DNA of 64,000 nucleotides, from contig NZ_AUDH01000009.1 in the NCBI RefSeq assembly GCF_000425365.1, positions 1 through 64,000 of the forward strand. The letters are read 5' to 3'. Shown here in pieces: positions 1 through 64,000 of this stretch (within the stretch, counting starts at the first letter, position 1; the number at the start of each line of letters is the position of its first letter). Both the position numbers and the translations under genes were made by a program. This DNA comes from Rubritepida flocculans DSM 14296. Its GTDB lineage: Bacteria > Pseudomonadota > Alphaproteobacteria > Acetobacterales > Acetobacteraceae. A model generated the notes under the pieces. That model was not told the DNA's origin and did not search any database. It saw only the letters and a list, made by a program, of their open reading frames with translations.

Positions 1-2219
<2,219 letters not shown>

Positions 2220-2343
2220 CCACACACCACACCGTCTCCCCACAAGGAGACAACGCACGCAGCACCAAGCCTCGCACCACACCCCCACCCCATCCAGCCA
2301 ACCATCCGCCACCTGAACCACATCCCTCACACGAGGGCGGTTC

Positions 2344-2467
2344 GGTGGCCTGGTGCCCATCGCGGCGTTGACACACCCGATCCCATCCCGAACTCGGCCG
2401 TGAAACACGCCAGCGCCCATGGTACTGCCGCTCAAGCGGCGGGAGAGTCGGTCAGCGCCAGGCCACC
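2344..2467 (+). rRNA. rrf: 5S ribosomal RNA
   Basis: The terminal helix is visible: GGTGGCCTGG at 2344-2353 pairs with CCAGGCCACC at 2458-2467. The conserved 5S core CCCGATCCCATCCCGAACTC lies between. The position about 120 nt after 23S and just before the initiator tRNA is the usual alphaproteobacterial order. The ends are set from the helix and could shift by one or two bases. Confidence 0.95.
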
Positions 2468-2487
2468 CAACCGATCACCACCACACA

Positions 2488-2561
<74 letters not shown>

Positions 2562-2581
2562 CCCTCTTGATTCGCACACAC

Positions 2582-2612
2582 AAAGCCTCGGCCACCTCGC
2601 CGGGGCTTTTGG
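2582..2612 (+). terminator. rho-independent terminator of the rrn operon
   Basis: AAAGCC-T-CGGC pairs with GCCG-G-GGCTTT around the loop CACCTC. The stem runs straight into TTTT and follows the tRNA by about 20 nt. It is the first canonical hairpin plus T-run after the rRNA genes. Confidence 0.85.
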
Positions 2613-2667
2613 CGTTTCAAACAGCCTTTCCCATCGCCGCAGCGGTTCGGGCATGCGCCCGCTCAGT

Positions 2668-2797
2668 TGATACAGACGGCATACCCTCCCGCCCGTATCG
2701 CCTGCAGGGTTGGCGTGGCGGCGGCGCGCCAAAACAAAGGCGTGCCAGCGACCGCGCCGCCTTCTCAAACAACTGAGAAGCGGCGGCCGCTGGTATG
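2668..2797 (+). repeat. R1 repeat, copy A
   Basis: This is a composite palindromic repeat. It starts TGATAC, followed by a decayed GACGGC/GCCCGTATC palindrome. The core GCAGGGTTGGCGTGGCGG comes next, then GCGCGCCAAAACAAAGGC, and finally a long hairpin CCAGCGACCGCGCCGC...GCGGCGGCCGCTGG ending in TAT. The same modules occur at 10091-10249, 58191-58318 and 62685-62848, with decayed copies elsewhere. This copy lies between the rrn terminator and the next gene; the remaining sequence of 2613-2925 shows no gene I can support. Confidence 0.85.
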
Positions 2798-2925
2798 GGA
2801 TCATCGCCGCGCCGTCAGCAATCCGGGCCGAATCGAACGGCCCGATGGGGACAGCTCCACCCGCCCCCATATGGCGCTCCGCAGGCCGCGCCCGTAAATG
2901 AAGGCGATGCGAGAGACGCCACGCG

Positions 2926-3903
2926 ATGTCTGACGAGGAGTGGGAAGTCCCGGAGGCCTTCCAGCCCGAACCCTCCGAATACGCCTTCCCGCTGGAGGAG
3001 CGTCTGGCGAGCGTGCTCGCCCTCAAATCCCTGGTGCCGCCGGATGCGAGTTCCGCCGCCACGCTCGGCGTGGAGCGCGAGGGCTCAGGCGTGTGGATCG
3101 AGTCCTCGGGGCTCGTGCTCACCATCGGCTATCTGATCATGGAAGCCGAGACGGTGTGGCTCACCGCCCAGGATGGGCGGGTGGTGGAGGCCACGCCCAT
3201 CGGCGTGGATTTCGAGAGCGGCTTCGGGCTGCTGCAGGCGCTGGGGCGCATGCCCGGCCTGCCCGTGGCCCCGCTGGGCGATTCGGATTCGCTGACCTTC
3301 GGCGCCGGCTGCGTGCTCGCGGCCGCGGGCGGGCGCAGCCATGCGCTGGCCTGCACGGTGGCCGCCCGCCAGCCCTTCGCGGGCTATTGGGAATATCTGC
3401 TGGAGAACGCGATCTTCACCGCCCCGGCGCACCCGCATTGGGGCGGGGCAGGGCTCTTCGGGCCGGATGGGCGGCTCTGCGGCATCGGCAGCCTGATCCT
3501 CCAGCAGGGGCAGCGCGGCGGCAAGCGGCTCGACCTCAACATGGTGGTCCCGATCGCGGAACTGCTTCCGGTGCTGGAGACCCTGCGCCGCACCGGCGGC
3601 TCGGGCAGGCCGCCGCGCCCCTGGCTCGGCCTCTACGCCACCGAGGAGGAGGAGGCGGTGGGCGTGGGCTCCCTGGCCAAGGGCGGGCCGGCCGAGCGCG
3701 CGGGGCTGCGGCCGCGCGACCGCATCCTGGCCGTGGACGGCCGGGCGGTGACCGATCTGGCCTCGCTCTGGCAGGCGGTGCGCGCAGCCGGGCCCGCGGG
3801 GGCGGAACTGCGCCTCACCGTCGCGCGCGGCGACCGGCAGATGGAACTGCGCGTCACCAGCGCCGACCGAAGGCGGCATCTGCGAACGCCCCGGCTGCAT
3901 TGA
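2926..3903 (+). CDS. HtrA-like PDZ protein, predicted catalytically dead
   Basis: This 325-aa protein has the two-part layout of HtrA/Deg proteins: a trypsin-like fold (about residues 45-220) and a PDZ domain (about 231-312, with GGPAERAGLRPRDRILAVDG). The family blocks align, but the catalytic positions are changed. GSGVWIESSGLVLT (53-66) is followed by IGYLIM, where an active protease has N-H-V. The expected GNSGG serine loop reads HWGGAGLFG (171-179), with Gly where the Ser should be. Only the Asp (D95) may remain. There is no signal peptide or N-terminal membrane anchor, so it is probably cytoplasmic. I infer a binding or scaffold role. The ribosome binding site is weak. Confidence 0.8.
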   Translation: MSDEEWEVPEAFQPEPSEYAFPLEERLASVLALKSLVPPDASSAATLGVEREGSGVWIESSGLVLTIGYLIMEAETVWLTAQDGRVVEATPIGVDFESGFGLLQALGRMPGLPVAPLGDSDSLTFGAGCVLAAAGGRSHALACTVAARQPFAGYWEYLLENAIFTAPAHPHWGGAGLFGPDGRLCGIGSLILQQGQRGGKRLDLNMVVPIAELLPVLETLRRTGGSGRPPRPWLGLYATEEEEAVGVGSLAKGGPAERAGLRPRDRILAVDGRAVTDLASLWQAVRAAGPAGAELRLTVARGDRQMELRVTSADRRRHLRTPRLH

Positions 3904-4000
3904 GCGGCGGGCCCTGGCCTCCGCCATCAATGCGCCAGAATGCTCCCGTTTCCCTCGCGCCAGCACGGCCCTCGCGGGGCCCCAGAAAAGGAGAATCGCC

Positions 4001-4300
4001 ATGACCCCCACCCGGTTGCGCCCGCTGGTTCTGGCCGGCGGCCTGCTGCTCGGCCTCGGCGCCTGCACCAACCCCTACAGCCCGGGCCAGCGCGCGGCGG
4101 GCGGGGCGCTGATCGGCGCGGGCGGCGGGGCGGCGCTGGGCGCGCTGGCCGGGGGCGGCGAGGGCGCGGCCGTGGGCGCGATCGCGGGCGGGCTCGCCGG
4201 CGCGGCCATCGGCGCGGCCACCACGCCGAGCCCGCCGCCGCGCCATTACCGCCGCCCCCCGCCGCGCCGTCATCATCATCACCACCACCGCCACTGGTGA
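4001..4300 (+). CDS. Gly-zipper lipoprotein with His-rich tail
   Basis: This 99-aa protein has a lipoprotein signal with lipobox LGLGAC (Cys22), so it is probably anchored in the outer membrane. Residues 32-68 are a glycine zipper (repeated GAxxGAxxG), as in the 17-kDa antigen and YMGG families. The tail is Pro/Arg-rich and ends HHHHHHRHW. A clear AAAAGGAG site lies 9 nt before the ATG. The natural run of six His could bind metal; that is inference. No partner gene is evident, and lepB follows after 68 nt. Confidence 0.8.
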   Translation: MTPTRLRPLVLAGGLLLGLGACTNPYSPGQRAAGGALIGAGGGAALGALAGGGEGAAVGAIAGGLAGAAIGAATTPSPPPRHYRRPPPRRHHHHHHRHW

Positions 4301-4368
4301 GGCGGCGCGCTTCCTTGACAGGTGGGTGCCCCTGGGCTTGATCCGCGCCACCCCCTGGCGGACGGATC

Positions 4369-5127
4369 ATGGCGAAGAGCGCACCCTCGATGGCGAAGAA
4401 GAAGTCGGGCGGCTGGCTCGAGAGCGTCAAGACCATCCTCTACGCCGCCCTCATCGCCATCGGCATCCGCACCGTGGCCTTCGAGCCCTTCAACATCCCC
4501 TCGGGCTCGATGATCCCCACCCTCCTGGTGGGGGACTACCTCTTCGTCTCGAAGTATTCCTACGGCTATTCGCGCCACTCCATGCCCTTCAGCCCGAACC
4601 TGTTCTCGGGCCGGATCTGGGCCGCCATGCCCGAGCGCGGCGATGTGGCGGTGTTCAAGCTGCCGCGCGACACGGGGCAGGACTACATCAAGCGCATCAT
4701 CGGCCTGCCCGGGGACCGCATCCAGGTGATCCGCGGCGTGCTGCACGTGAACGGCGAGCCCGCCCGGCGCGAGCCGCTGGGGCCCTATGTTGCCGAGGGC
4801 GACGGGCCGCGCATGACCGTGCAGATGTACCGGGAGTTCCTGCCCGGCGGGCGGGCGCACCTGATCGTCGAGCAGTCGGACGACGGGCCGCTCGACAACA
4901 CGCCCGAGTTCGTGGTGCCGCCCGGCCATGTCTTCGCCATGGGCGACAACCGCGACAACAGCCTCGATTCCCGCGTCCCCGGGGCGGTGGGCGTGATCCC
5001 GGTCGAGAACCTGGTCGGCCGGGCGGAGTTCATCTTCTTCTCCGTGGATGGCAGCGCCCGCATCTGGGAGGTCTGGGCCTGGCCCTTCGCCATCCGCTGG
5101 TCGCGCCTGTTCAGCGCGGTCAGATGA
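4369..5127 (+). CDS. lepB: signal peptidase I
   Basis: This 252-aa inner-membrane protease removes signal peptides from exported proteins. One N-terminal membrane helix (about 19-36) precedes the catalytic PSGSMIPT box, with Ser47 as nucleophile. The general base Lys108 lies in DYIKRIIGLPGD, and GHVFAMGDNRDNSLDSR is the family's conserved C-terminal box. ATG at 4369 is used; a second ATG at 4390 (MAKKKSGG) is possible. It overlaps rnc by 4 nt (ATGA), the usual lepB-rnc-era arrangement. Confidence 0.97.
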   Translation: MAKSAPSMAKKKSGGWLESVKTILYAALIAIGIRTVAFEPFNIPSGSMIPTLLVGDYLFVSKYSYGYSRHSMPFSPNLFSGRIWAAMPERGDVAVFKLPRDTGQDYIKRIIGLPGDRIQVIRGVLHVNGEPARREPLGPYVAEGDGPRMTVQMYREFLPGGRAHLIVEQSDDGPLDNTPEFVVPPGHVFAMGDNRDNSLDSRVPGAVGVIPVENLVGRAEFIFFSVDGSARIWEVWAWPFAIRWSRLFSAVR

Positions 5128-5789
5128 GCGCGGACGCCCTCGAGGAACGTCTCGGCCACCGCTTCACCGACCGCGCGCTGCTGGAGCGCGCCCTGACGCA
5201 CCGCTCGGCCGCCGGCAAGGGCATCGAATCCAACGAGCGGCTGGAGTTCCTGGGCGACCGGGTGCTCGGCCTCGTCATCGCCGAATGGATCCTCGAGCGC
5301 TTTCCGAAGGAGCGCGAGGGCGATCTGGGCAAGCGGCTCGCCCGCCTCTGCTCGCAGGAGGCCATCGCGCCCATCGCCGAGGCGATGGGCATCGCCGCGG
5401 CGCTGCGCGTGCCGCCCTCGGAGGCGCGCGGCGGCGTGCGCGAGCGCGCCACCGTGCTCTCCGACGCGCTGGAGGCGGTGCTGGGCGCGCTCTACCTCGA
5501 TGCGGGGCTCGATGCGGCGCGCCGCGTGATCCGTCGCGAATGGGAGGCGGCTGTGGAAGGCCAGCGCCGCCCGCCCAGCAGCGCCAAGAACCGGCTGCAG
5601 GAATGGACGCTGGGGCGCGGGCTCGGCCTGCCGGAATACCGCCATCTCGGCGCCGAGGGCCCGGCCCATGCGCCGCGCTTCGTCGTGCTGGTGCGCGCGG
5701 CGGGGCGCGAGGCGCGCGGCAGCGGCGAGACCAAGCGCGCCGCCGAGGCGGCCGCCGCCGAGGCCTGGCTCGCGGAGGCCGAACGGTGA
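5124..5789 (+). CDS. rnc: ribonuclease III
   Basis: This 221-aa double-strand-specific endonuclease processes rRNA precursors and structured mRNAs. The signature NERLEFLGDRVL (38-49) carries the metal-binding E41 and D45. D114 and E117 lie in LSDALEAVLGALYLDAG. A double-stranded RNA binding domain fills about 150-220. The start ATG overlaps the lepB stop and the stop overlaps the era GTG by 4 nt, indicating coupled translation. Confidence 0.96.
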   Translation: MSADALEERLGHRFTDRALLERALTHRSAAGKGIESNERLEFLGDRVLGLVIAEWILERFPKEREGDLGKRLARLCSQEAIAPIAEAMGIAAALRVPPSEARGGVRERATVLSDALEAVLGALYLDAGLDAARRVIRREWEAAVEGQRRPPSSAKNRLQEWTLGRGLGLPEYRHLGAEGPAHAPRFVVLVRAAGREARGSGETKRAAEAAAAEAWLAEAER

Positions 5790-6718
5790 GCGGCGCCGCG
5801 CACACCCCCGCCCCCGGCGGCGGCGAGAGGCGCTGCGGCTTCGTCGCCGTGCTCGGCGCGCCCAATGCGGGCAAATCCACGCTGGTGAACGCGCTGGCGG
5901 GGGCCAAGGTCAGCATCGTCTCGCCGAAACCCCAGACCACGCGCTTCCGCATCCGCGCCGTGCTCGTCGAGGGCCCGGCGCAGATCGTGCTGGTGGACAC
6001 GCCGGGCATCTTCGCGCCCCGCCGGCGGCTCGACCGCGCCATGGTCGGCGCCGCCTGGGGCGGGGCGAAGGACGCCGACTTCGCGCTCCTGGTGGTGGAC
6101 GCGAGGACCGGGCTGACCGAGGCGGTGCGCGCCATCATCGCCCGCCTCGCGGGGCAGCGCCGCCCCGTCTGGCTGGTGCTGAACAAGGTGGACCTGATCC
6201 CGCGCGAACGGCTGCTGCCGCTGGCGGCGGAGTGCAACGCCCTGCTGCCCTTCGCCGAGACCTTCATGGTCAGCGCCCAGAAGGCGCAGGGGCTGGAGCG
6301 GCTGCGCGCCAGGCTCGCCGAGGCCGTGCCGCCCGGCCCCTGGATGTTCCCCGAGGACGAGCTGTCGGATCTGCCCAACCGCATGCTGGCCGCGGAGATC
6401 GTGCGCGAGCAGATCCTCCGCCAGACGCATGAGGAGGTGCCGCACCACGCCACGGTGGAGACGGAGCAGTGGACCGAGCGCGCCGACGGCAGCGCGCGGG
6501 TGGACTGCACCATCTATGTCGCGCGGCCCTCGCAGAAGGCCATCCTGATCGGCGATGGCGGCGCGCGCATCCGCGAGATCGGCCGCCGCGCGCGGGCCGA
6601 GCTCTCGCAATTGCTGGAGCGGCCCATCCATCTCTTCCTCAACGTCAAGGACCGTCCGGGCTGGGACGAGGAGACGGGCCGGCTGCGCGCGCTCGGCCTC
6701 GACGAGGAGGAGGGCTGA
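5786..6718 (+). CDS. era: GTPase Era
   Basis: This 310-aa GTPase is needed for 16S rRNA maturation and 30S assembly. G1 is GAPNAGKST, G3 is DTPG and G4 is NKVD. The C-terminal KH domain has GDGGARIREIGRRAR. I use the GTG at 5786, which overlaps the rnc stop (GTGA); it gives a short Pro/Gly-rich leader before CGFVAVLGAPN. An in-frame ATG far upstream would lie inside rnc and is not credible. Confidence 0.95.
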   Translation: MSGAAHTPAPGGGERRCGFVAVLGAPNAGKSTLVNALAGAKVSIVSPKPQTTRFRIRAVLVEGPAQIVLVDTPGIFAPRRRLDRAMVGAAWGGAKDADFALLVVDARTGLTEAVRAIIARLAGQRRPVWLVLNKVDLIPRERLLPLAAECNALLPFAETFMVSAQKAQGLERLRARLAEAVPPGPWMFPEDELSDLPNRMLAAEIVREQILRQTHEEVPHHATVETEQWTERADGSARVDCTIYVARPSQKAILIGDGGARIREIGRRARAELSQLLERPIHLFLNVKDRPGWDEETGRLRALGLDEEEG

Positions 6719-6724
6719 GGCGCC

Positions 6725-7477
6725 ATGGCCGTGGAATGGGCGGCGCCGGCGGTGGTGCTCGCGGCCCGGCCGCATGGCGAGGGCGGGGCGGTCGTGACGG
6801 TGCTGACCGAGGCGCTGGGCCGCCACGCCGGCCTCGTGAAGGGCGGGGCGAGCCGCGCGCAGGCCGGGCTCTGGCAGCCCGGCAACCTGATCGAGGCGCG
6901 CTGGGTGGCGCGGCTGCCCGAGCAGCTCGGCAGCCTCTCGGGCGAGATGGTGCATCCGGCCGCGGCGCTGGCCATGGAGGATGGGCTGGCGCTCGCCACG
7001 CTCAGCGCCGCCTGCGCCGTGGCGGAGGGCGCGCTGCCCGAGCGCGAGGCGCACCCCGCCTGTTTCCACGGCCTCGTCGCCGTCATCGCCGCCCTGGCCC
7101 GCGGGCCGGAGGCGGCCCTGCCGCTGCTCGTGCGCTGGGAGCTCTCGCTGCTGGCAGAACTCGGCTACGGGCTCGATCTCGACCGCTGCGCCGCGAGCGG
7201 GGCGACGGAGGGGCTCGTCTGGGTCTCCCCCCGCTCGGGCCGGGCGGTCAGCGCGCAGGCGGGCGCGCCCTATGCGGCGCGGCTGCTGCCCCTGCCCGGC
7301 TTCCTGCGCGATCCGGAACAGCCCGGGGATGCGCCGGAATGGCTTGCGGGACTCCGCCTGACCGGGTTCTTCCTGGCGCGCGACGCCTTCGGCCTCCAGC
7401 ACCGCCCGCTGCCCGCGGCGCGCGAGGCGCTGGAGGCGCGGCTCGCGGATCGAATCGGAAGGACGGCTGATGCCTGA
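6725..7477 (+). CDS. recO: DNA repair protein RecO
   Basis: This 250-aa protein loads RecA on SSB-coated DNA together with RecR. An N-terminal OB-fold starts [20 protein letters not shown]. The C-terminal helical domain includes [11 protein letters not shown] and [11 protein letters not shown], typical of the alphaproteobacterial form. It sits 6 nt after era and overlaps parC by 8 nt, a common operon order in this class. Confidence 0.93.
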
Positions 7478-9701
7478 CGACATCGTGCCAGCGGATGGCG
7501 GCGCGATCCGCCCCACGCGGCTCTCGGAGGCGCTGTCCGAGCGCTACCTCGCCTACGCCATGAGCACCATCATGGCGCGCTCCCTGCCCGATGTGCGCGA
7601 CGGGCTGAAGCCGGTGCACCGCCGCCTGCTCTGGGCGATGCACCAGTTGAAGCTCGACCCCGCGAGCGGCTTCAAGAAATGCGCGCGCGTGGTGGGCGAC
7701 GTGATCGGCAAATACCACCCGCATGGCGATGCGGCCGTCTATGAGGCGCTGGTGCGGCTCGCGCAGGATTTCGCCGCGCGCTACCCGCTGGTCGAGGGCC
7801 AGGGGAATTTCGGCAACATCGACGGCGACAACGCCGCGGCCATGCGCTACACCGAGGCGCGGCTGACCGAGGTGGCGCAGGCGCTGCTCGCGCAGATCGA
7901 CGAGGACACCGTCGATTTCCGCCTTACCTATGACGGCGAGGACCGCGAGCCGGTGGTGCTGCCGGCCGCCTTCCCCAACCTGCTGGCGAACGGCGCGAGC
8001 GGCATCGCGGTGGGCATGGCCACCTCCATCCCGCCGCACAACGCGGGCGAGCTCTGCGCCGCCGCGCTGCACCTGATCGCGCACCCCGAGGCGACGACGG
8101 CCGAGCTTCTGGCGCATATGCCCGGCCCCGACTTCCCCACCGGCGGCGTGCTGGTCGAGGGGCGCGAAAGCCTGATCGAGGCCTATGAGACGGGCCGCGG
8201 CGGCTTCCGCCTGCGCGCGAAATGGGAGGTGGAGCGCCAGAAGGGCGGCGGCTGGCAGATCGTCGTCACCGAGATCCCCTACCAGGTCGCGAAGTCACGC
8301 CTGATCGAGCAGATCGCGCTGCTGCTGGAGGAGAAGAAGCTGCCGCTGCTCGGCGATGTGCGCGACGAGAGCACCGAGCGGGTGCGCATCGTGCTCGAGC
8401 CGCGCAGCCGCACCGTCGAGCCGGCCGTGCTGATGGAGACGCTGTTCCGCGCCACCCAGCTCGAAAGCCGCTTCCCGCTCAACATGAACGTGCTGGACGC
8501 GAGCCGCACGCCGCGCGTGATGTCGCTGCGCGAGGTGCTGCGCGCCTGGCTCGATCATCGCCACGAGGTGCTCAAGCGCCGCAGCGCGCACCGGCTGGCC
8601 GCCATCGCGCGGCGGCTGGAGGTGCTGGAGGGCTACCTCATCGTCTATCTCAACCTCGACGAGGTGATCCGCATCATCCGCACCGAGGAGGAGCCCAGAC
8701 CGAAGCTGATGGCCGCCTTCTCGCTCAGCGAGGTGCAGGCGGAGGCGATTCTCAACATGCGGCTGCGCGCCCTGCGCCGCCTCGAGGAGATGGAAATCCG
8801 CCGCGAGCACGAGAAGCTGCTCAAGGAGCAGAAGGGCCTCGCCGCGCTGATGGGCAGCGAGGCGAAGCGCTGGGCCGCCATCGGCCGGGAGATCGAGGAG
8901 ACTCGGCGGAAGTTCGGCGAGGGCGCGCTGGGCGCGCGCCGCACCGCGGTGGCCGAGGCGCTGCCCGCCCTGGCGGTGGACGAGAGCGCCTTCATCGAGC
9001 GCGAGCCGCTGACGGTGGTGCTCTCGCAGAAGGGCTGGATCCGCGCGCTGAAGGGCCATCTGCCCGAGGATGCGGAGCTGCGCTTCAAGGAGGGCGACGG
9101 GCCGGCCTTCCGGCTGCACGCGCAGAGCACCGACCGGCTCGTGCTCTTCGCCAGCAACGGGCGCGCCTATACGCTGAAGGCCGATGCGCTGCCGCGCGGC
9201 CGCGGCGACGGCCAGCCCGTGCGGCTGCTGGTGGATCTGCCCAACGAGGAGGAGCCCATCGCGCTTTTCGTGCCGGTCGAGGGCAGGAAGCTGCTTCTCG
9301 CCGCCAGCGACGGCAAGGGTTTCCTCGTGGAGACGGCGGAGCTTCTGGCGGAGAAGCGCACCGGCAAGCAGGTGATGACGCTCGAAGGCGGGGCGCGCGC
9401 CGTGCTGTGCAGGCCCGCCGAGGGCGACCATGTCGCGGTGATCGGCGAGAACCGCAAGCTGCTCGTCTTTCCGCTCGAGCAGCTTCCGGTGCTGGCGCGC
9501 GGGCGCGGCGTGCAGTTGCAGTCCTACAAGGATGGCGGGCTGTCGGACGCCAAGGTCTTCACCCTGGCGGAGGGCCTCTCCTGGCGCCTGGGCGACCGGC
9601 TGCGGGTGGAGCATGATCTCAAGCCATGGCAAGGGCATCGCGCGGGCGCCGGCAGGCTGCCGCCCAATGGCTTCCCGCGCGGCAACAGCTTCGGGGAGTG
9701 A
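7470..9701 (+). CDS. parC: DNA topoisomerase IV subunit A
   Basis: This 743-aa protein, working with ParE, decatenates chromosomes. The N-terminal breakage-reunion domain has [11 protein letters not shown] (84-94) and the catalytic Tyr127 in [10 protein letters not shown]. The C-terminal part is the shorter beta-pinwheel of ParC rather than the longer one of GyrA. The residue matching E. coli ParC Ser80 is Ala88, while Glu92 matches Glu84. It overlaps recO by 8 nt. Confidence 0.94.
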
Positions 9702-9703
9702 CC

Positions 9704-10093
9704 ATGCGCCTCGGCATCATGCTTGCGCTGCTGCTGGCCGCCTCTCCGGCGCTGGCGCAGCGCGCGCCCGGCCCGCATGACGGCATCTATGACGGGGTGA
9801 TGTTCCAGGAATGCCGCGGCGGCGGCCGGGTGCGGCAGGACCGCACCTCGGCCGAGGTGCGCGGCGGCGAGATCGTCATCGCCGGGCTGCCGGGGGATGC
9901 GCCCATCACCGGCCGGATCGGCGCGAACGGGGCGGTGACGCTGCCGCCCGTCGGGCTGTTCCAGGCCGGGCAAGGGCAGATCTTCATCGGCGCGAACAAC
10001 GCCCGGCGTTTCACCGGCAGCCATCCGGGGCGCGGAACCTGCAGCCTGGGCTACGATCTGCGGCGCAGCGGGCCCCTGCCGCGCGGCCGCTGA
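9704..10093 (+). CDS. small secreted protein of unknown function
   Basis: This 129-aa protein has a clear signal peptide (MRLGIMLALLLAASPALA, cleavage before QRAPG). The mature part has two Cys, many Gly and no domain I recognise. The ATG lies 2 nt after the parC stop, with GGGGAGTGACC as overlapping ribosome binding site, so it is co-transcribed with parC. Its TGA is also the first three bases of repeat R1 copy B. Whether the native C-terminus was longer is not known. Confidence 0.75.
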   Translation: MRLGIMLALLLAASPALAQRAPGPHDGIYDGVMFQECRGGGRVRQDRTSAEVRGGEIVIAGLPGDAPITGRIGANGAVTLPPVGLFQAGQGQIFIGANNARRFTGSHPGRGTCSLGYDLRRSGPLPRGR

Positions 10094-10249
10094 TACGGCC
10101 GGCATGACATGCCGGCCGTATCGCGCGCAGGGTTGGCGTGGCGGCTGCGCGCCAAGACAAAGGCATACCAGCGGCCGCCCCGGCTCCTCAGGAGTCGAAA
10201 TCAGCGGCCGCTGGTATGACACGGCCGGCATGACATGCCGCCCGCCTCA
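10091..10249 (+). repeat. R1 repeat, copy B (most complete)
   Basis: The copy fills the space between two convergent genes exactly. Its first bases TGA are the stop of the upstream gene, and its last three (TCA) are the stop of rnhA on the minus strand. The modules in order are: a near-perfect palindrome of GATACGGCCGGCATG with its complement; the core GCAGGGTTGGCGTGGCGG; GCGCGCCAAGACAAAGGC; the long hairpin ATACCAGCGGCCGC...GCGGCCGCTGGTAT with inner CTCCTCAGGAG; then a second GGCCGGCATGACATGCC palindrome. It could act as a bidirectional terminator or mRNA end, though it has no T-runs. Confidence 0.9.
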
Positions 10250-10726
10250 GCCCAGCGCCTCCCGCGCGGCGGTGGCGAGCGCGTCCGCCCTTTCGTTCAT
10301 CGGGTCGCCCGCATGGCCGCGCACCCAGCGCCACTCGATCTCGTGCGGCCTGGCGGCGGCGAGCAGCCTCTGCCACAGTTCGAAGTTCTTCACCGGCTCG
10401 CGCGCCGCGTTGCGCCAGTTGTTGCGCACCCAGCCCGTGATCCAGCGCTCCATCCCGTTGCGGAGATATTCGCTGTCCGTGTGCAGGATCACGCGGCAGG
10501 GGCGCTTCAGCGCCTCCAGCGCCGCGATGGCGGCGGTGAGTTCCATGCGGTTGTTGGTCGTCTCCGCCTCGGCGCCGGAGAGTTCGCGCTCCACCTTCCC
10601 GTAGCGCAGGATGGCGGCCCAGCCGCCCGGGCCCGGGTTGGGCTTGCAGCCGCCATCGGTCCAGATTTCGACCAGGGTCTCGCCCCCCGGCGCCTGCCGC
10701 GTCTCAGCCACCGATGGCCCCCGCAT
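10247..10726 (-). CDS. rnhA: ribonuclease HI
   Basis: This 159-aa enzyme degrades the RNA of RNA-DNA hybrids. Catalytic acids appear in [16 protein letters not shown], the [10 protein letters not shown] segment, HTDSEYL and [12 protein letters not shown]. The ATG at 10726 lies inside the end of thrB; GTG at 10711 (VAETRQ) after GGGGG is a reasonable alternative start. It is the last gene of an ispH-thrB-rnhA unit, which is typical in alphaproteobacteria. Confidence 0.95.
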
Positions 10727-11684
10727 GCGTGGCGTGGCGGAAGAAGCGCAGCTTGTGCAGGTATTCCAGCGGGTCCTTGCGCGTGACCATCGCCCCGGGT
10801 GGCGTGTTCACCCAGTCGTAGAGGCGGGTGAGCAGGAAGCGCATGGCCGCCCCGCGGCAGAGCACGGGCAGGGCCTGCCATTCGGCGGGCGCGATCTCGC
10901 GCCGCCCGCCATAGGCGCGCAGGATGGCGCGCGCCTTGGTGACGTTGAAGCTGTGGTCGGGCTCGAAGCACCAGGCGTTCAGCACCACCGCGATGTCGTA
11001 GGCGTAGAGGTCCGTGCAGGCGAAGTAGAAGTCGATCAGGCCAGAGACGCGCGGCCGCCGCCCGTCATCCTCCAGGAAGAACACGTTGTCGGGGAACAGG
11101 TCGGCATGGATGTGGCCGACGGGCAGGCGGCCCGGCTCAGGCCACTGGGCGAGGATCTCGGCCAGCGCCGCGTCGAGCTCCGCGATCAGCCCGGGCTGCA
11201 CGGATTCGCCGTCGCCGCGGCAGCGGTCGAGCAGCGGGCCCCAGGAATCGGGGCCGAGCGCATTGCGCCGCACCGGCGCATAGCCCTCCCCGGCGCGATG
11301 GAGCTGCGCCAGCGCCTCGCCGAGAGGCGCGCAATGCGAGGGGCGCACGCGCCGCGGCCAGAAGCCGGGCAGGAAGGTGCAGATGGCCGCCGGCCGCCCC
11401 TCCAGCACGCGCAGCGCCGCCCCGTCCCGCCCCGGCACGGGCTGCGGGCAGGAGAGCCCCCGCGCCGCGAGGTGCTGCATCAGGCCGAGGAACCAGGGCA
11501 GCTCCGCGGGGTCCACGCGCTTCTCGTAGAGGGTGAGGATGAAGTCGCCCTGGGTGGTCTTGAGCGCGTAGTTGCTGTTCTCCACCCCCTCGGCGATGCC
11601 GCGATAGGCCAGCAGCTCGCCGATGGCGTATTGCGCGAGGAACGCGCGCAGCGCCTCGTCGGAGACCTCGGTATAGACGGCCAC
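10704..11684 (-). CDS. thrB: homoserine kinase (aminoglycoside phosphotransferase-like type)
   Basis: This 326-aa kinase makes O-phosphohomoserine for threonine synthesis. It is the alphaproteobacterial form with a choline-kinase-like fold: [15 protein letters not shown] near the N-terminus, the catalytic loop [13 protein letters not shown] and the metal-binding IDFYFACTD. It lies 3 nt after ispH and overlaps rnhA. Confidence 0.94.
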
Positions 11685-11687
11685 GGA

Positions 11688-12650
11688 TCAGGCGGCGGGG
11701 GTGGCGGCCAGGGCGGCGGGGAGCTTGAAGATCACCTTCTCCTCGGCGACGACGATCTCCTCGATGTCGAGATCGAAGCGCTCGCGCAGCCGGGCCAGAA
11801 CCTCCTCCACCAGCAGTTCGGGCGCGCTGGCGCCGGCGGTGACGCCCACGCTGGCGTAGCCGTTGACCAGGTCGAGGTCGAGCTCGCGCCCGCGCTGGAC
11901 CATCACGGCCTTCTCGCAGCCCGAGCGGCTCGCCACCTCGACGAGGCGCAGGGAGTTGGAGGAGTTCGGCGCGCCCACCACGATCATCATCTGCACGCGC
12001 GGCGCGATCTCCTTCACCGCGGCCTGGCGGTTGGTGGTGGCGTAGCAGATGTCCTCCTTCGCCGGGGCCGAGATCTCGGGGAAGCGGTGGCGCAGGATGT
12101 TCACGATCTCGGCCGTGTCGTCCACCGAGAGCGTGGTCTGGGTGATGAAGGAGAGGGCCTTGCCCGCGGGCGCGGCCACGCTGCGCGCCTGGTCCTCGTC
12201 CTCGACCAGGGTGATGGCGCCGGCGGGAAGCTGGCCCATGGTGCCGATCACCTCCGGGTGGCCGGCATGGCCGATGAGGAAGATGTGCCGGTCGCGCGCG
12301 AAATGATGCTCCGCCTCGCGGTGCACCTTGCTGACCAGGGGGCAGGTGGCGTCGAGGAAGAACATCCTCCGGCGCTCGGCCTCGGCGGGGATGGACTTGG
12401 GCACGCCATGGGCGCTGAACACGACGGGCTGGCCGTCGTCGGGGATTTCGTCGAGCTCCTCGACGAAGACGGCGCCGAGCTTCTCGAGGCTTTCCACCAC
12501 GAAGCGGTTGTGCACGATCTCGTGCCGGACATAGACGGGCGCGCCGTAGCGTTTCAGCGCCTCCTCGACGATCTTGATCGCGCGGTCCACGCCGGCGCAG
12601 AAGCCGCGCGGGCCGGCGAGGAGAACCTTGAGGGTGGGCTTTTCGGCCAT
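11688..12650 (-). CDS. ispH: 4-hydroxy-3-methylbut-2-enyl diphosphate reductase
   Basis: This 320-aa Fe-S enzyme does the last step of the MEP isoprenoid pathway, making IPP and DMAPP. The three cluster Cys lie in [24 protein letters not shown] and [23 protein letters not shown] is the substrate-binding Ser/Asn box. I take the ATG at 12650 (MAEKPT); ATG at 12662 would add four residues. A gene in the opposite direction starts at 12753, so 12651-12752 should hold divergent promoters, though none is clear. Confidence 0.95.
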
Positions 12651-12752
12651 TCGCGTGAGCATCCCAGCACTGGTGCGGCGGGAGACTACCGCTTCGGCCG
12701 GATCGGTGCCAGAGACGCCGCGACGGCTCGGTTCCGGAGAGGGAGGTGCGGC

Positions 12753-13283
12753 ATGCGGCTCGGGGTGATTCTGGCGGCGGGGCTGGTGCTGGCGGGCTGC
12801 GGCTCGGGGCGCATCGAGGATCTGCTCATCGCCTGCCCCGAACTCAGCCTCCCCGCCGACACGGCGGACCTGACGCGCTACCGCCCCGACGGCCCGCCCG
12901 ATCTCTCGGCGATGGTGATGGACGCGCGCATCACGGCCATCGAGGGCTCCTGCGTGCGCGGGCGGCGCGACCGCAGCGTGGTGGCGCGCATCGCGCCCCG
13001 CTTCCAGGTGGAGCGCGGCCCCGCCGCGCAGGGGCGGGCGGTGGAGCTGCCCTGGTACCTCGCGGTGGTGGAGGAGGGGACGGAGCGGATCGCCTCGCGC
13101 GCCACCTTCCGCATCCCCGCCGCCTTCCCGGCCAACACGCCGCGCCTGACCATCACCTCCGCGCCCATCGAGATCGAGTTCCCGGTGGCCGAGGGGCGGC
13201 GCGTGCAGGATTACCGCATCATGGTCGGCTTCCTGCTGAACGAGGAGGAGCTGGCGCTCAACCGCCGGCGCGGGGCGCGGTGA
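12753..13283 (+). CDS. putative lipoprotein of unknown function
   Basis: This 176-aa protein has the lipoprotein signal [16 protein letters not shown], lipidated at Cys16. The mature part includes one stretch rich in beta-like segments ([15 protein letters not shown] type) and no recognised domain. A GAGGGAGGTG ribosome binding site precedes the ATG. It is transcribed away from ispH and towards rplU. The function is unknown; an envelope assembly or sensing role is only a guess from localisation. Confidence 0.72.
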
Positions 13284-13288
13284 GAGGC

Positions 13289-13318
13289 TTGACTCGCCGG
13301 GCCGGCCGCCGCTAAACG
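13289..13318 (+). promoter_or_regulatory. possible sigma-70-type promoter for rplU
   Basis: TTGACT (13289-13294) and TAAACG (13313-13318) are separated by 18 bp, in the 182-bp gap before rplU. It is one of few AT-containing patches in the region. The remaining leader of about 140 nt could hold a ribosomal-protein control element, but I cannot identify one. Confidence 0.5.
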
Positions 13319-13465
13319 CCGCGCTCCCGGGCGGCGCTGGCGTGCCGCCCGCGGTCGTTCGCGGGCCTGCATCGTCAGGGCCGCGGGCACCGGAATGTTC
13401 CAGTGATGCGGGCCCGTCCACGCCACGCGGCGGCCCAAAGGGTTTCTCGGTCAAAGGCGCGTGTG

Positions 13466-13780
13466 ATGACCTTCGCAGTGATCCGCACCGGCGGAAAGCA
13501 ATACCGGGTGACGCCGAACGCGGTGCTCGCCGTCGAAAAGCTCGAGGCCGAGCCCGGGGCGACCGTCACCTTCCACGAGGTGCTGGCGCTGGGCGGCGAG
13601 GCCGGGCTGCAGCTCGGCGCCCCCACCGTGCCGGGTGCCACGGTGACGGCCACCGTGCTGGAGCAGAAGAAGGGCGAGAAGGTGCTGATCCTGAAGAAGC
13701 GCCGCCGCCAGAACAGCCGCCGCAAGCGGGGCCACCGCCAGCAGCTGACGGTGCTGCGCATCTCCGCCATCGCGGCCTGA
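13466..13780 (+). CDS. rplU: ribosomal protein bL21
   Basis: This 104-aa large-subunit protein starts [15 protein letters not shown], the family's typical N-terminus. The basic C-terminal part [17 protein letters not shown] contacts 23S rRNA. ATG at 13466 matches the family start; a longer in-frame reading upstream is unlikely. It leads the rplU-rpmA pair, with 13 nt to rpmA. Confidence 0.97.
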
Positions 13781-13793
13781 AGGAGACACTCTC

Positions 13794-14063
13794 ATGGCGC
13801 ACAAGAAGGCCGGCGGCTCCTCGCGCAACGGCCGCGACTCTCCCGGGCAGCGGCTCGGCGTGAAGAAGTTCGGCGGCGAGCACGTGCTCGCGGGCAACAT
13901 CCTGGTCCGCCAGCGCGGCACCAAGATGAAGCCGGGCCGCCACGTCGGGCTCGGGCGTGACCACACGCTGTTCGCCCTCGTCGAGGGGCATGTGAAGTTC
14001 GAGCGCAAGGCCGAGGGCCGGGTGCACGTCTCCGTCGTGCCCCTCCCGCAGGCGGCGGAGTGA
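13794..14063 (+). CDS. rpmA: ribosomal protein bL27
   Basis: This 89-aa protein starts [18 protein letters not shown], whose flexible tail reaches the peptidyl-transferase centre. It is the direct MAHKK form with no cleaved N-terminal extension. AAGGAG lies 9 nt before the ATG. A strong terminator follows at 14089. Confidence 0.98.
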
Positions 14064-14077
14064 TCCGCACGCGCTGA

Positions 14078-15238
<1,161 letters not shown>

Positions 15239-15342
15239 AGCAGGCGCAGGCTTGGTTGCCGTGCAGCAAGGCCTGTGTTAAGGCGCGCGCGCCGCAAGGG
15301 GAGGGCCCTTCCGGCGCTTCAGGAACAGGACCGGACCCGCCC

Positions 15343-15948
15343 GTGGCCGCCGAGACCATTTCCCCAGACGCGCCCCCAGCAGACGTGACGGCGGGGGGCG
15401 GCGTGGCCGAGCGCTACGCGCTGGCCCTGCTCGCGCTCGCCGACGACAAGCGCCAGGCCGATCCCGGCGCGCTGGACCGCATCGCCGCCGACCTCGACGC
15501 GCTCTTCGCGCTCTACCGGGGCGATCCCGCCTTCCGCGCCTTCGTGGCCGATCCGCGCCTCTCCGCCGCGGACCAGAAGCGCGCGCTGTTCGCGCTGCTG
15601 GAGAAGGCGGGTGCGGGCGTGGAGATCCGCAATTTCGTCGGCGTGCTGATCGCCAACCGGCGCCTTTCGGCGCTGCCCGCGATCGCCGCCGCCTTCGGCG
15701 CGAAGCTCGCCGCGCGGCGCGGCCAGCAGGTCGCGCATGTGACGACCGCCTTCCCGCTTTCCGACACGCAGCGCGCGCAGATCACGGCGCGGCTGACGGA
15801 GGCCGGATTCTCCGGCGTGAAGCTCTCCGAGACGGTGGACCGCGCGATCCTCGGCGGGCTGATCGTGCGGATCGGCTCGCGCCTCTACGACAACTCGATC
15901 AAGTCCAAGCTGCAGCGCCTGCAGTACGCCATGAAGGGGGCCGCCTGA
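15343..15948 (+). CDS. atpH: ATP synthase subunit delta
   Basis: This 201-aa peripheral-stalk subunit connects F1 to F0. The N-terminal helical bundle starts [16 protein letters not shown] and the C-terminal domain ends [20 protein letters not shown] choose the GTG at 15343 (VAAETISPD), since the open frame from 15256 has an unrelated leader. AGGAACAGGA stands about 12 nt upstream. It begins atpHAGDC; the F0 genes are not nearby, as usual in alphaproteobacteria. Confidence 0.92.
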
Positions 15949-15949
15949 G

Positions 15950-17482
15950 ATGGACATCCGTCCGGCTGAGATTTCCGAGATCCTGAAGCAGCAGATCGCG
16001 AGCTTCGACGCCGAGGCGAACGTCGCCGAGGTGGGCACGGTGCTGACGGTGGGCGACGGCGTCGCGCGCGTCTATGGCCTGCAGAACGTCATGGCGGGCG
16101 AGCTGGTGGACTTCCCGGCCTCCGGCGTGAAGGGCATGGCGCTCAACCTCGAGAGCGACAATGTCGGCGTCGTGATCTTCGGCGACGACAAGTCGGTGAA
16201 GGAGGGCGACACGGTCAGCCGCACGGGCTCGATCGTGGACGTGCCGGTGGGCAAGGGGCTGCTCGGCCGCGTGGTGGACGGGCTCGGCAACCCGATCGAC
16301 GGCAAGGGCCCGCTGACCGACGTGACGCGCCGCCGCGCCGAGCTGAAGGCGCCCGGCATCATCCCGCGCAAGTCGGTGCATGAGCCGATGCAGACGGGCA
16401 TCAAGGCGATCGACGCTCTGATCCCGATCGGCCGCGGCCAGCGCGAACTGATCATCGGCGACCGTCAGACCGGCAAGACCGCCGTGATCGTGGACACGAT
16501 CATCAACCAGAAGGGCGTGAACGCCACCGGCGACGAGAAGCAGAAGCTCTACTGCATCTACGTGGCGGTCGGGCAGAAGCGTTCGACGGTGGCGCAGCTC
16601 GTCAAGCAGCTCGAGGAGAACGGCGCGCTCGAGTATTCGATCATCGTCGCCGCCACGGCCTCCGACCCGGCGCCCATGCAGTTCCTCGCGCCCTACACTG
16701 GCTGCGCGATGGGCGAGTTCTTCCGCGACAACGGCATGCACGCGGTGATCTTCTACGACGACCTCTCCAAGCAGGCCGTCGCCTACCGCCAGATGTCGCT
16801 GCTGCTGCGCCGCCCGCCCGGCCGCGAGGCCTATCCGGGCGACGTGTTCTACCTGCACTCGCGCCTGCTCGAGCGCGCGGCGAAGATGAACGACGATTTC
16901 GGCGCGGGCTCGCTCACGGCGCTGCCGGTGATCGAGACCCAGGCCGGCGACGTCTCCGCCTACATCCCGACCAACGTGATCTCGATCACGGACGGGCAGA
17001 TCTTCCTGGAGACGGAGCTGTTCTACAAGGGCATCCGTCCGGCCGTGAACGTCGGCATCTCGGTGAGCCGCGTGGGCTCGGCCGCGCAGATCAAGGCGAT
17101 GAAGCAGGTCGCGGGCAAGATCAAGCTCGAGCTCGCGCAGTATCGCGAGATGGCGGCCTTCGCGCAGTTCGCCTCCGACCTCGACGCCACGACGCAGGCG
17201 CTGCTGGCGCGCGGCGCGCGGCTGACGGAGCTGCTGAAGCAGCCGCAGTTCAAGCCTGTGCCGGTGGAGGAGCAGGTGGTGGCGATCTTCGCCGGCACGC
17301 GCGGCTACCTCGACAAGCTTCCCGTGACGAAGGTCGGCGATTACGAGAGCCGCATGCTCTCCGAGATGAAGGCCACCGCGCCCGAGATCCTGAACGCGAT
17401 CCGCGCCGACCGCGAGATCAAGAAGGAGACCGAGGCGAAGCTGGTGGCCTTCCTCGACGCCTTCGGGAAGTCCTTCGCCTGA
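15950..17482 (+). CDS. atpA: ATP synthase subunit alpha
   Basis: This 510-aa F1 subunit carries the non-catalytic nucleotide sites. Walker A is GDRQTGKT, and the family boxes [10 protein letters not shown] and [21 protein letters not shown] are present. It starts 1 nt after the atpH stop. The 78-nt gap to atpG holds a 10-bp GCGCGGCGGG hairpin without a T-run. Confidence 0.98.
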
Positions 17483-17560
17483 GCGCCGGCGCGGCGGGAT
17501 GGCCCGCCGCGCCCCCTTCGCACGCATCCGGCCGCCCCGCGGCGGCAGAGGTGAGACGAG

Positions 17561-19886
<2,326 letters not shown>

Positions 19887-20045
19887 TTCCTCGCCCTCAT
19901 GCACCGGGCGGCCGCGGCCTGCGCCGCGCCGCCCGGGCGCCTGGGGGAGAGCGATGTGGGCGGCGCCGGCCGCTGCGGCCGGAGGCTCTGAACTGGGCGC
20001 GGGCGCCGTGCGGGCGTCCTGCGGTGTGAAGGATCGGGTGCGCAG
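19887..20045 (+). other. structured atpD-atpC spacer
   Basis: This 159-bp gap inside the operon holds two GC-rich hairpins: GGGCGGC...GCCGCCC at about 19908-19938 and CCGGCCGC-T-GCGGCCGG at about 19966-19983. There is no T-run, so they are not standard terminators. A 31-codon frame opens at an ATG in the gap but has nothing else to support it. The hairpins might tune the amount of epsilon relative to beta; this is inference. Confidence 0.45.
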
Positions 20046-20456
20046 ATGGCCACGTTTCAACTCGAACTCGTCTCGCCCGAGAAGCTGCTGCTCTCGCGGC
20101 CCGTCGAGATGGTCGTCATCCCCGCCGCCGAGGGCGAGATGGGCGTGCTGCCCGGCCATGCGCCGATGATCGTGGCGCTGCGCGGCGGCGTGATCTCGGT
20201 GCGCGAGGGCGGGCAGGAGAAGGAGCGCCTCTTCGTCGCCGGCGGCTTCGCCGAGGTGGGGCCGGAGCGCGTGACCATCCTCGCCGACGAGGCGACCCCG
20301 GTGGCGGAGCTCTCCCGCGCCGAGGCGGATTCGCGCATCGCCGCCGCCGAGCAGGAGTATCTGGCCGCCGCGGCCGAGAGCCCGGAGAAGCGCGAGGCGG
20401 CGATGAACCGCCTGCTGGCCATGCGCGCCATGCGCGAGGCCGCCCAGGCGGGTTGA
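20046..20456 (+). CDS. atpC: ATP synthase subunit epsilon
   Basis: This 136-aa subunit of the central stalk can inhibit ATP hydrolysis. The beta-sandwich starts MATFQLELVSPEKLLLS and includes AAEGEMGVLPGHAPMI, the family signature. A short C-terminal helical pair follows. It closes the atp operon; the next gene begins 46 nt later on the same strand. Confidence 0.96.
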   Translation: MATFQLELVSPEKLLLSRPVEMVVIPAAEGEMGVLPGHAPMIVALRGGVISVREGGQEKERLFVAGGFAEVGPERVTILADEATPVAELSRAEADSRIAAAEQEYLAAAAESPEKREAAMNRLLAMRAMREAAQAG

Positions 20457-20502
20457 ATTCGGCCGCCGCCCGTCGCATGTCCAGCCCGGGGAGTGGGGTG
20501 GC

Positions 20503-21369
20503 ATGAAGCATTGGACGATCGAGCAGGTGGCCTGGGACCGCTTCGACCCCGCCAAGGTCGAGCCGGAGGTGATCCCGCTGGTCAAGGCGGCCGCCATGGT
20601 CGAGCGCAACGGCGACGACTACGCGCTCTACCTCAAATCCGTCTTCAAGGACGACCCGGACTTCCAGCAGGCCGCCGACAACTGGGCGGTCGAGGAGGTC
20701 CAGCACGGCGACGCGCTCGGCAAATGGGCGACCCTCGCCGACCCTTCCTTCGACTATCCGGCCGCCTTCGCGAAATACCGCGAGGGCTTCAAGATAGACG
20801 TGAAGGCCGACGCCTCCATCCGCGGCTCCCGCACGGGCGAACTCATCGCCCGCTGCATGGTGGAGACGGGCACCTCCAGCTACTACACCGCCCTCGGCGA
20901 GGCCTCGGAGGAGCCGGTGCTGAAGGAGATCTGCCGCCTGATCGCGGCGGACGAATACCGGCACTTCAAGCTCTTCTACGACCACATGAAGCGCTATCTG
21001 GAGCGCGAGAACCTCTCCTTCCCGAAGCGGCTGCGCGTGGCGCTCGGGCGCATCGGCGAGACGGAGGACGACGAGCTCGCCTTCGCCTTCCACTGCAGCA
21101 ACGACCCGCCCGGCCTCGCCTATGACCATGACCGCTGCCTCGCCGGCTACATGGGCCGCGCCATGGGCTTCTACCGCTTCCGCCACATCGAGCGCGGCAT
21201 GGGCATGATCTTCAAGGCCATCGGCCTCGAGCCGCGCGGCCGCATGGCCGACATCGCGGCCAAGGGGGCTTGGCGCCTTCTCTGCTGGCGGCGGGACCGC
21301 TACCGCCAGGCCCTGGCGCAGCAGGCCGTCGCCAACAGCGAATCGGCCAGCCTCGCGCGGGCGGCGTGA
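20503..21369 (+). CDS. ferritin-like di-iron protein
   Basis: This 288-aa protein shows the ligand pattern of a four-helix di-iron site: E34, E65-V-Q-H68, E121 and E151-Y-R-H154 (two ExxH motifs). It resembles acyl-ACP desaturase or ribonucleotide-reductase-like members of the ferritin superfamily. No signal peptide is seen, so it is probably cytoplasmic. A GGGGAGTGGGGTGGC site precedes the ATG. Its stop overlaps the GTG of the GH10 gene (GTGA), so the two are translated together. The substrate is unknown; oxidation or hydroxylation is inferred from the metal site. Confidence 0.75.
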   Translation: MKHWTIEQVAWDRFDPAKVEPEVIPLVKAAAMVERNGDDYALYLKSVFKDDPDFQQAADNWAVEEVQHGDALGKWATLADPSFDYPAAFAKYREGFKIDVKADASIRGSRTGELIARCMVETGTSSYYTALGEASEEPVLKEICRLIAADEYRHFKLFYDHMKRYLERENLSFPKRLRVALGRIGETEDDELAFAFHCSNDPPGLAYDHDRCLAGYMGRAMGFYRFRHIERGMGMIFKAIGLEPRGRMADIAAKGAWRLLCWRRDRYRQALAQQAVANSESASLARAA

Positions 21370-22469
21370 TCTCGCGCCGGCGGGCGCTGGCGGGGCTGGG
21401 CGCGCTGCCGGCCTGCGCCGCGCCGCCGCTGGGCGCCCAGGAGGCGCCGCTGCGCCAAGTCGCCCGGGCGCGGGGCCATGTCTTCGGCACCGCCGTCCGC
21501 GCCGATCTGCTGGCCGATGACGCCGCGCTCGCCGCGCTGGTGGCCCGCGAGGCCGAGCTGCTCGTCCCCGAATGGGAGGGCAAATGGGATGCGCTGCAGC
21601 CCGAGGAGGGGCGCTTCGAGTTCGCCCCGCTGCGCGCCATCATCGGCTTCGCGCAGCGCCACCAGCAGCGGGTGCGGGGCCATGCGCTGATCTGGCATGC
21701 CGCCATGCCGCCGTGGCTGCCCGCGGCGCTGGCCGAAGGCCCGCGCCGGGCGGCCGCCGTGATGGAAGCCCACCTCACCGCCGTGCTGCGCGAAACGCGC
21801 GAGGCCATCCGCGACTGGGACGTGCTGAACGAGGTGATCGCCAACCCAGAGGGCAGCGACAACCCGAGCCCGACCGACGGCGACCTGCGCCCCACCCCCT
21901 GGCTCTCCGCCCTCGGCCCCGGCTATCCCGAGCGCGCGCTGCGCCTCGCGCGCCAGCTCGACCCCACCCTGCGCCTCACCCTCAACGATTACGGGGTGGA
22001 GGCGGACACGCCGCACGCCGAGGTCAAGCGCCAGCGGCTGCTGCGCGTGGTGCGCGGCCTCGTGCAGCGCGGCGCGCCGCTGGATGCGGTGGGCATCCAG
22101 GCGCATCTGCAGATGCGCGACCCCTTCCGGCCCGAGCCCTTCATCGCCTTCCTGCGCGCGCTGCGCGAACTCGGCCTCGCGGTTCTGGTCACCGAACTCG
22201 ACGTGCGCGAGCCGGATGCGCTCGCGCCCAGCCTCGCCGAGCGCGATGCGGCGGTGGCGGAGTATGCAGGGCGCTTCCTCGCCGCGGCCATCGAGGGGGG
22301 CGTGCGCAGCGTGCTCACCTGGGGCCTGACCGACCGCGATTCCTGGCTGGTGAAGGAGCCCGCGGTGGCGCGCGGCGATGGCGCCGCCACCCGCGGCCTG
22401 CCCTATGACGAGGCGCTCCAGCCCAAGCCCCTGCGCGCGGCGCTGGCCCGGGCGCTGGGCGGGGGGTAG
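21366..22469 (+). CDS. GH10 family endo-beta-xylanase, probably Tat-exported
   Basis: This 367-aa glycoside hydrolase has the acid/base Glu156 in WDVLNEVI and the nucleophile Glu277 in VTELDV, with GHALIWH and GIQAHLQM as further GH10 boxes. The N-terminus ISRRRALAGLGALPACAA is a twin-arginine type signal, so export in folded form is expected. GTG at 21366 overlaps the upstream stop. The usual substrate is xylan, but the family also includes other activities. Its coupling to a di-iron protein is unusual. It ends base-to-base against the minus-strand gene (TAG-CTA). Confidence 0.87.
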   Translation: MISRRRALAGLGALPACAAPPLGAQEAPLRQVARARGHVFGTAVRADLLADDAALAALVAREAELLVPEWEGKWDALQPEEGRFEFAPLRAIIGFAQRHQQRVRGHALIWHAAMPPWLPAALAEGPRRAAAVMEAHLTAVLRETREAIRDWDVLNEVIANPEGSDNPSPTDGDLRPTPWLSALGPGYPERALRLARQLDPTLRLTLNDYGVEADTPHAEVKRQRLLRVVRGLVQRGAPLDAVGIQAHLQMRDPFRPEPFIAFLRALRELGLAVLVTELDVREPDALAPSLAERDAAVAEYAGRFLAAAIEGGVRSVLTWGLTDRDSWLVKEPAVARGDGAATRGLPYDEALQPKPLRAALARALGGG

Positions 22470-23258
22470 CTAGCCCGCCGCCGCGCGGGCCGCCGCGGCG
22501 ATGGCCTCGAGCCCTTCGCCCAGCGCGCCCTCCGCGATGGCCTCGGCGAAGCCCCGCAGGCTCTCCCGCGCCCGCTCCGGCGGCAGGCCGCCCGTCACCA
22601 TCCACCAGCGCAGCGCGAGCAGCCAGGTGGCGGCGAGGTCGGTGCGGCAATAGGCGGCGATGCGCGCGTGCTCCCCTGCCGCCCAGAGCGCCTCCACCCG
22701 CTCCCCGTCGATCTCCGCCTTGAGCGAGAGGCCGAGCAGCGCCGCGCATTCCCCGAGGCTCGGCGCGGGCGAGGCGCGGAAGCCCGAGAGCCGGTCCATC
22801 AGGTCGAGATGCCGCTCGCCGAAGCGGTGCAGATAGGCGAAGCCGGGCGCGTGCAGATGCGGCATGGGCACGCCCAGCGTCAGGGCGCGGTAGCGCAGCA
22901 CCGGCAGGTCGAAGCCGCCCGTGTTGAAGCCGATGAGCCCCGGGCCGCCGCGCAGCGCCGCGTCGAAGCGGGCGAGCAGCGCGGCCTCCGGCTCCTCGGC
23001 CACGGTGCGGGCGCGCAGCCGCGCCACGCGCCAGGGCTCGTCGGGGGCGGCGCGCTCGGCCACCAGCAGGCCGAGGCAGCAGAGCCGGTGCAGGGGGGGC
23101 TTGAGGAAGGCGCGCTCCGGCGCCTCGCCCGGGCGGGCGTAGCGGGCGCCGAGGGCGGCGCGCACCGCCTCCTCCTCCGCCTCCGGCATGTCCAGCAGCG
23201 CGCGGCCCGCCGCGAGATCGGGCAGGGTCTCGATGTCGAGGACGAGGACGCGCTGCAC
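22470..23258 (-). CDS. predicted 3'-5' exonuclease (PolB-like, DEDD type)
   Basis: This 262-aa protein starts MQRVLVLDIETLPD, with the D8/E10 metal pair. It continues with GFNTGGFDLPVLRYRA and ends the nuclease core with YCRTDLAATWLL. This is the DEDD pattern of the family annotated as predicted PolB exonuclease-like. No polymerase domain is attached. It is the last gene of a minus-strand unit, 9 nt after the dioxygenase. Activity on DNA is expected but not shown. Confidence 0.8.
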   Translation of the reverse strand: MQRVLVLDIETLPDLAAGRALLDMPEAEEEAVRAALGARYARPGEAPERAFLKPPLHRLCCLGLLVAERAAPDEPWRVARLRARTVAEEPEAALLARFDAALRGGPGLIGFNTGGFDLPVLRYRALTLGVPMPHLHAPGFAYLHRFGERHLDLMDRLSGFRASPAPSLGECAALLGLSLKAEIDGERVEALWAAGEHARIAAYCRTDLAATWLLALRWWMVTGGLPPERARESLRGFAEAIAEGALGEGLEAIAAAARAAAG

Positions 23259-23267
23259 GCCGCGGGT

Positions 23268-23975
23268 TCAGCCGGCGCCCGCGGGCTGCCAGGTCAGCAC
23301 CAGCACGTCGCGGCAGGAGGGCAGGGCGGGGTCGGCGGGCTCCACGGGCGTCACGCCGTGCATCACGCGCCGGTCGTCCAGCACCGCGAGGTCGAGCATC
23401 CCGTCGAGGGTGAAGCGGGCGAGCTCTTGGCCCGCGGGGTCGGTCACCAGGGTCTCGCCGCCCCGCAGATTGGTGCGCGCGATCATGGCGATGAGCACCA
23501 CCGCCACGCCGTCATGGTGCACGCCCTCGGGGGTGGGCAGGCCGGGCGCGCCGGGGCGGGCCTCGATGCGGAACTGGTGCATCTCGACGAACCAGGGCGT
23601 GCCGGGGTGCAGCGAATCCGCCACCGCCCGGCCGAGGCCGAGCAGCCCCTCGCAGGCGGGGTGGCGCGCCACCGCCTCCTCCACCGGGGCGAACCAGCGA
23701 TCCACCCCGCCATTGAGCCGGTTGTGGACGGTGGCCTGGAAATGCGGCCGGTGCAGGCCGCGGCGGTGCCCGGCCTCGCCCGGCAGGGCCAGGAAATTGG
23801 CGTGGCGGCGGCGGCGGTAGCGCCCGCCATCGGCCATGAAATTGTCCGGCTCCAGCCGCGCCCAGCTCGCGGCGAAATCCGCCAGCGCGGCCGGGCAGAG
23901 GCCGAGGGCGGCGGCCGCCTCGGCGGGGGGCAGGCGCGCGAAGCCCTCGGCGCGCACGCGCTCGGGCAGCGTCAT
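23268..23975 (-). CDS. BsmA-like 2-oxoglutarate/Fe(II) dioxygenase
   Basis: This 235-aa protein has the facial triad H154-x-D/HD (GVHHDGVAVVLIAMI) and H206 (RRVMHGVTP), with Arg222 as a possible 2-oxoglutarate contact. The NLRGGET box matches the 2OG-Fe dioxygenase family that includes BsmA and the Bacillus isoleucine dioxygenase. Hydroxylation of a free amino acid is therefore plausible. It overlaps lutA by 4 nt, so it shares its transcript. Confidence 0.8.
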   Translation of the reverse strand: MTLPERVRAEGFARLPPAEAAAALGLCPAALADFAASWARLEPDNFMADGGRYRRRRHANFLALPGEAGHRRGLHRPHFQATVHNRLNGGVDRWFAPVEEAVARHPACEGLLGLGRAVADSLHPGTPWFVEMHQFRIEARPGAPGLPTPEGVHHDGVAVVLIAMIARTNLRGGETLVTDPAGQELARFTLDGMLDLAVLDDRRVMHGVTPVEPADPALPSCRDVLVLTWQPAGAG

Positions 23976-24736
23976 CCCGCCTCCCCGATGGCGGGCGCCT
24001 CGCCCGTCATGCCGGCCAGAACCTCGGCCACATGGCGCACCTGCACGGGGCTGCCCTCGCGCTTCAGCCGGCCTGCGATGTTCAGCAGGCAGCCCATGTC
24101 GCCCGCCAGCAGCAGATCGGCCCCGGTGGCGGCGATGTCGGCCGTCTTGTCGCTGACCATGCGGGTGGAGATGTCGGGATACTTCACGCAGAAGGTGCCG
24201 CCGAAGCCGCAGCAGATCTCGGGCTCCTTCATCTCGGTCAGGGTGAGGCCCGCCACGCTCTCGAGCAGGGCGCGCGGCTGCGCCTTCACGCCGAGCTCGC
24301 GCAGCCCCGAGCAGGAATCGTGATAGGTGGCGCGCGCCTCCAGCCGCGCGGGGACGGCGCGCAGGCCCATGACATCGGTCAGGAAGCTCGTCAGCTCATG
24401 GGTCTTGGCGGCGAGGCGCTCGGCGCGGGCGCGGTATTCGGGGTCCAGCTCCGCGAAGAGGGCGGGGTAGTGGCGCGCGATCATCGCCGCGCAGGAGCCC
24501 GAGGGCGCCACGACGAAATCGAAGCCCAGGAAGGCGTCGATCACCTGGCGGGCGATCTCCTGGGCGGTGGCGCGGTCGCCCGCATTGTAGGCGGGCTGGC
24601 CGCAGCAGGTCTGGGCGGGCGGCACCTCGACGCGGCAGCCCGCCTCCTCCAGCAGCCGGATGGCGGCGAAGCCGACGGCGGGGCGGTGGATGTCCACCAG
24701 GCAGGTGACGAAGAGGGCGACGCGGGGAGAGGCCAT
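23972..24736 (-). CDS. LutA/YkgE-like Fe-S protein
   Basis: This 254-aa protein has two CCG domains: TCCGQP with upstream VTCLVDIHRP, and ICCGFGGTFCVKYP near residue 190. In lactate utilisation (LutABC) or glycolate oxidase such subunits pass electrons. Here lutB and lutC are not adjacent; the partners are a dioxygenase and an exonuclease. Its first 149 bp are copied upstream in a tandem duplication (24588-25221). The full gene itself appears intact. Confidence 0.85.
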   Translation of the reverse strand: MASPRVALFVTCLVDIHRPAVGFAAIRLLEEAGCRVEVPPAQTCCGQPAYNAGDRATAQEIARQVIDAFLGFDFVVAPSGSCAAMIARHYPALFAELDPEYRARAERLAAKTHELTSFLTDVMGLRAVPARLEARATYHDSCSGLRELGVKAQPRALLESVAGLTLTEMKEPEICCGFGGTFCVKYPDISTRMVSDKTADIAATGADLLLAGDMGCLLNIAGRLKREGSPVQVRHVAEVLAGMTGEAPAIGEAG

Positions 24737-24784
24737 GGCCTGAAACTAGGCGCGAAGCGGGCCGGCGTGAATGGCGCGGCCGCC

Positions 24785-24907
24785 CGTATCAGTTACCCAC
24801 CGGCGGTCCCGACCCGCCGTGAATGAAACTGTGGCACTCTGGTTTGGCTGGTGGCGAGGTCGGCATGGTCATGGTGCGCCAGAGCCCGCGTGTCAGTTTC
24901 TGTCTAG
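24785..24907 (+). repeat. R2 repeat, copy 1
   Basis: This 123-bp element begins CGTATCAGTTACCCACCGGCG. It contains a CGGCGG/CCGCCG hairpin and a longer fold in which GAAACTG pairs with CAGTTTC and CTCTGG with CCAGAG. It ends in CTAG. Read on the plus strand it holds a 28-codon frame starting MKLWHSGLAGGEVGM. Its terminal CTA gives the TAG stop of the truncated lutA fragment. Confidence 0.88.
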
Positions 24908-25053
24908 GCGGGCTGGCCGCAGCAGGTCTGGGCGGGCGGCACCTCGACGCGGCAGCCCGCCTCCTCCAGCAGCCGGATGGCGGCGAAGCCGACGGCGGGG
25001 CGGTGGATGTCCACCAGGCAGGTGACGAAGAGGGCGACGCGGGGAGAGGCCAT
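24904..25053 (-). pseudogene. truncated copy of the LutA-like gene
   Basis: The second copy of the duplication carries the start codon and first 49 codons of the LutA-like protein, up to the TCCGQPA segment. It then meets TAG from R2 copy 1. Only the first CCG half-motif is present, so the peptide cannot be functional. It also places an extra lutA start and its upstream region in front of the intact gene. Confidence 0.85.
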
Positions 25054-25101
25054 GGCCTGAAACTAGGCGCGAAGCGGGCCGGCGTGAATGGCGCGGCCGC
25101 C

Positions 25102-25224
25102 CGTATCAGTTACCCACCGGCGGTCCCGACCCGCCGTGAATGAAACTGTGGCACTCTGGTTTGGCTGGTGGCGAGGTCGGCATGGTCATGGTGCGCCAGA
25201 GCCCGCGTGTCAGTTTCTGTCTAG
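25102..25224 (+). repeat. R2 repeat, copy 2
   Basis: This copy looks identical to copy 1 because it lies in the tandem duplication. Its terminal CTA (25221-25223) forms the TAG stop of the 94-aa gene on the minus strand, so the element touches that coding region directly. Confidence 0.88.
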
Positions 25225-25505
25225 ACGAACTCGCCGCGCAGGAAGCCGAGCGCGGGAAGCGGCGCCCATTTGCGCGGAAGATCGGACCGGCGGATGGGCG
25301 TGACCGAATAGTGCGGCACGGGCTGTTTCGAGCGGCGCAGGAAATCCTCGTAGGCACGGACCTGCTGGGCCCTCCAGGCGCGGTCCTCCAGCGCGGCGGC
25401 GCGGGAGCGATAGACCTCGGCCACGCGGTTCTTCCGGCCGACCGTGGCGATGACGGCCCAGAGCGTGTCCTCGTCGGAGCGCGGCAGCGCCGCCAGATCG
25501 CGCAT
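25221..25505 (-). CDS. hypothetical protein, 94 aa, ending in R2
   Basis: The protein starts MRDLAALPRSDEDTLWAV and is rich in Arg and aromatic residues (RKNRVAEVYRSRAAALEDRA, YEDFLRRSKQPVPHYS). I recognise no domain and no signal peptide. Its stop TAG is supplied by R2 copy 2, so the C-terminus LGFLRGEFV may be native or cut by the insertion. The ribosome binding site is poor. It follows the amtB terminator on the same strand, so it probably has its own promoter. Confidence 0.6.
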   Translation of the reverse strand: MRDLAALPRSDEDTLWAVIATVGRKNRVAEVYRSRAAALEDRAWRAQQVRAYEDFLRRSKQPVPHYSVTPIRRSDLPRKWAPLPALGFLRGEFV

Positions 25506-25562
25506 GCCGATAGAGAAAGGAACGCGGCCGCGCCGGGTCAAGCGGCAAGGCGGCCGGAACGG

Positions 25563-25589
25563 AAAAGGGGCGGCCCGAAGGCCGCCCCC
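25563..25589 (-). terminator. rho-independent terminator after amtB
   Basis: On the minus strand GGGGCGGCC, the tetraloop TTCG and GGCCGCCCC are followed by TTTTCC. It lies about 30 nt after the amtB stop. A UUCG loop with an all-GC stem makes this one of the clearest terminators in the window. Confidence 0.92.
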
Positions 25590-25618
25590 GCATGGACATG
25601 GTGCTGACGGAGGGCGCT

Positions 25619-26953
25619 TCAGCCCAGCCGCTCGCCGTGCTGGGTCACGTCGAGGCCCTCGCGCTCCTCCTCCTCGGTGACGCGCAGGCCCATGATCGCG
25701 TCCACGATCTTGAAGAGGATGAAGCTCGCCACCGCGGTGAAGACGAAGGTGGCCGCCACCGCATAGAACTGGATGACGAGCTGCGCGACCGAGCCCGAGG
25801 TGCCCTCGGGCGAGGCCTCGGTGGCCGAGAGCGCGCCATAGGCCAGCACGCCGGTCAGCAGCGCGCCGACGATGCCGCAGACGCCATGCACGCCGAAGGC
25901 GTCGAGGCTGTCGTCGTAGCCCAGCCACTTCTTCAGTGCGGTCGCGCCCCAGAAGCCCGCGATGCCGCCCGCGACGCCGATGATCAGCGCGGAACCCGGC
26001 AGCACGAAGCCCGCCGCCGGGGTGATGGCGACGAGCCCCGCCACAGCGCCCGAGATGGCGCCCAGCACGGAGGGCTTGCCCTTGATCATCCACTCCGCGA
26101 AGAGCCAGGAGAGGGTGGCGGCCGCGGCGGCCGTGTTCGTCACCAGCAGCGCCATGCCCGCGCGCCCGTCGGCGGCGACGGCCGAGCCCGCATTGAAGCC
26201 GAACCAGCCCACCCACAGCAGCGCCGCGCCGATCACGGCATAGGCGAGGTTGTAGGGGGCGAGGTTGTCGGTCCCGTAGCCCATGCGCTTGCCGACCACG
26301 AGCGCGCCGATCAGGCCCGCCACGCCCGCATTGATGTGCACCACCGTGCCGCCCGCGAAGTCGAGCGCGCCGAGGGCGAAGATCCAGCCATTCGGGTGCC
26401 ACACCCAGTGCGCCACCGGCGCATAGACCAGCACCGTCCACAGCGCGGTGAAGACGAGCAGGGCGGAGAACTTGATGCGGTCCGCCAGCGCGCCGGTGAT
26501 CAGCGCCGCGGTGATGACGGCGAAGGTCATCTGGAAGGCGATGAAGACGCTCTCGGGGATGGTGAGCGCCACCGCGCCGTCCCCGCTGCCCAGGGTGAAG
26601 GGCTTGTCCCAGCCCTCCGAGACGCCGGCCAGCAGGAACTTCGAGAGGTCGCCGAAATAGGGGCCGCCCTCGCCGAAGGCGATGCTGTAGCCGATCACCA
26701 CCCACATCACCGACACCAGCGCGCAGATCACGAAGGACTGCGCGAGGGTGGAGAGCACGTTCTTCTTGCGCACCATGCCCGCGTAGAACAGCGCCACGCC
26801 GGGGATGGTCATCATCAGGACGATGGCGGTCGAGATCAGCATCCAGGCGGTGTTGCCGGCGTCGATCTTCGCCTCGTCGCCCGCGAAGGCGGGCAGCGCC
26901 GAGAGCGCGAGAAGGGGGGCGGCGGCCAGCGCGCGCCGCATCCAGGACATCAT
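25619..26953 (-). CDS. amtB: ammonium transporter
   Basis: This 444-aa inner-membrane channel has the twin pore His in GGTVVHINAG and DAFGVHGVCG, and about 11 helices after a cleaved signal (MMSWMRRALAAAPLLALSALPAFA). I choose ATG at 26953 because AAGGGAAC lies 7 nt upstream; the longer frame from 26980 has no ribosome binding site. It is transcribed with glnK, whose product blocks it when nitrogen is ample. Confidence 0.95.
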   Translation of the reverse strand: MMSWMRRALAAAPLLALSALPAFAGDEAKIDAGNTAWMLISTAIVLMMTIPGVALFYAGMVRKKNVLSTLAQSFVICALVSVMWVVIGYSIAFGEGGPYFGDLSKFLLAGVSEGWDKPFTLGSGDGAVALTIPESVFIAFQMTFAVITAALITGALADRIKFSALLVFTALWTVLVYAPVAHWVWHPNGWIFALGALDFAGGTVVHINAGVAGLIGALVVGKRMGYGTDNLAPYNLAYAVIGAALLWVGWFGFNAGSAVAADGRAGMALLVTNTAAAAATLSWLFAEWMIKGKPSVLGAISGAVAGLVAITPAAGFVLPGSALIIGVAGGIAGFWGATALKKWLGYDDSLDAFGVHGVCGIVGALLTGVLAYGALSATEASPEGTSGSVAQLVIQFYAVAATFVFTAVASFILFKIVDAIMGLRVTEEEEREGLDVTQHGERLG

Positions 26954-26996
26954 GGTCGGGGTTCCCTTGGTGAAGGTCATGGGCGGGGGCGGGGCG

Positions 26997-28769
<1,773 letters not shown>

Positions 28770-28860
28770 GCCCGCGCCCCCACCCCCGGTTGCCCAGCCG
28801 CCCCCCGCCGTGTAAGCCCGCCGCCACACCGCAACCCGCAGAGTTCCAAGGGGCCCTTCC

Positions 28861-29430
28861 ATGGCGAAGATGCAGGCCAACCAGATGCGCGCCGGCATGG
28901 TCATCGAGTTCGAGGGCCAGCGCTACACCATCCTCAAGCAGAACATCATGATCCCCGGCAAGGGCGCCGCCGTGATCCAGGTCGAGATGCGCAACATCAA
29001 GACCGGCGCGAAGAAGGACCAGCGCTGGCGCACCGCCGACACCGTCGAGCGCCTGACCACCGAGGACAAGGAGTTCACCTACTCCTACGACGACGGCGAC
29101 ATGCTCGTGCTCATGGACCCCGAGACCTACGAGCAGACCCAGGTGCCCAAGGACATCCTGGGCGACCGCCTGCCCTTCCTGCAGGAGAACATGACGGTCA
29201 ACGTCCGCCTCATCGAGGGCGAGCCCGTCTCCCTCGACCTGCCCGAGACGGTGGTGCTCGAGGTGGCCGAGGCCGACCCGGTGGTGAAGGGGCAGACCGC
29301 CTCCTCCTCCTACAAGCCCGCCGTGCTCTCGAACGGCGTGAAGACCATGGTGCCGCCCTTCGTCACCGCCGGCGAGAAGATCGTGGTCCGCACCGAGGAC
29401 GGCTCCTACGTCGAGCGCGCGAAGGGCTGA
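28861..29430 (+). CDS. efp: translation elongation factor P
   Basis: This 189-aa factor relieves ribosome stalling at proline runs. Three beta-barrel domains are expected; Lys34 in MIPGKGAAV is the site that is beta-lysylated in E. coli. The C-terminal VLSNGVKTMVPPFVTAGEKI box is family-typical. AGTTCCAAGGGGCCC precedes the ATG. A suhB-like gene follows after 16 nt. Confidence 0.97.
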   Translation: MAKMQANQMRAGMVIEFEGQRYTILKQNIMIPGKGAAVIQVEMRNIKTGAKKDQRWRTADTVERLTTEDKEFTYSYDDGDMLVLMDPETYEQTQVPKDILGDRLPFLQENMTVNVRLIEGEPVSLDLPETVVLEVAEADPVVKGQTASSSYKPAVLSNGVKTMVPPFVTAGEKIVVRTEDGSYVERAKG

Positions 29431-29446
29431 AGCGAGGTCCGCCCGC

Positions 29447-30310
29447 ATGTCCGGCGCCTCGCCCCGGCTTTCGCCCGCGCTCAACGTGGTCGTCGCCGCC
29501 GTCCGCAAGGCCGGCCGCCGCCTGCTGCGCGACTTCGCGGAGGTGGAGACGCTGCAGGTCGCGAGCAAATCGCCCGGCGATTTCGTCAGCCAGGCCGATC
29601 TGCGCGCCGAGCAGTCGCTGCGCGAGGATCTGAAGAAGGCCCGCCCCGGCTTCGCCTTCCTGATGGAGGAGAGCGGCGCGAGCGGCGAGGCCGACTGGGA
29701 CTGGCGCTGGGTGGTGGACCCGCTGGACGGCACCAGCAACTTCCTGCACGGCATCCCGCACTGGGCGATCAGCGTCGGCATCGAGAAGCGCCTCTCGGAG
29801 ACCAGCTCGGAGGTGGTGGCCGGGGTGATCTACAACCCCGCCTCGGACGAGCTGTTCTGGGCCGAGAAGGGGATGGGCGCCTTCCTCAACGACCGGCGCC
29901 TGCGCGTCTCCGGCCGGCGGGATCTGCGCGAGGCGCTTTTCGCCACCGGCATTCCCTTCGCCTCCGTGCCGCGCAAGGGCGAGTTCACCCATGCGCTGGT
30001 GCGCCTCATGCCGCAGGTGGCGGGCATCCGCCGCTTCGGCTCCGCCGCGCTCGACCTCGCCTGGACGGCCGCCGGCCGCTACGACGGGTTCTGGGAGCTC
30101 GGGCTGAACAAGTGGGACATCGCCGCCGGCATCATCCTGGTGCGCGAGGCGGGCGGCTACGTCACCAGCCCCGATGGCGGGGACGCCTATGCCGAGGGCC
30201 ATGTGGTGGCCGGCAATCCCCACCTGCACGGCAAGCTGCGCGAGACGGTGGCCGAGAGCATCGCCGCGGCGCAAAAGGCCCGGGCCGAGGGCCGCGGCGA
30301 GGCCCACTGA
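29447..30310 (+). CDS. suhB: inositol monophosphatase family protein
   Basis: This 287-aa Mg-dependent phosphatase has the metal motif WVVDPLDGTSNFLHG and a second box WDIAAGIILVREAGGYV. In proteobacteria the SuhB branch also binds the rRNA antitermination complex. The sequence does not settle which role it has here. It is co-oriented with efp, with an AGCGAGGTCC site before the ATG. Confidence 0.9.
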   Translation: MSGASPRLSPALNVVVAAVRKAGRRLLRDFAEVETLQVASKSPGDFVSQADLRAEQSLREDLKKARPGFAFLMEESGASGEADWDWRWVVDPLDGTSNFLHGIPHWAISVGIEKRLSETSSEVVAGVIYNPASDELFWAEKGMGAFLNDRRLRVSGRRDLREALFATGIPFASVPRKGEFTHALVRLMPQVAGIRRFGSAALDLAWTAAGRYDGFWELGLNKWDIAAGIILVREAGGYVTSPDGGDAYAEGHVVAGNPHLHGKLRETVAESIAAAQKARAEGRGEAH

Positions 30311-30324
30311 ACCGCCCCGCGCCC

Positions 30325-30753
30325 ATGCGCCCCGCCCGCCGCGCCCTGCTGCTGCTGCCGCTGGCCGGCCCCGCCGCGCGCGCCCAGCCCCGCGCGGCCC
30401 TGCCCGAGCCCGTGCCGGCCCCGGGCGTCGTCGCCCTGCCGGGCGGCGGCTGGCGCCTCCTCTTCGCGCGGGAGGAGGAGCGCCCGAGCCCGGAACAGCG
30501 CCTGACGCTGATGGAGATCGGCAACATCCTCGCCGCCTACACCCAGGGCCGGGTCACGCTCTGGGCCGAGGTGGCGCTGGGCGAGGATGTCTCGGAGGCG
30601 CGCCGCCTCTCGTTGCGCCGGGCGCTGGCGGTGCGCGAGGCGCTGGTGCTGGGCGGCCTGCCGGAGACGCGGGTGGATTTGCGCCCCCTGGGCCGCACCG
30701 AGGCGCGGCAGGATGTGGTGGACATCCTGCCCCCCGGCGCGGCGAGGCCCTGA
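30325..30753 (+). CDS. small secreted OmpA-like protein
   Basis: This 142-aa protein has an Arg-led signal peptide (MRPARRALLLLPLAGPAARA). The mature part has SLRRALAVREALVLGGLP and RVDLRPLGR, which resemble the OmpA C-terminal peptidoglycan-binding fold in reduced form. It lies 14 nt after the suhB-like gene and 47 nt before a MotA-like gene, so I infer a part in the same envelope module. Family assignment is tentative. Confidence 0.6.
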   Translation: MRPARRALLLLPLAGPAARAQPRAALPEPVPAPGVVALPGGGWRLLFAREEERPSPEQRLTLMEIGNILAAYTQGRVTLWAEVALGEDVSEARRLSLRRALAVREALVLGGLPETRVDLRPLGRTEARQDVVDILPPGAARP

Positions 30754-30800
30754 GACGCGCAACTGGTGCGCCCGCCCCCCAGCGCCTACCCTCTGCGGCG

Positions 30801-31772
30801 ATGACGCGCCCCCTTCCTTACCTGTGGCGGATGCTGGGCTTCCTTGCGGGGGCGCTGGCGCTCGCCGCCGTGCTCGCGCCCACGCTGGCGCGCGCCTTCG
30901 CCGCCAACCCGCTGCTGAACGGGCTGATCCTGGCCGTGCTGCTGGGCGGCGTGGCCTGGAACATCCTGCAGGTGCTGCGCCTGCGCGAGGAGGTGGAATG
31001 GGTCGAGGCCTTCCGCCAGGCGCGGCGCGGCGCGCCGGCGCGGGCGGAGCCGCGGCTGCTCGCCCCGCTCGCCGCGCTGCTGGCCGCGCGCCGGTCGGAA
31101 CGGCTCGCCCTCTCCGCGGGCGGGCTGCGCTCGGTGCTGGACGGGATCGTGGCGCGGCTCGACGAAACCCGCGAGCTCTCGCGCTACATGACGGGGCTGC
31201 TGATCTTCCTCGGCCTGCTCGGCACCTTCTGGGGGCTGCTGCTCACCATCGCCGCGGTGGCGGAGGTGATCGGGGCCATGCGCCTTTCCGGCGGCGAGGC
31301 GATGGAGCTGTTCGACCAGCTCAAGGCCGGCCTGGCCGAGCCGCTGCGCGGCATGGGCATCGCCTTCTCCTCCTCGCTGTTCGGGCTGGCGGGGGCGCTG
31401 GTGCTGGGCTTCCTCGACCTCACCGCCGGCCAGGCGCAGAGCCGCTTCGCCACCGAACTCGAGGACTGGCTGGCCGGCCAGGCGCTGCTCTCGGGCGGGC
31501 TGTCCGAGGGGGGCGCGGGCGAACTCGCGCCCCTGCTCGACCAGCTCGGCGCGGCGGTCGAATCCGTGCAGGCGGCGCTGGAGCACGGCGGCGGCCCCGC
31601 CTCCCTCGCCCTGCTGGCCGACCGCATGTCGGTGCTGGCCGAGCAGGCGCGCGCCACGCAGTACCTCCTGGGCCGCGTGGCCGAGCAGCAGGCGCAGATC
31701 CTCGAGCGCGAGGAGGAGCGGCGGCAGGAGATGCAGCAGCTCCTGCGCGCGCTCGCCCGGCGCGATGGCTAG
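30801..31772 (+). CDS. MotA/TolQ/ExbB-like proton channel protein
   Basis: This 323-aa membrane protein has two N-terminal helices (about 10-32 and 36-55). A pair characteristic of MotA/TolQ follows at about 133-160 (LLIFLGLLGTFWGLLLTI) and 195-212. The tail (about 275-323) is charged and probably coiled (LEREEERRQEMQQLLRAL). It overlaps the following OmpA/MotB-like gene by 8 nt. No flagellar gene is near, so this is a stationary or envelope motor of unknown task. Confidence 0.8.
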   Translation: MTRPLPYLWRMLGFLAGALALAAVLAPTLARAFAANPLLNGLILAVLLGGVAWNILQVLRLREEVEWVEAFRQARRGAPARAEPRLLAPLAALLAARRSERLALSAGGLRSVLDGIVARLDETRELSRYMTGLLIFLGLLGTFWGLLLTIAAVAEVIGAMRLSGGEAMELFDQLKAGLAEPLRGMGIAFSSSLFGLAGALVLGFLDLTAGQAQSRFATELEDWLAGQALLSGGLSEGGAGELAPLLDQLGAAVESVQAALEHGGGPASLALLADRMSVLAEQARATQYLLGRVAEQQAQILEREEERRQEMQQLLRALARRDG

Positions 31773-32661
31773 GCGGCTGCGGCGCGCCGCGCCCTTCGAC
31801 GCCTGGCCGGGCTATGTGGACGCGCTCTCCACCCTGCTCATGGTCGTCATCTTCGTGCTGCTGGTCTTCGTGCTGGGGCAGGGCTTCCTCGCCTCGGCGC
31901 TGAGCGGGCGGGACAGGGCGCTGGCGGCGCTGGAGCGGCAGCTCGCCGCGCTGTCGGAGCAGCTTCGCGTGGAGCGGGCCGGGGCCGCCGCCCTGCGCGC
32001 CGAGGCGCAGCGGCGCGAGCAGGCCCTCTCCGCCGCCGCCGCGGATGGCGAGCGCCTCGCGCGGGAGCTCGCGGAGCTGCGCGCCCAGCTCGCCCGGCTG
32101 GTGGCGGCGCTCGATGTCTCGGAGGCGCGGGTGCGCACGGGCGAGGCGCGGCTCGCCGACCTCCAGGCCCGGCTGGACGCCGCCCTGCTCGCGCGGGTGG
32201 AGGAGCTGCAGCAGACGCGCAGCGAGTTCTACGCCCGGCTGCGCGGCGCGCTGGGCGACCGGCCGGAGCTGCGCGTGGTGGGCGACCGTTTCGTCTTCCA
32301 GGCCGAGCTTCTCTTTCCCGCCGCCTCGGCCGAGCTCTCGCCCGCGGGCCAGGCGCAGCTTCGCCAGATCGCGCGGCTGCTCGGCGAGATCGCGCCGCGC
32401 ATCCCGCCCGGCACTCCCTGGATCCTGCGCGTGGACGGGCATGCGGACCGCAACCCCATCCGCGGCGGGCGCTTCGCCGACAACTGGCAGCTCTCGGCCG
32501 CGCGGGCGCTCGCGGTGGTGCAGCTTCTCATCGAGGCGGGGGTGCCGGCGAACCGCCTCGCCGCCACCGCCTTCGGCGACCAGCAGCCGCTGGAGGAGGC
32601 GGACACGCCCGAGGCGCACGCCCGCAACCGGCGGATTGAACTGCGCCTCACCGACCGGTAG
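31765..32661 (+). CDS. MotB/OmpA-like peptidoglycan-binding partner
   Basis: This 298-aa protein has one N-terminal helix preceded by Asp19 (GYVDALSTLLMVVIFVLLVF), the position of the MotB proton-carrying Asp. A long coiled coil (about 50-145) leads to an OmpA C-terminal domain (VDGHADRNPIRGGRFADNW, then NRRIELRLTDR). With the gene before it, it forms a predicted ion-driven complex anchored to the wall. It has no flagellar MotB linker. Confidence 0.82.
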   Translation: MARRLRRAAPFDAWPGYVDALSTLLMVVIFVLLVFVLGQGFLASALSGRDRALAALERQLAALSEQLRVERAGAAALRAEAQRREQALSAAAADGERLARELAELRAQLARLVAALDVSEARVRTGEARLADLQARLDAALLARVEELQQTRSEFYARLRGALGDRPELRVVGDRFVFQAELLFPAASAELSPAGQAQLRQIARLLGEIAPRIPPGTPWILRVDGHADRNPIRGGRFADNWQLSAARALAVVQLLIEAGVPANRLAATAFGDQQPLEEADTPEAHARNRRIELRLTDR

Positions 32662-32671
32662 GGGAGGGCGG

Positions 32672-33304
32672 ATGGAGTCCACCTTCCGCGTGCCGCGCCA
32701 CGCCCTTCTGCGCGCCAAGCTCACCCTGATCCGCCGCCGCGAGACGGACAGCGCCACCTTCCGCCGCGTGCTGGCGGAGATCGGCGCCATCCTCACCGCC
32801 GAATCGCTGCGCGACCTGCCCGAGGCCAGCGCGCGCATCGAGACGCCTCTGGCGCCGATGGAGGCGCCGATCCTGAGCGCGCCCGAGCCCTGCCTCGTCG
32901 CCGTGCTGCGCGCGGGGCTCGGCCTGCTGGAGGGCGCGCGCATGGTGCTGCCCGACGCGCCGGTGGGCCATCTCGGCCTGGTGCGGGACGAGCACACGCT
33001 CAAGGCCAGCGAATACGTGGTGCGCCTGCCGCGGGATCTCTCGCGCCGCGGGGCGCTGGTGCTCGATCCCATGCTCGCCACCGGCGGCTCGGCCATCCAG
33101 GCCATCGCGCGGGTGAAGCAGGCCGGCGCGCGCGCCGTGCGCTTTGCCTGCGTCGTCGCCGCGCCCGAGGGGGTGCAGGCGCTGCAGGCCGCGCACCCGG
33201 ACGTGCCCATCCTCTCCGCCGCGCTGGACGAGCGGCTGAACGAGCAGGGCTACATCGTCCCCGGCCTCGGCGACGCCGGGGACCGCTGCTTCGGCACCGA
33301 GTGA
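32672..33304 (+). CDS. upp: uracil phosphoribosyltransferase
   Basis: This 210-aa salvage enzyme joins uracil and PRPP to UMP. The PRPP loop is VLDPMLATGGSA and the uracil-binding end is GYIVPGLGDAGDRCFGTE. GGGGAGGGCGG precedes the ATG. Its stop overlaps the next ATG (TGATG). It lies near urate breakdown genes, though it serves pyrimidine salvage. Confidence 0.94.
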   Translation: MESTFRVPRHALLRAKLTLIRRRETDSATFRRVLAEIGAILTAESLRDLPEASARIETPLAPMEAPILSAPEPCLVAVLRAGLGLLEGARMVLPDAPVGHLGLVRDEHTLKASEYVVRLPRDLSRRGALVLDPMLATGGSAIQAIARVKQAGARAVRFACVVAAPEGVQALQAAHPDVPILSAALDERLNEQGYIVPGLGDAGDRCFGTE

Positions 33305-33840
33305 TGGACGGGACCCCCGCCGGCCTCGTGCCGGTCCTGCGCACGCAGCGCCTGCTGCTGCGGGGTTTCCGCGAGGATGATCTCGACGCGCTGGCCGCCA
33401 TGCAGGCGGACCCGGAGGTGATGCGCCATCTCGGCGTGGGCGAGAGCGCCGGCCGCCCGCGCGGGCGCATCGAGAGCTGGCAGCACATGGCCCAGTTCAT
33501 GGGGCAATGGGCGCTGCGCGGCTGCGGCCTCTGGGCGGTGGAGCATGCGGGGCGCTTCGTCGGCCGGGTGGGCATCCTCCATCCGGAGGGCTGGCCGGGG
33601 CCCGAGCTGGCCTATGCGCTGGCGCGCGAGGCCTGGGGCCAGGGCCTTGCGGTGGAGGCGGCGCGCGCCGCCCTCGAGTGGGCGGACGCCCATCTGGGCG
33701 GGCGCCGCCTCTTCAGCCTGATCCGCCCCGAGAACGAGGCCTCGCGCCGCGTGGCGCGCAGCCTGGCCGGGATGTGCACCGGCCGGGTGCTCGTCATGGG
33801 CGTGGAGGCGGAGCGCTGGGAGTATGCGCGGCTGATGTGA
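33304..33840 (+). CDS. GNAT acetyltransferase (RimJ/RimL type)
   Basis: This 178-aa protein starts with the family pattern TQRLLLRGFREDDLDALAAM. Its acetyl-CoA-binding segment is EAWGQGLAVEAARAALEWA, followed by LIRPENEASRRVA. The target is not known; small-molecule or protein N-acetylation are both found in this group. ATG at 33304 overlaps the upp stop; GTG at 33301 is also possible. Confidence 0.85.
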   Translation: MDGTPAGLVPVLRTQRLLLRGFREDDLDALAAMQADPEVMRHLGVGESAGRPRGRIESWQHMAQFMGQWALRGCGLWAVEHAGRFVGRVGILHPEGWPGPELAYALAREAWGQGLAVEAARAALEWADAHLGGRRLFSLIRPENEASRRVARSLAGMCTGRVLVMGVEAERWEYARLM

Positions 33841-33850
33841 TGGGCGGGGT

Positions 33851-33915
33851 GGCGTGCCAAAGCGGGGCATGCCCGGAACCGCCGGTGAGAAAGCACGCGG
33901 CCGCTGGGATGACTA
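33851..33915 (-). repeat. R1 repeat, degenerate copy G
   Basis: GGCGTGCCAAAGCGGGGCATGCC and GCCGGTGAGAAAGCACGCGGCCGCTGGGATG resemble the GCGCGCCAAAACAAAGGCATACCAGCGG and hairpin modules of R1 with many changes; each is given here only to locate the match. It lies between two convergent genes (the GNAT and puuD), as copy B does, and its right end overlaps the puuD stop. Confidence 0.55.
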
Positions 33916-35106
33916 CTGGACCCGCGCCCCTGCCCGGATCCAGGCGATGATCTGGGCGCGCTGCGTGTCGGTCATGTCCGTCAGGTTGCCCGGCGGCATG
34001 GCCTCCGTCTCGATCTGCACGCGCATGGCGGCCGCGTGGCGGCGCAGATCGGCGGGCGCCTCCAGCACCACGCCCTTGGGCGGGCTCGCGATGCCCTCGA
34101 AACTCGGCCGTGCGGCGTGGCAGCTCGCGCAATGGGCGGCGACCAGCGCCTGGACCTCCGCGAAGGGCGGCGCCTCCACGCCCGCGAAGCGCGCATCGGG
34201 GCGCGGCGCCACCAGCACGAAGAGCAGCGCCACCGCCACCGCCCCGCCCGCCGGCAGCGCCCAGTTGGAGCGGCCCGAATGGCGCAGCACGAAGAACTGC
34301 CGCACCAGCGCGCCGGCCAGCGCGATGAGCAGCAGGGCCAGCCAGTTGTAGCGGTGCTGCGTCAGCATCGGGTAGTGCGGGCTGATCATCAGGAACAGCA
34401 CCGGCAGCGTCAGATAGGTGTTGTGCACGCTGCGCTGCTTGCCCCAGAGCCCGTAGCGCGGGTCGGGCGCCTCGCCCTTCTCCATGGCGGCGACCATCTT
34501 CCGCTGGCCGGGGATGATCACCATGGCCACATTCGCCACCATGATGGTGCCCGTCATCACGCCGACCAGGATGAAGGCGCCGCGGCCGGAGAACAGGTGC
34601 GTCGCCAGCAGCGTCACCGCCACGAGCATCGCCGCGCCGGCGGCGAGCAGCTTCGCCTCGTCCTCCCCGAAGCGCGACCTGCACAGCCGGTCATAGGCCA
34701 CCCAGCCGCCCAGGATCATCGCCGCCGAGAGCAGGATGGCGAGCCAGGCGGGCATGTCCAGCACCCGCGGGTCCACCAGGTAGGTGCCGGCCTGGCCCCA
34801 GTAGATCAGCACGAACAGCGCGAAGCCGCTGATCCAGGTCCAGTAGGCCTCCCACTTGAACCAGTGGAGTTTCGCGGGCAGCGCCTCGGGCGCGCCGACA
34901 TATTTGCGCTTGTAGTAGAAGCCCCCGCCGTGGATGGACCATTGCTCCCCGCGCACGCGGGGGTTGCCGTCGGCCGGCGGCTCCAGGCTGTTGTCGAGGG
35001 CGATGAAGTAGAAGCTCGCGCCGATCCAGGCGATGCCGGCGATGATGTGCAGCCAGCGCAGCAGCAGATTCGCCCATTCGGCGATGTAGCCCCACTCGAT
35101 CTCCAT
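33913..35106 (-). CDS. puuD: membrane urate hydroxylase (PuuD type)
   Basis: This 397-aa protein oxidises urate to 5-hydroxyisourate. About eight to nine helices start with LLLRWLHIIAGIAWIGASFYF, and the periplasmic C-terminus has a cytochrome c motif CASCH near residue 324, a layout diagnostic for PuuD. Electrons would enter the respiratory chain instead of forming peroxide. It lies 3 nt after uraH, the next enzyme of the pathway. Confidence 0.92.
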   Translation of the reverse strand: MEIEWGYIAEWANLLLRWLHIIAGIAWIGASFYFIALDNSLEPPADGNPRVRGEQWSIHGGGFYYKRKYVGAPEALPAKLHWFKWEAYWTWISGFALFVLIYWGQAGTYLVDPRVLDMPAWLAILLSAAMILGGWVAYDRLCRSRFGEDEAKLLAAGAAMLVAVTLLATHLFSGRGAFILVGVMTGTIMVANVAMVIIPGQRKMVAAMEKGEAPDPRYGLWGKQRSVHNTYLTLPVLFLMISPHYPMLTQHRYNWLALLLIALAGALVRQFFVLRHSGRSNWALPAGGAVAVALLFVLVAPRPDARFAGVEAPPFAEVQALVAAHCASCHAARPSFEGIASPPKGVVLEAPADLRRHAAAMRVQIETEAMPPGNLTDMTDTQRAQIIAWIRAGARVQ

Positions 35107-35109
35107 CGC

Positions 35110-35460
35110 TCAGCTTCCGCGATAGGTGGTGTAGCCGAAGGGCGAGACGAGCAGCGGCACATGGTAGTGCCCGTCCTCGGCCATGCCGAAGCAGAGCGTG
35201 ACCTCGTCGAGGAAGGGTGGGTCGGGCAGCGCCACGCCCAGCGCGCGGAAATAGGCGGCCACCCGGAAGACCAGCATGTAGCGGCCGGGCCGGAAGGCCT
35301 CCCCCTCCAGGAGCGGCTTCGGCGCGCGCCCGTCCTCGTTGGTCACGCCCTCGGCCAGCTTCACCCGCGCCTCGCCCTCGACGCGATAGAGGGCGAAGGC
35401 CATGCCGGCGCCGGGGCGCCCGCGCGAGGTATCGAGAACATGGGTGGACAGCCGGCCCAT
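35110..35460 (-). CDS. uraH: 5-hydroxyisourate hydrolase
   Basis: This 116-aa transthyretin-like enzyme turns 5-hydroxyisourate into OHCU. The N-terminal GRLSTHVLD and the C-terminal tetrapeptide YRGS are both present, and both are catalytic signatures. I use ATG at 35460 because it gives the standard N-terminus. OHCU decarboxylase (uraD) was not found here. Confidence 0.94.
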   Translation of the reverse strand: MGRLSTHVLDTSRGRPGAGMAFALYRVEGEARVKLAEGVTNEDGRAPKPLLEGEAFRPGRYMLVFRVAAYFRALGVALPDPPFLDEVTLCFGMAEDGHYHVPLLVSPFGYTTYRGS

Positions 35461-35603
35461 CGGGAACCCCTCTGTTGCGCCGCGACATTGCGGCCGGCGC
35501 CGCCGGGCTGGCAAGCGCCGCGCGATGGCTGCCGCGCGCCCCCCGCGCTTGATCGCCCAGGGCTTGGGCCGTAAGGCGCGCAGACCGCCCAGGGAGAGTT
35601 CCC

Positions 35604-36884
35604 ATGCCCGATGCCGTCGCCCCCAACCTCGTCGCCGCCGTCGATGCCGCCCGCCACTGGCGGGACATGATGGCCATGGCCGAGATCGGCGGCTTCATCG
35701 ACGAGGCGGGGCATCCGGGCGTGAACCGCCCCTGCCTCTCGCCGCTCGACCGCCAGGCGCGGCGGCTGCTGATCTCCTGGGCGGAGAAGGCGGGGCTCGG
35801 CGTCTCGGTGGACCGTCTGGGCAACCTCTTCCTGCGCCATGAGGGCAGCGCGCCGGGCCTCGCCCCCGTGCTGACCGGCAGCCACATGGACAGCCAGCCC
35901 AATGGCGGGCGCTTCGACGGGATCTGGGGGGTGATCGCGGGGCTCGAGGCGGTGCGCGCGCTGCGCGAGGCTGGGGTGGCGACGAAGCGCCCCATCGAGG
36001 TGGTGGCCTGGACGAACGAGGAGGGCGGCCGCTACGCGCCGGGCTGCATGGGCAGCATGGCCTATGCCGGCTTCGCGCCGCCCGACACATGGGACGATGT
36101 GACGGACCGCGACGGCATCCGCTGGGCGGACGCGCTGGCCGAACAGCTCGCGCTGGAGGCCGACATCGCCCGCCGCCCGCTCGGCGTGGTCGAGGGGCAG
36201 GCGCCCTTCGCCTATGTCGAGGCGCATATCGAGCAGGGCCCGCTGCTCGAGGCGAAGGAGATGGACATCGGCGTCGTCACCGGCATCCAGGGCAGCCGCT
36301 GGTTCGTGGTGGAGCTGAAGGGCAAGAGCGACCACGCCGGCACCACGCCGCTCGCCATGCGCAAGGATGCGGTGCAGGACATGCTGCGCGCCATCAACGC
36401 GCTCAACGCCCTGATGCACGACCCGAAGGACGTGCTGCGCTTCACGGTGGCGAGCATCGAGGTGCAGCCCAACACCTCCAACTCGGTGGCGGGCCTCGTG
36501 CGCTTCACCATCGATTTCCGCCACCCCGACAACGCGGTGCTGCAGGCCCGCGGCAACGCCATCGAGGGCGTGATCCAGGCCGCGGTGCGCGACTGCGCGG
36601 TGAAGGTGACGGAGCGCTTCCACGCCGTGCCCGTCACCTTCCAGCCCGAGGTGCCGGACGCGGTGGAGGCCGCCGCCCGCGCCCAGGGGCTGCGCCACAT
36701 GCGCCTGCCCTCGGGCGCCTTCCACGACAGCCAGTTCATGGTCCCGCTCTGCCCGACGGGGATGATCTTCGTGCCCTGCCGCGCCGGCGTCTCGCATCAT
36801 CCGAGCGAATACGCCACGCCCGAGGCGCTGGCCGCCGGCGCCCGCGTCCTCGCGCAGGTGCTGGCCGATCTCGCCAACCGCTGA
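35604..36884 (+). CDS. allC: M20 amidohydrolase, allantoate amidohydrolase type
   Basis: This 426-aa metal enzyme belongs to the hydantoinase/carbamoylase family. Ligands appear in GSHMDSQPNGGRFDG, WTNEEGGRY, EAHIEQGPLLE and SHHPSEY. Next to puuD and uraH an allantoate amidohydrolase role fits best, but N-carbamoyl-L-amino acid hydrolase or ureidoglycolate hydrolase cannot be excluded. It is divergent from uraH over 143 bp. Its stop overlaps the serA ATG (TGATG). Confidence 0.8.
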   Translation: MPDAVAPNLVAAVDAARHWRDMMAMAEIGGFIDEAGHPGVNRPCLSPLDRQARRLLISWAEKAGLGVSVDRLGNLFLRHEGSAPGLAPVLTGSHMDSQPNGGRFDGIWGVIAGLEAVRALREAGVATKRPIEVVAWTNEEGGRYAPGCMGSMAYAGFAPPDTWDDVTDRDGIRWADALAEQLALEADIARRPLGVVEGQAPFAYVEAHIEQGPLLEAKEMDIGVVTGIQGSRWFVVELKGKSDHAGTTPLAMRKDAVQDMLRAINALNALMHDPKDVLRFTVASIEVQPNTSNSVAGLVRFTIDFRHPDNAVLQARGNAIEGVIQAAVRDCAVKVTERFHAVPVTFQPEVPDAVEAAARAQGLRHMRLPSGAFHDSQFMVPLCPTGMIFVPCRAGVSHHPSEYATPEALAAGARVLAQVLADLANR

Positions 36885-38149
36885 TGCCCTTCTGGAGCGC
36901 GCCCGTGAGCGAACAGCTCTCCCTTCCCAAGGACCGCATTCGCACCCTGCTGCTCGAGAACATCGCCGAGACGGCGGTGACCCTGCTGGCGGAGGACGGC
37001 TACACCAATGTCGTGCGCGAGAAGAAGGCGCTCGAGGGCGAGGCGCTGCGCGAGGCGCTGCGCGGCGTGCACATGCTCGGCATCCGCAGCCGCACCACGC
37101 TCACGGCCGAGGTGCTGGAGGCCGCCGACCGCCTGATCGCCGTGGGCTGCTTCTGCATCGGCACCAACCAGGTGGACCTGGATGCGGCGCGCCGCCTGGG
37201 CATCCCGGTCTTCAACGCCCCCTTCTCCAACACCCGCAGCGTGGCGGAGCTGACGATCGGCGAGATCGTGATGCTGCTGCGCGGCATCTTCCCGAAATCC
37301 GTCGCCGCCCATGCGGGGGAATGGGACAAATCGGCCGAGGGGTTCCGCGAGGTGCGCGGGCGCACGCTCGGCATCATCGGCTACGGCAACATCGGCTCCC
37401 AGCTCTCCGTGCTGGCCGAGGCCTTCGGCATGCGGGTGATCTATTTCGACACGGCGGCCAGGCTGCCGCTCGGCAACGCCTCGCGCTGCGCCACGCTGGA
37501 GGAGCTGCTCCACTGGTCGGACGTGGTGAGCCTGCATGTGCCCGAAACGCCCGAGACCATGGGCATGATCGGCGCGGAGCAGATCGCGAAGATGCGCCCG
37601 GGCGCCTTCCTCATCAACAACGCCCGCGGCACGCTGGTGGATGTGGAGGCGCTGGCCCTGGCGCTGCGCGAGGGCCGGCTCGCGGGTGCCGCGCTCGACG
37701 TCTTCCCCGAGGAGCCCAAGCGCAACGGCGACCCCTTCGTGACGCCGCTGCAGAACATCCCCAACGTGATCCTCACGCCGCACATCGGCGGCAGCACGGA
37801 GGAGGCGCAGTCGCGCATCGGCGAGGAGGTGGCGCGCAAGCTGGCCGATTATTCCGACACGGGCAGCACGGTGGGCGCGGTGAACTTCCCGCAGGTGGCG
37901 CTGCCCGCGCGCCCCACCGGCACGCGCTTCATGCATGTGCACCACAACGCGCCCGGGGTTCTGGGCGCCGTGAACCAGGTCTTCGCCCGGCGTGGCGTGA
38001 ACATCGCCGGCCAGTATCTGCAGACGGACGGCGAGATCGGCTATGTGGTGGTGGACGCGGGCGCCACGCGCGACAGCGAGGCGATCCTGGCGGAGCTGCG
38101 CGCGCTGCCGCACACGATCCGGGCGAGGTTGTTGTACGAGAGGGAGTAG
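36884..38149 (+). CDS. serA: D-3-phosphoglycerate dehydrogenase
   Basis: This 421-aa NAD enzyme starts serine synthesis. The Rossmann motif is GIIGYGNIGSQ, the catalytic His lies in TPHIGGSTEEAQ, and the C-terminal ACT domain begins near residue 345 (HVHHNAPGVLGAVNQVF). It is the E. coli-like form with one ACT domain, probably under serine feedback. ATG at 36884 overlaps the previous stop; GTG at 36905 is an alternative. Confidence 0.94.
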   Translation: MPFWSAPVSEQLSLPKDRIRTLLLENIAETAVTLLAEDGYTNVVREKKALEGEALREALRGVHMLGIRSRTTLTAEVLEAADRLIAVGCFCIGTNQVDLDAARRLGIPVFNAPFSNTRSVAELTIGEIVMLLRGIFPKSVAAHAGEWDKSAEGFREVRGRTLGIIGYGNIGSQLSVLAEAFGMRVIYFDTAARLPLGNASRCATLEELLHWSDVVSLHVPETPETMGMIGAEQIAKMRPGAFLINNARGTLVDVEALALALREGRLAGAALDVFPEEPKRNGDPFVTPLQNIPNVILTPHIGGSTEEAQSRIGEEVARKLADYSDTGSTVGAVNFPQVALPARPTGTRFMHVHHNAPGVLGAVNQVFARRGVNIAGQYLQTDGEIGYVVVDAGATRDSEAILAELRALPHTIRARLLYERE

Positions 38150-38154
38150 GGGGG

Positions 38155-38207
38155 CATACCAGCGGCGGCGGGTATGCCTTTGTTTTTGCGCGCCGCAGCC
38201 CGCATCA
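38155..38207 (-). repeat. R1 repeat, deleted copy E
   Basis: GCATACCAGCGGCGGCGGGTATGCC keeps the outer part of the long hairpin, followed by TTTGTTTTTGCGCGCCGCAGCCC and then GCATCAG. The core and the terminal palindrome are lost. The final TCA is the stop of the minus-strand gene 38205-38516, and the element begins 5 nt after the serA stop. So it again fills a convergent gap. Confidence 0.7.
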
Positions 38208-38516
38208 GCGCAGCCGCCTCCCCCTCCGGAACCGCCACCAATCCTGCAGCGGCCCGAGGGCCAGCAGCGGCAGGGCCGCCAGCGTCAGCAGCGCGAACAC
38301 CGCCGCCGCCCCGCGCGCGCCCGAGGCCAGGGCGGCCACCGTCAGCCCCGCCAGCGCCCCGATCACCAGCAGCGCCAGGGCGAAGAGCGCCAGCACCAGC
38401 CGGTGCCGCGGCGAAAGCCACTCGGGCGGCGGCGCCGCATCGGCCCGCGGCGTGCCGTCGCGCGAGACCTCGAAGGTCCGGGCAGGGTCGAGGCCGAAGG
38501 GCCGTTCCTCTCTCAG
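38205..38516 (-). CDS. small membrane protein, possible CTG start
   Basis: The frame gives 103 aa: a soluble N-terminus (REERPFGLDPARTFEVSRDG), two helices (about 39-60 and 67-88), then a basic end (WWRFRRGRRLR). No ATG, GTG or TTG fits. CTG at 38516 overlaps the upstream TGA (CTGA), like the usual ATGA coupling, so I use it. Its stop comes from R1 copy E. Function unknown; probably co-translated with the 100-aa protein before it. Confidence 0.55.
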   Translation of the reverse strand: MREERPFGLDPARTFEVSRDGTPRADAAPPPEWLSPRHRLVLALFALALLVIGALAGLTVAALASGARGAAAVFALLTLAALPLLALGPLQDWWRFRRGRRLR

Positions 38517-38815
38517 CGTCTCACCACGATGCGAATGCCGCCGGGCTCGATGCCCATCTTCCGCAGCCGGCGCCGCCGCCACCAGAGGGAGAGCGCCGCC
38601 ACCCCCACCGCGCCCAGCAGGACCGGCAGCAGCAGCCCGATGAAGAAGATGGCGAGCGCGGCGAGGATCAGCCCGCCCGCCATCGCGCCGATCAGCACCG
38701 CGGCGCCGCCCAGCCGCGCGAGGAAGGCGTCGAGGCCGCTCGGCTTCGGCGGTTCGCGGAATTCTCCCTCCGGCGTCATGTCCAGCACCGGCGGGGGGCG
38801 GCGGAAATCGCTCAT
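38513..38815 (-). CDS. small membrane protein of unknown function
   Basis: This 100-aa protein starts MSDFRRPPPVLDMTPEGEF and has two adjacent helices from about residue 36 to 76. A basic tail follows (WWRRRRLRKMGIEPGGIRIV). No known domain is evident. Its promoter would lie in the 94-bp space shared with otnK on the other strand. It is coupled to the downstream small membrane protein. Confidence 0.65.
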   Translation of the reverse strand: MSDFRRPPPVLDMTPEGEFREPPKPSGLDAFLARLGGAAVLIGAMAGGLILAALAIFFIGLLLPVLLGAVGVAALSLWWRRRRLRKMGIEPGGIRIVVRR

Positions 38816-38909
38816 GCCCGCCATCTGGCCCCGCCGCCCCGGGCTGTTCAAGCCCCGTTGCGCGCGCCGCAACACTCCGTAAAGGAGGGGCGCCACGGAG
38901 ACGCTTCCC

Positions 38910-40175
38910 ATGCCCCTGCTCGGCTGCATCGCCGACGACTTCACCGGCGCCACCGACCTCGCCAGCATGCTCGTGCGCCACGGCATGCGCGCGGTGCAGG
39001 TGATCGGCGTGCCGCAGGCGCCGCTGCCCGAGGCGGATGCGGTGGTCGTCGCGCTCAAGTCCCGCACCATCCCCGCGGCCGAGGCGGTGGCGCAGTCGCT
39101 CGCGGCCTGCGAGGCGCTGCTCGGCGCCGGCGCGCGGCAGATCCTGTTCAAGTACTGCTCTACCTTCGACAGCACGGATCAGGGCAATATCGGCCCCGTG
39201 GCGGAGGCGCTGATGCGGCGGCTCGGCGCGGGCTTCGCCATCGCCTGCCCCGCCTTCCCCGCCAATGGCCGCACGATCTACCAGGGCCACCTCTTCGTCG
39301 GCGCGAGCCTGCTGAACGAGAGCGGCATGGAGAAGCACCCCCTCACGCCGATGACGGACGCGAACCTCGTGCGCGTGCTCGGCCGGCAGACGCGGCTCGG
39401 CGTGGGGCTTCTCCCCTTCGCGGTCGTGGAGCAGGGCCCGGCCGCGATCCGGCGCGAGATGGCGCGCCTCTCCGAATCCGGCCGCGCGCTCGCCATCGCG
39501 GATGCGGTGACGGAGGCGCATCTGATGGCGCTGGGCGAGGCCTGCGCGGAGCATCCGCTCGTCACCGGCGGCTCGGGCATCGCCATGGGGCTGCCGGAGA
39601 ATTTCCGCCGCGCGGGGCTGCTGCCCGCCCGCACGGACGCCGACGCGCTGCCCCCTCCCGGCGGCTTCTGCGCCGTGGTCGCGGGCTCCTGCTCGCGCGC
39701 CACGCTCGGGCAGATCGGGCTCGCGCGCGATCACGTGCCGGTGCTGGAGCTCGACGCCCTCGCGACCCCCGATGCGGCCGCCCTCGCCGCTGAGGCCGCG
39801 GCCTGGATGGAGGGCAGGCTGGAGGCGGCGCGCCCCGTGGTGATCGCCGCCTCCGCGCCGCCCGAGCGCGTGGCCGCGCTGCAGGCGAGGCTCGGGCGCG
39901 AGGCCGCCGGCGCGCTGGTGGAGGAGGCGCTGGCCGAAATCGCGGCGCGCCTGGTCGCGCGCGGGGTGCGCCGCCTGGTGGTGGCGGGCGGCGAGACCTC
40001 GGGCGCGGTGGTGCAGCGCCTCGGCGTGCGCGAGCTGCGCATCGGCGCGGAGATAGATCCGGGCGTGCCCTGGACCCACACCACCATTCCCGCCGCGCCC
40101 GAGGGGCTGCACCTCGCGCTCAAGAGCGGCAATTTCGGCGCGCGCGACTTCTTCCTGAAGGCCTTCGCGGCATGA
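38910..40175 (+). CDS. otnK: 3-oxo-tetronate kinase (OtnK family)
   Basis: This 421-aa kinase (DUF1537 type) phosphorylates four-carbon acid sugars. The N-terminal IADDFTGATDLASMLVRHGM and the C-terminal VAGGETSGAVV with KSGNFGARDFF are characteristic. It overlaps otnC by 4 nt. The usual partners otnI (isomerase) and a dehydrogenase are absent nearby, so upstream steps must be elsewhere. A GGAGACGC site precedes the ATG. Confidence 0.88.
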   Translation: MPLLGCIADDFTGATDLASMLVRHGMRAVQVIGVPQAPLPEADAVVVALKSRTIPAAEAVAQSLAACEALLGAGARQILFKYCSTFDSTDQGNIGPVAEALMRRLGAGFAIACPAFPANGRTIYQGHLFVGASLLNESGMEKHPLTPMTDANLVRVLGRQTRLGVGLLPFAVVEQGPAAIRREMARLSESGRALAIADAVTEAHLMALGEACAEHPLVTGGSGIAMGLPENFRRAGLLPARTDADALPPPGGFCAVVAGSCSRATLGQIGLARDHVPVLELDALATPDAAALAAEAAAWMEGRLEAARPVVIAASAPPERVAALQARLGREAAGALVEEALAEIAARLVARGVRRLVVAGGETSGAVVQRLGVRELRIGAEIDPGVPWTHTTIPAAPEGLHLALKSGNFGARDFFLKAFAA

Positions 40176-40789
40176 GCGAAGAGGCGCTGCGCGAGGAGCT
40201 GGTGGCGCTCGGCGCCTCGCTGTTCCAGCGGGGCTTCTCGGTGGGCAGCGCGGGCAACATCTCCGTCCGCCTGCCCGACGGCTATCTGATGACGCCGACC
40301 AACTCCTGCCTCGGCCGGCTGGAGGCGGCGCGGATCAGCAAGCTCGACCTCGCATGGAACCATGTGGGCGGCGACAGGCCGACCAAGGAGGTGTTCCTGC
40401 ACCGCGCCTTCCTTGAGGCGCGGCCCGATGCGGGGGCGGTGGTGCATCTGCACTCCACCCACGCCACCGCCCTCTCCTGCCTCGATGGCGCGATCCCGCC
40501 GCTCACGCCCTATTTCGTGATGCGGGCGGGGCGCGAGGTTCCGCTCATTCCCTATTACCGGCCCGGCGATGCGGCGATGGAGCCCGCCATCCGCGAGGCG
40601 GCGCGCCGCGCCAAGGCCGTGCTGCTCGCCAACCACGGCCCCGTGATCTGCGGCCCCAGCCTGACCGACGCGGTGAACGCCGCCGAGGAGCTGGAGGAGG
40701 CCGCGAAGCTCGCGCTGCTGCTGCGCGGCGCGAACCCCCGCCTGCTGACGCCGGCGCAGGTGGACGACCTGCTCCGCACCTTCGGCTGA
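40172..40789 (+). CDS. otnC: 3-oxo-tetronate 4-phosphate decarboxylase (class II aldolase)
   Basis: This 205-aa Zn enzyme is of the class II aldolase/adducin fold. GSAGNISVRLPDG and VVHLHSTHATALS carry substrate- and metal-binding residues, with a third His in LANHGPVICG. Next to otnK it would release CO2 and dihydroxyacetone phosphate. The overlap with otnK supports the assignment over a generic fuculose-phosphate aldolase. Confidence 0.87.
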   Translation: MSEEALREELVALGASLFQRGFSVGSAGNISVRLPDGYLMTPTNSCLGRLEAARISKLDLAWNHVGGDRPTKEVFLHRAFLEARPDAGAVVHLHSTHATALSCLDGAIPPLTPYFVMRAGREVPLIPYYRPGDAAMEPAIREAARRAKAVLLANHGPVICGPSLTDAVNAAEELEEAAKLALLLRGANPRLLTPAQVDDLLRTFG

Positions 40790-40821
40790 GCGAACCCACC
40801 GACAACCCGGAGAGAGAGCCC

Positions 40822-41415
40822 ATGGACCGCACCGCGCCCACCGACCATCCCGTGCTGCCCGCCATCGCCGCGCGCTGGAGCCCGCGCAGCTATCTGGAGG
40901 AGGCGATCCCCGACGCCGATCTGCGCCGCGTGCTGGAGGCGGGGCGCTGGGCGGCCTCGGCCTACAACGAGCAGCCCTGGCTCTACCTCGTCACGCGCAG
41001 GCATGTGGAGCCGGAGGCGCATGCGAAGCTGCTCGCCTGCCTCGTGCCCTTCAACCAGGGCTGGGCCGTGCGCGCGCCGGTGCTCATCCTCGCCTGCTAC
41101 CGGCAGACCATGGCGGGCAAGGGCACGCCCAACCGCTGGGCCGCCTACGACACGGGCCAGGCGAGCAGCGCCATGGCCATCGAGGCCGCCGCCCTCGGCC
41201 TTCAGATCCATCAGATGGCGGGCTTCGACGCCGCGGCCGCGCGCGCGGCCTTCGCCATTCCGGAGGATGCGGAGCCGATCGCGGCCATGACGCTCGGCAA
41301 GCCCGGCCCGGCGAGCGCGCTCGACGAGGCGCTGGCGCAGCGCGAGACGGCCCCGCGCGCGCGCAAGCCCTTCGGCGAGCTGTTCTTCGCCGGCGCCTGG
41401 GGCAAGGGGCTGTAG
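40822..41415 (+). CDS. nitroreductase family protein
   Basis: This 197-aa FMN enzyme starts with RWSPRSYLEEAIPDADLRRVLEAG and contains AASAYNEQPW, the flavin-binding segment of the family. GQASSAMAIEAAALGLQIHQMAGFD is the second conserved part. The natural substrate is not predictable. It is separated from otnC by 32 nt and followed by a strong hairpin. Confidence 0.85.
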   Translation: MDRTAPTDHPVLPAIAARWSPRSYLEEAIPDADLRRVLEAGRWAASAYNEQPWLYLVTRRHVEPEAHAKLLACLVPFNQGWAVRAPVLILACYRQTMAGKGTPNRWAAYDTGQASSAMAIEAAALGLQIHQMAGFDAAAARAAFAIPEDAEPIAAMTLGKPGPASALDEALAQRETAPRARKPFGELFFAGAWGKGL

Positions 41416-41423
41416 CAGCGCAA

Positions 41424-41453
41424 AGGGCGCCGCCCCTTTCGGAGCGGCGCCCT
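41424..41453. terminator. bidirectional terminator between convergent genes
   Basis: AGGGCGCCGC and GCGGCGCCCT form a 10-bp perfect stem around CCCTTTCGGA. Read on the minus strand it is followed by TTTGCG, so it suits the H1-like gene best, but it may stop both. It lies 8 nt after the nitroreductase stop. Confidence 0.75.
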
Positions 41454-41479
41454 GGCCTGGTCGCACCGGCTGGCGCGGT

Positions 41480-42100
41480 TCAGGTGCTCGGCGTTTCGCT
41501 CGGCGCGGGAGCGGCCGGGGCGGCAGCCGCGGCGGCGGCGGCGGCCTTCTTCGCGGCGCGCGTGGCGGCGGCCTTCTTCGCGGCCTCCGCGCGCTTCGGG
41601 TCGGCGGCCTTCTTCGCGGCGGGCTTGGCGGCGGCCTTCTTCGGCGCGGCGGCCTTCTTCGCGGCGGGCTTGGCGGCGGCCTTCTTCGGCGCTGCGGCCT
41701 TCTTCGCGGCCGGCTTCCTGGCGGCGGCCTTCTTCGGCGTGGCGGCCTTCTTCGCGGCCGGCTTCTTGGCGGCGGCCTTCTTCGGCGCGGCGGCCTTCTT
41801 CGCGGCCGGCTTCTTGGCGGCGGCCTTCTTCGGCGCGGCGGCCTTCTTCGCGGCCGGCTTCTTGGCGGCGGCCTTCTTCGGCGCGGCGGCCTTCTTCGCG
41901 GCCGGCTTCTTGGCGGCGGCCTTCTTCGGCGCGGCGGCCTTCTTCGCAGCCGGCTTCTTGGCCGCGGGCTTCTTGGCCGCGACGCGCGCGCGCGCGGAGG
42001 CGGGCTTCGCCGTGCGGCGGCCGGTCGCCATCGCCATCGCCATCGCGCGTGGGGCCTTCTTGGGGGTGTCGGTGCTGTCGGTCACTGTGGATCTCCTCAT
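41480..42100 (-). CDS. histone H1-like Lys/Ala/Pro-rich nucleoid protein
   Basis: This 206-aa protein is almost entirely KKPAAKKAAAPKKAAA repeats: about five 16-residue units (48 bp each), then two 15-residue units. It starts with a short Thr/Asp-rich part and ends with an Ala/Pro tail. It resembles bacterial H1-like proteins (HctA/AlgP/Hc1 type) that bind DNA without sequence preference. ATG at 42100 is used; a GTG (VTDSTD) a few codons later is possible. Copy number of the DNA repeat is likely to vary. Confidence 0.85.
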   Translation of the reverse strand: MRRSTVTDSTDTPKKAPRAMAMAMATGRRTAKPASARARVAAKKPAAKKPAAKKAAAPKKAAAKKPAAKKAAAPKKAAAKKPAAKKAAAPKKAAAKKPAAKKAAAPKKAAAKKPAAKKAATPKKAAARKPAAKKAAAPKKAAAKPAAKKAAAPKKAAAKPAAKKAADPKRAEAAKKAAATRAAKKAAAAAAAAAPAAPAPSETPST

Positions 42101-42610
42101 TGCGCGCGTCGCGCGTCACCTGTGGGGCGTTGAGACGGTTCCGGCCGCCGCGCCCTCTCGCGGACATGGCCGGTGCAGAACTGCGCAGGCCGGGATTCCG
42201 GCGAAGGAGGAAAGCCCAGCGCGCCCAATGCGCCTCCGCCCGGCATCAGGCGACGGCCTCATGCCCTTCCTCCGAATCACCAGGGAGGCTTCTCCCATCG
42301 GACCCTGATCGCGAATCACGGATCACCCATCCTGCACGACGCCCGCCCTGGCCTGCGATCCCTTGCGTTCCCCTCGCTCTCGCGGCCGGCGCGGATGTGC
42401 GAGCGTGCAGTCGAATCGCGCGTCAATGCGTGCGTGCGCAACGCTATCGGAATGCGCATCGCGCGTGTCAAACACAATCTGGAGTCGCGCGCGCATTTTC
42501 GTCGCGCGTGAGTCGCGCGCGCATCATCCGCGTGCGGCGTGTCGCGGATGCGAAGAGGGCGAGGGAGCATTCCCTCGCCCTCCCGCGGAGAGATCGGAAC
42601 AGCGCGGCGC
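42101..42610. other. long intergenic region rich in GCGCGC
   Basis: I see no gene here. From about 42400 to 42545 the sequence is dominated by TCGCGCG, GCGCGC and GTGCG words, with more T and A than elsewhere in the window. It lies upstream of the H1-like gene and downstream of gltA. It could hold promoter or protein-binding sites for the nucleoid protein gene; no exact motif can be assigned. Confidence 0.5.
42555..42582. terminator. perfect 12-bp hairpin downstream of gltA
   Basis: GAGGGCGAGGGA, loop GCAT and TCCCTCGCCCTC form a perfect stem. There is no strong T-run on either side. It lies about 190 nt after the gltA stop on the minus strand and could end that transcript. Confidence 0.55.
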
Positions 42611-42800
42611 ACACCCCGCTGCGCGAGCGGCGAGCTTTTCCCCGCGCGCCGCTGGTCGCGCAGCGCTAGCCGCGCTGCGCGAGCGGCACGCCCGCCTCGC
42701 GCGCCGCTGGCCGCGCAGCGCTAGCCGCGCTGCGCGAGCGGCACGCCCGCCTCGCGCGCCGCTGGCCGCGCAGCGCTAGCCGCGCTGCGCGAGCGGCACG
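42611..42800. repeat. 55-bp tandem repeat at the 3' end of gltA
   Basis: CTAGCCGCG recurs at 42666, 42721 and 42776, giving a 55-bp unit with two exact copies, a partial copy that enters the gltA coding region, and a diverged copy at 42618-42665. Each unit contains the gltA ending PLAQRG-stop on the minus strand. Since 55 is not a multiple of 3, each copy lies in a different frame. Inner parts are palindromic (GCTGCGCGAGCGGC, GCGCGCCGCTGG). Confidence 0.9.
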
Positions 42801-43909
42801 ACAGGCCGCTGCTCCACGCCGGTGTAGCGCGAGAGCGGGCGGATCAGGCGGTTGTCGGCGGCCTGCTCCAGCACATGCGCGGCCCAGCCCGTGATGCGCG
42901 AGCAGACGAAGATGGGCGTGAACATCGGGATGTCGAAGCCCATCAGGTAGTAGGCGGGCCCGGCCGGGAAATCGAGGTTGGGGTGGATGCGCTTCTCCTC
43001 CAGCATCACCCGTGCGAGCACGGCGGAGGTGTTCATCCAGCGCTTGTCGCCCACCACCTCGGCCATCAGCTCCGCATACTTCTTCATGGTCGGCACGCGG
43101 CTGTCGCCGTTCTTGTACACGCGGTGGCCGAAGCCCATGACCAGCGCCTTGTGGTCGAAGCGCTCGCGCAGCCAGGCCTCGGCGGCCTCGGGCCCCGGGA
43201 TTTCCTTCAGCATGTGCATCACCGCCTCGTTCGCGCCGCCGTGCAGCGGGCCCTTCAGCGCCGCGATGGCCGCGGTGATGGCGCCATGCATGTCCGCCAT
43301 GGTCGAGGTGACGGTGCGCGCGGTGAAGGTGGAGGCGTTGAAGGTGTGCTCGGCGTAGAGGATCATCGAGACGTCGAAGGCCTTGATCACCTCCTTCTGC
43401 GGCACGCGCCCGAACACCATGTGGAAGAAGTTCTCGCACCAGGGCAGGGCCGGATCGGGCGCGATGGGCTCGAGCCCCTTGGAGAGCCGGTTGGTCGCCG
43501 CCACCGCGCAGGGGATCTTCGCCAGCAGCCGCATCGCCTTGCGGCGCTGCGCGGCGTCGCTGATGTCGGCCGTCTCGGGATCCTCCATCCCCATGAAGGA
43601 GACGGCGGTGCGGATCGCGTCCATCGGGTGCGCCTCCTTCGGGAACTCCCGCAGCACGCGCAGCAGGGCGGGGCTCAGGCCCCGCTCGGCCTTCTCCGCC
43701 GCCTGGAAGGCCGCAAGCTCGGCGCGCGTCGGCAATTCGCCGTTCCAGAGCAGATAGGCGACCTCGTCGAAGCTCGCCTCCTCGCAGAGATCCTGCACCG
43801 CATAGCCGCGATAGGTGAGGCTGTTCGTCTCCGGCATCACCTTGGAGATGGCGCTGTCATCGGCATAGACGCCGACCAGCCCCTTGCGCACTTCGATGGC
43901 GTCCGACAT
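42776..43909 (-). CDS. gltA: citrate / 2-methylcitrate synthase
   Basis: This 377-aa enzyme condenses acetyl- or propionyl-CoA with oxaloacetate. Catalytic His lie in LYAEHTFNASTF and GPLHGGANEAV, the Arg/His pair in GFGHRVYKNGDSR, and the Asp in MGFDIPMFTP. Its short length and end (IRPLSRYTG) match the PrpC-like group that includes bifunctional forms, so the citrate role is likely but not certain. GAGGAAGA precedes the ATG. Its stop lies in a 55-bp tandem repeat. Confidence 0.88.
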   Translation of the reverse strand: MSDAIEVRKGLVGVYADDSAISKVMPETNSLTYRGYAVQDLCEEASFDEVAYLLWNGELPTRAELAAFQAAEKAERGLSPALLRVLREFPKEAHPMDAIRTAVSFMGMEDPETADISDAAQRRKAMRLLAKIPCAVAATNRLSKGLEPIAPDPALPWCENFFHMVFGRVPQKEVIKAFDVSMILYAEHTFNASTFTARTVTSTMADMHGAITAAIAALKGPLHGGANEAVMHMLKEIPGPEAAEAWLRERFDHKALVMGFGHRVYKNGDSRVPTMKKYAELMAEVVGDKRWMNTSAVLARVMLEEKRIHPNLDFPAGPAYYLMGFDIPMFTPIFVCSRITGWAAHVLEQAADNRLIRPLSRYTGVEQRPVVPLAQRG

Positions 43910-43990
43910 GGCGTGTCTTCCTCTTCCCCAGTCTTGTTGCGCCGCAGCTTAAGCGCGCGCGCCGGGGCGGCAAGGTGGGGCGGCCGCGCC

Positions 43991-44956
43991 CTATCCGCGC
44001 GGCGCGGCGGCGCGCGCGAGCCGGTCGCGGATGGCGGGCGCGAGGCCGCCGCCCGGCACCGGCATGGCCGCGATGCCGCGCAGCCCGAGGCGACGGCCCT
44101 CCGCATCCAGCCGGCGCAGCGCGCCGAAGAGGCGGCGCGCCGCCTCGCGGTCGTCGCGCGCGAGCGAGAGCTGCTCGGTGATCGCCGCCCCTGCGAGGGG
44201 CGGGCCGAAGGCGAGCAGCGCCTCGTCCGCCGCCACCTCCCGCGCATCGAGCCGCAGCGGCAGCACGGGCGCGTAGTGCGAGAGCAGCAGGCCAGGGCTG
44301 CGCAGCGTCGGCGCGGGCGCGGCCTCGGGCGAGAGCGGCCGCCCCACGGGGCCGATCACCGCCTCGATCGCCTCCACCGGCACGCCGCCGGGCCGCAGCA
44401 GCGCCGCCCCGCCCGCGCCGAGGTCGAGCACGGTGGACTCCACGCCCACCGCGCATTCCCCGCCATCGAGGATGGCGGCGATGCGCCCGCCCAGCTCCTC
44501 CATCACATGCGCGGGGCTTGTGGGGCTCACGCGGCCAGAGCGGTTGGCCGAGGGCGCGGCCACCGGCCCGCCGAAGGCGCGCAGCATGGCGAGCGCGAGA
44601 TCATGCGCGGGCACGCGCACCGCCAGCGTGTCGAGCCCCGCCCCCGCCAGCAGCTCCACCCGGCAATCGGCCCGGCGCGGCAGTACGAGGGTGAGCGGCC
44701 CGGGCCAGAAGCGCGCGGCGAGCGCGCGGGCGCGCGCATCGGCGCGCACCTCGGCGAAGGCGGAATCGGCGTCGGCGAAGTGGCAGATCAGCGGGTTGAA
44801 GTGCGGCCGCCCCTTGGCAGCGAAGATTTCGGCCACCGCCGCGGCGTTGCGCGCATCCGCGCCCAGCCCATAGACCGTCTCTGTCGGGAAGGCGACGAGC
44901 GCGCCCGCGCGCAGCAGCGCCGCGGCGTCGAGCGGATCGTCGAGCAGCGCCGTCAC
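43991..44956 (-). CDS. tsaC: threonylcarbamoyl-AMP synthase
   Basis: This 321-aa enzyme makes the precursor of the t6A modification of tRNAs reading ANN codons. The YrdC domain has AFPTETVYGLGADA, PLICHFAD and VAAPSANRSGRVSPT. The C-terminal Sua5 domain follows (about 205-321), making it the long Sua5 form. GTG at 44956 is the best start; the frame runs further up but lies inside cysQ. Confidence 0.9.
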   Translation of the reverse strand: MTALLDDPLDAAALLRAGALVAFPTETVYGLGADARNAAAVAEIFAAKGRPHFNPLICHFADADSAFAEVRADARARALAARFWPGPLTLVLPRRADCRVELLAGAGLDTLAVRVPAHDLALAMLRAFGGPVAAPSANRSGRVSPTSPAHVMEELGGRIAAILDGGECAVGVESTVLDLGAGGAALLRPGGVPVEAIEAVIGPVGRPLSPEAAPAPTLRSPGLLLSHYAPVLPLRLDAREVAADEALLAFGPPLAGAAITEQLSLARDDREAARRLFGALRRLDAEGRRLGLRGIAAMPVPGGGLAPAIRDRLARAAAPRG

Positions 44957-44963
44957 GCCGCCC

Positions 44964-45734
44964 TCAGCCCTCGCGCCCCCAGGCGATGAAGCCCTCGTTG
45001 CGGTAGCCCGGCTTGCCGTAGCGCAGCCGCGCGCCCGCGGCGTCGAACATGCGCCCGCCGGCCGCCTCCAGCACCGCCTGCGCGGCCGCCGTGTCCCATT
45101 CCATGGTGCGGCCATCGAGCCGCGGCGAGACATCGGCCAGCCCTTCCGCGATGCGCGCGTATTTGAGCGCGGAGCCCATCACCAGAGTCTCCGCCACCGG
45201 GATCGGCGGCTGGAAGCCCGCCTCGCCCGTGTCCTTGCGGTGGCTGCGGCTCGCCATGAGCGTGAGCCCCTGGGGCGGCGGGCGGCGGGCGGCGATGGGC
45301 CGGCGCACCCCGTCGCGCTCCACCCAGGCGCCGTGCCCCGGCAGCCCGGCGTAGATCGCGGGCTCGGCCGGCGCGCCGAGCACGCCCAGCGTGGCGTAGC
45401 CCTCCTCCACCAGCGCGATGCACACGCAGTATTCCGGCAGACCCGCTGCGAACTCCTTGGTGCCGTCCAGCGGGTCCACCAGCCAGAAGCGCGGCGGGGG
45501 CGGCGGGGGTTCGCCGCCCGCGGCCATCGCCTCCTCGGCGATGATGGGGATCTCGGGCGCGGCGGCGCGCAGCCCCTCGATGATGATGCCCTCCGAGAGA
45601 TGGTCGGCGGCGGTGACGGGGCTCGCATCGCCCTTGCGCTCCACCGCGAAGCCGGCGCGGCGCACGGCCTCGATCGCCGCCCCCGCCTCGCGCGCGAGGC
45701 GGACGGCCAGTTCCAGGAGATCCTCGTGGGTCAT
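44964..45734 (-). CDS. cysQ: 3'(2'),5'-bisphosphate nucleotidase
   Basis: This 256-aa Mg-dependent phosphatase recycles PAP from sulfate activation. Metal motifs are IIAEEAMA, LVDPLDGTKEF and EWDTAAAQAVLEAAGG. DPLDGTKEF separates CysQ from inositol monophosphatases such as the suhB-like gene in this window. It lies 7 nt before tsaC and is divergent from pepA. Confidence 0.92.
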   Translation of the reverse strand: MTHEDLLELAVRLAREAGAAIEAVRRAGFAVERKGDASPVTAADHLSEGIIIEGLRAAAPEIPIIAEEAMAAGGEPPPPPPRFWLVDPLDGTKEFAAGLPEYCVCIALVEEGYATLGVLGAPAEPAIYAGLPGHGAWVERDGVRRPIAARRPPPQGLTLMASRSHRKDTGEAGFQPPIPVAETLVMGSALKYARIAEGLADVSPRLDGRTMEWDTAAAQAVLEAAGGRMFDAAGARLRYGKPGYRNEGFIAWGREG

Positions 45735-45823
45735 GGGCGGTGGTTAGGGCCTCGGGCGGGATGACGCAATGCGCGCGCGCGCCTATCGTGGACCGACACG
45801 GAATCGCCGCACAGGACAGCCCC

Positions 45824-47314
<1,491 letters not shown>

Positions 47315-47317
47315 GCC

Positions 47318-48721
47318 GTGCTGCGCCTGCGCCGCGCCGCACCGGCCGGCGCGCTGCTGCTGCGCCCGGTGCTGGAGGGCGGGCCGCCGCACCCCTCGGG
47401 CTTCGCCGGGCGGCCGGGCGAGATCCTCGACATCGGCCCGCGCGAGCGCTGGGTGGGCGCGGACGGCGCCGCCACCCCCGCGCAATGGGAGCGCGTGGGC
47501 GCGGAGTGCGTCGCCGCCGCCGGCGAGGCGGGGCGCGTGGCGCTGGACGCGCGCGGCCTGCCCGATGCGGTGGCCGTCGCCCTCGGCGTGGGGGCCGCGC
47601 TGCGCGCCTGGCGCTTCACCGCGCTGCAGGGCAAGCCGCCGCCCGGGCCGCGCCGCATCGCCCTGCTGCTCGACGACCCCGAGCGGGCGCGGCCGCTCTG
47701 GGCGCGGGCCGAGGCGGGGCTCGCCGGGACCTTTCTCGCGCGGGAACTCTCCGCCGAGCCGGCCAACCGCCTCACCCCGCGCGTTTTCGCGAGGCGGCTG
47801 AAGGCGCTGGAGGCGGAGGGGCTCTCCGTCCAGGTGATCAAGCCCGCGCGGCTGCGGCGCATGGGCGCGGGGGCGCTGCTCGCCGTGGGCGGGGCGGCGG
47901 CGGAGGGGCCGCGCCTCGTCGTGCTGCGCTGGAAGGGCGGCTTCGCCGCGCCCCCCGTGGTCTTCGTGGGCAAGGGCGTCTGCTTCGACACGGGCGGGGT
48001 GTCGGTGAAGCCCGCCGCCGGCATGGAGGCGATGCGCCAGGACATGGCCGGGGCCGCCGCCTGCGCGGGCGCGATGCTGGCGCTGGCGCGCCGCCGCTCG
48101 CCCTGCCCCGCGGTCGCGGTGCTCGCCATCGCCGAGAACGCGCTGGGGGCTGCGAGCTATCGGCCCGGCGATGTGCTCACCACCCTCTCCGGCCGCAGCG
48201 TCGAGGTGGTGGACACCGACGCCGAGGGCCGCCTGATCCTCGCGGATGCGCTGCACCACGCGATCCAGCGCTTCCGCCCCCAGGCGGTGATCGACGTGGC
48301 GACGCTGACGGGCAGCGTGATCACCGCGCTCGGCCATCACCGCGCGGGGCTGTTCGGCAATGACGCGGCGCTGGGCGCGCTGATCGCCGCGGCGGGCGAG
48401 GCGGTGGGCGAGCGCGTCTGGCCCCTGCCCATCGGCGAGCGGCACCGCGAGGATCTGCGCTCCGACATCGCGGACCTGCGGCAATGCGCGCCCGCGGGCT
48501 CCGGCGCCTGGGGAGGGCGGCTGCTGCCCGACGCTTGCCACGCCGCCGCCTTCCTGCGCGAGTTCGTGGGCGGGCTGCCCTGGGCGCATCTCGACATCGC
48601 GGGCGTGGATTCCGCCGAGAGCCCGGAGCTGCCGGCCGCCAAGGGCCAGCCCACCGGTTTCGGCGCGCGGCTGCTCGATGCGCTGATCGAGCGGCATTTC
48701 GAGGATCCGCACCGTATATAG
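47318..48721 (+). CDS. second leucyl aminopeptidase family protein (M17)
   Basis: This 467-aa paralogue has GKGVCFDTGGVSVKP, MRQDMAGAAA and DTDAEGRL, so the two Lys, the Asp/Glu ligands and the Arg of the active site are kept. The Lys before DM in PepA is Arg here, which is not a ligand. The N-terminal domain is shorter and diverged. GTG at 47318 is the start, 3 nt after pepA. It may have a different substrate range. Confidence 0.88.
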   Translation: MLRLRRAAPAGALLLRPVLEGGPPHPSGFAGRPGEILDIGPRERWVGADGAATPAQWERVGAECVAAAGEAGRVALDARGLPDAVAVALGVGAALRAWRFTALQGKPPPGPRRIALLLDDPERARPLWARAEAGLAGTFLARELSAEPANRLTPRVFARRLKALEAEGLSVQVIKPARLRRMGAGALLAVGGAAAEGPRLVVLRWKGGFAAPPVVFVGKGVCFDTGGVSVKPAAGMEAMRQDMAGAAACAGAMLALARRRSPCPAVAVLAIAENALGAASYRPGDVLTTLSGRSVEVVDTDAEGRLILADALHHAIQRFRPQAVIDVATLTGSVITALGHHRAGLFGNDAALGALIAAAGEAVGERVWPLPIGERHREDLRSDIADLRQCAPAGSGAWGGRLLPDACHAAAFLREFVGGLPWAHLDIAGVDSAESPELPAAKGQPTGFGARLLDALIERHFEDPHRI

Positions 48722-48754
48722 CGGAAGGCCCACCCCGAGGGAGGAACACGCCGC

Positions 48755-49735
48755 ATGAAGGCCGTCTGGTACGAACGCACGGGCCCGGCCCGCGAGGCGC
48801 TGGTGTTCGGCGAGATGCCCACGCCCTCGCCCGGCCCGGGCGAGGTGCTGGTGCGCCTCGCCGCCTCCGGCGTGAACCCCTCGGACTGGAAGGCGCGGGC
48901 GGGCAGCCGCCCCATGGTGGCGCCGCGCGTCATCCCGCACAGCGACGGGGCGGGCGTGATCGAGGCGGTGGGCGCGGGCGTGAACCCCGCACGCATCGGC
49001 GAGCGCGTGTGGATCTGGAACGGCCAGTGGAAGCGCGCCTTCGGCACCGCGGCGCAGTACATCGCCCTGCCCTCGGCCCAGGCGGTGCGGCTGCCCGACA
49101 CCACCTCCTTCGTCGAGGGCGCCTGCCTCGGCATCCCCGCCCTCACCGCCCTGCGCGCGGTGCTCACCGATGGCGGGGTGGCGGGGCGGAGCGTGCTGGT
49201 GGCCGGCGGCGCGGGGGCGGTGGGGCATTACGCCATCCAGTTCGCGCGGCGGCTCGGCGCGCGGCAGGTGATCGCCACCGTCTCCAGCCCCGAGAAGGCG
49301 CGCCGCGCCATGGAGGCCGGGGCGGACGCCTGCGTGGACTACCGCCAGGAGGATGCGGCCGAGCGCGTGAAGGAACTGACCGACGGCCGCGGCGTGGACC
49401 GCATCGTGGAGGTGGACATCGCCGCCAACGCGCCCCTGCTGCCGCGGCTTCTGGCGCAGGATGGGCTGTGCGTCGTCTATGGCTCGGGCGCGCCCGAGTT
49501 CACCCTGCCCTTCTTCCCGATGATCCTGGGCGGCTTCGGGCTGCGGTTCTTCATCGTCTATGAGCTGAGCCCGCCCGCGCGCGCGGAGTGCGAGGCGCTG
49601 CTGACGCGCTGGCTCGCCGAGGGCGTGCTGATCCACGCCATCGCGGGGCGGCTGCCGCTCGCCGAATGCGCCGCGGCGCACGAGATCGTGCAGGCGGGCA
49701 GCGCCATCGGGAACATCGTGCTCGACATCGCCTGA
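48755..49735 (+). CDS. zinc-type alcohol dehydrogenase/quinone oxidoreductase-like protein
   Basis: This 326-aa MDR protein has the GroES-like N-terminal domain (GEVLVRLAASGVNPSDWKARAG in about residues 29-50) and the NADPH motif VAGGAGAVGHYAIQFARRLGA. It has no Cys pattern for structural zinc, so quinone or enone reduction is more likely than alcohol oxidation. GAGGGAGGAAC precedes the ATG. Its stop overlaps the holC ATG. Confidence 0.87.
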   Translation: MKAVWYERTGPAREALVFGEMPTPSPGPGEVLVRLAASGVNPSDWKARAGSRPMVAPRVIPHSDGAGVIEAVGAGVNPARIGERVWIWNGQWKRAFGTAAQYIALPSAQAVRLPDTTSFVEGACLGIPALTALRAVLTDGGVAGRSVLVAGGAGAVGHYAIQFARRLGARQVIATVSSPEKARRAMEAGADACVDYRQEDAAERVKELTDGRGVDRIVEVDIAANAPLLPRLLAQDGLCVVYGSGAPEFTLPFFPMILGGFGLRFFIVYELSPPARAECEALLTRWLAEGVLIHAIAGRLPLAECAAAHEIVQAGSAIGNIVLDIA

Positions 49736-50172
49736 TGGCGGAGATCGGCTTCTACCACCTCACGCGCTCCAGCCTCGAACAGGCGCTGCCGCGCCTGCTG
49801 GGGCGGGTGCTGGCGCTGCCCGCGCGCGCCCTGGTGCTCTGCGCCAGCGAGGAGCGGCTGCGCGCGCTGGACGATGCGCTCTGGACCTGCCCGGAGCCCG
49901 ACTGGCTGCCGCACGGCACGCGGGATGCGGAGTGCCAGCCCATCTTCCTCACGCTCGAGGACGCCCCGCCGGCCAATGGCGCGCAGCATCTGTTCCTGAC
50001 CGAGGGGGTGGAGAGCGCGCATCTCGATCTCTACGCGCGCGTCTTCGACCTGTTCGACGGGGGCGACGCGGCGCAGGTGGAGGCCGCGCGGCGACGCTGG
50101 GCGGCGGCCAAGGCGGCGGGCCATGGGCTGACCTATTGGCGGCAGACGGCGCGGGGGTGGGAGCGGGGGTGA
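49735..50172 (+). CDS. holC: DNA polymerase III chi subunit
   Basis: This 145-aa clamp-loader-associated protein binds SSB. It starts AEIGFYHLTRSSLEQALPRLL and contains DALWTCPEPDWLPHGT, both typical of HolC. In many proteobacteria holC follows pepA; here an oxidoreductase gene stands between them. TGATG overlap with the gene before. Confidence 0.92.
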   Translation: MAEIGFYHLTRSSLEQALPRLLGRVLALPARALVLCASEERLRALDDALWTCPEPDWLPHGTRDAECQPIFLTLEDAPPANGAQHLFLTEGVESAHLDLYARVFDLFDGGDAAQVEAARRRWAAAKAAGHGLTYWRQTARGWERG

Positions 50173-50176
50173 GTGG

Positions 50177-50549
50177 CTCCCCACGACGCCGCTGCGCGCC
50201 GTCGCGGGGGCCCCGGGAGAACTCCCCACGACGCCGCTGCGCGTCGTCGCGGGGGCCCCGTTGAGGCTCTGAATCTGGGAGGGTGGCGCCTCCTTCCGCG
50301 GCAGAGCCGCGGAAGGGCTCCGCCGGGGGCGAGGCCGGAGGGCGTGCGTTTCCTGGCCATTCGCGCGAGGCGCGGAGGAGGAGATGGCCGGCGTCATTCG
50401 CCCGCTCCGGGCGGAGGCGCGGCTTCGCCGCGCCGGAGCAGCGCGCCCCGCACAGGCCGGGCGCCCATGGGGCCCCCGCGACGGCGCGCAGCGGCGTCGT
50501 GGGGAACTCGGGGGGCCCCCGCGACGGCGCGCAGCGGCGTCGTGGGGAA
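50177..50549. repeat. R3: doubled 38-bp repeat in inverted arrangement
   Basis: A 38-bp unit (CTCCCCACGACGCCGCTGCG onward) occurs at 50177-50214 and 50222-50259. Its reverse complement occurs at about 50469-50506 and 50512-50549. The two pairs enclose 210 bp that contains CCTTCCGCGG/CCGCGGAAGG and CGCGGCTTCGCCGCG hairpins. The right unit ends one base before the stop of the Bug gene and the left begins 4 nt after the holC stop. No gene lies in 50173-50550. Confidence 0.88.
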
Positions 50550-50550
50550 C

Positions 50551-51504
50551 TCAAGAATCCATCATGATCCCCGTCAGCGTCGCCATCTCGCGCCAGCGCG
50601 CCACCTCCTCCTGCTGGAAGGCGCCGAACTCCAGCGGCATCAGCGGCGCGGCGTTCAGCCCCGCCGCCACCGCGCGCGCCGCGACGGCGGGCTCGCCCAG
50701 CGCCTGCAGGAAGGCCGCGGCGATCTGCTCCACGCGCGGCAGCGCCGTGCCGCGCGGCGCGAAGAGGCCGAACCACGCATCCACCGCCATGAAGGGGAAA
50801 CCCGCCTCCGCCGCCGTGGGCAGCTCCGGAAACTCGGCGAGCCGCGCCGCCGCGCCGATGGAAAGGGCGCGCAGCCGCCCCTCGCGCACCAGGCTCACCA
50901 CGCCGGGCCAGGTGGAGACGTAGAAATCCACCACCCCCGCCACCGTGTCCTGCGTCGCCGGCCCGCCGCCGCGATAGGGCACATGCGTCGCGTCCATGCC
51001 GGTGCGGCGCACGAAGGTCTCCGCGATCACATGCGAGGCCGAGCCCGCCTGCGAGGAGGCGTAGGAAACGCGCCCGCCATTGCGGCCCATCGCCACCAGC
51101 CCCGCCATGTCGCGCGCGCGCGAGCCGGCGGGCACCACCGTCGCGTGGTGCACGGTGGCGAGCCGCGCGACGGGCGTGAAGCTCTCGATCACATGGTAGG
51201 GCAGGTTGCGCGCCATCCACTGGTTCGAGGCGTGGGTCTGGTTGTGGCCGAGCACCACCGTGTTGCCGTCGGGCGCGGCGCGCGCCGCGGCCTCGGTGCC
51301 GATGATGCCGCCCGCGCCGCCGCGATTGTCCACCACCACCGGCTGGTTGAGCAGCGCGCCCGCGCGCTCGCCGACCACCCGGGCCAGGATGTCGGTCGAG
51401 CCCCCTGGCGGGGCGGGCACGATCACGCGCAGCGGCGCGGATTGCGCGCGCGCCACGGCGGGCGCGGCGAGCAGCGCGAACAGCGGGCGGCGGGAAAGGC
51501 GCAT
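50551..51504 (-). CDS. Bug-family periplasmic solute receptor (TctC type)
   Basis: This 317-aa protein has an Arg-led signal (MRLSRRPLFALLAAPAVARA, possibly Tat) and a mature start LRVIVPAPPGGSTDILARVV, the hallmark of Bug receptors, with VVVDNRGGAGGIIGTEA. Such proteins bind carboxylates for tripartite carriers, though many are orphans. No tctA or tctB is adjacent. GGAG stands before the ATG at the end of the hydrolase gene, 5 nt upstream. Confidence 0.92.
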   Translation of the reverse strand: MRLSRRPLFALLAAPAVARAQSAPLRVIVPAPPGGSTDILARVVGERAGALLNQPVVVDNRGGAGGIIGTEAAARAAPDGNTVVLGHNQTHASNQWMARNLPYHVIESFTPVARLATVHHATVVPAGSRARDMAGLVAMGRNGGRVSYASSQAGSASHVIAETFVRRTGMDATHVPYRGGGPATQDTVAGVVDFYVSTWPGVVSLVREGRLRALSIGAAARLAEFPELPTAAEAGFPFMAVDAWFGLFAPRGTALPRVEQIAAAFLQALGEPAVAARAVAAGLNAAPLMPLEFGAFQQEEVARWREMATLTGIMMDS

Positions 51505-51509
51505 CGGGG

Positions 51510-52625
51510 TCACTCCGGCAGGGTGGCGAGGAAATCGAGAAGATGGCGCGTCACGGCCGCGGGCTGCTCCTGCTGCACCCAATGGCCCGCGCCGGGGAGG
51601 AGGTGCACCGCGCGCATCGCGGTGCAGGCCGTGCCGTTCATCCGCTCGAGCGCGCCCGGAACCTGGTGGATGCCCCAATCCGCTGCGCCCGCGATGAACA
51701 GCGAGGGCACGGCGATGGCCTGCCCCGCGAAGGCCTCGAGATCGGCGTCGAAGCGGCGCGAGGTGCGGATGCGATACCAGTTCAGCCCGCCCTGGAAGCC
51801 GGTGCGCGCATACTCGCCCGCATAGACGGCGAGCTCCGCCTCCGTCAGCCAGGGCGCCGCGCGCGCGGGCGTGTGGGGGGCCACCGTCTGCGCCATCGTC
51901 TCGTGCAGCTTCATCACGTAGTAGGTGGGCAGCTTCGCCAGCTCCTCCGCCGTCCAGGCGGCGAGCGGGTGCGGCGCGTTGTGCGGCCAGTCCGCGCTCT
52001 TCATGTGGTAGTAGCCGCGCAGGAAGGCGGCGAGCCCCTGCGGCGCGCCGCGCATGTCGGCATCGGCCTCGGGCGTCGAGTAGTACCAGTGGTAGTGCTT
52101 GCGCCCGATGGCGGCGAGCTCGGCCTGGATGTCCTGCCCCGGCGGGGGCGCGCCGTCGCCGAGCCGCGCGGGCGGGCCGGCGAAGGGCGCGGACATCAGC
52201 ACCAGGGCGGGGAAGAGGTCGGGCCGGATCAGCGCGGCATAGGCCGCGACGGGCGAGCCGAAATCATGCCCCACCAGCAGCCGCACCCGCGGCGCGCCGA
52301 GCGCGGCGACCAGCCCCATCGCGTCCCGCGCCAGGTTCATCAGGCGATAGGCGGCGAGATCGGCCTCGAAGCGCGTGTCGGCGCCGGTGGTGCGGCCATA
52401 GCCGCGCTGATCGGGCGCGACGACGTGATAGCCGGCCGCCGCGAGCGGCCCCATCACATGCCGCCAGGAATAGGCGAGCTCCGGGAAGCCGTGCAGCAGC
52501 AGGATGAGCGGCCGCCCCGGCTCGCCCGCCTCCAGCACATGCATGTGCAGGCCGTTGACGTGCCGGATGACGCGCGCGCGGAGGCCCGGCGGCAGGGGAA
52601 GGGGCGGGAGGCTCTCCTCGGTCAT
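51510..52625 (-). CDS. alpha/beta hydrolase, epoxide hydrolase-like
   Basis: This 371-aa protein has the oxyanion motif [15 protein letters not shown] and an Asp nucleophile in [16 protein letters not shown]. The acid is likely in the AGAADWG segment and the catalytic His lies in [13 protein letters not shown]. An Asp nucleophile and HGFPE point to epoxide hydrolase rather than esterase. It is followed by the Bug gene in the same operon, suggesting uptake and use of one compound. Confidence 0.85.
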
Positions 52626-52665
52626 GGCGCGTCCTGGCGTTTCCGCCCCGAGGATAGGGCGCGAA

Positions 52666-54531
<1,866 letters not shown>

Positions 54532-54615
54532 GGCGGGGGTGTAGCTTCCTCGGGGCTTGCGCGGGAAGCGGCGGCAGGCTTGAAGGCGCGCGATCCGACG
54601 TCAGAGGACGCCCCC

Positions 54616-55038
54616 ATGGCCATCGAACGCACCTTTTCCATCATCAAGCCCGACGCGACGCGCCGCAACCTGACCGGCAAGATCAACGCGATCTTCGAGG
54701 AGAACGGGCTGCGCATCGTGGCGCAGAAGCGCATCTGGATGAGCCGCGCCCAGGCCAAGGAGTTCTACAAGGTCCACGCCGCCCGCCCCTTCTACAACGA
54801 CCTGGTGGACTTCATGGTCTCCGGCCCCGTGGTGGTGCAGGTGCTGGAGGGCGAGAACGCGGTCGCGAAGAACCGCGAGCTGATGGGCGCGACCAACCCG
54901 GCGAATGCGGCCGAGGGCACCATCCGCAAGCTCTTCGCCGAGAGCATCGAGGCGAACTCGGTGCACGGCTCCGACAGCCCCGAGAACGCGGCGATCGAGA
55001 TCGCCTATTTCTTCGCCGGCTGCGAGATCGTGGGCTGA
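54616..55038 (+). CDS. ndk: nucleoside diphosphate kinase
   Basis: This 140-aa enzyme keeps NTP pools balanced. It starts [18 protein letters not shown], and the phospho-accepting His lies in [12 protein letters not shown]. Its 3' end overlaps that of the convergent CitE-like gene by 34 nt, so the two transcripts are complementary there. It is divergent from the ABC-F gene. Confidence 0.97.
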
Positions 55039-55973
55039 CAGGCCCGGCCTGACGGGGGCGGTGCGCCGGCCGCGCCGGCGCCGCCCTCGGCCGCCGCGAT
55101 CGCCTCGGCCAGCGCCACCATCCGCCGCGCCCGGTCCATGATCGGGTAGTCCACGAAGCGCCCCTCCACGCGGATGGAGGCGAGGCCCTCGGCCTCGGCC
55201 GCGGCGAAGGCGGCGATGATGCGCCGCGCCCGCGCCACCTCCTCGGCGGGCGGGGAGAAGGCGGCGTTGGCCGGGGCGATCTGGTCGGGATGGATGCAGA
55301 GCTTGCCCTGGAAGCCCAGCGCCGCCCCGCGCGCGCAGGAGGCGGCGAAGCCCTCGGCGTCCGCCAGCTCGATCCAGACCGTGTCCACCGGCGCCTCGAG
55401 CCCGGCGGCGCGGCTGTGCAGCACCATCGCCGCGCGCGCGGGGGCGAGCTCCTCCTCCTCCCGCCCCCAGGCGAGGCCGAGGTCGAGCGTGTAATCCCCC
55501 GCGCCGAAGGCGAGGCGGCGCACCCGTCCGCCCAGCCCGGCCGCGGCGGCGGCCAGCTCGGGCAGGGCTGCGAGGCCGCGCGCGCTCTCCAGGATGGGCA
55601 TCAGCTCGATGGCGCGGGGGGCGAGGCCGCGGGCGCGCTCCAGCGCGGCCAGCATCCAGTCCACCGCGACCAGCTCCGCCGGGGCTTCGAGCTTGGGCAG
55701 CACGATGCCGTCGAGCCAGGGCCCCGCCACCGCCTCGATGTCGCCGAAGCACCATTCGGTGGCGAAGCCGTTGACGCGCACGAAGGCGCGGGCGCGGCGC
55801 GGCCCCTCCAGCGCCGCCCGCACCGCGGCCCGGGCCGCGGCCTTGGCCGGCACGGCCACCGCGTCCTCCAGGTCGAGGATCGCGGCGTCGGCGGGCAGGG
55901 CCAGCGCCTTGCCGGCCCGCCGCGCATGGTCGCCGGGGGCGAAGAGGAAGCTCCGGCAGGGGCGAAGGGTCAT
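55005..55973 (-). CDS. HpcH/HpaI-type (CitE-like) lyase
   Basis: This 322-aa TIM-barrel enzyme has [35 protein letters not shown] and the metal-binding [11 protein letters not shown], then [14 protein letters not shown]. These are the features of citryl/malyl-CoA lyase-like proteins. The substrate is an acyl-CoA or keto acid, not defined. It is divergent from an NtaA-like monooxygenase and overlaps ndk at the 3' end. The last residues ([10 protein letters not shown]) lie in the overlap. Confidence 0.85.
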
Positions 55974-56141
55974 GCGGCGTCTCCCCGGGTCGGTCGGGGG
56001 GCATCCTGGGGCGGGCGGGGGGCGGGGTCCAGCCGGCCGCCCCACCCTGGTCAGCCGCCGCGATCGGGCCGAGACTTCGCCCGCGCCCGCCAGAGGCGCC
56101 CGCCCCGGCACGCGGAGGCGCGGAGGAGGAGGGGAGGGAAC

Positions 56142-57512
56142 ATGTCGCGCGACGGCCAGATGGCCCTGGTGGCCTTCCTGCAGGCGCAGAACTGCTCGAA
56201 CTATCCCGGTTCCTGGCGGCACCCGGCCACCATGCAGGACTATCTCGGCGCGGAATACTACCAGCGCATCGCCCGCACGCTGGAGGCGGGCTGCTTCCAC
56301 ATGGCCTTCTTCGACGACCGCCTCGCCATGCCCGACATCCTGGGCGACGACCATGCCGAGACGGTGCGCCACGGCATCCGCGCCGTGAAGCTCGACCTCG
56401 TCTCCATCCTCACCGCCATGGGGCTGGCCACGCGCCATCTGGGCCTCGGCGCCACCTATTCGACCACCTACTACGAGCCCTTCCACGTCGCGCGCGTCTT
56501 CGCCACGCTCGACCATCTGCTGGGCGGGCGGGTCGCCTGGAACGTCGTCACCTCGCTCAACGACAGCGAGGCGCGCAACATGGGCGCGGCGGCGCATCTC
56601 GAGCACGACCTGCGCTACGACCGCGCCGACGAGTTCCTGGAGGTGGTGCTCGGCCACTGGGATTCCTGGGAAGAGGACGCGCTGGTGCAGGACCGCGCGA
56701 GCGGCCTCTTCGCCGATCCGGCCAAGGTGCGGCGCCTCGACTTCGAGGGGCGCTGGTTCCGCTCGCGCGGGCCCTTCACCGTGCCGCGCACGCCGCAGGG
56801 CCGGCCGGTGCTGATCCAGGCGGGGCAGAGCGGGCGCGGCCAGCGCTTCGCCGCGCGCTGGGGCGAGCTGATCTTCGTCATCCAGCCGCAGCTCGAGGCC
56901 GCTCGGCGCGCCTGGCGCGCCTTCAAGGACCAGGTGGCCAGCGCCGGCCGCGACCCGGGGCGGGTGCGCGTCTGCCCCGCCATCTACGTGATTCTGGGCG
57001 AGACCGAGGCCGCCGCGGCGGAGAAGCGCGCGCTGATCGAGAGCCTGGCGCGGCCGGTGGACGGGCTCGCCCTGCTCTCGGAGGTGCTGAACGTGGACTT
57101 CTCGAAGAAGGGGCTCGACGAGGCCTTCACCGACGAGGAGCTGGCCGGCATCACGGGGCTGCAGGCCCTGCGCGACCGCGTGGTGGCGCAGTCCGGCAAG
57201 CGCAACCCGACGCTGCGGGACTTCGTGGAGATCAGCGGCCGCGGCACCATCCGGGAGTTTCCGGTCTTCTGCGGGACCGCTCCGCGCGTGGCCGAGGAGA
57301 TGCAGGCCTGGTTCGAGCAGGAGGCCTGCGACGGCTTCGTGATCGCGGCCACCCACATGCCCGGAAGCTACGAGGACGTGGTGCGGCTTCTGGTGCCCGA
57401 GCTGCAGCGGCGCGGGCTGTTCCGCCGCGGCTATCAGGGCACGACATTGCGCGAGAACCTGGGCCTGCCGCGCGCCCGGCCCTTCGACTGGCGGGCTCCG
57501 GGCGGGGGGTAG
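56142..57512 (+). CDS. NtaA/SnaA/DszA-type flavin monooxygenase
   Basis: This 456-aa luciferase-like enzyme needs FMNH2 from a separate reductase. The N-terminus [24 protein letters not shown], the segment [11 protein letters not shown] and the [15 protein letters not shown] stretch are family marks (each noted by position 27-50, 126-136 and 226-240). Substrates in this family include nitrilotriacetate and organosulfur compounds. A strong GGAGGAGGGGAGGG site lies before the ATG. No reductase gene is adjacent. Confidence 0.87.
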
Positions 57513-57547
57513 CCTCCGGGCGCGCCCCGATCGCGGGCTGTTGATGC

Positions 57548-57769
57548 GCCTGTGTCCTGGCCCGCAGCCGCCACGCCGGGCCGCAACGCGGCGCGCCGCC
57601 CTGGGTGCGCCATCGCTGCGCCATCCGGGCGGCATGTCATGCCGACCGTATCAGTTACCCACCGGCGATCCCGACCCGCCGTGGATGAAACTGTGGCACT
57701 ATGGTTTGGCTGGTGGCGAGGTCGGCATGCCGATGGTGCGCCAGAGCCCGCGTGTCAGTTTCTGTCTAG
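57548..57769 (-). repeat. fused repeats: degenerate R1 copy H and R2 copy 3
   Basis: 57548-57646 resembles R1 in reverse: CCTGTGTCCTGGCCCGCAGCC, then GGCGGCATGTCATGCCGACCG, the terminal palindrome. It runs directly into R2 (57647-57769), which differs from the copies at 24785 and 25102 at six positions. CGTATCAG is shared by the R1 end and the R2 start. The final CTA (57766-57768) is the stop of the VOC gene. The rest of 57513-57765 has no gene. Confidence 0.8.
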
Positions 57770-58152
57770 GCCGGAAAACGCTCCAGCAGCTCGATGGAGA
57801 TGTTCTCCGGCCCGCGGATGAAGCAGATTCGGATGCCCGGGCGCGGCGAGTTCGGCTCCATGGTGAAGTGAACGCCCTTGGCCTTGAGGCGGGCCACCAT
57901 CTCGTCCAGCCCGCCCTCCACGGCGAAGCCGAAATGGTCGATGCCCTTGTAGGGCGCGATGGGCGCCTCGGCCGCCGTGGCGTCGCTCTGGACGATGAAG
58001 ATGTCCGTCCCGCCGAGCCTGAGATCGATGCGCGGCTTGCCCTGCTGCATGCTGCGGATCACCTCCGCGCCCAGCATCTCCTCGAACCAGGCGGCGGTGG
58101 CCTCGGGGTCGGGGCTGCGCAGATGGATGTGGTCGTAGCGGAGGCGGGGCAT
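57766..58152 (-). CDS. VOC family (glyoxalase-like) protein
   Basis: This 128-aa protein starts MPRLRYDHIHLRSPDPEATAAW. It has paired metal-site regions: DHIHL and the IDHFGFAVEGG segment, with the last ligand likely in ISIELLERFPA. Family members are lyases, dioxygenases or resistance proteins; the function is open. ATG at 58152 is chosen. A longer frame extends through R1 copy C and is an artefact. Its TAG stop is given by R2. Confidence 0.82.
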   Translation of the reverse strand: MPRLRYDHIHLRSPDPEATAAWFEEMLGAEVIRSMQQGKPRIDLRLGGTDIFIVQSDATAAEAPIAPYKGIDHFGFAVEGGLDEMVARLKAKGVHFTMEPNSPRPGIRICFIRGPENISIELLERFPA

Positions 58153-58190
58153 CGGCGTGGTCCTTTCCGTCGGGGAGAGGGGGAGGGGGC

Positions 58191-58318
58191 TCATACCAGC
58201 GGCCGCTGATTTCGACTCCTGAGAAGCCGGTGCGGCCGCTGGTATGCCTTTGTTTTGGCGCGCAGCCGCCCGCCAACCCTGCGCGCGATACGGTCGGCAT
58301 GTCATGCCGACCGTATCA
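58191..58318 (-). repeat. R1 repeat, copy C
   Basis: The orientation is opposite to copy B. ATACCAGCGGCCGC pairs with GCGGCCGCTGGTAT around an inner GACTCCTGAGAAGCC; then GCCTTTGTTTTGGCGCGCAGCC, the CGCCAACCCTGC core and the palindrome GATACGGTCGGCATG with its complement. Its last TCA (58316-58318) is the TGA stop of the acyl-CoA synthetase gene. Its other end stands 39 nt upstream of the VOC start. Confidence 0.9.
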
Positions 58319-60406
58319 GGGGGCGAGTTCGATCACCGCATCGGCGGCGAAGCCGCCTTCTCCCGCGGGCAGCACGAAGAAGGGGTTGATGTCCACCGAG
58401 ACCAGCCGCTCGCCCGCCGCCGCGCCGAAGGCGGAGAGCCTGGACAGCGCCTCGGCCAGCGCCGCCACGTCGGCCCTGGGGCGGCCGCGCGCGCCGTCCA
58501 GCAGCGGAAAGCCCTTGAGCGAGCGGATCATCGCCTCCGCCTCCGCCACGCCGAAGGGGCAGCGGCGGAAGGCGACATCCTTCAGCACCTCGATGAAGAC
58601 GCCACCCAGCCCCACCATCGCCACGGGGCCGAAGACCGGGTCGCGGAGCAGGCCGAGCGCCATCTCCACCGCGCCCTTGATCTGCCTGGCCACCAGCACG
58701 CCCTCGAGGCGCGCGCCGGGCGCGTGCTCGGCCGCGCGGGCCATCAGCGTGGCGAAGCCTTCGCGCACCGCCGCCTCGTCCGCCACGTCGAGCAGCACGC
58801 CGCCGATCTCGCTCTTGTGCAGGATGTCGGGCGAGAGGATCTTCATCACCACGGGGAAGCCGAACTCCCGCGCCGCGGCCACGGCCGTCTCCACCGCGGG
58901 GCAGGCGCGCTCGGGCACGGCGGGGATGCCCGCCTCTGCCAGGATGCGCTTCGCCTCGGCCTCGGAGGGCGCCTCGGCCGGCAGGGCGATGGCGGGCAGG
59001 GGCGGCGGGGCGGCGGGGGCGGCGGCGAAGGCCGCGCCGAAGCGGCCCAGCGCGTGCAGCGCCACCACCGCGCGCGTCGGATCCTCGAAGACGAGGAAGC
59101 CGTCGCGCTCGTAGTCGCGCACCATCTCGGGGGGCGCGATGACGCTGAGCGCCCAGACGCGGTCGGGGTGGTCCTGCATCACCGCCTTCATCTGCGCGCG
59201 CACCTTGGGCGCATTGGTGGTGGAGCCGCCCACCTGGGTGAAGAAGCCGAGGCAGGAGGTGTAGCCGCCCTCCTCCACCATGCTGCGCGTGAAGGCGCCG
59301 ATCAGCTCGATCTGGTTGAAGGCCTGGGCCGTGCAGTCCACCGGGTTGGCGGGCGCGCAGAAGGGCACGAGGCCGCGCAGCCGCGCCTGCGCCGCCTCCG
59401 GCATGGGCGGCATGGGAAAGCCGAGGGATTCCGCCACGTCGCTGATCAGCACCCCCGCGCCCCCCGAGACGGTCATCACGCCCAGAGTGTTGTGCGCGGG
59501 GTAGATGCGCTTCGTCGCGGCGTAGGCGATGTCGAGCAGCTCCTCCGTGTTGCGGGCGCGCACCACGCCGAACTCGGCGAGCACCGCCTCGGTCACCGCG
59601 TCGTCGCCGGCGATGGAGGCGGTGTGGGACTGCGCGGCGCGCGCGCCGAGCGCGCTGCGGCCCACCTTCATCATCACGATGGGCTTGCGGTTGCGCCGCG
59701 CGAGATCGAGCGCGGCGAGGAACTTCGCGCTCTCGCGGATTCCCTCCGCATAGGCGCAGATCACGTCGATCTCGGGGGATTGCGCCATCCAGCCCAGCAC
59801 GTCGCCCAGCGCCACCTCCGCCTCGTTGCCGGTGGTGACGACGACATTGGTGCCGATGCCGCGGTTGCGCGCGAGCGAATAGAGATGCGTGCCATAGGCG
59901 CCGGACTGCGAGGCGATGCCGATGCGCCCCGCGATGGGCCAGCCCTGCTCGAAGGAGGAGGAGAAGATCGGGTAGAAGCCGATCGCGTCGTTGAACAGGC
60001 CGAGGCAGTTGGGCCCCAGCATCCGCATCCCGTGCCGCCTGGCCGCGGCCACCATGCGCGCCTGGGCCTCGGCGCCCTTCTCGTCCACCTCGGCGAAGCC
60101 CGCGGTGAAGACGATGGCGGCCTTGGTGCCCTTCGCCCCCAGCGCCTCGATGGCCTCGATCGCCGCCTCGCCCGGCACCGCCACGAGGCCGACATCGGGC
60201 GTCTCGGGCAGGGAGGCCACATCGGGAAAGGCCGGGATGTCCTGCACCGAGGGCCGCTTGGGGTTCACCGGGAAGATGGCCCCCCGGAAGCCGCGCGCCT
60301 TCATGTAGGCGATGGGCCGCCCGCCGATGCGCGTGGGATCGTCCGATGCGCCGACGATGGCGATGGAGCGCGGGCGGATCATCGGGTCGAGCGTGGCGAA
60401 GTCCAT
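58316..60406 (-). CDS. ADP-forming acyl-CoA synthetase (fused alpha/beta)
   Basis: This 696-aa protein joins a CoA-binding half (SIAIVGASDDPTRIGGRP, the phospho-His region ASQSGAYGT, and the HTASIAGDD loop) to a C-terminal ATP-grasp half (SEAEAKRILAEAGIP, FPVVMKILSPDILHKSEIGG). It converts acyl-CoA and ADP to acid and ATP, or the reverse. The acid is unknown. Its stop codon comes from R1 copy C. The M20 gene lies 33 nt upstream on the same strand. Confidence 0.9.
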   Translation of the reverse strand: MDFATLDPMIRPRSIAIVGASDDPTRIGGRPIAYMKARGFRGAIFPVNPKRPSVQDIPAFPDVASLPETPDVGLVAVPGEAAIEAIEALGAKGTKAAIVFTAGFAEVDEKGAEAQARMVAAARRHGMRMLGPNCLGLFNDAIGFYPIFSSSFEQGWPIAGRIGIASQSGAYGTHLYSLARNRGIGTNVVVTTGNEAEVALGDVLGWMAQSPEIDVICAYAEGIRESAKFLAALDLARRNRKPIVMMKVGRSALGARAAQSHTASIAGDDAVTEAVLAEFGVVRARNTEELLDIAYAATKRIYPAHNTLGVMTVSGGAGVLISDVAESLGFPMPPMPEAAQARLRGLVPFCAPANPVDCTAQAFNQIELIGAFTRSMVEEGGYTSCLGFFTQVGGSTTNAPKVRAQMKAVMQDHPDRVWALSVIAPPEMVRDYERDGFLVFEDPTRAVVALHALGRFGAAFAAAPAAPPPLPAIALPAEAPSEAEAKRILAEAGIPAVPERACPAVETAVAAAREFGFPVVMKILSPDILHKSEIGGVLLDVADEAAVREGFATLMARAAEHAPGARLEGVLVARQIKGAVEMALGLLRDPVFGPVAMVGLGGVFIEVLKDVAFRRCPFGVAEAEAMIRSLKGFPLLDGARGRPRADVAALAEALSRLSAFGAAAGERLVSVDINPFFVLPAGEGGFAADAVIELAP

Positions 60407-60439
60407 GTCTGGCGTTCCGTCCCTTGAATCCGTTCTCGT

Positions 60440-61519
60440 TCAGTCCGCGAGGAGGCGTGCGAAGACGGCGCGCGCCGCCTCCAGCTCCTCGATCCGCACG
60501 CATTCCTGCGGCGTGTGCGCGGTGGCGATGCTGCCCGGCCCGAGGATCACGCAGGGGGCGAGCGTCTGCAGCTCCGAGGCGTCGGTGCCGTAGGGCGCGG
60601 TGCGCGGGGCCGCGTTGGTGGCGCGCATCGCCTCGCGCAGCAGCGGGTGCTCCTCGGGCAGTTCGGGCGGTGTGCCCTCGCGCGCCTCCTCGAGGGCGAG
60701 GCCGTTCGCCTCCGCCGCGCGGCGCAGCGCGGCGAGGATGGGCGCAGGGTCGATGCGGCGGGAGTAGCGGAACTTGATGCGCGCCGTGGCCTTGGCGACG
60801 GTGACGTTCTGCGCCGTGCCGTGATTGTCCAGGATCAGGTTGAAGTCGCTGAAGGGCGGCTCATAGGCCGGATCCTGCCAGGCGGGATCGTGGCGCAGCA
60901 TCTCGTGGATGCGCCGCGCCTCCACGAGGAAGGGGATCAGCGCCCAGTTCGCGTTCACGCCCTGGCCGGTGGAGGAATGGGCCTGCACCCCCGTCGCGGT
61001 GGCGGTGATGAGGATGTGCGCGCGATGCCCGCGCACGGGCGCGAGGCTCGTGGGCTCCGCCACCAGGATGCCGCGCGGCGCGGCCTGGCGCGCGAGAACG
61101 GAGCGCTCGGCGATGATCCGCGCGCCGGCCTTGGTCGTCTCCTCGTCGGTGGTGATGAGCAGCGTGGCGCGCCGCGCCGCGCGCGCGGCGAGGATGCAGG
61201 CGGCGAGCGGCCCCTTCATGTCCACGCTGCCCAGCCCGTGCAGCACGCCCTCCGCGATGCGGCCGGACCAGGGATCCTCCGTCCAGCCCGTCTCGGGCAC
61301 CGTGTCCATGTGGCCGGAGAGGGCGAGGCCGCCCGGGCCGCCCTTGTGCGCCACCAGCGCGCGCTTCTGCACGCCCGCCGCGTCGGTGTAGTCGAGGCGC
61401 TCGATCTCGAAGCCCGCGAGCTCGGCCTCGATGCGCTCGGCGATGGGAAGGTTGGAGAGGGCGCTGCGGCTGTCGATCCGCACAAGCTCCGCGGCGAGGC
61501 GCGCGATGTCGTTTTCCAT
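60440..61519 (-). CDS. M20 family deacylase (ArgE/DapE-like)
   Basis: This 359-aa metal enzyme has LSGHMDTVPETGW, GLGSVDMKGPLAA, TTDEETTKAGA and AEPTSL as metal and catalytic boxes, and ends with GPGSIATAHTPQECVRIEEL. Acetylornithine deacetylase is the closest named role, but N-acyl amino acid deacylases look alike. ATG at 61519 starts the domain (MENDIARLAAELVRID). It is divergent from the PLP gene with 49 bp between them. Confidence 0.85.
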   Translation of the reverse strand: MENDIARLAAELVRIDSRSALSNLPIAERIEAELAGFEIERLDYTDAAGVQKRALVAHKGGPGGLALSGHMDTVPETGWTEDPWSGRIAEGVLHGLGSVDMKGPLAACILAARAARRATLLITTDEETTKAGARIIAERSVLARQAAPRGILVAEPTSLAPVRGHRAHILITATATGVQAHSSTGQGVNANWALIPFLVEARRIHEMLRHDPAWQDPAYEPPFSDFNLILDNHGTAQNVTVAKATARIKFRYSRRIDPAPILAALRRAAEANGLALEEAREGTPPELPEEHPLLREAMRATNAAPRTAPYGTDASELQTLAPCVILGPGSIATAHTPQECVRIEELEAARAVFARLLAD

Positions 61520-61568
61520 GGCGCGCGAGGCTTGCCCGAAGCGGGGCCGCGCGCAACCCTCGCCGCCC

Positions 61569-62687
61569 ATGACCGCCTATCTCGACCCCCGCAGCGGGCG
61601 CACCTGGCCGCTCGATGCGCCCCGCTGGTGCGGCGATGACCGCGCACCCCTGCTGCTGACCGATCTGCCCGGCATCGGGCGGGAGGACATCGCCACCGGC
61701 CTGCGCAGCCTCTGGCGCTATGCCGCGGCCCTTCCGTTCCTGCCCGCCGCGCCCATCAGCATGGGTGAGGGCTGCACGCCGCTCGTCGAGATGGCGCTGG
61801 GCGGCGGCACGGCGCTGCTGAAATGCGAGTGGTTCATGCCCACCGGCAGCTTCAAGGACCGCGGCGCCTCGGTGATGCTCTCGCTGCTGCGCGAGCAGGG
61901 CGTGCGGGCGGTGCTGGAGGATTCCTCGGGCAATGGCGGCGCGGCCATCGCCGCCTATGCGGCGGCCGGGGGCATGCAGGCCAGCATCTTCGTGCCCGCG
62001 AGCACCTCTCCCGCCAAGACGGTGCAGAGCCGCGCGGCGGGGGCCTCCATCACCCTCGTGCCCGGCTCGCGCCAGGACTGCGCCGAGGCCGCCGAGCGCG
62101 AGGCGGAGCGGATCTTCTACGCCAGCCACAACTGGCACCCCTTCTTCCTGCAGGGCACCAAGACGCTCGCCTATGAGCTGTGGGAGGATCTCGGCTTCCG
62201 CGCGCCGGACAACGTGATCATCCCCTGCGGCGCGGGCTCCAACGTGCTGGGCTGCGCCATCGGCTTCGGGGAGCTGCTGCGCGCGGGGCAGATCGCGAAG
62301 CGGCCGCGCCTCTTCGCCGCGCAGCCCGCGAATTGCGGGCCCATCGCGCGCGCCGCCCTCGGCCTGCCGCCCGCGCCCGCGCGGCCCACCATCGCGGAGG
62401 GCACCGCCATCGCCGAGCCGCTGCGCCTGCCCGAATGCCTGGCCGCGCTGCGCGAATCGGAAGGGGGCGCGGTGCTGCTGAGCGAGGAGGAGATCGCCGA
62501 GGCCGCGCTGACGCTCGCCCGCCGCGGCGTCTATGTGGAGCCCACCTGCGCCCAGGCCGCGGCCGCCTTCGGCAAGCTGCTCGCGGCGGGACGCATCGCC
62601 CCGGGCGAGACGAGCGTGGTGGTGCTGACGGGCACGGGGCTCAAGGCCACGCCGCGCTATGCGGAGATGCTGGGAGTGGCGCTGTGA
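61569..62687 (+). CDS. threonine synthase-like PLP enzyme
   Basis: This 372-aa fold-type II PLP enzyme has the Schiff-base Lys in PTGSFKDRGASVML, the phosphate/substrate loop EDSSGNGGAAIAAYAA and the IPCGAGSNVLG turn. The MGEGCTPLVE start is typical of threonine synthase relatives. Since thrB lies elsewhere in the window, it might be a true threonine synthase, but a related lyase or deaminase is as likely. Its TGA belongs to R1 copy D. Confidence 0.85.
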   Translation: MTAYLDPRSGRTWPLDAPRWCGDDRAPLLLTDLPGIGREDIATGLRSLWRYAAALPFLPAAPISMGEGCTPLVEMALGGGTALLKCEWFMPTGSFKDRGASVMLSLLREQGVRAVLEDSSGNGGAAIAAYAAAGGMQASIFVPASTSPAKTVQSRAAGASITLVPGSRQDCAEAAEREAERIFYASHNWHPFFLQGTKTLAYELWEDLGFRAPDNVIIPCGAGSNVLGCAIGFGELLRAGQIAKRPRLFAAQPANCGPIARAALGLPPAPARPTIAEGTAIAEPLRLPECLAALRESEGGAVLLSEEEIAEAALTLARRGVYVEPTCAQAAAAFGKLLAAGRIAPGETSVVVLTGTGLKATPRYAEMLGVAL

Positions 62688-62848
62688 GACGGCCGGCGGT
62701 CACGCCGGGCGTCTCGCGCGCAGGGTTGACGGGCACCCATCGAAGCTGCGCTTCGATGGGACCCGCCGTGGCGGCTGCGCGCCAAAGCAAGGGCATACCA
62801 GCGGCCGCGCCGCATCCCCACGAGTCAATGCAAGCGGCCGCTGGTATG
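62685..62848 (+). repeat. R1 repeat, copy D with extra hairpin
   Basis: It begins TGAGACGGCCGGCG, whose TGA is the stop of the PLP gene. The core GCAGGGTTG is interrupted by about 38 bp with a CCCATCGAAG/CTTCGATGGG hairpin, then resumes CGTGGCGGCTGCGCGCC. The long hairpin ATACCAGCGGCCGC...GCGGCCGCTGGTAT closes it. The final GGTATG holds the first ATG of the M81 gene. It therefore contacts both neighbouring coding regions. Confidence 0.9.
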
Positions 62849-64000
62849 ATGCGGCCCCGCGTCGCCCTGCTGGGCTTCTCCATCGAGTGCAACCGCTTCG
62901 CCCCCGCCGCCGGCGAGGCGGATTTCGCGCAGCGCTGCCTGCTGCGCGGGCCCGCCATCCTCGCCGATGCGCGCGGCCCCGCCCCGCAGGCGCTGGGCGA
63001 GATGCCGGGCTTCGTCGCGGAGATGGACGCCGCCGGCCCCTGGGAGCCCAAGCCCATCCTGCTCGCCATGGCCGAGCCGAACGGGCCGGTGGAGCACGGC
63101 TTCTTCGAGCGGCTGATGGCCGAATGGCAGGCTGGGCTGCGGCTGCTGCGCGGCCGGGTGGAGGGCGTGTTCTGCGTGATGCACGGGGCGGGGCTGACCA
63201 CCCGCCTCGACGACCCGGAGGGCGCGCTGCAGGCGCTGGTGCGCGCGGAGCTGGGCGAGGTCCCCTTCGTCTGCTCCTGGGACCTGCACGCCAATGTCAG
63301 CGACGCGAACGTGGCGCTGAACGACGCCTTCGTGGGCTACCGCACCAACCCGCACCTCGACATGCGCGCGCGCGGCGCCGAATGCGCGCAGCTCCTGCGC
63401 CGGCTGATGGCGGGCGAGCGCTTCCTGCGCGCGCATCGGCGGCTTCCCATCGTCGCGCCCACCGTCTCGCTGCTCACCGCCGAGGGGCCCTATGCGGAGG
63501 TGATCGCGCTCGGCCAGCAGCGCCAGGCGGAGGATCCGCGCATCGTCAACGTCTCGGTGATGGGCGGCTTCGCCTATGGCGACACGCCCTTCAACGGCAT
63601 GTGCGCGGTGGTGACGGCGACGCATCAGGGCGCGGCCGACCGCCTGGCCGATGAGCTGGCCGAGGCCGCCTGGGCGCGGCGCGCGCGCTTCGTGGCCGAT
63701 CTCACCCCGCTCGAGGAGGCGGTGCGCCGCGCCCTCTCGAGCGATGTTCCGCTCGCCTTCGCCGATGTGGCCGACAATCCGGGCGGCGGCGGGCGCGGCA
63801 ACACCATGTGGATCCTGGAGGCCTTCCACCGCGCGGGCGTGCAGGGCGCCGTCTTCGGCGTGATCCACGACCCCGCGCTCGCCATCGAGGCCCATGAGAA
63901 GGGCGTGGGCGCGCGCTTCGAGGCGCGCTTCAACCGCGACGCCGCGCAGGATCCCTTCGCCCGCCCCTTCGCGGCGGAGGCGGAGGTGATCGCGCTCTCG
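62846..64000 (+). CDS. M81 family (MlrC-like) peptidase, partial at window end
   Basis: 385 codons are visible and the frame stays open at the window end. VALLGFSIECNRFAP starts the family fold; SWDLHANVSD and YRTNPHLDM are metal-binding boxes, and ADVADNPGGGGRGNT is the second-domain signature. MlrC degrades microcystin-derived peptides, but most members have unknown substrates. The start is uncertain: ATG at 62846 or 62849, both at the edge of R1 copy D, with no ribosome binding site visible. Confidence 0.85.
   Translation, partial: MMRPRVALLGFSIECNRFAPAAGEADFAQRCLLRGPAILADARGPAPQALGEMPGFVAEMDAAGPWEPKPILLAMAEPNGPVEHGFFERLMAEWQAGLRLLRGRVEGVFCVMHGAGLTTRLDDPEGALQALVRAELGEVPFVCSWDLHANVSDANVALNDAFVGYRTNPHLDMRARGAECAQLLRRLMAGERFLRAHRRLPIVAPTVSLLTAEGPYAEVIALGQQRQAEDPRIVNVSVMGGFAYGDTPFNGMCAVVTATHQGAADRLADELAEAAWARRARFVADLTPLEEAVRRALSSDVPLAFADVADNPGGGGRGNTMWILEAFHRAGVQGAVFGVIHDPALAIEAHEKGVGARFEARFNRDAAQDPFARPFAAEAEVIALS

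Follow-up and report, generated by a model that had tools for sequence, protein, structure and literature searches.

The window analysed here is the whole 64,000-nucleotide stretch at positions 1–64000 of contig 9 of the Rubritepida flocculans genome (3.83 Mb in 74 contigs). Between two convergent genes near its beginning lies copy B of a repeat that we call R1. The upstream gene (9698–10093), which had no Pfam match, ends in the TGA at 10091–10093 (plus strand), and these bases are also the first three of the 129-nt R1 core (10091–10219, plus strand). The core consists, all on the plus strand, of the palindrome P1 (10092–10122, GATAC..GTATC), a hairpin with a conserved loop (10123–10152, loop AGGGTTGGCGTGGCGGCT at 10129–10146), an A-rich spacer (10153–10163) and the hairpin P2 (10164–10218, CATACCAGCGGCCGC..GCGGCCGCTGGTATG), and it closes on a second TGA (10217–10219) that is probably a 3-bp target duplication. 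An extra palindrome on the right, P1' (10220–10249, plus strand), ends in TCA at 10247–10249, which is the stop codon of the minus-strand gene rnhA (PF00075 match).

Copy C (58191–58318, minus strand) has its TGA at 58316–58318, the stop codon of a minus-strand gene of CoA-ligase type (58316–60406; PF13549/PF13607/PF13380). Copy D (62685–62849, plus strand) is of the long type, its loop interrupted by an inserted hairpin; its TGA at 62685–62687 is the stop of a PALP enzyme gene (61569–62687, PF00291), and the downstream gene is called as starting at its terminal ATG (62846). Copy E, a deleted fragment read by eye (about 38161–38207, minus strand), supplies its TGA to a weakly called minus-strand ORF of 63 codons (38205–38396) with no Pfam match. 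Two further copies lie away from stop codons, namely copy A (2668–2797, plus strand) and a degenerate partial R1 (57537–57653, minus strand) whose left end abuts another repeat, R2. The first-pass annotation had claimed five base-exact coincidences between R1 and stop codons in the window, and all five are present. It had also described copy B as touching two convergent genes at once; both stops are indeed there, but rnhA is reached through P1', outside the 129-nt core. Because P1' (30 nt) is borne by some copies only, the contact with rnhA is a separate and weaker coincidence.

R1 copies were read in the window and in 53 further stretches of the same genome, 495 kb in total, that had been picked around R1 or loop-motif matches. 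Genes were called with a purpose-built fifth-order three-periodic model trained on long frames, by which the first 38 sequences were ~90% coding, at 73% GC. With a score of at least 50 and a visible left end required, 58 copies were read in the 495 kb; this is a lower bound for the genome, as each genome-wide search scored no more than 40 candidates. The consensus is a 129-nt repeat with three hairpins, in the order P1, middle hairpin, A-rich spacer, P2. Alignment of the 44 fuller copies placed sharp boundaries at TGATACGG and GGTATGA, beyond which the flanking sequences were unrelated. Seven long forms (164–166 nt) carried an additional hairpin within the middle loop, and P1' was found on the right side of some copies. 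The fold of copy B was far more stable than those of shuffled sequences (z of −7.6 as RNA and −8.2 as DNA). The terminal inverted repeat is short and imperfect (TAC..GTA), and the orientation of R1 relative to its target word is fixed. R1 is thus short, non-coding and multicopy, as expected of a MITE.

The first three bases of R1 were the stop codon of the upstream called gene in 34 of the 58 copies, comprising 32 TGA, two TAA and no TAG. The other 24 copies lay behind R2 (six), behind another R1 (three) or elsewhere (15, two of them within called reading frames). Over all 58 left ends, the triplet beside P1 was TGA in 51, TAA in three, TCA in two, CGA in one and a tandem junction in one. The bases flanking the triplet showed weak preferences only, for G at −1 and for a GC-rich right side to which the P1' copies contribute. 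The same sequence outside R1, counted on both strands, contained 347 TGA stops and 627 intergenic TGAs; if all non-coding TGAs were equal targets, 347/(347 + 627), or 36%, of insertions would fall on stops. After the nine dependent copies (behind R2 or another R1) were dropped, 34 of 49 independent copies were flush with a stop (p = 1.8e-6), compared with 34 of 58 when all were kept (p = 4.8e-4), and the enrichment at stop codons anticipated from the window was thus borne out. Stops outside R1 numbered 347 TGA, 64 TAG and 13 TAA, so that TAG was represented by 0 of 34 R1 stops vs. 64 of 424 other stops (p = 0.007). Because intergenic TGAs are used and TAG stops are not, the target of R1 looks like the DNA word TRA rather than the stop codon as such. 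Among the three options offered by the first-pass annotation, targeting of stop codons therefore came nearest, with the correction that what is targeted is T(G/A)A and not stops in themselves.

An excess over the TGA-word null would also be expected if gene ends were actively recognised beyond the word TRA, through translation termination or through hairpins or single strands at 3' ends. Consistent with this, a convergent gene followed the stop more often at R1 than at other TRA stops (13/33 vs. 83/370, Fisher p = 0.034), and outside the genus, too, related elements can start on a stop. However, 15 of the 49 independent copies lie elsewhere, no TAG stop is used, and purifying selection against insertions in 5' intergenic regions would give the same excess, and we regard such recognition as rather unlikely. 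The excess at stops would instead come from selective loss of insertions elsewhere or from a mild preference for stops.

Orthologous loci in the sister species, Roseococcus sp. SKW89, were compared using 28 of the 34 stop-flush copies as queries (L182, L186, L191, L194, L195 and L197 were left out), and a match was listed for 26. R1 was absent from all 26 sister loci (E up to 1e-3); it inserted after the split from the sister species. In 21 of the 26, the sister gene ends at the same TGA/TAA codon (20 identical, one TGA for TAA), whereas two of the remaining five have TAG and three (L035 and window copies B and C) have no stop at that codon. Since 21 of the 26 sister genes already end there without R1, the element went into pre-existing stops. 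Allowing up to 3 nt, 13 of the 26 loci had a right flank that came back into register, with an offset of 0 in L012, L013 and L027, and the others were indel-shifted, not collinear or not available. Empty and filled sites with precise junctions (26 of 26 empty, 13 in register) are again what a MITE would leave. Copy D has a clean empty site, where the sister sequence reads GTGA, while the sister right flank of copy B is not collinear and the codon of copy C is CGA in the sister species and TGA in another congener (G002). Where P1' is flush with a convergent stop, some sister loci (such as L022) already contain a spacer of similar length and others (such as L042) do not. The reciprocal comparison with five sister-species copies gave two sites (L058 and L064) that are empty in R. 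flocculans with an intact TGA, and three (L047, L068 and L072) at which R. flocculans bears its own element or palindrome on that same stop.

Orthologues with the same gene ends and unrelated sequence after the stop were the observation that the first-pass annotation had named as speaking against its proposals. Such orthologues were found; they are what insertion into an existing stop predicts, and they count against the other two options raised there, that selection keeps only insertions supplying a stop and that R1 is part of 3' ends as a structure in the mRNA. The former fails at most loci, with 21 of 26 orthologues stopping there without R1. A related account, in which R1 carries its own TGA, inserts randomly near gene ends and truncates genes at its first base, would fit copies B and C and L035, where the sister genes do not stop at that codon. 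It is highly improbable against the 21 of 26 orthologues that already stop at the R1 codon; moreover, insertions in other frames would put stops inside R1, yet a same-direction called gene reads through R1 in only 2 of 58 copies. Random-frame truncation was accordingly rejected on both reading frames and orthologue stops.

The mRNA-structure option fails as an origin, as all 26 orthologous gene ends lack R1. Retention of R1 to terminate the upstream gene's transcript, or to stabilise its 3' end as an RNA structure, would suit copy B, whose transcript begins right after the stop and is far more stably folded than shuffled sequences (RNA z above). We consider it unlikely, given the absence of R1 from 26 of 26 orthologues and the copies placed at the starts of divergent genes (L034 and L040) or between co-directional genes (20/33). 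In addition, no T run was seen after the hairpins; judged by eye, the sequence that follows them is GC-rich or A-rich, in contrast to an intrinsic terminator.

The right ends bear on how the stop is preserved. Among 51 readable right ends, the triplet was TGA in 45, TAA in four and TGG in two. The 42 independent copies with both ends comprised 36 TGA/TGA, two TAA/TAA, one TGA/TAA, two TGA/TGG and one TCA/TGA. A TAA right end was found in both full copies with TAA on the left (2/2), compared with 1/39 independent and 2/47 of all copies with TGA on the left, the latter two being L015 and L026 of the R. flocculans genome. At L030, a single TAA in the sister site corresponds to TAA on both sides of the filled site. 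In L015 and L026, and in the sister-species copy L058 with TGA on the left and TAA on the right, the right triplet departs from the left one, and L058 counts against strict duplication. We infer that the target triplet is duplicated rather than carried by R1. A transposase would probably recognise the R1 ends, insert at TRA and duplicate three bases, and insertion into a stop codon would then keep the gene end at the same codon (TGA|TAC...GTA|TGA). Since A is the last base of R1 ahead of the duplicated TGA, ATG can re-form where a start codon overlapped the stop. In L016, L039, L045 and window copy D the next gene is called from this final ATG, as expected of an insertion that splits an overlapping stop and start.

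The junctions of R1 are exact, its orientation is fixed, and it is absent from TAG among the copies read. R1 is very probably a small non-autonomous, MITE-like element that inserts in a single orientation into TGA, rarely TAA, with three bases duplicated and the stop preserved. It would then show how a mobile element can live cheaply in a genome that is ~90% coding, its target word being harmless at stop codons and the codon being left intact.

The presence of a mobilising enzyme was also investigated. The Y1 (HUH) transposase domain PF01797 had no matches in the R. flocculans genome, while 5 of 14 control genomes were positive, and an IS200/IS605 or REP/RAYT origin of R1 was set aside with the Y1 domain absent. 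IS5-type domains were represented by 13 matches to PF13340 and 15 to PF01609. At 20 IS5-type loci, many of which end at contig ends, a search for the left-end word gave no pair of R1-like ends, and one R1-like left-end word occurred in three of the 20 (two of them overlapping). Neither the PF01797 search nor these 20 loci, a weak test with many of them cut by contig ends, identified an autonomous partner. No R1 match was found on plasmids, and a 17-mer scan with P2 gave only one stretch, L134 from Roseococcus sp. SKW89, that matched the R1 profile among the 76 listed. L134 is identical over 1859 bp to the sister-species stretch L058, and R. flocculans belongs with Roseococcus (Roseomonadaceae in the NCBI lineage). 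No Rfam family reached its gathering score over R1 in the window. In the open-licence literature we found no account of repeats that sit on stop codons and duplicate a triplet, and no description of the conserved loop sequence or of a conserved alphaproteobacterial hairpin.

R2, the repeat that six R1 copies lie behind, is 115 nt long and occurs in the window at 24792–24906, 25109–25223 and 57654–57768 (minus strand), with 30 matches in the genome. It appears to form the end of an element of IS110 type (IS1111 and IS110 form one group); its flank in L043 translates to AMEVLHPRCAGLDVHKDSV, which we take to be the start of an IS110-like protein. In the three window copies, as well as in L014, L015 and L023, the adjacent called gene receives a TAG stop from the left end of R2, CTAG; on its right side, R2 is joined to TGATAC or TCATACC ends. 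It is as if R2 split a CT core (CT|GATACGG) and turned a C-TGA stop into C-TAG at the same codon. R1 itself could be moved by bridge-RNA recombination of the IS110 type at a short core, and this would explain both the fixed orientation and the short direct repeat. The joining of R1 ends by the IS110-like-looking R2 through an apparent CT core recalls IS621 as presented in the excerpted text of PMC11208160. This route is nevertheless very unlikely for R1, which encodes no protein and has no target match of ~11 nt; beyond TRA its flanks share only weakly preferred neighbouring bases and no long common target. Other repeats in the window include an exact 300-nt repeat (24588–24887 and 24905–25204, spacing 317 nt) that includes R2 together with part of a gene region, a 55-nt unit in three tandem copies, with a GC-rich palindrome (42640–42804), and a nested hairpin array of long inverted repeats (50178–50548; 42 nt at 95% and 37 nt at 97–100%).

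The middle hairpin of R1 has a wider distribution than R1. It carries the loop AGGGTTGGYGTGGCGGCT on variable, self-complementary stems, and R1 matches in congeners other than the R. flocculans and sister genomes were mostly to this hairpin only. The pattern GGGTTGGYGTGGCGGC occurred in 18 of 21 genus genomes, 53 times in R. flocculans, with one match to a reversed-pattern control. Across the family, AGGGTTGGYGTGGCGGCT was found in 33 of 200 genomes and 20 of 102 genera (reversed control, none), and in a class sample it was found in 8 of 240 genomes, or 7 of 239 other than R. flocculans (reversed control, one). It was also present in 33 stretches of 31 viral contigs, which can hold host DNA (reversed control, 0). 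These searches used the exact pattern, which hides variation in the loop. Seven Rfam matches were obtained at E up to 1 for five hairpin-bearing loci, none over the hairpin.

The stems were paired well beyond chance. In 65 distinct hairpins from the genus and family, 6.5 contiguous pairs stood beside the loop vs. 1.8 with shuffled arms (best of 500: 2.6), although 13 of the 65 had zero contiguous pairs, several through a one-base slip; without 19 GCGCGC stems the values were 6.3 and 1.1. In 37 distinct hairpins from viral contigs, 11.0 of 12 positions were paired vs. 5.9 when shuffled (best of 1000: 7.1), and in seven hairpins from other families, 9.3 vs. 5.2 (best 8.0). Template-switch repair of imperfect palindromes could produce such paired stems free of selection. 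The hairpin was found with both strands as sense relative to neighbouring genes, which favours a role at the DNA level. The loop contains four GG tracts, with TT and YGT as spacers and a single C as the third, and these tracts suggest a quadruplex. The G-quadruplex of the thrombin-binding aptamer has a closely similar pattern of GG tracts and TT/YGT spacers; the R1 loop differs in its single-C third spacer and in sitting on a stem.

R1 is a lineage-specific version of a broader layout, TGATAC-P1-GTATC, conserved-loop hairpin, A-rich spacer, ATACC-P2-GGTATGA, and some relatives have the full arrangement with unrelated P1 and P2. Of 28 loci examined for outer ends, 21 hairpins matched a loose loop pattern. 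Outer TGATAC/TGATGC ends closed an open frame of 112–500 codons in 12 of these (L047, L064, L068, L072, L048, L059, L257, L258, L262, L274, L275 and L276), in seven the frame ended at another nearby stop, and in L075 and L277 there was none. This is supportive, not proof, as GC-rich DNA has long open frames, in other frames too at L047, L064, L072 and L276. Tentatively, R1 may be the local form of an undescribed class-wide unit, an 18-nt loop (possibly a G-quadruplex) on a stem of free sequence, located at gene boundaries of Alphaproteobacteria and seemingly of their viruses, and recognised in folded form by some enzyme. In R1 this unit would have gained two end hairpins and become a stop-seated mobile element. 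The conserved-loop hairpin is a distinct feature with strong statistical support and, it appears, no name as yet; finding what binds it might uncover a new system of recombination, of replication or at the RNA level.

Several arrangements of the hairpin were observed outside R1. It is repeated alone in the R. flocculans genome in L183 (2500–2570), L184 (2653–2766) and L188 (2500–2571), with spacings of 54, 97 and 55 nt. In seven congeners (L202, L212, L177, L203, L205, L169 and L181), it stands upstream of a gene starting MKFLDEAKV, presumably ObgE, on stems that differ and are mostly paired. Viral contigs L316, L336, L343 and L345 have a C-rich partner loop (CCGCC..CCAACC) before the G-loop hairpin, with one arm shared in an alternating three-arm arrangement.

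Among known systems, R1 resembles REP palindromes in being made of intergenic hairpins, as far as the excerpts available from PMC2817692 and PMC3733652 describe them, and REPs are reported as targets of IS110-family elements in part of PMC11208160. Compared with REP/RAYT systems as covered in those excerpts, R1 is longer, has precise insertion junctions and resides in a genome in which no Y1 transposase was found. The likeness to the MITEs ERIC, RUP, Correia/NEMIS and YPAL/RU-2 is closer in kind: in the sections of PMC2229807 and PMC10969869 drawn on here, these are <200 bp, mostly intergenic, and have structured transcripts and target duplications, and YPAL has both empty and filled sites. 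R1 shares its size, mostly intergenic placement and structured transcript with them, and probably target duplications as well. According to the same sections, most small bacterial MITEs are A+T-rich with TA termini, whereas R1 is GC-rich and seated on TRA stops; R1 also differs from such MITEs in its single orientation, three separate hairpins and conserved loop. YPAL/RU-2 likewise lack TA ends and A+T richness, but their duplications span 3–26 bp. QMITE2 in Coxiella is a small element of about 50 copies, and the portion of PMC5896051 available places one gene's stop codon directly before or after a copy. Its duplications there are variable, at 7–11 nt, and that portion does not describe a general rule of insertion flush with stops. 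QMITE2 is also a hot spot for an IS1111 element (PMC5896051, same portion), an association that resembles the R1 ends joined by the IS110-like R2.
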